DNA of 40,418 nt from Saccoglossus kowalevskii (Eukaryota; Hemichordata; Enteropneusta; Harrimaniidae). The stretch's first letter is position 1, and each line of letters opens with the position of its first letter. Below the pieces are notes generated by a model. The model did not search any database and had not been told where the DNA came from. It worked only from the letters and a program-made list of their open reading frames with translations. Of the stretch, positions 1-40,418 are shown one piece after another. Where the stretch lies: positions 328,285 to 368,702 of the forward strand of contig NW_003143793.1 of NCBI RefSeq assembly GCF_000003605.2. The letters run 5' to 3'. A program made the position numbers and the translations under genes.

Positions 1-200
1 CTCCAGCGGTCGGTTGGCAAGCGGACGATGTTTTTGAAGCCAGCCATAGCAGGAGCGAGCGAGCGAACAAAAGCGAGCGAGCGAGCGAACAAAAGCGAAC
101 GCGAGCGAGCGGAAAAAAAGCGGTCGGTTTCCGGTCGGAAAGCAGCGAGCGGTCGGAAATTAAGCGATAAGCGGTCGGAAAAAAAGCGATAAAAGCGGGA
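1..200. repeat. AGCG / GGTCGG low-complexity block
   Basis: Runs of AGCG(AGCG)n interrupted by aacaaa (about 50-118) are followed by iterated agcggtcgg words (about 119-200). It is CpG-rich in an otherwise CpG-poor window and lies upstream of the first CCDC47 exon seen, next to the LINE-like remnant. Confidence 0.7.
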
Positions 201-239
201 GGTTGAGCGGAATGAGTACTGTATGTTGCAGAGTTCATC

Positions 240-699
240 CTGTGTTTTTGTCAATCTTGTTTTGAGTCCTTTGTTCTCTTCCCTCAGTGCCGTCATTTGT
301 TCTTTGAAATCGTCAAAGAAATTACTCACATAGCTCACGCAAGCTTAAAGATCAGTAATACTGGTTTCTAGTGTAGTTAACTTTATCTACCTTTGCTGTA
401 ATCATAGCAAGTGTTTTCACAATGTTGTCAAACTGTGTTGTCTCAGATCATTGCTCTTCATTGTTCCTTTGTTTACCATTGTTTGCCGCCATGTTGTCCG
501 ATGAACTTGGACTCGTACTTATGGGAAAACGATTTGCTTGACATTTTTTGCACAGTTGAAGGTTGCCTTGGCATAAAGTTGTACCACACGTTTTACCACA
601 ATCCACACACTTCATTCTTGTAAGGATCGCAGAAAATGCTTGTGCTAATACAGAAATCTCTATAACGTTGCAGGAGGAATAAAATTGCGATGTCACCAT
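240..699 (-). pseudogene. Decayed LINE-like ORF1 with zinc-ribbon
   Basis: On the minus strand an ATG-led frame encodes a Cys cluster (CVDCGKTCGTTLCQGN, LCKKC) spaced CxxC-x3-C-x4-C-x6-CxxC, then a Ser-rich linker. After a frame break near 448 the reading continues in pieces with coiled-coil character (FDDFKEQMTALREENKGLKT). A zinc-binding head followed by a coiled coil resembles ORF1 of CR1/L2-type retrotransposons; no ORF2 is in the window. It lies in a CCDC47 intron, antisense. Confidence 0.45.
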
Positions 700-791
700 G
701 TAATGTCATGCGCAGTTAACCATGAACATTGTATGAGACAATTTGTTCTTGCCTCTATCATGTTAACCACAGCTGTGATTTGTATTTTTAG

Positions 792-919
792 GTACCCCTC
801 CATTTTAGTACAAACTGGGACAGTTACTATATGGAACTGATGATGCTTGGTGGCCTTATAGCATACTGTTTAAATTTCTTAGCTGGCAAGACTAAAAATC
901 ATAAACTAGCCACAGCTTG
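792..919 (+). CDS. CCDC47: CCDC47 exon with the transmembrane helix
   Basis: The acceptor is ttttag before gtaccc and the donor is g|gtaaga inside the Trp codon (phase 2). It encodes [14 protein letters not shown], then a hydrophobic helix and [12 protein letters not shown], the single membrane span of the family. Confidence 0.93.
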
Positions 920-3900
920 GTAAGAAAAAACTTTTGCGTTTGTTTTATGTATATTTTCTGTACTGTATGGAAATGTTATTTTAGCTCGTAAGCCTGACTG
1001 ACCTGCTTGATGATCATGCACAATATGTGTTCTTTAGCAGAGTGTGCAAAAATATGCAACATTCTATTTCATTGGGGGACACTTTATACTACGACTACTA
1101 CAGTATAGTTTAAGATTATGGAATGCATAATGATACCCACAATTCTTTGTACGCTTTGCAGGTTACAAACACATAAAGAGCTTTTAGAATCCAATTTTTC
1201 CATTGTGGGAGATGATGGACAAGCCAAAGAGGTGCAATCAGGAGTGCTGATGAAAGAGAGTGAAAATCTTTATGCCTTGTGGTGTTCGGGTAGGCAATGC
1301 TGTGAAGGAATGCTTGTAGAGCTGAAATTTATAAAAAGACAAGATCTAGTTAATGTAATTAGTAGATTTATGAAGCCAGCGTGTGATCAGTTGGTAAGTA
1401 ACAAAAAAACTAGTAATGACTTCATCGTACTATTCCACAATATTGTTTTTGTGTATACATTATTGTCATGGTAACTTGTATTATTTACTTTTTTCAGCGA
1501 ATAACTGTGAACATGAATGCTGAAGATATGGATAGTTTTGTATTTGCTGTGGCAAATAAAAAAACTGCATCTAGGCTACAGAAAGAACTACAAGATATTG
1601 TAAGTCTTTGACACATTAACAATTCTAAATTATAACTTTTAATTTTATATATCCCTGTTGCATTATTTATGACCGTATTGAGAATACAGCTAGTATATAA
1701 TGTACTGTTGTCATGAATCGTGTAATATAAAATAAAGCTATTCATCTAAATGCTCAAATGTCATCTTTTGCTGTCTAGGCTCATCAAATCTACCGTAAAA
1801 TCTGTATTAGAAGCCGCATCCCTAATAGAAGTCGCACCCATTCTTTTTTAACAATTGGGAACCAAAAAATCATCATTTCTCATATGTGTAGATGCTCTAA
1901 TAGAAGCCGCACCCCCTCTATTGGATTGTACCATTTTAATAGAAGCCGCGGTTTCTAATACAGATTTTACAGTACTATCAATGGTGTACAAATAGCCCAC
2001 ATCACATATATTGCAAACTTTTAATATTCCACAGGGGTTTTGTTAAGAGCCGGCCATATGGCCTGCTACAAGCCCATATTAGCCGTCTACTTTCTGGCCC
2101 TCTACCGCATACGTCGGTCTCGCTGTAGCTCTTCGCACTGCCGAGAGCCTTTTTATTTTTTTTTGGCCTGTTATAGGATGATGGCCTGCTATTAAATGCA
2201 TTTGTGAAGCCCCTGATTCCATAACACACAGTAACATCTAAAAAGGCCAGTGTTTTTTATTTTTTTTATTTCTAGAGTGTTTACTGTCCTGAAAAACGTA
2301 GTGGTGATAAATATAATTTATCCTCCTCTCTAGCTGTAGTTAGTGAACTAGGAGAACTCTGTAATGGCTTACTGGATAGTAAAGTGAGTATTCATTTCTA
2401 GATTCTCAAATGCACTATCGTGAAAACTGATGCACCAGTTACAAATGACTTGCATTTTCCATGTCTCAGTTTTAATTATCATCCGCCCCCTAGGTGGACA
2501 GATAATCACTGTAACCTTCACAAAATGGCTCTTTGACTTCTCTGTACAAACAAAATACCGGTACCTTTCACAATACAAAATAGATCCACGTAAGTACTAG
2601 TATATGTGAGCTGATAAGTATTAAATGCAATATACCAAGACATGTTATCAGATGTTACACTGTGTTGAATGAATCTTAATCTCATTCATTTTTGGTTCTC
2701 TTCTAATATCCAGATAGTGAATTGTTTGAATAGCTATGAGAATATGTTTGACTATTTCCACTTCTCAGATCAGTACTCAGGAGCTAAAATAAGTACTGAG
2801 TAAGTATTTTAGCATATTTTATAATGACATAACCATCTACCTGCCATGCTTGCACACATACATGTACATACATACATACATGCGTGCATGACTAATGATG
2901 CACCCAGTGGTCAAAAAGAAAGATTTTATTCTGAGATATTCTTACCCTTGAGTATAAAAGAGCACAGTTCACCACAATCAAGTTGAATATAAACTGAATA
3001 ACAATGATTTCTTTTCCAGTGATGGTCAACCTAGCAAGATGCCAACTACGCAGAAAGTACTCATCTTTTGTTTTAATGGTGAGTCAACTATACATTGATC
3101 TTGTATGCACTGCCCCCACTGTCGAGAATTACATATTCTATTGTTTGTCTGAATTGAAACTAAATTGAAGTCGTATCTGCTTCAAGTGTTAATTTTAGTC
3201 TTGCCCTGTCTCACAAATTTGCCTTTTTATAGCCACACTAATAATTACTATGAAGCCTAAATGAATACTTTTCCCCTCACATTTGATCAGAAACCAAATG
3301 GAATAATGTACATCCATTTGAAAGACTGTATTTACAACCGGCTGTTTGATTTGTTATTACCATATGCAGTTGTGTTATACAGTTCAGCTCAAAACTTGCT
3401 TGCCTAACGCGTTTACTTGCATTAACGTTATTATTGCGTTAGGACCGTGCCAAAGCCTCATTAACGCATGTTGGCAGTGCGTTAACGCTAACAGCTCATT
3501 AATTTTGATAGCTTTGTTTGTATGCAAATGAGGAGAACAATGTTCTCTGTTACGTGATTGCATGTGCAACAAAGCTGAGTGGTTCTCAGTACTTGAATTT
3601 GCCTGAACATTTTACAGTTTTAATAAAAAATAAAACTACATAATTTTAAATAACTTGAGATGAATACGATGCAGTGTTTATGTATGCTCACCTTGTAAAT
3701 CTTTATTATTGCAGTTCCTGGTAAAGGCAATACGTCGGTAGTTGATATGTGCAAGACTGAACCCATGATGAAATTAGTTATGCATTGTATCGATAAAGTC
3801 AAACGTTTCAGACTAACCAAAGAGGTGAGAAATCATGTGCAATCTGTTCACTACTGTAAAATCACTAATTTTCAGACAGGTCAGCTGAAAACTGTGGCCA

Positions 3901-6002
3901 CATGTGATCTCTGGTCAATCAGAATTTTATACTTGCCAGAGGATCTGCTCCCCAGGGTAAGGGGGCGCATGAGGGCGCTGCACCCTGTTCCCTTGTTTAA
4001 AAAAATCCCTGCACATACAACACATCCAGCATTCGACTCAGTTTTCTCTAAGGTTTTGATCACAAGGCTCACTCAAGAAAGTTGTGACTAAATTTGTTAT
4101 CACACGTAGTATTTGAAACAGAAGGCTAATAAGCCATTGTGGACTTGAGTAGACATGAGTAGAAGGCTAATTAAGCTGAGAAAACGCATGTTTTACTGAC
4201 AATGTAAAATGGCATTTAATTAAGCGATACTGTCACATGTGTCGGGTTATGTGATTATGTGTATATTGTAATCCTTTATTTGGTTGAACAGTGAAAAAAA
4301 TAGTCATTTTCAGAAGCTGTTGAATTAAAAAAAAATAAATAGTTGAATTATTAAGGGAGGGGTTTGAGTAAGTGGTATCATAATTGTAAAACTCTGTGTG
4401 TGTGTGTGTGGGGGGGGGGGTTGTTGTTGTAGTTTTATTTTATTTATTGTAAATAAGTAGAAATATCAAGGTGGCTTGAAAGCATCTGGGACGGTCATTT
4501 CCTGTTAGGTGATTGAATTGCTGGGAGAAATAACATTGTTTTAGCCAAAAAAATTAGTTGATCTATCTCAGGATTGTGGTATTGAAAGGGTATTGATCTT
4601 CTGCATCAAATTTTATTTGCCTGTTGATGTTGGGCCCAAATACCGGTAGTGGACGGACGGACACATGCATGTAATTTTTGCTTCAGCTATTAATATCATC
4701 ATATTTTCAGGGTTTTATATATCACTGTCTTGGCAGTGTGATGCTATGTTGTGTGCAGTCAATAATATATGCCTGTTTATGTGATGACCAAATTTTATGA
4801 TAGGGTAAATTGAAGGCTGAGAAATCACGTGCCAAAGTAGCAGAGTCATTCCTTAAAGCGTCTCACAGTCAGAGACAAGAAGCAGCACAGACACGTCGTG
4901 AGGAAAAACGTAGAGCAGAGAAGGAAAGGATGATGAATGAAGAAGATCCAGACAAACAAAGGAAGTGGGAGGTCAGTCACATTCTATTTCCATTTTTTGC
5001 ACCTTGATCTGTGCAGTCATTTTATTAATTTATTCAGATTTTATGGAATTAATTGTATAATGACTATTGGAATGTATAAATTTGAATAAATGTCTTTATC
5101 TTTTTTAACCAGGAGCGTGAACATCGCCGTGAAATGAAGAAGAAAGCACCTAAAGTAAAGCAAATGAAAGTAAGGCTTAATTTATTAAATATTGATCATC
5201 TTTATTACCTATCTACCATATTTGTCTGATATTCCAACCTGGGCAATCTTTTGTAAGATAGGTCACATTTTCTGAGAAGTGCTGGTTCAAAAACATCACA
5301 TGTTTTATTCACCATTTCAATTCATTATAGCCTAAATATAATTGTCATAACAGGGGTTGCAAGATATAAAAAGCCTTCAATTGGTTTTAACATGTCCTAA
5401 AATATACAAATTTTCAGAATTTTTTGTTACCTCAAGATTGCAGTACGATCATTGAAGTATTTAACACTTTTCACAGCCGCAAGTCAGAATGTTTTGATAT
5501 TGCATATATAGGTACTACATGTGGACTTCTCTCAGATTTGTTCATTTTGTGATAATATCTTTAATTCTCTAATTTTGGTGTACATTTTCGAATTCTTTCA
5601 ATCGGCAAGTCCGATTGTTTTGATACTATACATATTGTTCATTTTCTAATATCTTCAGCTCTTAATTGAAATGTGCATTGCTATCTCAGCTGAAAGGCTG
5701 CTTATTTCATGTTTATAATAATAATTTAATGAGATTAAAGCCCAAAATGGTAATGAAAAATGTTTAGTGACAGGATTCTATTTTTGTTGTCATAACGCTT
5801 AAAATGTGATGTAAATTGATACATACCGGTATTTTCTTAATAAGAAAGACATTCGAATGTGTTCTTAATATTTCATGGACATATGAATTTTTATTTTCAA
5901 TGTATAATAATTCTGTACTGTTTAGTCTCTGCATCCCAACTGTCATATATATGGAGGTGATATTAATTTTGATTTATTTCTTTTATTTTTCAGATGTATT
6001 GA
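792..6002 (+). CDS. CCDC47: CCDC47 (PAT complex subunit), last ten coding exons, 5'-partial
   Basis: Spliced from 792-919, 1162-1393, 1498-1599, 2276-2383, 2714-2799, 3020-3078, 3715-3824, 4804-4971, 5113-5169 and 5994-6002; all junctions are GT..AG, the phases agree, and the total is 352 codons plus TGA. The product starts just before the transmembrane helix ([19 protein letters not shown]), continues through the conserved cytosolic domain ([32 protein letters not shown]) and ends in a basic and acidic coiled coil ([20 protein letters not shown]) with a Lys/Met-rich tail. Vertebrate CCDC47 is about 480 residues, so roughly the first 130 (signal peptide and acidic calcium-binding luminal part) lie upstream. 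The known role of the family is in the ER membrane, where CCDC47 binds Asterix (WDR83OS) and the ribosome to chaperone multipass proteins. The identification rests on collinear similarity recalled over the whole length. Confidence 0.95.
1162..1393 (+). CDS. CCDC47: CCDC47 exon, conserved cytosolic domain start
   Basis: Acceptor tttgcag, donor ttg|gtaagt. It encodes [33 protein letters not shown] and [15 protein letters not shown], the most conserved block of the family. An open frame reaching upstream into the intron is not coding. Confidence 0.95.
1498..1599 (+). CDS. CCDC47: CCDC47 exon, 34 codons, phase 0-0
   Basis: Acceptor ttttttcag, donor att|gtaagt. It encodes [20 protein letters not shown] and then [14 protein letters not shown], matching the family segment after the QLxIxVTMN motif. 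Confidence 0.93.
1793..1972. mobile_element. 180-bp TA-flanked foldback element (word: aatagaagccgca)
   Basis: The ends ccgtaaaatctgtattaga and its reverse complement match at about 21 of 22 positions including the flanking TA. TA is present on both sides, the target duplication of mariner/pogo-type elements. The interior repeats the word aatagaagccgca(c/t)cc four times. It has no coding capacity. Confidence 0.7.
2032..2215. mobile_element. 184-bp hAT-like non-autonomous element
   Basis: It begins CAGGGGTTTTGT and ends ACAAATG-type sequence closing in GAAGCCCCTG, with the second arm including gcaggccat. A perfect 6-bp direct duplication ATTCCA flanks it (2026-2031 and 2216-2221). CAGGGG/CCCCTG ends are typical of hAT elements, although those usually duplicate 8 bp. 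It is GC-richer than its surroundings. Confidence 0.65.
2276..2383 (+). CDS. CCDC47: CCDC47 exon, 36 codons
   Basis: Acceptor tttctag, donor aaa|gtgagt. It encodes [30 protein letters not shown], which aligns with the family's PDSLAILSEMGEV region. It starts about 60 bp after a small hAT-like insertion. Confidence 0.92.
2714..2799 (+). CDS. CCDC47: CCDC47 exon, 86 nt
   Basis: Acceptor atccag, donor ga|gtaagt (phase 2). It encodes [20 protein letters not shown], matching the HFSDQFSGPK signature of the family. Confidence 0.92.
2852..2893. repeat. CATA/CATG simple repeat
   Basis: A short stretch of catacatgtacatacatac-type tetranucleotide repeat in a CCDC47 intron. Confidence 0.7.
3020..3078 (+). 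CDS. CCDC47: CCDC47 exon, 59 nt
   Basis: Acceptor ttttccag, donor g|gtgagt. It begins with the last base of a split Asp codon and encodes [19 protein letters not shown], leading into the VPG motif of the next exon. Confidence 0.9.
3715..3824 (+). CDS. CCDC47: CCDC47 exon with VPGKGNT motif
   Basis: Acceptor tattgcag, donor gag|gtgaga. It encodes [19 protein letters not shown] and then [13 protein letters not shown], aligned with the family segment VPGSGNT..SIDKAKKFRLNRE. Confidence 0.94.
4395..4430. repeat. (TG)n-(G)n-(TTG)n simple repeat
   Basis: Eight TG units run directly into a poly-G run of about eleven and then TTG repeats, in the intron before the coiled-coil exon of CCDC47. Confidence 0.85.
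4804..4971 (+). CDS. CCDC47: CCDC47 exon with coiled coil
   Basis: Acceptor tgatag, donor gag|gtcagt. Its 56 codons encode the charged C-terminal helix ([36 protein letters not shown]) that in the characterised complex reaches the ribosome. Confidence 0.95.
5113..5169 (+). CDS. CCDC47: CCDC47 exon, basic tail
   Basis: Acceptor ttaaccag, donor aaa|gtaagg. It encodes [19 protein letters not shown], equivalent to the Lys/Met-rich end of the family. Confidence 0.92.
5460..5697 (-). repeat. Family-A dispersed repeat, copy A1 (reverse, 3' truncated)
   Basis: Read on the minus strand it starts cagctgagatagcaatgcac and continues with the family's aaaatgaacaatatgtatag, atcaaaacaatcggacttgc and aaattagagaattaaagata. 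It lacks the 3' hairpin seen in A2 and A3. It lies in the last CCDC47 intron. Confidence 0.75.
5994..6002 (+). CDS. CCDC47: CCDC47 terminal micro-coding exon (Met-Tyr-stop)
   Basis: After a strong acceptor (ttatttttcag) only ATG TAT TGA remains coding; the rest of the exon is 3' UTR. The phase is 0, in agreement with the preceding donor. The family's usual ending is also a few residues after the Lys/Met run, so this fits. Confidence 0.82.
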   Translation: MY

Positions 6003-6209
6003 GTTGAGTGCCCATGTACCATGAAAAACCAATTGCATATTGGGAATGCAATATCAACCAGTCTAAAATAATTTCCTTAATTAAACCGATGATTCGAAAC
6101 ACTGATTGACATTTGTAGTAAATTACTTATATAAAATGTCATTTTATTAGCTAACTTCTTTGCACTACTAAAGTTGCATGTAGTTTTTTTAACTGTATCG
6201 ATTCATAAA

Positions 6210-6215
6210 AATAAA
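6210..6215 (+). terminator. Candidate poly(A) signal of CCDC47
   Basis: AATAAA about 208 bases after the stop codon, inside an AT-rich 3' UTR. It is the first canonical hexamer I noticed; the true cleavage site is unknown. Confidence 0.5.
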
Positions 6216-6617
6216 GCATGTTTGTCCCATCAATCAGTGTTTTGCTGGTTGTTGGCATGTATGAAGTTGTGTGTATTTATTGCTACTTCTCCAGTCTGGT
6301 TTTCTCAAGAAATTTTTTTTTTCTCTTTATCTCCATTCCTGGTCTTGCATGCCCTAATCTAATGATTTATACTACACAATTGCTGAACAATAATTTATAT
6401 GGTTTACAAGTATGTGCACTTACCATGGACACAAAAATAAGGTGCTCCGGAGATGTTGCATTATATAAACCAAGACATTAGTCTTATTTTACTACTTACT
6501 AATCTATATAACCAGTTTGATAACAAGAGCAATTATAAAAAGTTTTACTGTGTTATTTTAAAGTTTGTTCAGACACTCTTAAGTAATATGGACAGTCTCT
6601 TAGACCACCATCAACTA

Positions 6618-6758
6618 CTGTAGAATACTTTATTTTCGCTGAAGGGATGATTCCGTGAAAATAAAATCCAGCGAATATACCTTTTTTCCTATATTTGACA
6701 TTAAGCTCATCAAAAAGCCTTCAGCGAAAATTAATTCCAGCGAAAATAAAGTATTCCG
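6618..6758. mobile_element. ~140-bp foldback element (word: ccagcgaaaataa)
   Basis: The left arm gaatactttattttcgctg matches the reverse complement of the right arm cagcgaaaataaagtattcc. The word agcgaa(t/a)a recurs inside (tccagcgaatata, ttcagcgaaaatt, tccagcgaaaata). A TA precedes the left end (6616-6617), but the right flank has no clear TA. It lies just downstream of CCDC47. Confidence 0.65.
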
Positions 6759-6889
6759 TCCAAAAGTTTTGTAATATCGTAAATGAACTGCAACCACCAT
6801 CTACATAATTTTAATGTCTCAGGGAGGGGAAGCGAGCCTTTTTGCCTACAATATAATTTTAGTAGTTAAAAATGCATAATTTAAGACAC

Positions 6890-7735
6890 ATAATTTTGTT
6901 CATAGTAATATAGCTGGAATATAACCATGTCAGGAATATGATTTTTTTAACATTAAAATGATTGACATTTGTATCTGATCGTCAAACAAGTACTTGTCCA
7001 TATTGAGAGATTGCTCTGGAACAGCATTCAAAATCGGCCATTTTGAATACATGTATAACATGATGTATAATGAATATATAAAATTTGAATATAATCAGTC
7101 AAAGCATTTAAGAGATATGGCTCTAGAAGCCCATTCATTAAAACAAAATGGCCACCAGACAGCCATTTTGAATCCGATCTGAAAAATAAAATGATGTGCA
7201 TCAGGAACCTGTAGTCTGTACCAAGTTTGAACGAAATCCATCCAGAAATGCTTGATATTTGATGATTTTTTAGCACAATAATGGCCACCATTTGGCCATT
7301 TTGAATAGGATCGTCAAACCAATATATCTGACATGATATATATATAATGAATATTTAAAATTTGAACATAATCAGTGAAAGCTAGTCAGAGATATGGCAC
7401 GAGAACCACATTCATTAAAACAAAATGGCCGCCAGTCAGCCATTTTGAATCTTATCTGAAAAACAAAATTATTTGCATCAAGGTCCTATAATGTCTAACG
7501 TGTATACCAATTTTGAACAAAATCCATCTTTAAACAGCCGAAAAATGTTTGATTTTTATGCCATTCGGCCATCTTGAATCAGATCATGAAACAAATTGAC
7601 GTGCATATGTATAATATGATGTATGTGTAAAGTTTGATTGTGATTAGTCCAGGCATTTCTAAGATACAAGTCCAGACGCTCGGAGGTCAAAACATAAGTC
7701 CCCGTTTTCAGACTGCGTCCGAACGGGGACTAAAA
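6890..7735 (+). repeat. Family-B dispersed repeat, copy B1, with 3' hairpin
   Basis: It is built of degenerate units about 140-150 bp long separated by self-complementary joints of the type aaaatggccgccagtcagcc followed by attttgaat (near 7034, 7145, 7281, 7422 and 7565). It ends in a 35-nt hairpin (7697-7731) with arms AGTCCCCGTT and AACGGGGACT, followed by TAAAAAA. The start is shared with copy B2 (taatatag(c/t)tggaa..catgtcag). Short open frames across it are incidental. Confidence 0.75.
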
Positions 7736-10700
7736 AACAAACAAGACTGCCATATGCACTATATAGTTGGTCCATTTATAGCAAAGTAACATCACAATAC
7801 AGTTTAATATATACATATTTCAAGTTTGCACAAAAATAACAGCTTTTTATTTATTCCAAGAAAATCTTTGGCAGCATGCTTGCTAAAACATTGACGACAC
7901 TTTAAACACGTGACCATGTCACATAAAACCAGCATTAAAATACATTAACAATTTTGTTCATTTACAGAAAATAACACTGTACTTTGTATTTGTAATCATA
8001 ATTTCAACTACATTGTATTGATATAATTCTTGTTGCTTTCCTGAAAATTGACTTTGAAAACCATCATTTCTAATAATAGACTACTTCAATCTATAAATCC
8101 CCTGATAATTTCTCTTAGGTTGACATGTTGCTGATTACCACCAGAGTTGCTACTGGGACAGTATCTCCTAGGAGAAAATATTGTGGGATTATGCGTTTAT
8201 CACATGCATATGTTGAAAGTGGAACTATTGCTGAAATAACACCAAATACAAATCTATGATTGTGCTTGCCTTTGGTGCTAATTTTGTGGAAACTAAAGTT
8301 TAATTTCATGTGAATGCCTTGTATATAACACGTGGCAATTATGCTCATTTGTGATTTTTGTTCCAATTCGCGAAGATTATTTTTTATTTAAACTGTTATT
8401 CAGAGGGACTGAATAAAACTTCCTAAAATACACGTAGTTATGAGACAGTATATAGCTAGCTTGGACAACCTTTAACCCTTGAACCTGAAACAGCAATATA
8501 TAGCATTGACCACACGTTATAGGTCAAGATAAACATTTTTGAAAAAAACTGGTGCAAGTTGTTTTACAAAAGTTGCGAGAATACAGGCCAGAAATATTAA
8601 GTATGTGACTTCAAGTTCGGCAAATATGAAATGGGTAGGTGAGAAACATTGGTTTCCCTTAATTTTGATGTTCTAGTTTTACAGGAACATTCCTCAAAAA
8701 AAAAAATTGTGACCAAAGAAAAACAAAAAATTGATCCAAGCCTTCAAAGCACAAAAGCCATTGCACTGTCATATTTGACATGGGTCCCATGTGGCGTACA
8801 CAATGTGTGTAAAATACATTGTTTACAATTATAGCACATGCTACGACTGTGGCGCTTTAAAGAAAATCAGTATTTCATCACCTGTCCTTGTACTATAATT
8901 TACAAACTACATTATACATCAGCGACTACTGCAAATATTATTATAATAAACAGGAAACATACAGCTTAAATTTGCAGATCACAGAACATGCATTATATTC
9001 ATTTTATATAAAACTATGGAGTAAAAATATTTAATCTGTACACCAAAACAAGACTCGTACACATACAGTTTATCAATTATTCCATCATTAAATAATTATA
9101 AATTAAGCTTTTTAACAGTAAATAGTGCTGACAAAAATTTAAATAAAATAATCATGAATGACAGTGTGACAATGCCAGTTAGACTACAGCGCTCAAAGGT
9201 ATGTGATCTGAAAATGAAATTACAACAAAAAAATAATAAATTAAAAAAATTATTTAAAATCAACTATGTTGCTAAGATTCTGTCTGTTGTAGATTGTTCA
9301 TATCGTACGGACTACCAAGTGACTAATACAGAATGCAAGAAGTACCCTGCATACTCTAAAGCTAAAATTAAAATTGAAACTTAACTCAATAATTTTGTTT
9401 GTGGTCCAGAGAACACGCAACTTATTTGAACAGTTTGAACATTAAACAGAAGTCTACAGTTTCTTATTTATATAATTACTTTCATCATTGACATACTCAA
9501 TTCTTGTGCACCATATACGTACTGGTATCAACAATTCATGCTAATAAGCGTCTGGGATTGCCAGCACAATCCATCATTACAAATCCATGACCCAAGGTTG
9601 TACATGCATGTCTCAACGTACGAGTTATGATGTCCACATAATCTTTTTACCAGATCAATGTAAAAATGTGTTAACTGTGGAGACAAACCACTGATGTTCA
9701 GATTGGTTTACAGATTTTGGATTCGGTGGGCTACGTTGAATACTAGTAACTGGTAGTCTTTAAATGTAAGACTGTCGCTAAGTTTGAACCCTGTGAAACA
9801 CTTCGTAGTGGTATAAATATCAATATATAAGCTAACTACTATAAAAAGCACATGTCCATGTGAATCATACGTAACTACACCCACAGTATGATCTTTATGG
9901 CTGCGTTTCTCTACTTTCAAGAGCAGCTCATGTACAGTGTGTGCATGTGTCAACTACACTCAACACCATCGGAGAATTAGACATCATCTTAATCAATATA
10001 GTCACATGCTCCCAACAATCCTGTAAAAGTGGCAAATACAGGCAGATAATTGCTTTGGGTTCAGGAATAAAAAACAGGAATAAAAACATACTTTAATAGC
10101 ACACACACAAAAAATACAACTTGCTCTTGATGCTTTGACGACACTGAAAAATGAGCTATGCAACTTTTATACCTTAACCTGCCCTTATTTAAAATATGCA
10201 CAGAAAAGTATGCAAGATAAACATTAAAGCCTGCCAGAAATAAAAGCCTCATTTGATATAAAACAAAAATGTAAATACTATATTTAAACATAAATGAAAC
10301 GGATTTGTTACTTTCCACCGAGTGATGCAAGATCAAATGTAACCAATACTGTTGCAAGAATATTAGATATAAATGTACATTACTCTAGCACTTACGATGT
10401 ACTGTAAGTCTATTGTATCAAGTTCATTCTTATACAATACAGTTGAAATAAGCATGTAAATTATTTAACAGCTAGAATTGTTAATGTTAAACTCATAATT
10501 AGTATCATGTTTTAATTAGACACTGAATCTTTTTGCATGATAATTATTATTTCTATCAACATTAAATTTCGGCGGTTTGATATTTTGAGATTACTGAATT
10601 GACTTTTTAAATTCATTACTAATTGATTACTAACATAAATAAATTTAAGAGTCAGATTTTGGCACCATTTCTGAGCAAGTAAGATCATCCAATCACAGAT

Positions 10701-11700
10701 TTGGTCTTGTATAAAAAAGAACAAACAATCAAGCCAGTCATAATTGCATTTGTACAGACAGTACCGGTAAAACAGACGCAAGCACGGATGTGGCAAATAG
10801 CAGTCCTATCTGTCCCATGCTTCTATAATAACTTTTGTTATACTTCTTTATATGGAGATTAGATATACCCCTGGTACAATGAGTCTGTATATCATCGCTG
10901 ACTCAGTCGTCAACATGATACAAACACTGACAGAAATGAGGTCACCGTGTAAAAAAGTCTGATGACATGGCAAGACACAGACTGTCAATTTGGTCGAAAG
11001 TGCAAGTATTGGCCAATATAGTATAAACATTCAAATGCAGGAAAGTAATCTATATTATACTAGATGTAAAAGCAGCATGAGGCAGCATTTATCTGCATCT
11101 ATTTTAAATTACCTAATACGTTGCTATGCATATCAAACAGAATATCTATATAAAAAAAATGAAAACAGTCTGTTATATTGCCATAACTAGATCGAACTGG
11201 AAAATCATGATTTACGAGTCAGTCGGACTCAACACGTGTAAATGACATGGGTGAGCAAAATACAAACAAAATACACTTTCCTATCTATCTAAAGGTGGTC
11301 CCTGCAAGTTAACATCAAGACTGTGCTAGTTGAATTTTCCTGTCTCTATAATGTATATGGCCAAACAACAGTAATCATCAAAACACCCACTGAGCAACTG
11401 ACAACGTCTCTAGATATCGATAATACAATAATATCATATCTCAAAATTGATATCTTCTCTGGATAAAAACATGTGACAAGACAACACGCAATATAAATAA
11501 CGAGCTTTTCATTACAAATGAACTGTCAACATTTGGTTACTGGTAATCCTTTAATGCAGGTGTCTTTTTTCATAAAGGAAATGTGCTATGCTATCTATGT
11601 GAATGAATATTGAATTTAGGAATGGACGCGCAGTTCACCGGTCAATTTTTAAAAGCAGTACAAATGCTTGATATTTTGAGGGAAAGGATCCTGACAAATG
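7736..11700. other. Gene-free AT-rich stretch between the two 3' ends
   Basis: I find no exon with conserved coding and no structured repeat here beyond AT-rich simple runs. It probably combines intergenic DNA with possible long 3' UTRs. The open frames of 60-98 codons look like chance. Confidence 0.5.
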
Positions 11701-11712
11701 ACAAATGAAAAT

Positions 11713-11853
11713 AAAATGTACCCAAATTTGTTTCTATAGAAACAATGACTGATTTTTCATGTTAAATCCAATGTGGTGGCCATTTTTGAATGGAAAAGGA
11801 CGAAAAACAAAAAATTTATGTTTATAGGTTAAAAAACATTTTGGGTACATTTT
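11713..11853. repeat. Inverted repeat in the SNX13 3' UTR region
   Basis: aaaatgtacccaaa at 11713-11726 is mirrored by ttttgggtacatttt at 11839-11853. Just inside the left arm lies an 18-bp perfect palindrome (TTGTTTCTATAGAAACAA, 11728-11745). It may be a small foldback element or a 3' UTR structure. Confidence 0.6.
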
Positions 11854-11859
11854 TTTATT
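11854..11859 (-). terminator. Candidate poly(A) signal of SNX13
   Basis: TTTATT on the plus strand reads AATAAA on the minus strand, about 195 bases after the stop codon. It sits in the arm of a small inverted repeat. The real 3' end could lie further on. Confidence 0.4.
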
Positions 11860-12054
11860 CAGAATTTAAAACAGCCAATTATAAAGAGTAATTAGGCAAA
11901 TTTTACGGAACGACCATTCTTAAATCCATTACATCAACAGCCATCTCTTGTACAGTAGGAGCAAACAAAGTATTTGTTTCTCTTGATAAACTTATTTCGT
12001 GACACTTATTTTTTTTAGATCTTACCAAATTTGATTGCAACCATTATAAGTATT

Positions 12055-12959
12055 TCATTGCTTGTCTCGTGTGTCATCACCTTCACTATAGTGTCTCCGT
12101 TTAGTTGCTCTCAGTGTATTGTCAGAGTTGTTTCTGGTGAGTGGATCTTCTGTATTGCAAGACTCAGTCATCTGTGATGTTTCAGAGTCGGCTCTTTCCA
12201 GTTTGTTGGCTCGCTTCTTTCTGGAATTGATGTTATCATCTGAGTGCCTTATTTTCATGTAATCCTCCGATACCGTGCCATTTCCTTCTAGTATGTCACT
12301 GTCTCGAGAGTCAGTACTGTTTGATGAACTGTGATCCTGTGATTCAATTCGGCTGAGTTTATTACTGGAGTCATCCATGCACTCTACCTGTTTTGGCCTT
12401 TCTAAATCATCATCATCATCAGCAAGTTCATCCATAGATTCTACTGTTCCCACATGTTTTTTACTAAGCGACTCATTCTTATCCAGACTATTCACAGAAT
12501 CTGTTCTATCCAGTTGATTTGTCTTCTTTTTTCTGCCAACAACAAGATCATCCTTGGAATCAACCCTGTCAAGTTGCTTCCCTTTCCGTGTATTCTTATT
12601 TGAATCCACTTTTTCTACTGGCTTCTTCGAGTCATTTATATTATTGCGTTTGTGTTTTGTCTCAGTCCTTTCTAAAACCTTCTTTCTATGTGAGTTACTT
12701 CTATCTAGAGAGCCTCTTGTCTGGGTGTCTGATCTCTGTAAGACGCCCCTTCTTGATGGTTTATTCCTCAGCTTCACTGACCTTGAGTGCAGTTTAGTAA
12801 ACACTTCCGGAAACTTGTTGTCAGGAAACAGTGTTTCTAGCATTCCTTCTAAGCAGACGTACATGAGCCTCTTGTTTAAAGTCTGATGTTGGAGCATTTC
12901 AAATACCCTCAATACACCTTTCTTGGTTGTTTCAGCTCCTATAAAATTCTTCATTTCAT
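12055..12959 (-). CDS. SNX13: SNX13 exon 22: end of nexin-C plus a ~230-residue tail
   Basis: Acceptor ttcaacag, then 300 codons and TGA. The first 60 codons (GAETTKKGVLRVFEMLQHQT, LEGMLETLFPDNKF, KLHSRS) are conserved nexin-C. The remaining 240 or so are low-complexity, rich in Ser, Asp, Lys, Arg and Asn, with recurring LxRxx[S/T] motifs and an acidic run (ADDDDD). An open frame extending upstream of the acceptor to an ATG at 13044 is intronic, because the exon 21 junction restores a conserved Pro-Asp-Glu. Confidence 0.95.
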
Positions 12960-15900
12960 CTGTTGAAATGATACACACATAAATATCACTGCCATATTGT
13001 TTCGAACACTTTAAAATGGCAATATTGCCAGTAGAGTTGCTCACTCGTTTGCTATGAGTGACTTAAGATCATTATAACATTAGAATTAGGAAAAATGCAG
13101 AAAGTACTGTATATACATTTTGTTTAATTTTTGGGTTCAGATGTCCAATTGTCATACAGCAGTTTATATGATTGAATGAAATAAATTGAAAAGGCAATTG
13201 CATTTTTTATTAATATCAATGTGTTCCTGTAATGATTTGAGGCTATGGCGTTTAGTTTAGTTATTTGCATTACAGATATTGATACATTGTCATGGAATAT
13301 ATTATTTCTTCCCCCTTTTAATTTAACCGCTGCCACCATATGTAAACTGAGAACAGAATTCTCAAGGTAGATTGAACCAAGTGAGTATTGGTCACCAAAT
13401 CCGGGAGGCGAATAACGCACTGGAGAGGAGCACTTGTAGCCATGGTGTTTATTGCTCAACTACTAGGCCTGGAACTGAGTCTAAATACTCACGAGATGTT
13501 CCATTACAATGTATCAATATCATTATGCAAACAACTAAACTAAACGTCATAGCCTCAAATCATTACAGTCCCCAAAATTAGTTTGATCTTCTTCTGTTGA
13601 TGTTGGTTTGACCAAAGGTAATATCACTTACCCGGCATACTGGATAATAGTTTGGCTTTTGCAACTACCCTAGTTCTCATTCTGGTCATGTGATCTCTTT
13701 CTGGTGACGATTCAGCCTCAATACCATTTGGCCAAAAAGAATCCCTAGTGAGAAATCAATCAGCAGATGAAAATAATTAAATAATTACAGATATTTTGTA
13801 AGGAGGGAGGGAGAGAAGGAGGGAGGGAGGGAGGTAAGACAGTGTTGTTACACTAGTGAAGCAGTGGTCTTCTGTCATTGGTACTGGACAAGTGTAATAA
13901 TGCTGGCATTTCATGATAGCAATCACTGGCATGCACTTGGTGCAAGGAATGTGCTGGACAAGTAGTACCATTACCGGTAATGTTGAATGAATGTATAGTT
14001 GTAGAAAATTTAATAAAGTACCAACCTGAAGACCTTAACGTATTCTGCAACTTGTTCAGCTGAAGTAGTGTACTCTACATAGTCAACAATTTTACTGTAA
14101 TATAAATACAACCACATTTTTTATATTAATGCGGTATATTTATAAGTTTATAAAACAACAAAAAACATGATTTTCTAACCGTAAAGTAACTGCTAATGAA
14201 TGGTTAATTTAATCCAATGCAACAGATTACCTATTAAGCATGTTTCCGAATGCTGCCTTGAAAATTTGCCTGAGAAATGCTATAACTCGTTTTCTCAACC
14301 ATTGGTCACGACTTTTCAAGTCAAAAACTTCATCCATGAGCAACAGCATGATTCTAAGTGGGATGTTATCATCATCCTAGAGGTAAACAGAAACCATACA
14401 CAAATACAGTCAAACCTGTATTACATAAAGACTACCTATAGTGATCAGTTTCAGACAGTCTCAAGGTATAATGTATGGGCAACCTATGTATAAAGTGCAC
14501 ATTACTTAGGTGATTATTCGTTCACCAACATTTTTGCAGACTCGCCTTTCTTTAGATACCAAAATAATAATTCCAATTTTTAATTTCCTCATCTCAAACA
14601 TATTTGATATTGATCCACTCAAATCAATGTGTTTTTCATTGCAGTCGTACCATCTCGTTATTTTCTAGGCTAATCGTATCAATCATCAAGTTAATAAAGC
14701 TGAAGTATTACTCTTCTCCTACGTACATGAATGTAAAATGAACATATAAGACTGTAGAGGACTTACATCAGCTCCAATATTGGCAGATACTTTCTCAGTT
14801 TCCAAAAATTCATCTCTTGGTGTTGCCTGCACATAAATAAATTGTAATATTTATTAATAATATTAAGAAATATATAAATGAAAATACTATCCACAAAAAT
14901 GCATGTTTTTGTTATTTTTTTTAATTGAAGAAAGGAAAAAAATATTTACCTTAAACATTTTATTGATTCCATCTGTCATTTTATCCGACATTTTATTAAA
15001 ACCATCTGACATCTGAACCATTCCGCCAAAAATATTACCGGGTACAGACTTGACTGTGTGTGCTACATTACGCACTGAATTTCTTAAAGGATTCACAAAG
15101 TTATCCATCTGATAAGGAAATGCAACATATGTATGGTGATGTAATTTATCCAGTCAACACTTTGGTGCAACATTTTTCCTAATTTCATGTATTATGTATA
15201 ACAAATTTTCAATAATTTTGCACCGAATTTTTATTGGGTATAGGCCTTAATAAAAATTTTGGAAAAAATCTGAAAAAAATATGCAAATTTTAATTTTTTT
15301 TATGGTAAACAAGCCAGCCTGTCGGCTGAGATAGCTCCGCTGTTAGCAATACACATTTCAATTAAAGAACTGAAGACATTATTAGAAAATGAACAATATG
15401 TATAGTATCAAAGCAATCAGACAGTTTTTAACAAGAAGTGGAAAATATCAATTTTTACCAAAAATGACAAAAATATTTACCAAAATTAGAGAATTCAAGA
15501 TATCACCACGAAATGAACAAATCAGAGAGAGGTCTACCCAAGTTACATATATACACTAAGTATTGAAGCATTCAGATTTGTAGTTTTCAAGGAGAAGTCA
15601 AAAAAGTAAAACATTGACACGGACATCGACTGACGCCGGCAGACAATCACTCATATGATAAGCTCCGCTCGACAAAGTCGACAGTGGAGCTAAAAAAGTT
15701 GACATTGACACAAATATTTAAACTTATCACACTGTTTAGATATTTATATATCTGAAAGGTTCAAATAAATATAAATAATAAGGTACCTTTCTTGCAAATT
15801 CTCCTTTGCCTTTATTATACACACCTGGTTCTAAGAAGTGAACCAGAACTCCAAGCATACCTGGGTTATTGCCAAGGACATCAGGACAAAGTAAAGTCTA

Positions 15901-18900
15901 CAAAGAACATACATTAAACATTATCAAAACTAAAAATATACTGTAAAACATGTTTTTTTCGCGAGCATGTCTTTTTAGCGAATTAAGCGAGAGAACTGAT
16001 TCGCTAATTCAAGATGTCACTAATGACTTTTTTATAAATTCAAAATGGCCAAGGCTTGGGAATTTGTATACAGTAATCCGGACCATAAAAATCTGGGGTG
16101 CTTCCTAATTACGCATGACAGTTTTTGTATGTTTTTATGGAGGTGATAACTGCGCATTTATTTTGGCACGCGACAGACAAGTATTGTGAAAACGGGAAAT
16201 CAACAATGAGTGAGAGAGATTCCCTAAATCAACATTTCGCAACATTTTACCACAATTTGCTAAAATTGCATATTGCTTTTTCAACATGTTTTACTGTAGT
16301 TTGCCTACTCACATATAAATATATATAATTTGTCAGCCCATGAACTAACCCCTATATTTAAAACATTTTTAAAATTGAAGAAATAGTAGTTTAAGCACCA
16401 ACCAACATTTCCCCCTCTATGTTTTAAAGACAAATTAGCGGGATTGATGAAGAAGTTGATCAATACAGTAGGTGTCTTCCCTTCCAACATAGTATCCGAC
16501 ACCAAAGATAAAATATATTCTAAGAAAGTACAAAAGTACTACACACAATGTATACTTATTATTTCAGTTTTCCATATTGCCAAGTTAACCCACATGTTAC
16601 GCTGTGAAAGAAATTGCAAAAACTACTGCAGAACACATATGAAACATTGTTTTACTTTTTTTTCAATGGTCTCTTTCATCAGTTATTAAATTCATAATAA
16701 ACACAATCAGCAATATTTCTAAGAACATAACAATGTTGAGTACTAGCAAAGTTTTAGACCAGTACAAACACGATACAACAACTCACCTGTAAGTAAGAAT
16801 CCAATGCTTTACTTCTTTTATCCAAGAATGATCTGCTCATGTTATTGAATGCTTTCTTGGCAGGTAAACTCAGACCAAATAACGATGGAAACTTGTCTTT
16901 TAGCATCATATGTAAATCATGAAAGTCACTGTAACGACGATATACTTCCCATACTTCCTCTGGACTGTTTTTACATGCACGTGTAACATGTATGCAGTAA
17001 ACAGCATAGGATTTACCAGCATCCTTCAACACAGCTGTAATCGGAATAAATTAGAATAAACTATAAACATTGCACCGCGGAAGACTATTAGCAACATACC
17101 ATAAATACTTTCTGTAAAAACCACACTCATTTTATGGTCAATGATCAGATATATATTATTTTCATAAAAATTTTTTAAAAAGTTGTAGTTCATCTAAAAT
17201 TAGTTATGCAATGAAATATCAAACAATCATAATGTTTGTTGTAATGGGATGCAGTCTTTATTCAGGAAATAAAATAACTAACACTGGGGAAAAGATATAA
17301 CGTCAGACACCCCAGACATAAAATATAATTTAATGTAGAAAGCTAAGAAAACTAGAAAGGTTGCTATTAAAAATATCGAAAGATTAAAAGCTTGGCTAAA
17401 ATCTGTAAAGTAGCAGAGGAGTGAATGCTATTATTAAAAAAAAAAGGTGCTTAGAACATAGAAAACAACAAGGAGTATCAAAACTAAGAATACCATTTTA
17501 ATAAAAGATCAGGGCAATTATGATAAAAAAAACATGGACTTAAAAAGCAAAATGATGCATCTAAAAAATTTGTACACCCTACAAGTAAAGGAATTTCAAA
17601 TAGTTCTAGTATAGACAACGATACTTTTTATATGCCTATATTTTACAATGACGAATTGAAAATTTACTATTAAATCATTGAATAATGCTTATTAAAAATT
17701 ACCTGTATTTGTAATGGAAGCTGTCAGTGTATAATGAGCATGTTTTGGTAATTCTGATGATAGATGAGATTCTTCTAAAGAAGACGACAACAAGTCTTCA
17801 GTTGACTGAAATATACAACAAAACAATGTGAATATGTTATGTGTGATATGTTATGCGGCTACACAGATGTATGAATGCGCTTGTGTATTAACAAAACTTT
17901 ATTGTCAAGTTCTTTCAGATAAAGAAATCAAACTCCATTATCTCTTTGGGAAAAGGCTCGAATTTTGACATCACCTCAGTTCCCTGTGTGTGGGAAACAA
18001 TCTAAAATGATTACCGGGGTAATATATTGTGTACACAAAGAACTTACCCCTGTTAGACTATTCGATGGTGAGGAATCTGCAGAGTGCATCGATTCACGGT
18101 CATTTATCTTGGGACTGTCGTCTTTCAATAAATCTAACTCTGCTAAACATTTCACATACAGTGCACTAAGTTTGAAGGCAGGGAAGAACTTATCACCTTG
18201 GAGTATATCATAAACCTGTAAACGAGTCATACAATCAAGGTTACGTTAATGTGCAGGTTGAGCTTGTATGTTAAGACTGCTGTTACTACTTTGAACTTCT
18301 TTAAATTCAGTAAGTTTCAATCAAAAGTCAGTAAAAATCACAAAATTTTGTAGCAGCGAAAATTTCTTTGGGGTCTTGCATGTCAGCGACTTTTGTGGAA
18401 TTGTGTCTTCAAGAGTACCATAAAATTCCTGGCAGTGAAAATTAAGCGTGATAACATCTGTGCTTCATTTTATTTTATACTAACACATTAACTATACTTA
18501 AACTATAATCATCAAATATTTACAAACTATTATTTTATTCAGTATCACAGATTACATCAAAGTAGCTGTGACAATCCTACCTTTCTCTGGATTTCATCAA
18601 ACACACATTCTGACGGGGCTCCATTTCTGATCCTCTGATTAGTTCTTTTCACGAGTTGGTCATCAAGATTAAGTTTATAAGATGCCTGCAGGTTAATCAG
18701 GTGACAACTTATTTAGAAAGTTTTATTGTTTTGTATATTTTGTTGGTTTTGATCAAGGTGGAAAATGTGAAGATCTTGATCGGCATACCAGTTTTACCTC
18801 AACACAAATAAAACATTTCCAAAGCATTATTGCGGCCTTGAGATTATTGTGTGAAATATTTGATGATATAATAATGTGTGAATTGTATGAAATATGTGAT

Positions 18901-21900
18901 GGTACATATATGTGAGAATCGATATACGTGAAATATTTGATTGACAAAGATTCACCTTGTTCAGAATTACTGAGGGTCATCTATACTGAATCCATATACA
19001 AACAAACACTAGTCAAAAGCTTTGTGTAACAAATAACCAAATAAAGACCAAAATTGGAATGTTTAATTAATATTTCATGCAAATGCAGAAGTTTTAATAT
19101 TTTAAACAATACTACATGTGGTAGTCCCAAAATTCCAATAAAGCTGCTGGAATATCTTATATTGAAGCTTCAATAAATCACAGTTATGAAAGGATTATGT
19201 GGAAAGTTGGAAAAGTTATTTGTATATATAACAGCAGTTTGTTTTTGAATTTACAAATACTTATTTTAACACAAGATATACTACAAAGTTGAGACACTGA
19301 ATAAAAAGGATTAAAAACAGTTTTATCTGCTGTTCACAAAGTTATTACACTCTTTACAAAATGTATAATAATATAATATATATAAAGAGTTTGGACTTAC
19401 ATTGTCTGATAAGTACTGTTCAAATATATTAAGTGCAGCAGCTCTTAACATTTCTGGATCTGAACCTCCATAACCAGCAGCTGCGGCTCCTGTAGATTCT
19501 GATTCTGCTTGTTGTAAATGATACGCTGACAACTGCTGCTCTGCTGTCACTTTGTAACTTTCAATTGTTAACCAGAAAAACAAGTAGCCTTGCCCTCCAA
19601 CTTGACCAATAAATTCTAAAAAAGGGAGCAACGATTTTGAACTATAGCGCCCTCTAATAATGCTTTTGTTTTTATTAAGGTGTCTCAACGTTATGCACTA
19701 GTCAATTAACATCTCCAGAACAAGTCCCACCATTCCCAACACCAGGAGCATATTTTGGCGGCACATACCGCCACCTCAGAGAAGCACACAAGCCCCAATA
19801 AATTATACACTCTCCTGACATATCATAACCCAGATATTTCAATTCTTAAACATAGTTCTTTAATAGTCACACAATTTACTAGATCTTGTGTATATGGTAC
19901 ACTGTTCGGACCTCAGATCCAATTGATTGCATTGATTGAAACATCCTAATAAAAACAAAATCATTATAAGAAGGTGCTACATTTTAAATTTCAATTGACT
20001 GGTGAATTAGTTGCAAATGGCCACAGTCCGCAGGGGTATGGTTAAGGGTGAACAACTAGAGTTGTTTCTGCCTCCTAAATAGCTCACCCCTCAATCGTGC
20101 TCACTGTTCCAACATATCCATGGTATTTAGAACACTACAATGACAAGAGACAATGGAGCACTGTTCGAAAAGGGAAAAACAAGTCTCATGGTTTTCTCAC
20201 TCTCTGCGGCCATTTCCATCTAGGGTATACAGTATTATGAGTTGCACTGCCGATAAGCTGATGAGAATGATACTACTTACCAATAAAATATGATAAAGCA
20301 ACATTATTTTCTAGTACCACATCTAATGGTAGTGAATACAGACTCTGTCCTGGCAGTGGAGAGAGATCTGGTTCCTGCAACATAATACAACAATCTAATA
20401 GGTACACCTGCATCATATCAATTGGAGCCAGCAGCAATGCTGCGTTCTCATTTGCACATATTAGCTAAGCTGCCTAAATCTTAACCATGATACTGAGATA
20501 GTACAAGCAGAACAAGGGCTACAACATAATAATGATGTTACGATCCCGCTTTTGGCCATAATAATGATATATTTTAGCCAAATGTATAATTCATATTTGT
20601 GTACAATGAGAAAGGAGGCAGATTGTCAACAGAAGTTAAAGCCAACTCATATGCACACATGTACTTGTCATACCGGTAAATGCATGTATGCAAACAAAGA
20701 TGGTGAAGCGCAGAGACAACTTATTGTTGCCACATATTAAAATATAATTTTCAGATGAAAAGATGTGGAAACCTCACTGTTCTCCTAAACACTAGGCCCT
20801 ATAGAGACGTCCATGCAAATGACCAATTGTGATGATGTACTTACAGCTTTCAATAGGCTTTTAACAGCCTAATTGTATGGTTGTACAAAACAAAATAAAA
20901 TATAAATGAAGCAAAAAATGATGAATGATTAAATTTATTAATTAATAATAACTATAAAATTGTTAATTTAGTGAACCAATCAGTGCAGTCCCTCAAAGAT
21001 AAGTTATTTTTCAGTGATGAAAAGTTTGTTGAGAAATAAAAAAAAAATTAGCAAATCCAAATTGCCGACATGTGCAGAGCTAGATGCAACAGGTGATATT
21101 CAGTGCAGGCATGCCATCTGACGGTGCCAAAACAAGCGATGAAACTGAAGTTCTTCAACCATCTACCATGCAAGCAATGAACAAATGTGATTGCATACAG
21201 TAAAGTTACATTTAATAATATACAATCTGTCATGACATGAAATCATGCAAGTGACTATATGAATGCATACTTACAGCTTCTATAGCGGCATCAAGATTTC
21301 CTTCCAGTAATCTTTGTAATGTTTCTAAGCAAACTCTTCTAACATATTGTAGACTATTCAGCTGCATTTTAGTGTCTGAGTCTGGATAAAATAAGATGCA
21401 GGTTATTGGTAGCAAACATTAAATCTCATATTTTACAAAAATTTCATACACGATTAATTATCACAAAAACGCACAGAAAACATTACATGTTATTACCATG
21501 TACTACATATTATTATTCAGTAGCTGTGAACTTGATGAATTTATTTTCTTTTAAATATTTCTCAAGAACATTTTGGACCAGGCGTTTCCTGGCTTACATT
21601 ATCTAGTGAATATCTACTGCTAATGATGCAGCCTTATATAAATTAAGACAATTTTGAAATGCCATCACTTGTATCACATGTATTATTATATAAATACTCT
21701 TTTTGGTCTGCAAAGAGTAAATAAATCTATTTTTGTAACTCACCATCAGTGCTGGAATCTCTTGATCTCTGTATACTGATTTCATGGTCTAATTTTTCTA
21801 TAACAGCCTCTAATTCACCAATACTGTCAGATATCTTGATTATATTTAAAAAATAATCACTGGTGATATTTGTCTCTTTGCTCTGTAAAAACAGTTGGAT

Positions 21901-24900
21901 AAAAGATGTATGTAAAGAGGGGGGAAACCCTAGTAACACCCCTTTGAAACCACGAGATAGATAGTCGTGTTTTATAAAGTAAATGACCTATCCTGGTATT
22001 TTTACAATATTAGAAATCACTGTGTACTGGAAATCAATTCCACTGCGATGGACTGAGATCATAAATTTACTCGCAAAACTGATTTTAACATCTCACAGAA
22101 CAAAGCCATTCAGTACACCATTAAGGTTATAGGTTTCACACCACAATTAGAATTGGTATCAAGGCATTGGCACTTCTGAATATAATTCTATTTTGAAACA
22201 AGCAGAATGTCGGCTGAGATAGCTCCGCTGTTAGCAAAGAACTGAAGATATCATTAGAAAATAAACAATATGTATAGTATCAAAGCAATCGGACTTGCTG
22301 TTTTTAACAAGAAGTCGAAAATATCACTTTTTACCAAAAATGCCAAAAATATTCACCAAAATTAGGGAATTAAAGATATCATTACAAAATGAACAAATCT
22401 GAGAGAGGTCTACATGTAGTACCTATATAGGTAATATCAAAGCAATTGGAATTGGTTTTTAACAAGAAGTCGAAACTATCACTTTTTACCAAAAATTACA
22501 AAAATATTCACCAAAAATAGAGAATTTGAGATTTTGACATGAAATGAACAAATCTGAGAAAGAACCATCCAAGGTACTTGCAAATCAAATTTGAAAACAT
22601 TCTGACTTGCGGTTTTGAAGAAGAAGTTGAAAATGTAATGTTGATGACGACGACCGACAATCAGTAATATGAACAGCTCTGCTGTGTCGACTTTGTCGAC
22701 AGTGGAGCTAAAAACTTATTTCAAACTGTTTCATTTAATACCAGAATAAACAAGACCTGACATTTGTAAATGGAATTTTAGTGAAAACCAGCTGGTTTTG
22801 AAATGGTGATCGATATATTTAGAGTGAGCACTCACTCGGTCAACTTTTCTAATACTGCCAAATATCAGTGCAGTTGAAATGGATTCAATTTCGGATGTTC
22901 AATAATATGATGATGCTATTTACTATTTTATTTTAAAATACTAGACAAATGATTTGTTTTTAAATTCTAGGTATTGGACTCAAGTTTTTACATTGTCATC
23001 TATGAGGAATTTAATTACATGTACCGGTAATGTGCTACTATACTGTTAAAAAACACAATAAGGATAATACATTTTTGTATAATTATGTTCAGGTATATAC
23101 AAAATACCGGAGGAGTGCAGGTCATATCATGATATTAGAATAGGAAACATTCACCCATACATGTATTTAAGAAATATAATTTTTGACCTTGTACATGGAA
23201 AGTTCACAGACATCGGGCCGCAATAAAATTTAGAATTCATACTGCAGTCCGTAATACTTTACTGAGACACAAACTAATAATGAAGTGTAGTTGTGTTAAA
23301 CCCATTCCACTTACCAGCCTTTTAATTGTTTGGTTTATGTAATCAGGATGATGTGTGGATGTGTTAAACCCATCACACTTACCAGCCATATAATTGTTTA
23401 GTTTATGTAATCAGGATGATGTGTGGATGTGTTAAACCCATCACACTTACCAGACATATAATTGTTTGGTTTATGTAATCAGGATGATGTGTGGATGTGT
23501 TAAACCCATCACACTTACCAGCCATATAATTGTTTGGTTTATGTAATCAGGATGATGTGTGGATGTGTTAAACCCATCACACTTACCAGACATATAATTG
23601 TTTGGTTTATGTAATCAGGATGATGTGTGGATGTGTTAAACCCATCACACTTACCAGACATATAATTGTTTGGTTTATGTAATCAGGATGATGTGTGGAT
23701 GTGTTAAACCCATCACACTTACCAGACATATAATTGTTTGGTTTATGTAATCAGGATGATGTGTGGATGTGTTAAACCCATCACACTTACCAGACATATA
23801 ATTGTTTGGTTTATGTAATCAGGATGATGTGTGGATGTGTTAAACCCATCACACTTACCAGCCATATAATTGTTTGGTTTATGTAATCAGGATCTGTAAT
23901 CATATCTATCATTGGTTTCAGCATTCCACAAACGATAACTTCACGTAATAAATAACGAAATGGTTTGTTATGGAAATCTTGATGGGGTAGCATCAGAAAC
24001 AGTAACATGTCAGTCACGTCTCTCAGGTATTCTAATAAAAAATAAAATAAGATAAAATTTCAAAAATCATCCGCAACCCAGGGCTACAAAATCACACAAG
24101 CCAGTTTATTGTGTGCTGCATTATTAAAGAAGAACTTATTTCAACCATTAACAAGCCTCTGTCATTTTATGCAAGTGCATGTGCTACTACCAGATTCTGC
24201 GGTAAATTCGGTAATACTGGGGGGTAGTCAGAGAACAGATCTAGTACCATATAATGCACTCACATCTGAATAGCAGAAAATACTCACCTAATTCAGCATT
24301 TTCACATGTGCACACTTCATCTCTACATTTGTTTACTTCCATCTCCACCTCAATGTCAAAGAACAGTGATTCTAACTCATTGTCACAACTTTCACTTTGC
24401 TCTGAAATATACCAATCAATTGTGCATCAGTATGATCATTACAAATACCTTAATGTTCTAGTGAGGGACATACATATACTTCAACTAAAACTTGTTTCAA
24501 GGAAGAAATACCCTCTATAATGTCTTTTCTCTATGTACATGTATATCTATTTGTAGTAGAAGGCAATGATTTGAGCTGTTGTTATGTATGCAATTGGATT
24601 TTGATAATCATACATGTAACTACTCTGATGAGAATGACCAATCACAAAAATACTTTCTTCAAACACTGACAATTATCTAACAGTGTATGATGGCCCATGA
24701 TTTTTATTATTATTTCATGAGGCAGAATCCAAATTCTCTATACTAAAAATATTAACAAACACTACTAGTGACAATATATTAAAATTAAAAAAGATTTTTA
24801 GCAGATTTAACCATGTGACTTTCAAACTTCCAGGGTGGACATGTTTTGTGTTCTACACTGCATACCATATACAGAATGGCAAAATAAAATGCAATGAACC

Positions 24901-27900
24901 ATCAGTTCAGCCAACTTATGTCTGCTATTTTATGTGTTGTGCATTTTTCACCCAATAAACCTTACCTTCACCTTAACCTTACCTTCAAGAGAGCGATGCG
25001 CTTTGCTCAGTTTCTCATGAGCTTTGCGGAATAACCTCAGGTGGGAGGCAAAGTCATCAACTAACTGCCTCGTAAGATATGGAACCCATTCAACTTCTTT
25101 TGATCTGCAGAAAAAGCCATAATTATTATGATTCATTAACATTGGTCAGTGTGACTACTAGCACAGCTTTCTGAACAAAAAACGAACCATTATGCAAGTG
25201 TCTATGAAGTGATAAGTAGAACATGATAATAATGTCAACCACTTCATTCATATATACACATGTTTACCTGTTACTAAATGCAATAATCACACTCTGTGTT
25301 GTTTGTCTCAAATAATGTAAAAATTCTTCATGATCGCTGATTTTACCATGGTACCAGGTCTGTACATAGTATCGAAATGCTAACTGCAAAACCTGTTGCA
25401 TTACAAAACAAAATACACAATATTAGTGAAAAAAGACTGATCATGATGCATAAGGGATCATTTTGGAGCATCAGAGCAGCAACGTAATGTTGACGATCAT
25501 AGCATACTGTATAGGCATTTATTATTCACTGGGTTTTAATTTCGCTATTTTCGCTAATAAGTAAAATCCGCTAAATTAAATCCATCTGAACATGTAAAAT
25601 AGCTAAAGAACTCATTAATTCCTTGACAAGTGAATTTGCTAAAAGCATTAAAATAGCAAAATTATATGTCATAGTAAATAATAAGTTTTACGGTATGCCG
25701 TAGGGGGCTTTCATATAATATCTACGCTGAAATCAAGTACTGAAAAAAATATATTGTCAGAGTTCCTAAATTCAACACATAAAACATGTACTACCGATTG
25801 CTTGCTTATAATATTGGTTCAGGTGAAAAATACTATATAAATCACAGGAAATCATTACATTTTGTATCAGTGAAAGTTTGACTGAGTTTTAATCACAAAC
25901 CCTTTAAATTATTGAAAACAAATTTAGTGGTGAAAATATCATTGTATGAATACAACAATTTTGTATATAAAGCCCACTGTAGCTAGATACTTTATCCTTG
26001 ACAATAAAGATTACCGGTAGTTAACTTTGTCACTATTCACAAATTTGTAATCTATTTAATTTTTTCACAATTTTTTTCAAAATTATGTGTATTTGTCAAA
26101 ACTTATTAAAATAAAATAGAAAAATACATAAAAACTGGCAAACTTTTGCACCAAACATTGCTAATATAACATTTTTGGGAGTCCAAGGTCACTGAGGTCC
26201 TTAAAACAGGAGTCATTATGATAATGATTTTCGTGAAAAAAATACATTGCAACTTATACATGTACTGGACATACATGTACTACACAGTTACAGGTAATTT
26301 TATGAAAGTACTGAAAAAATGGATTAATCTGTTAAAATAAACAAGTTTTATAAAACATGTCCATGTAAACACTCTTGTTATGAAATAACGAAGATTCCAA
26401 GCAGCAAAATTTTAACAATTCACAGTTTAATAAGTAGATACATGTACATTTTGAAAGTTCAGAGTCATATGTTAAAAAAAAAAAGAAATACTGTGGCAAA
26501 CAGGCAATTCAGGTTATACTACATCAACTTGATATGTGATTATTACAGGAGACTTGTCATGCATGCTAGAGTGAAGAATGCAGTTGACAGGGTTATCAAA
26601 CCAGATAATTTGATTAACCCAACTGAGGACTGGCCCAAGGGAGCCAATCACACACACCAATACTTTTAGTTGCAAACCATCATAAAAGTACAAATTAACT
26701 CCCCAAAGAAGCTCAAGAAGATGAAACGAAGCAGTACATATAATCACTCGTACATGTACATGTGAAAAAAAACACAGAAACAAGATGAAAGCAAAATGTA
26801 CTGCGGTGTGAGAGAAGTTTAACATCAAATATGCCCCATTAAATAATTACCTGGTTGTCTAATGGAACGATCACTCTGTAAAACTACTTATTCACATGTA
26901 AATACAGTTGTCCAATTTTTCAGTTTAATCTTTAAATGCCAAGGCCAACTATGAATAACTATTGGTGGTTGCAATTTCAAATTTGAATATTAATTTTCAT
27001 CAGACAAATTCTCAAAAATGTTAAAAACACATGAAACGCATAATAATACTACATTGTACTATGTTCTAATGTGTCAAATTTCTGCATTAATTTTCATGGT
27101 TATCCCAATGAACTTTTGTATTATCAAGAAATTTGAATTTTACATATTTATTTATTTTTTATGTAACAGAGAAGTGTGGGGGGGTCTAAAGTCAAACGTT
27201 CTTGATTATTACTCACAAGATCAAATACCCGGTAGTTTCTTTTCAAAAAGTAGTGATAACATATGTATAAATATTAATTTCACAGTATCCAATTTTATGA
27301 ATATTCATTAGTCAGCTTGTCAGCTGCATATTCGGGAGACTTAAAGATCTCTTCTGTATTTTCAAAAAAACAATCAAGATACATATATTCAATACGAGTT
27401 TTTAATTAACATTATAAAATTAATCCTTTGAGTGCCAGATACATTTCCCACCCAAAAGTTTTCACGTTTTGTAAAATTTTCACTAATAAATTCTATCACT
27501 ATATTGCTTTCAGTTTAAGATGAAAATCAATTTTATCAACATTTCTCAAAAAGAGGAGCAGTATAAGATAATTGTTTAGACGGTGCCAATAGTTGACAAT
27601 GGTGCTCAAGGGATAACATTCCTGATTTCATCTTTTGAATATATTCAACATTCCTGATTTCATCTTTTGAATATATTCAACATTCCTGATTTCATCTTTT
27701 GAATATATTCAACATTCCTGATTTCATCTTTTGAATATATTCAACATTCCTGATTTCATCTTTTGAATATATTCAACATTCCTGATTTCATCTTTTGAAT
27801 ATATTCAATATTCCTGATTTCATCTTTTGAATATATTCAATATTCCTGATTTCATCTTTTGAATATATTCAACATTCCTGATTTCATCTTTTGAATATAT

Positions 27901-30900
27901 TCAACATTCCTGATTTCATCTTTTGAATATATTCAACATTCCTGATTTCATCTTTTGAATATATCCAAAATTCCTGATTTCATCTTTTGAATATATTCAA
28001 TATTCCCGATTTGATCTTTTGAATATATCCAACATTCCTGATTTCATCTTTTGAATATATTCAACATTCATGATTTCATCTTTTGAATATATTCAACATT
28101 CCTGATTTCATCTTTTGAATATATTCAACATTCCCGATTTGATCTTTTGAATATATCCAACATTGCTGATTTCATCTTTTGAATATATTCAACATTCCTG
28201 ATTTCATCTTTTGAATATATTAAACATTGCTGATTTCATATTTTGAATATATTCAACATTCCTGATTTCATCTTTTGAATATATTCAACATTCCTGATTT
28301 CATCTTTTGAATATATTCAACATTCCTGATTTCATCTTTTGAATATATTCAGTATTCTTAATTTATATATTTTGCATTCATCCAATGGGCTTCTATGTAA
28401 TCAAAAATGTATACAACAATGTATTGCATATACGCAGCACTTTCTTCACCATAAACTCGGTTTCCTATAACAGGATATGAGTAATATACACTGTGGTTTA
28501 TTGTTACATGTACAATACATTTTATCTAATTTAACACTGGTGTTTTGCTAGATTAATACTTATTAGTGTCCTTAACCCATATACATGTACAGATTAAAAA
28601 AAATCGTGATATACACAACTTGCGCCCCTTGAAAGTGAAAGCCTGTGGTTATAATTTTTAACAGATTGCCAGAATCTGAATAAAACAAATATCAAAATTA
28701 AAATTTACAGCAATTTGTAGATTATTCATTAATGTAGAATTAAACACAGTGTGCTATATCATCGGAAAATGAAATTTTAGTTTCACTAAAAAAAATTCCA
28801 TCACTATAAAATAGTAATTTATGCACATAATGTGGTTTTCAGCTGACTAATTTATGGGAAATCATTCCTAGATTTACCAGTATTGTAACAGTTATTTTGG
28901 TTGCTACATTACATGTAATTTTAAAGTCAGAATCAGGCCAGCATACATGATAACACATACCATAAATAGGGCCTCACAAGCGGTGTCAACAACATATTAA
29001 TACAGTATATCTAAATGTATTAATTATGAGAGAATGTCTGACACATGACGTAAATAACGATTGGTTTATATAGACCTTAAAACATAATAAATTGATATGA
29101 ATTTAATTTGGTAAATTATTGACACTTTTTTTTTAAGTCCATAACATTTATTTAAATTTAATACACACAACTTGCTACAGTAAGTGCTAAAACCACATGG
29201 CTGATACCATTCCGTTTTTAGGGGTGACAGGTGAATTATACATGTACACAATACAAGATATTATACATGCACTATACGTCACCAATACACTTATCACAAC
29301 CGTTAACATGTACATTTTGTTTCACTGCTTTAACTGATCAACAATAGAGTTTATAATAGAGTAGAATTTGTTGCCTGCTATTTTATCCTTCTCTGCCAAG
29401 ATGGTTTGTTCTGATAATATCAACTAAAATGACCTTGTATGCAAGAGCATAGAAATATATAGGTCACATGACAATTACACCATTTACCACTCAACTCATT
29501 TCATGCTAATTTTAGAAGTTAATTTCTTGACATACATTGTACAAAAGAAATTGAAATTGAGAAAACATTACCTATCAACATTGGATGCCCCAAGGACAAA
29601 GAATGATTATAATGAATAATAGTGTTATTAGAATGTGTGTTCAGTACGAAAAGCAATAACACATATTGTCCACATTTGGGAAAAAAATCATTCAATTCCA
29701 TGAATAAACAAGCCATGCATGGCACAGTCGCCCGTTAGTTATCAAATTTAAGATATATAGTTTTGTTTAAAATAATATAGTTGGAACATAGACATGTCAG
29801 AGATATTGATCCCGAAGCTAATGCTTGATTATGTGATTTTTTTTAACATTAAAGTGGTTGACATTCAGTCATCTTGTATCTGATTATCAAACGAGTACTT
29901 GTCTATATTGAGAGGTATTGCTCTGGAACAGCATTAATTAAAACAAAATGGCCACTTGTCGGCCATTTTGAATACATCATTCTGTATATCAATGATGTAC
30001 AATGATGTATATCATGATGTATAATGAATACATAAAATTTTAATATAATCCGTCACAGCATGTCACAGATATGGCAATAGAATAAAACAAAATGGCTGCA
30101 AGTCGGTCATTTTGAATCCCATTTGAAAAAAAACATGATGTGCATCAAGGTCCCATAATGTTCAATGTATGTACGAAGTTTGAAAAAAATCCATCTCTAA
30201 ACGGCCGAGATCCGGTTCTGGAATGCCAGAAATGCTTGATTTCAATGATTTTTCAGTACAAAAATGGTCGCCGTTCAACTATCTTGAATCAGATCGTGGA
30301 ACAAATTGATATGTGCATATATATATATATTATTATGTATGATGTATGTGTAAAGTTTGAATGTAATCGATCCAGGCTTGTCTAAGATATAGGTTCGGAA
30401 GCACACATGCACACACAGAGGTCAATCTGAACAAGAACTAACAATACACAAGTCATTGTATCATTTAAATAGTAAAATATATAATAATACCAATCCGGAA
30501 TCAAAATTGATAGTTTACCGAATGTTTTCCACTTTTGTTAATCAAACAGGCTGCCCACTTTGACAAGCAAAAAAAAATATAAAATACAGAAATCACACAG
30601 TAGTATAACTGTAAATCATTTTAAAATTGAAGGAACAAATTTGTTGCTATGTTCAGTGACTTGCAAAATTCGTACAAGTGAAAATTTCTTTGTGAATTTT
30701 TGCAAAATGTTGTCTTTGCAATACTATAAAACCTCAACTCTTGAAAATTCCTAGAGGCGAAAATTAAATGGTTTGCAACATTACGATCATATTTTGTTGA
30801 AAAAAATATTCATCTTCTGAGTGGTTTTGAAAAGCTGGATCCTGACATGATTTAGATCACAGAGCTATCATTGTTCAGTTCTATGCTTTGAATGATGACG

Positions 30901-33900
30901 CAGACACCACCAATTATTCAGGATTATTATTTTGTGAAAGGTGACAACAGTTGGCTTTGACATTCAAACGTCAAACACAAAACAAGCCTTCTAATTGAAC
31001 AACTATGTTTTCATGTGGACAACCAGTTTCTCAGAGTGGTTGTACCACTGGACAACCAGGTATTTTTATTTAATTTTGACTCCTGAAAAATAATGATAAT
31101 GATATCAGCTATTTGCTAGTTCATTTTCGAACATGGCAGCCATCAATGAACTTATTTTGGAAAAGCATTCTTTATGTAACGATATATTTAAATATGACAA
31201 TCGGCCATCTTCGACCAGATTTTGAAACAAATTGTCATGGACATGCATCCTAACATGTATAAAGTACATGTATGTGCCAAATTTGAAAGAAAACTGACAG
31301 AGCACGTCCAAGATACCGCATAAAAAAAAACAACAAGATGCCTGCCAGTCGACCATCTTTGATCCAATTGTGAAATAAATCGTCATGGACATGTATCCTA
31401 GCATGTATGATCTATGTACCAAGTTTGAATGACAACTGAAAAAGCATGTCCAAAATACAACATTTTCAAACAATAAGATGGCTGCCAGTCGGCCATTTTG
31501 AATCGAATCGCTAAACCACTGCATGTGCATATGTCCCAAATAGGGTACAAGGCAAATGCAAAGAATGAACGGAATCGGACGCACAGATGCATAGAGACCG
31601 AATTACAAGTCCCCGTTTTCGGACTTCGTCCGAACGGGGACTAAAAATAATACCCTGAATTTCAACAAACCTTTTTTGTCATTTGCTTGAACAATGGAAA
31701 ATCATTACAAACCCAAGGCGTCTTATTATTTCATTTTTATAGATGATCACTTTTTATTTTCTTGTTATATATTCTAACTGGTTAGTATCATTCTGAATTT
31801 TCATATTTGGAGTGTTAATGCAGCAAAGTCAGCCTTTCAACCTGCCTATTTTTATTGATAACAACAATTTGAGATACAAACCAAATTGTACAGAAAAAAA
31901 CAAAAAATTACTATCTTGGTAAAACAAGATCATTGTCAGTAGGCCATCTTGGATTTGATCTTAACAGAGACCAACTTTCAATGATGTGATAGAACACAAT
32001 TCATCTTTTCACAATCAAATGGTTAGAATACCAATTCTCGTCCAACAAAATGTACTGAATACCACACAGTTATTTCAATTCATTGCATGGATCAATACCA
32101 GTAAAAGATTATATTTGAACCATTAATTAAGGAATATAAATGACAATTGGTATTGATTGGATTGTGACATGCAAATGTACGTTTTGCAGAAAACAATGTG
32201 AGTACATGTGTATGAGACAATCCCAGCTGGGGTATTGCCCTGTCTGCATGCATATATCATGTATCAGAAAATGCACTTGGTTTTCAAAGAGAAATATGCT
32301 GCAACATCTAGGAAAAGTACACCATGTTAGAGTATTACCACTTACGTCATTACGTCACTTTACATCAGAAAAAAAATTACGTACAATATGTAATATCATG
32401 GCATTATTTTAGTTCAACAATTAGACTATTGTCAAATATTGAATGTAAATTACTAAACGTTGCAGATAATTGAAAGTGTGTTCTTATTGGGAGATCATTA
32501 CCATATATGGAGTCTGGTTGTCAGATGATAACTATATAGCTAGCAAGCTGGGTGAACAGAGGAATATCAATGTGTGTGAATCACCAAAATTCAATCATGT
32601 CTTCACACATTTGAACAGATTGTCAAAACCACCAAAGAATCTTTGATTTTTACCTAATTCAGCTAATTTTTATCTTGAAATTTATTTATTCGTGTTGTTT
32701 TTTCTACACATAACTTAATATACAAGCCTCTATTAAAGCTACATTAACAATAATGTTTGATTTCTTTCTTCTTCAAGCATACTACTATGCATAATTACAT
32801 TTGAAATGAATAACACTGTAGTGTCCGTGATAGCAAGGCAAAGACATGTGCAATTAGTAAGAGCCGAGAGCAATGACATGCTCCAGTAACCTGCCATGCA
32901 TGATACAAGTTTAGATGAGCCTGTCTGATGTTCAGAATTACATGTTCATGTGAATCCAATCAGCAGATACTGAGAGACAGAGAACAATACACACGAGCCA
33001 ATTATAGTCATAATGTTATTATATATGTACATGTATGTATGCCAATACAAATGCAATTTAGTCTCTGAGTCTCATCTGTCACATTTAATACTACGGTAGT
33101 ATTTTATACATACATTCTGTCATATGAGCTCTAAATAATTATAGGTATCAATAAATATCAGAGGTAACAAAATTAACTAACAACGATATTTAATATCTTT
33201 GCACTGGTATTCATTTTTATGATTTTTTTTGAGGGGAAAAAAAATGGTCTTGATTTGTTTTCACTGAAATTCGCATACAAACATATAATGTATCTTAAAA
33301 CATGCAAATAATGAATAACACACACAGCTAGCACTATATACAATATATATATATATACTCGATATATATATCAGTGTTTGAAATTAGTGCCTGAGATTGG
33401 TAACTAGTCAAGCCAGATGTCTGGTAACCTTTTTTATGATCTGCTGCGATTAAAATTTTGAAAAATGCCTTTTTCTGGATAATATTATTGGATGAAGTTA
33501 CGCGCTGTTTTCCTCAGATGATGTAACAATTTAAAATGGGACGTTTTAATTATGAATCAGACTTCTCGGATCTACATGTACCGGTACATGGAAGTGACAA
33601 CACATTTGAAGGCGCTGACAAGACTCTCAAATATGTCTGCATGACAGATGAATTCTATTTTTTTTTTGCTGTCAGTCGTATAACAATGGTGTTTATGTAA
33701 ACCAAAAGTCACAGAAAAATGAATGAAAACATAGACTTACCTCTTGTAATGGTTCATCTATGATGAAGGCTCCAGTTAATCTTTTGTCAATTTTATATTT
33801 GGGTTCTTTTTTTTTAACTTGATCTATCAACTAGAAATACAAATACAGGGAGGGACATTAAAAAAGTAGCAATTGACATTCACTAAATATAATAGTACCA

Positions 33901-36900
33901 TAATATATTTATTACATACAGATTAAGCCTCAATTCTGCTATAACATCCAAAAGAACATTATCAAATATGCATATATTTATAATGATCAATGTTTTTATG
34001 GCACTTCATTTAATGTGCTTCAGCAACATACAATCATATACTATTACTGTAGTTTCAACATCAGTAATACATAAACATGCAGTCAGCTGTTTTGAATGCT
34101 TCTCTAGCTACATTCTCCGTCAACAGGACGGAGGGGGGGGGGCAATATTTACCTTCTGTATTCCGTGTTTGGTTTTAGGTAAGTGCCAGTCATCTGTGGT
34201 TAGATGTAAAGTTTTCTCTGATAAATAACAACCTTGTTTATAAGCTACCAAAACACACCTAAAATTTGTAGAATCGGGAAAAAAAAACGTGAAGTGTGTG
34301 TATCATTGAAATGTTCATGTGATTGTTGTTCTAATAACAAACTACTCATCAAAGTCTTGAATAGTTAGATACTTAATATGTGTATAAAGTACAATTACAA
34401 ACATCAGAAAATTAAGTTTAATCTCAATCCACTCCTATTTTACAGTGAAAAGTCTACCCAAAGGAAATAAATATAAAAACTGTCACATATAGCTATCCTT
34501 ATTATATCTTTTTTTTAATTTGATCTTTGCAGTAGATCAACATGTGCGTGTATGCAGACACACTGACTGAACACCAGCAGCCCCCTAGGTATTGACTGTG
34601 ACAACATATGATAAATTACAAGTACATCTGTGTTTATGTTTTTATGCAAAATGAAATTTAATTAGTGTAATACACTTGTAATTCACAGCTGTACGTACTG
34701 CAAATATAAAATGACATTAATTTATAATGCATAGCAATCCTCACAGGAGTTACTCTAAGAATACTGATACATAAGGGTGATGTACAAAATCTCCATAATT
34801 CTTGTTAATTAATATCATCCCTTGAGTTTCTATGTGATTTGTATACAAGTACATGTATAGTTCCATAAGGTCAATGACATTGTATATAACAATGTACTGT
34901 ATCGTAAAAACTCGATTAATTCGCGGTAGTAAAAATAATTATTTTTTCAAGTGCCCGAATTAATAGCGTAAAAACGGAAATTATTGGTTTTTGGTGTGCG
35001 AATTAAAAGAGTACTTTTAGATCGATTCAAAAAGGAGCTGTTTTCACAAATTTATTAGTGATTTGTTTTGTTTTCCAATGAACACGATGACAGGACATTG
35101 TTTTAGTGCCTCTGAGACTCGTGGCTAGCGACATTCATGGCGTATAGTCGGGGCAGAGAACACGCACTGCATCAAGAACCACGCACCATGTTACACTTGA
35201 AATGGAACAGTGAAATGGCAAAGGTCACTCTGTACACAAACAAACAATGAACACGTGGCTACAAAGTAGCCGTCTGGCTGCACTGCCACTGGCAGTACCG
35301 TCAGACACAAATTATTAATTGTTCAACAGGTTGTCGGCAGTGAAGCCGTCAAACCAATCACCATCTTCGTCGTCGTCGTTTAAAAGCAGATCGGCAATGA
35401 TTTCTGCTATTTCAGTGTTGCTTCGGATAAGGTGGTCTTCTGCCCCGTTGATTGCATTTTTGTAGCCATGTGTTCATTGCTTACATGATTGTTTTTTTTT
35501 TGTCAAGCACTTTCATCTACCGGATGCGGCTGATACCCCACTCTGGGCGATCTTATGGAGGATTCGATTTTTTTAAAGTAAAATGTGGACCAAAAAATCG
35601 CCCGGGCGATGTTATGGCAGATATTACAAAGCCCATCTTGTCTGGAAAAATAACCCCGCGTTGATAAAAATGGTCTCAGAAAATGTTTAGAAAAAATAAT
35701 GTTTCGCGTTGACCAAATATAATCATGCAAAGTATAAATTCATTGGTGAGAGGTCACATTTTACGTGAACAAGAACATGCACTAAGAAGGAAAAGCAAAC
35801 CAAAGTCGAAACGGGGTGCATCATGGACATGACACAACACACGCTGCGACAACTGAGTGATCAGCGACATCATTTTGGGATGCAATTGAACTTCAAGTAC
35901 TTCTTTGCGAAACTTGCTGCGCAGCGATGCTGACATCAAGTGTGTGTTGACCGAAGTTTGACTCCAAGTCACGCACTGAACTGGCGCGTTACCTTAGCAA
36001 CCTTTTTCTTTCGTGCCCCGCGCCTATAAAATTATTATTATATCCGACAGTACTGTATCCAACTCTGTACTGGCTTTGAATATATCAACGTCGTTTACTT
36101 AGTGCACTGCTTTTCTAATTACGCAAACTTGTTTACAATATTGTACCAGCTCTGAATATTTCAACTTCGTAACGTATTGCTTTCATGCTATGATAATTAG
36201 TTTTTTTTCACTATTGTTTATTATAGGGCACTGACCCGGGGTATTGGGTCTGTGAATATTTCAATATCACCGACTTGATAATGCGTTGCATTCGTAATAA
36301 TTATGCAAACATAAACATATCATACGTCAAATTAAATTTTACTATAATAAATTAAACTCTGGGTGGCGCACTTCAATCGCATTATTAACGTACATTTTGA
36401 CTGAACTCTAATAAACATTCGTTTGAATTACGTGCGGCATTGGGCAATGACCACCAGAGTTCATGCACTGATATTTAAATTCGGGCCACCCAGCTTGACG
36501 CAAATCAATATAGTTACTTGTCATTTGTTCAAAAAATCTTTCAACTCTCAAAAATACCATGAACGCGAAGAGTTAACTGGGGGTTAAATGAAATGGAACG
36601 TCTTTTTTGGACAAAAAACACGTCAGTACAAGATTATGTGTGCAAGGTTAGATTTATAGAACGTATATGACTGCTTAACTCTGTGTTTTTACCGAATCCG
36701 GTATAATGAAAATGTGACACGGGGTCAATCGCCCGACCAAACAAAGACGTCAATTTATGCACCATAGGGCGGTTACGTCGATGCAACCCTGTGAACTAGT
36801 GACGAAAAGCCCTGTACTAAGCTTTCCATCACGGAAATTCGCAATCGATGTGCTGACCGATGGATATTTATCGAGTAAGCAATAAACTTGCCCAACATCT

Positions 36901-38247
36901 GTAGTGTCGTGGGGAAGTGATTTTTTTGCAGGTCAAATCTAGTGGTCTGAGCTTACTGAAAGGCTATGATGACGGAGATTGTCCGGGATTGCGACTACAC
37001 CATGGCTACACCAAGTACTGATAACATAAAAACTCAAACAAAATGTATATTTTTAATGTCTTCATGCAATATATTCTGAACTATCCACTTTATTCTGGCC
37101 CGCGAATTAATAGGATACAATTTTAAACATGTTTTTGAACGCCGCAAATTAAAAGGATACATTTAAAAATTAGCGTTCGAAAATAAAATGGGTGCACGAA
37201 TTAATAGGGACCACGAATTAATCGAGTTTTTACGGTAGTCAATGAAAATGATCATTTAGAGTTAAAAATGATTGTCAATCTTATTGAACTCTTGGTAACA
37301 TATTTGATGTGTTGAAAAAAGATTAAAATTTGTATATTTTTAATTTGTGCTCTAACATTTTATCAAAACATAGCAATAGCATTACTGTCACATTCAAGCA
37401 ATTTAGAAAAAAAGTGGTTGTTAATGTGACATCATGATCCTGATCCTACCAGAGATCGCAACACATCAAAGACGAACTTCAAACTTGTTTTTACAAACAA
37501 CAAAGAAAGGCAAAGAATAAAACATGCTTTATTTAAAGCAATGAATAAAGATCAGAACATTTCCCCAGTCAACAAGGATAGAATTAGAAAGCATTGCATT
37601 GACAGCTTGAATGACTTCAGTGCCATGTTGTTGAAAGTTCTATCGCCACTATATGTAAGGATGCCATGAATAACCTGATGCATGAATTCATGTCTTTCAT
37701 TGGATAGCTGCTTCACCTTGCATGTGTCAGTAAAAGCTCAGCAGATTAAACAATCAGTGTGTTATTTTGAATTCAGATTGCATCTAAATTATCCTATTGG
37801 CATTACATAACAGATTTTTTGAATGTCCATCTTAACTTGTATATCACAGGGTACATTTTTGTCAGAATTGCCTACTTTCTACAATACTTCATCAAACCAA
37901 CACTGTCATTCATTGAGTGCATGAAATTCTCAATAAACCTGTTGATGCCGAATTGCATTATAATTCACGCTTTTGAAAAAACAATTATTTCACAACAACA
38001 TTATTTTTCTACCAAGAGATCACCCAGGTGCTGAAACATCACCAATGAGCGATCTTTTGCAGTGAGTGATCTTTCAGATAAATATGCATGTAATGAACTA
38101 TGAGAATCGTGTAAAAAATATAAAAAATACTCACGTAATTAGGAATATCGTCAAATAAAGTATCAGATAAACTGGAGCAAACAAACCAAAGGTTGTAAAA
38201 AATAAGATGACAGTAAGTATACCCCAGCCATATGTCTTCACCTCATC
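12055..38247 (-). CDS. SNX13: SNX13 (RGS-PX1 sorting nexin), 22 coding exons, start codon not located
   Basis: Exons in transcript order: 38247-38135, 34258-34153, 33830-33741, 25392-25268, 25104-24983, 24401-24288, 24031-23859, 21882-21744, 21381-21275, 20374-20281, 19615-19401, 18685-18581, 18215-18048, 17805-17703, 17034-16787, 15897-15787, 15108-14950, 14826-14767, 14376-14231, 14094-14026, 13744-13632 and 12959-12055. All phases agree; the total is 1194 codons plus TGA. Visible order: membrane anchor (about 6-45), PXA (about 95-285), RGS (about 380-560), PX (about 570-700, with RRYSDFHDL and LPAKK for phosphoinositide binding), nexin-C (about 790-955), then a tail of about 230 residues absent from the 968-residue human protein. 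The family is known as ER-anchored, with RGS activity reported toward G-alpha-s and roles in endosome and lipid traffic. It is distinguished from SNX14, SNX19 and SNX25 by SNX13-like segments such as DPDYINQ, FVNPLRNS and KKGVLRVFEM. Confidence 0.95.
12124..12741 (-). repeat. SNX13: Coding repeat: eight LxRxx[S/T] motifs in the SNX13 tail
   Basis: Within the last exon the motifs are LQRSDT, LDRSNS, LERTET, LDRVDS, LDRTDS, LSRIES, LERADS and LTRNNS, with weaker relatives VEKVDS, LDKNES and VGTVES between them. The phosphoacceptors fall at residues 972, 983, 994, 1028, 1048, 1100, 1152 and 1172 of the visible protein. Most have an acidic or Asn residue at -1. The pattern equals the published consensus of PKD and related CaMK-group kinases; whether they are used is inference. 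Confidence 0.8.
13632..13744 (-). CDS. SNX13: SNX13 exon 21: nexin-C domain
   Basis: Acceptor tcactag, donor ccgg|gtaagt. It encodes DSFWPNGIEAESSPERDHMT and then RMRTRVVAKAKLLSSMP, close to the family's DAFWPNG..RMRTRVAGKTKLL. Confidence 0.95.
13800..13834. repeat. (GGGA)n simple repeat
   Basis: About eight GGGA/GAGA units in the intron between SNX13 exons 20 and 21 (reads TCCC on the transcript strand). Confidence 0.85.
14026..14094 (-). CDS. SNX13: SNX13 exon 20: nexin-C domain
   Basis: Acceptor tattacag, donor ttcag|gttggt; 69 nt. It encodes KIVDYVEYTTSAEQVAEYVK and then VF, aligned with KIVDHVDWMTSPEQVADSVK. Confidence 0.94.
14231..14376 (-). CDS. SNX13: SNX13 exon 19: nexin-C domain start
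   Basis: Acceptor acctctag, donor aatag|gtaatc. It encodes DDDNIPLRIMLLLMDEVFDL and then QWLRKRVIAFLRQIFKAAFG, the hallmark start of the nexin C-terminal domain. Confidence 0.96.
14767..14826 (-). CDS. SNX13: SNX13 exon 18: short linker exon
   Basis: Acceptor tgtgcag, donor gat|gtaagt; 20 codons, phase 0 on both sides. It leads into the DDDNIPL start of nexin-C. Confidence 0.85.
14950..15108 (-). CDS. SNX13: SNX13 exon 17: linker after PX
   Basis: Acceptor cttatcag, donor aag|gtaaat; 53 codons. It encodes MDNFVNPLRNSVRNVAHTVK, then MVQMSDGFNKMSDKMTDGI. The three SDxxNKM/DGINKM-type heptad-like repeats are also present in family members. Confidence 0.95.
15321..15697 (+). repeat. Family-A dispersed repeat, copy A2
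   Basis: It starts gtcggctgagatagctccgc and ends in a hairpin (15661-15691; arms agctcc and ggagct, inner cgac/gtcg) followed by aaaaaa. The 5' tagctccgctgt and 3' acagtggagcta are inverted copies. It lies in the SNX13 intron between exons 16 and 17. Confidence 0.8.
15787..15897 (-). CDS. SNX13: SNX13 exon 16: end of PX domain
   Basis: Acceptor tttgtag, donor aag|gtacct; 37 codons. It encodes GMLGVLVHFLEPGVYNKGKG and then EFARK, matching the family's YDFLENKAYSKGKGDFARK. Confidence 0.94.
15941..16296. mobile_element. 356-bp TA-flanked foldback element (word: gcgaattaagcga)
   Basis: The left end ctgtaaaacatgtt and the inverted right end aacatgttttactg match over about 13 of 14 bases and both are flanked by TA (15939-15940, 16297-16298). 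The interior carries agcgaattaagcga, ttcgctaattc and tttgctaaaatt words. No intact coding is seen. Confidence 0.55.
16787..17034 (-). CDS. SNX13: SNX13 exon 15: PX domain
   Basis: Acceptor gattacag, donor cag|gtgagt; 248 nt. It encodes YAVYCIHVTRACKNSPEEVW, EVYRRYSDFHDLHMMLKDKF and SLPAKKAFNNMSRSFLDKR. The RRYSDF basic motif and the Pro/Lys loop (LPAKK) of phosphoinositide-binding PX domains are both intact. Confidence 0.96.
17703..17805 (-). CDS. SNX13: SNX13 exon 14: linker and first PX strand
   Basis: Acceptor tatttcag, donor acag|gtaatt. It encodes STEDLLSSSLEESHLSSEL and then KHAHYTLTASITNT, the linker to PX strand 1. Confidence 0.9.
18048..18215 (-). CDS. SNX13: SNX13 exon 13: end of RGS and Ser-rich linker
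   Basis: Acceptor gtttacag, donor ggg|gtaagt; 56 codons. It encodes VYDILQGDKFFPAFKLSALY and then VKCLAELDLLKDDSP, followed by a Ser/Asp-rich linker (ADSSPSNS). Confidence 0.95.
18581..18685 (-). CDS. SNX13: SNX13 exon 12: RGS domain
   Basis: Acceptor cctgcag, donor aag|gtagga; 35 codons. It encodes YKLNLDDQLVKRTNQRI and ECVFDEIQRK, aligned with the family's EIFDDIQRK. Confidence 0.92.
19401..19615 (-). CDS. SNX13: SNX13 exon 11: RGS domain core
   Basis: Acceptor tttttag, donor aat|gtaagt. It encodes GQGYLFFWLTIESYKVTAEQ and then LRAAALNIFEQYLSDN, typical RGS helices. Between them sits a loop rich in Ala, Gly, Ser and Glu (SESTGAAAAGYGG) longer than in human SNX13. Confidence 0.95.
20281..20374 (-). 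CDS. SNX13: SNX13 exon 10: RGS domain start
   Basis: Acceptor tgttgcag, donor attg|gtaagt. It encodes LPLDVVLENNVALSYFI, the first RGS helix (family: VPLDSILVDNVALQFFM). Confidence 0.93.
21275..21381 (-). CDS. SNX13: SNX13 exon 9: helical linker before RGS
   Basis: Acceptor ttatccag, donor gct|gtaagt. It encodes QLNSLQYVRRVCLETLQRLL and then EGNLDAAIEA, corresponding to the INSLLFVKKVCDSRIQRLQ region. Confidence 0.93.
21744..21882 (-). CDS. SNX13: SNX13 exon 8: linker after PXA
   Basis: Acceptor tttttacag, donor g|gtgagt. It encodes SDYFLNIIKISDSIGELEAV and then IEKLDHEISIQRSRDSSTD, aligning with the family's FMNIIKLSDNIGELEAV. Confidence 0.94.
22209..22714 (+). repeat. Family-A dispersed repeat, copy A3, with internal duplication
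   Basis: Same start as A2 (gtcggctgagatagctccgc). A unit of about 159 bp starting atcaaagcaat is tandemly duplicated (about 22278 and 22437). It ends in a 35-nt hairpin (22675-22709) with arms AGCTCTGCTG and CAGTGGAGCT, then aaaaa. It lies in the intron between SNX13 exons 7 and 8. Confidence 0.82.
23296..23893 (-). repeat. 68-bp minisatellite made from an SNX13 exon-intron junction
   Basis: Nine units start at 23296, 23364, 23432, 23500, 23568, 23636, 23704, 23772 and 23840. The last (23840-23893) is the genuine junction of exon 7. Each unit carries, on the minus strand, 35 nt of coding sequence (atcctgattacataaaccaa.. ending in ctg), the donor GTAAGTGTG and 24 more intronic nt. Units differ mainly by one base before the donor (tggctg or tgtctg) and the outermost copy is the most diverged. 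Confidence 0.96.
23859..24031 (-). CDS. SNX13: SNX13 exon 7: PXA domain end, parent of the 68-bp minisatellite
   Basis: Acceptor tttattag, donor ctg|gtaagt. It encodes YLRDVTDMLLFLMLPHQDF, then RYLLREVIVCGMLKPMIDMI and DPDYINQTIIWL. Its last 35 nt and the following 33 intronic nt are repeated eight more times downstream. Only the first donor keeps the frame into the next exon (phase 0). Confidence 0.95.
24288..24401 (-). CDS. SNX13: SNX13 exon 6: PXA domain
   Basis: Acceptor tatttcag, donor ttag|gtgagt. It encodes ELESLFFDIEVEMEVNKCRD and then EVCTCENAEL, matching the family's FFEVEVEMEKEVCRD. Confidence 0.94.
24983..25104 (-). CDS. SNX13: SNX13 exon 5: PXA domain
   Basis: Acceptor ttctgcag, donor gaag|gtaagg. 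It encodes SKEVEWVPYLTRQLVDDFAS and then HLRLFRKAHEKL, a signature PXA segment. A second gaag|gtaagg 17 nt downstream would shift the frame. Confidence 0.94.
25268..25392 (-). CDS. SNX13: SNX13 exon 4: PXA domain
   Basis: Acceptor atgcaacag, donor aacag|gtaaac. It encodes VLQLAFRYYVQTWYHGKISD and then EEFLHYLRQTTQSVIIAF. A second AG at 25384-25385 would drop VLQ, which the family keeps, so the upstream acceptor is chosen. Confidence 0.93.
25507..25693. mobile_element. 187-bp TA-flanked foldback element (word: cgctaa)
   Basis: The left end ctgtataggcatttattatt and the inverted right end ccgtaaaacttattattt are imperfectly complementary, with a further shared block aattt(c/t)gctatttt. TA flanks both ends (25505-25506, 25694-25695). 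Words ttcgctattttcgctaa and atccgctaaattaaatcc recur. It lies upstream of SNX13 exon 4 in its intron. Confidence 0.55.
27614..28358. repeat. 32-bp minisatellite, about 23 copies
   Basis: The unit reads caacattcctgatttcatct followed by tttgaatatatt and contains the palindrome gaatatattc. Most copies are identical. A variant with cccgatttgatc appears twice exactly 128 bp (four units) apart, showing a higher-order duplication. It lies in the 8.3-kb SNX13 intron. Confidence 0.95.
28360..29768. other. Intronic stretch without recognised features
   Basis: AT-rich SNX13 intron with several TACATGTA words but no exon or defined repeat that I can support. Confidence 0.5.
29769..30430 (+). repeat. Family-B dispersed repeat, copy B2 (3' truncated)
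   Basis: It is collinear with B1 from aatatagttggaacatag through the joints aaaatggccacttgtcggcc and aaaatggctgcaagtcggtc to the gatccaggcttgtctaagat stretch. It then degenerates into cacacatgcacacaca without the hairpin. Confidence 0.72.
31120..31642 (+). repeat. Family-B dispersed repeat, copy B3, with intact hairpin
   Basis: It has repeated units with aagatggctgccagtcggcc joints. It ends in a hairpin at 31608-31642 in which 15 base pairs are perfect apart from a 2-nt bulge, loop TTC, followed by aaaaataa. The minus strand is open for 159 codons across the repeat, which I regard as incidental. A further joint-like fragment lies near 31920-31970. Confidence 0.75.
31971..33740. other. Intronic stretch; one Cys-rich open frame and an AT microsatellite
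   Basis: Part of the 8.3-kb SNX13 intron. The only notable items are a plus-strand 90-codon Cys-rich open frame (32140-32412) and a (TA)n run at about 33343-33371. No family member is recognised. Confidence 0.45.
33741..33830 (-). CDS. SNX13: SNX13 exon 3: entry to the PXA domain
   Basis: Acceptor atttctag, donor gag|gtaagt; 30 codons, phase 0. It encodes KYKIDKRLTGAFIIDEPLQE, nearly identical in pattern to the family's IDRRLTGANIIDEPLQQ. Confidence 0.94.
34153..34258 (-). CDS. SNX13: SNX13 exon 2
   Basis: Acceptor aattttag, donor aag|gtaaat. It completes the split Thr codon and encodes CVLVAYKQGCYLSEKTLHL and then WHLPKTKHGIQK, aligning with the family's LLFGKTNSEKYL..FLPP stretch between anchor and PXA domain. 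Confidence 0.85.
34902..37235. mobile_element. 2.33-kb TA-flanked DNA transposon with repeated subterminal words
   Basis: The terminal inverted repeats are 25 bp (left tcgtaaaaactcgattaatt cgcgg, right its complement with ccg and cgtgg), 23 of 25 identical, with TA on both sides. Subterminal words of the form (g/c)cgaattaatagg recur about eight times: three on the left (34911-35010) and five on the right (37098-37225). The TA target and the ctcgattaattcg terminus resemble pogo/Tigger-like elements; that assignment is inference. It occupies most of the intron between SNX13 exons 1 and 2 and is CpG-richer than the flanks. Confidence 0.75.
35315..35470 (-). pseudogene. Possible transposase C-terminus inside the 2.3-kb element
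   Basis: The minus strand is open for about 50 codons ending in TAA, encoding NGAEDHLIRSNTEIAEIIAD and then an acidic end (NDDDEDGDWFDGF, ADNLLNN). Acidic D/E-rich endings with a F-D-G-F core occur at the ends of some DDE transposases. Upstream the frame is stopped, and I see no catalytic domain, so this would be a deletion derivative. Confidence 0.35.
38135..38247 (-). CDS. SNX13: SNX13 exon 1 of those visible: membrane anchor
   Basis: Acceptor tatttttcag, donor ac|gtgagt (phase 2). It encodes DEVKTYGWGILTV and then a long hydrophobic stretch rich in F, L and I, matching the GWG-hydrophobic start of SNX13. The frame is open upstream to an ATG at 38331, but the strong acceptor makes an upstream initiating exon more likely. 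Confidence 0.88.
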
Positions 38248-38860
38248 CTGAAAAATATAAAAAATGTTACGATAAAACTCCTGTAAATAGTCATTCAGGG
38301 CTTGAATTTCAGAGTACAACAGGCAAGGCAAAATTTGATAAAATTGCTTCAGTTAACATAAAGGGGTACTAGTAATGCATGGATTACCATACTTGCTTTA
38401 CTAAAAGTGCATCTCTACTTAGAAGCAAAAATAAACCAAAAATTGCATATACTGAACACACCTCTGTCAATTACGCAAGCACATGTTACATGTAAGTGAA
38501 TAAAGAATCAGTATTCTTTGAAGGTTACCAAGGCATCTAGACAATTGCCTCTGATGCCTCCTTAGGTGCAAGATAGCATATGTGTGAGAGCTTGACAACC
38601 AGTAAACATATGTACAATGCAAATTATCTCTGCTGCATTAACTATATGTATCACCTGAAGGCTCTGCATACTAGATGTTTCAGATCTTTTTTTTTCAGTG
38701 CTAAAACCATACACACCTTGTACGAGTACTTGTACATGATCACAAAGAGTGGCATGTGCATCTTGGGAAGGTAACTACTAGTACCAGTAAACAGAAACGA
38801 AAGGAACCACATATGAACATTTCAGCTTGAAACATTACAGTAAATAGCTACTCCAAACTT

Positions 38861-39255
38861 GTCGGCTGAGATGCAACTAGCAATGCTATTAGCAAAGCAC
38901 ATTTTAATTAGAGAATTAAAGATATCATAATGAAATGAAATAAACAAATCAGAGATTGGTCCACCTGTGCCTATTATGGATAATATCAAAGCAATCAGAC
39001 TTGTGGTTTTCAAGAAGAAGTCCAAAAATGACAAAAAAATATTCATCAAAATTAGAGAATTAAAGATATCATCACAAAATGAACAAATCTAAGAGAGGTC
39101 TACCCACGGTACATATACACCCATAAACCAAGTATCAAAGCAGACCTGTGGTTTTCAAGAAGGAGTCAAAAAAACGAAAAGTTGACGTGGACAATAGGCA
39201 ACAACGGACAATCATAATAAATTAATATGCTCAACAAAGTCTAAGCCAAAAAAAT
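38861..39255 (+). repeat. Family-A dispersed repeat, copy A4 (diverged 3' end)
   Basis: It starts gtcggctgagatgcaactag and keeps the family blocks aaattagagaattaaagata and aaaatgaacaaatctaagag. The 3' hairpin has decayed to tgctcaacaaagtctaagcc followed by aaaaaa. It lies upstream of the first visible SNX13 exon. Confidence 0.72.
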
Positions 39256-40236
39256 TATTCGATAGCATGGGTAGCCTAGATAAGCAACACATTTTGGGAA
39301 CTGGTAGTTACATACATGTAGTCCATCAGCTTTTGTTGGTATTTGCATAATTGTCCTCTATCTCTTGGTCTGGGGTTCAATTGAACTACATATCGGCTGT
39401 AGACAACATGGATTACAGAGAACGCAAACATTAGAACCAGTCTGTCCTGGAATGAGTCATACTAACAGCCTGTTGTAACCCATGCTTCAATTCAAAGCTG
39501 TGATTCACATTGTAGATCTATATATGTATGTGGGCCATGTGAGGTAATGCTGGGTTTATCACCTGATAGTGACACCAAATACATTAGGTGATACTGTACT
39601 CCCAAAGAAGAGAGCTGGTTTCACACCCGTGTTTTTCATCATATTTGAAACCTCAGATGAACCACAAACATTGGCAACAGCAGAAACTGTCACTACTAAT
39701 TTTTCCGTGGTTCTGTGTTTAGAACAACTTAAATTAATTTACAACTGATTGACTGTCAACCATAACATACACCACCATGTGATATTATAAAATATGAATC
39801 TCCGTCATTGATGCCAACAATCAAAATTAAAGAATGTCAGAGAAAAAAGAAAGTACAAAACCAAATTGGTTGCTGGTGGATGACATGTTGAAATTTTATG
39901 ATTTGAGGTTTTTTGTATGAAAATGACAACCTGTCAGATAAATTTGATATAAGAATAATCCATTTTGTCTTGCTTTTGGATAAAATTCAAACAATATCAG
40001 TGAAAGTACATCTGAAAAACAGGAAGTCATTTTTAGACAATAATCACCCCAGTTGCAAATGTACATTGTATATCATTATGTATTGTCTCTATACAAACAG
40101 AATCCATACATAAGTCGAATAGGAACAAATAAAATCAAAGAAAGCTTAGAAAGAACTCCCATGTGCTGAGAGTATTGGAGACACATTAAATATAATTCGA
40201 AATTACTTAGCTGAAAACTAATTATGCAAATCAGAA
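39256..40236. other. Upstream stretch without recognised features
   Basis: No exon, promoter element or defined repeat could be supported here. It may contain the missing first exon of SNX13 or lie in its first intron. Confidence 0.4.
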
Positions 40237-40418
40237 AATTAATATGACCAGATTTGAGTGTAAAACTAATGAGGTCTGCGCAATGTAACAGAAAATCTAT
40301 GTCTCCAAGTTTAATTGAAATGTGATTAGAACCAAAAAATTATGAATTATTATGCTTATTAGGGAATTAATATGAACAGATTTTTACCCCAAACTAATTA
40401 GGTTTGTACATTGTCCTA
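40237..40418. repeat. Diverged 128-bp tandem duplication at the window edge
   Basis: aattaatatgaccagattt with aaactaatgaggtctg (from 40237) recurs as aattaatatgaacagattt with aaactaattaggtttg (from 40365), 128 bp apart. It runs off the end of the window, so more units may follow. Confidence 0.6.

Follow-up and report, generated by a model that had tools for sequence, protein, structure and literature searches.

A nine-unit minisatellite overlapping the splice donor of a PXA-coding exon in a probable SNX13 gene of Saccoglossus kowalevskii

In a probable SNX13 gene of Saccoglossus kowalevskii, the splice donor that closes the PXA-coding region is the first of nine near-identical donors, each of them lying in one 68-bp unit of a minisatellite, and it is the only one that joins the next exon in an open reading frame. 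The anatomy of the array, the frame, the stop codon common to all the other donors and a nearly equal predicted pairing of the donors with U1 were established directly on the window, as we call the whole stretch of 40,418 nucleotides that was analysed. We consider it likely, with a probability of about 0.68, that the array is a tolerated minisatellite, donor 1 being used mostly and the other copies being mostly ignored; the dominance of donor 1, the level of leakage, the decay of misspliced mRNA and the near-neutrality of the array are what we infer under this reading. The locus offers a clean natural test of splice-site choice, with nine near-identical donors, one acceptor and one productive outcome. 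It sets a natural string of nine donors against a first-donor rule that was measured on designed pairs, and it adds a case to the kind known from the human CBS, ABCA7 and IFI6 genes.

RESULTS

The minus strand of the window carries a gene with exons coding for two Pfam domains above cut-off, PXA (3.7e-30) and PX (1.8e-17). An RGS domain was not matched by its own exon alone and reached 0.0028 on a hand-joined piece, and a Nexin_C match reached 0.0078, both values being below the curated cut-off. With these two sub-cut-off matches included, the order PXA, RGS, PX and Nexin_C was the expected one, and the domain layout, as read from the predicted exons, appears to be that of the SNX13/14/25 architecture, pointing to a PXA-domain sorting nexin. 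Going by the human protein sequence, we take the gene to be probably SNX13 rather than SNX14 or SNX25. In searches of the PDB, the PXA piece gave no match and the PX exon gave 18 matches, none of which was named SNX13. The exons for PXA and for PX have both kept their family matches, which is what one would expect if the gene is in use.

The exon that ends in the array, exon 7 in the numbering of the original prediction, was delimited from its translation and splice context at 23859..24031 of the minus strand (173 nt, with the predicted acceptor TTTTTTATTAG/AATACC, where the slash marks the boundary between intron and exon). It codes for the end of the PXA domain, another PXA-coding exon being located further upstream in the gene at 24948-25145. 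The exon 7 peptide matched PXA at 3.5e-17, and the PXA match hit profile position 181 of 181 at the last codon of the exon, the 3'-end of which reads ...ATA TGG CTG/GTAAGTGTG. The predicted exon 8 (21744..21882, minus strand, 139 nt) has the acceptor TTTTTACAG/AGC and the donor ATG/GTGAGT. With these exon limits, predicted from the sequence, the PXA-coding exon closes at the donor at 23858, from which exon 8 is reached in phase 0 across an intron 7 of 1976 nt, in agreement with the original prediction that the first unit of the array is the real exon end. Intron 7 also contains AATAAA or ATTAAA at four places, which bears on a conceivable shielding by U1 from premature polyadenylation, and, at 22278-22559, a 155-bp unit present in 1.8 copies (two 108-nt copies, 86% alike), with a weak third copy of 36 nt (64%) at 22580-22615.

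TRF placed the minisatellite at 23280-23893, with a period of 68, 9.0 copies and 97% matches, and cutting the sequence in register gave nine units running from 23893 down to 23282 (612 bp, minus strand), so that both approaches agreed with the nine 68-bp units that had been predicted. The predicted span of 23296..23893 was correct at its upper end and too short at the other, since a start at 23296 drops 14 bp of unit 9 and the true start is 23282. Each unit is composed of 35 nt of the end of exon 7 followed by 33 nt of the start of intron 7, as anticipated for a repeat made of an exon end plus its own donor. The last 35 nt of the exon are indeed present in every unit, but not as identical copies, the differences being found at position 32 and in units 8 and 9. 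A 29-nt core, searched with up to 3 mismatches, matched nine times in the window, always inside the array, and had 0 matches in each of 100 shuffles, which rules out a chance origin of the array.

Five units (2, 3, 4, 5 and 7) have the same sequence, from which units 1 and 6 depart solely by a G at position 32. This G is accompanied by one further change in unit 8 and by seven private changes in unit 9, which lies at the edge of the array and is off the consensus at 8 of its 68 positions. Position 32 (G in units 1, 6, 8 and 9, T in units 2-5 and 7) falls in a codon that is TGG (Trp) in the true exon and TGT in units 2-5 and 7, and a coding constraint on this Trp would explain the difference between unit 1 and those units. 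In unit 1 the position corresponds to 23862; T is present in five of the eight later units, and its copying back into unit 1 would change the Trp (TGG) of the exon to Cys (TGT). The intron half of unit 1 is the same as that of units 2-8 and differs from that of unit 9 at 5 of 33 positions, showing that the real exon end belongs to the homogenised block. The identity of units 2-5 and 7, together with the divergence of unit 9 at the edge, suggests recent internal turnover, and the copy number presumably drifts in the species. Because turnover keeps the units alike, selection on the decoy donors cannot be read from their likeness; the seven private changes of unit 9 all lie outside the core CTG/GTAAGT and are too few to mean much. 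Read by eye, the unit boundary and the downstream flank have a 2-base AT in common, which is compatible with slippage or microhomology.

Five identical units are a setting where assemblers miscount, and the nine units could be the product of the assembly of a true locus having fewer or more of them. We hold this to be highly improbable, since four units (1, 6, 8 and 9) are not the same as the identical five, two of them (8 and 9) through changes of their own, both flanks of the array are unlike the unit, and the seven private changes of unit 9 are not what an artefact would invent. The count of nine may still be wrong.

Donor 1, GTAAGTGTG, is located at 23850..23858 of the minus strand, and the decoy donors are contained in units 2-9 (23282..23825, minus strand), their first intron G lying at 23790, 23722, 23654, 23586, 23518, 23450, 23382 and 23314. 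The sequence CTG/GTAAGT is present in nine of nine units. An identical donor had been claimed for all nine, which is true of GTAAGTGTG in eight of them, whereas unit 9 has GTAAGTGGA. Donor strength was taken as the energy of the RNA duplex formed with the 5'-end of U1, and the predicted pairing was -11.0 kcal/mol in eight units and -10.2 kcal/mol in unit 9; the nine equal U1 sites of the original prediction are, on these figures, eight equal sites and a slightly weaker one. When the 147 GTs between a point 300 nt upstream of donor 1 and the end of intron 7 were scored, the next best of them reached -6.8 kcal/mol. Among the 2391 minus-strand GTs of the window, three score better than donor 1; its score is found at eight GTs, all of them in the array.

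Counting from donor 1, units 1-8 have no AG apart from that of GTAAG, and unit 9 has one further AG (its G at 23319) in the exon part, which is not preceded by a pyrimidine tract. The claim that no acceptor precedes the exon fragments holds in substance. Judging from the AGs of the units, no cryptic exon having both splice sites of its own was found within the array, and no AGGT was seen by eye in the nine 68-bp units. Recursive splicing and pseudoexons made of units were discarded because the units have no acceptor, and the gain of an intron through tandem duplication of a segment with AGGT was discarded because they have no AGGT. In the available text on intron retention by decoy exons, non-productive intronic splice sites may interfere with excision (PMC8706089); those decoy exons have an acceptor as well as a donor, whereas the units here lack the acceptor.

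Donor 1 alone, among the nine, gives an in-frame, stop-free join to exon 8. As had been predicted for the later donors, all of donors 2-9 (8 of 8) led to a stop, and together with the retained intron they all read ...IIWL-VSVMGLTHPHIILIT and then meet the in-frame TAA of unit 2 (23813-23811 in the direction of reading, 23811..23813 of the minus strand). Every misuse has one common product, ending 15 residues past the PXA domain; a single truncated protein common to all misuse, as deduced from the translation, goes beyond the original prediction. With donor 9, exon 7 would grow from 173 to 717 nt. Nonsense-mediated decay is expected of the misused transcripts, further exon junctions being downstream of the stop.

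An RNA hairpin enclosing donor 1 was predicted at 23847..23889 of the minus strand, in which ATTACAT..ACCA of the exon end pairs with TGGT..GTGTGAT across the junction, at -12.0 kcal/mol in unit 1. The corresponding energies were -12.0 to -12.3 kcal/mol in units 2-7, -9.7 in unit 8 and -6.8 in unit 9. The predicted cost of opening positions -3 to +8 was 11.1 kcal/mol at donor 1; over 79 non-array GTRAG[TAG] sites it averaged 5.2 (sd 2.35), and three of these sites reach the cost of donor 1. The hairpin was picked after folding, so that the shuffle figures are generous to it: the energy of the 43-nt hairpin was reached by 14 of 5000 shuffles of the upstream arm, by 19 of 5000 full shuffles and by 1 of the 79 non-array GTRAG[TAG] sites. 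It was reached by 11 of 5000 sequences with intron positions +7 to +12 randomised, while 1428 of 5000 synonymous recodings of the exon arm reached it, and because recoding the exon so often keeps the energy and randomising the intron so rarely does, it is the intron arm that makes the hairpin unusual. In folds of two units the outer stem of the hairpin re-paired elsewhere. Larger folds were unremarkable, both for one unit (z -1.26, 24 of 200 shuffles as stable) and for two units (z -1.19 and -1.26, 31 and 25 of 200), and the whole array of 612 nt did not go beyond its shuffles (z -0.76, 5 of 20 as stable).

The donor hairpin of about -12 kcal/mol in units 1-7 is new here and, if the folding model is right, could weaken the first-donor rule. 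The hairpins of units 8 and 9 being weaker, the prediction is that of all the decoys donors 8 and 9, which lie nearest to the acceptor, are the least occluded. Later donors, and especially those of the less occluded units 8-9, might then be used substantially, yielding decayed mRNA or much of a single truncated product made of the N-terminal part, the complete PXA domain and 15 residues, the allele being damaged or coding for a short isoform. The convergence of eight donors and intron retention on one stop and one protein would suit such a use, as would the end of the PXA match at the last codon of exon 7 (181/181), the weakest hairpins being those of units 8 and 9, and the preference for intron-proximal donors described in classical work. 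We nevertheless judge it distinctly unlikely, given the slightly weaker U1 pairing of unit 9, the 717-nt exon made with donor 9, which exceeds the usual sizes for exon definition, and PXA and PX exons that still match their families as in a gene in use. The dominance of the first of equal donors (PMC6783452, in the part of the article available) also argues against it.

DISCUSSION

Under the tolerated-minisatellite reading, a stretch of 68 bp lying across the exon 7 donor would have been tandemly duplicated and then expanded to nine units. With the array downstream of an intact productive donor, donor 1 would be spliced in most transcripts, leaving a small leak through later donors, chiefly that of unit 2, or through intron retention; the leaked transcripts, with one premature stop in common, would be degraded or would code for a PXA-only protein. 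The array would be chiefly a by-product of minisatellite turnover; to judge from the published cases, leakage would be slight, and the length of the array may have a modest effect. Such an array could persist because, however many whole units are lost or gained, one exon end and one donor stay in place. A dedicated function would not be required to explain the array. By a rough estimate, the 68-bp seed of a long minisatellite would have a several-per-cent chance of covering a donor at roughly one donor per kb in the gene, the number of exons being that of human SNX13.

Classical work on duplicated sites is said to favour the intron-proximal donor, as is the work of Hicks in 2010 going by its title, and this speaks against the dominance of donor 1. 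That dominance is expected, on the other hand, from the ABCA7, CBS and IFI6 arrays and from a reporter library in which the first of two tandem donors was predominantly used when both were consensus (PMC6783452). According to the accessible text of the same study, sequence outside the site can override the first-donor rule, and splicing is strongly affected by a hairpin located at a splice site or close to it (PMC6783452). Our preferred reading is weakened because the rule rests on reporter pairs and not on nine donors, and because donor 1 lies in a strong predicted hairpin with donors 8 and 9 less occluded. With a 68-bp insertion in CBS, the splicing machinery is stated to prefer, out of two duplicated sites, the more distal one, which the available text calls a donor (PMC2630376); we read it as an acceptor, the duplicated piece being the intron 7/exon 8 junction.

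By its sequence, the array appears to be a minisatellite overlapping an exon's splice donor, of the kind known from human CBS, ABCA7 and IFI6: it is a head-to-tail array with a unit within roughly 10-100 bp, well above chance, having the true donor in its first unit and usable-looking donors in the further units. The CBS repeat is reportedly tied to reduced activity, going by the title of a report by Lievers in 2001. The IFI6 unit is a dodecamer, with which later donors need not break the frame, whereas here, with 68 nt, all the later donors meet a stop. The likeness of IFI6 (6-16) lies in a minisatellite that supplies multiple splice donors, two downstream units being used and three mRNA species being produced (PMC4526556, citing Turri et al. 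1995, in the text available). The CBS VNTR, c.1444_1467+7(16_21), is described as 16-21 units of 31 bp in human cystathionine beta-synthase (PMC2630376). In our own reading of its HGVS name, the unit is similarly made of the last 24 nt of an exon and the first 7 nt of an intron; it differs in its 31 bp, in being human and in a number of units shown to vary, whereas the unit here has 68 bp (35 of exon and 33 of intron) and is known from one assembly.

In the accessible text on the ABCA7 intron 18 VNTR, about 12 to 427 units of 25 bp are reported, and the array starts at the exon 18 donor, the donor of the next unit adding one out-of-frame unit that leads to a premature stop, much as in our array (PMC5954066). 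Retention of one unit via that donor was 2 +/- 1% across tissues and unchanged by length, and longer arrays went with more skipping of exon 19 and lower expression (PMC5954066). The ABCA7 array differs in that its unit starts at the donor GT, no exon end being included in the unit as that text describes it, and in being polymorphic with a measured correlation with skipping. Human arrays of like anatomy are reported from patients and controls (PMC5954066, PMC2630376, as far as their available text goes). In human segmental duplications, tandem repeats at exon-intron boundaries can reportedly give rise to novel introns (PMC2812944); as described in the part available, they have in common with our array a minisatellite expansion at such a boundary, and differ in being variable and located in or at exons of recent paralogues, whereas no new intron is indicated here. 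These cases and ours suggest that arrays spanning a donor come about wherever the end of an exon happens to be overlapped by a minisatellite. No mention of the present array was found in the literature covered, most subscription papers being outside it, which makes this weak evidence of absence.

The original prediction also proposed that the array might titrate U1 or tune the splicing of exon 7, a role that is conceivable. Since the length of the ABCA7 array is tied to downstream exon skipping and to expression, an effect of copy number is conceivable here as well. The eight strong non-productive U1 sites would compete with donor 1 or shift the recognition of exon 8, and array length would set the level of full-length protein. 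We find this joint claim unlikely. Predicted U1 pairing is indeed far stronger at the nine donors than at any other GT scored (147 in all, the best of the others at -6.8 kcal/mol), and skipping of the predicted exon 8, the 139 nt of which are not a multiple of three, would break the frame; in the ABCA7 text available, array length is inversely related to expression and directly to downstream exon skipping (PMC5954066). However, the ABCA7 trend spans alleles of up to 10.7 kb, the array here being of 0.6 kb, about that of the ABCA7 reference allele, and the use of the next-unit donor did not vary with length (PMC5954066). Copy number is, moreover, known here from one assembly. We would regard as very doubtful the bolder proposal of a heritable, fast-mutating dial on SNX13, in which each unit adds a hairpin-gated U1 site, the number of units sets the ratio of full-length protein to the truncated one with its complete PXA domain, given the one stop at which all later donors and intron retention end, and gene conversion may carry a Trp-to-Cys change (TGG to TGT) from the array back into the exon.

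Minisatellites are not rare in this stretch of DNA, as a second long array (23 copies of a 32-bp unit, 95% matches by TRF) was found in the window at 27615-28351; it is upstream of the PXA-coding exon at 24948-25145 and presumably intronic in the same gene. At the edge of the window, 53-192, there are two short tandem repeats with a 22-bp period (3.0 and 2.0 copies). Finally, minus-strand ORFs at 7028-7354 and 31105-31640 contain, by eye, recurring similar wording, such as SDSIQNGRLAAILL and DDPIQNGQMVAIIVL, which suggests that these ORFs may come from a repeat family dispersed in the genome.
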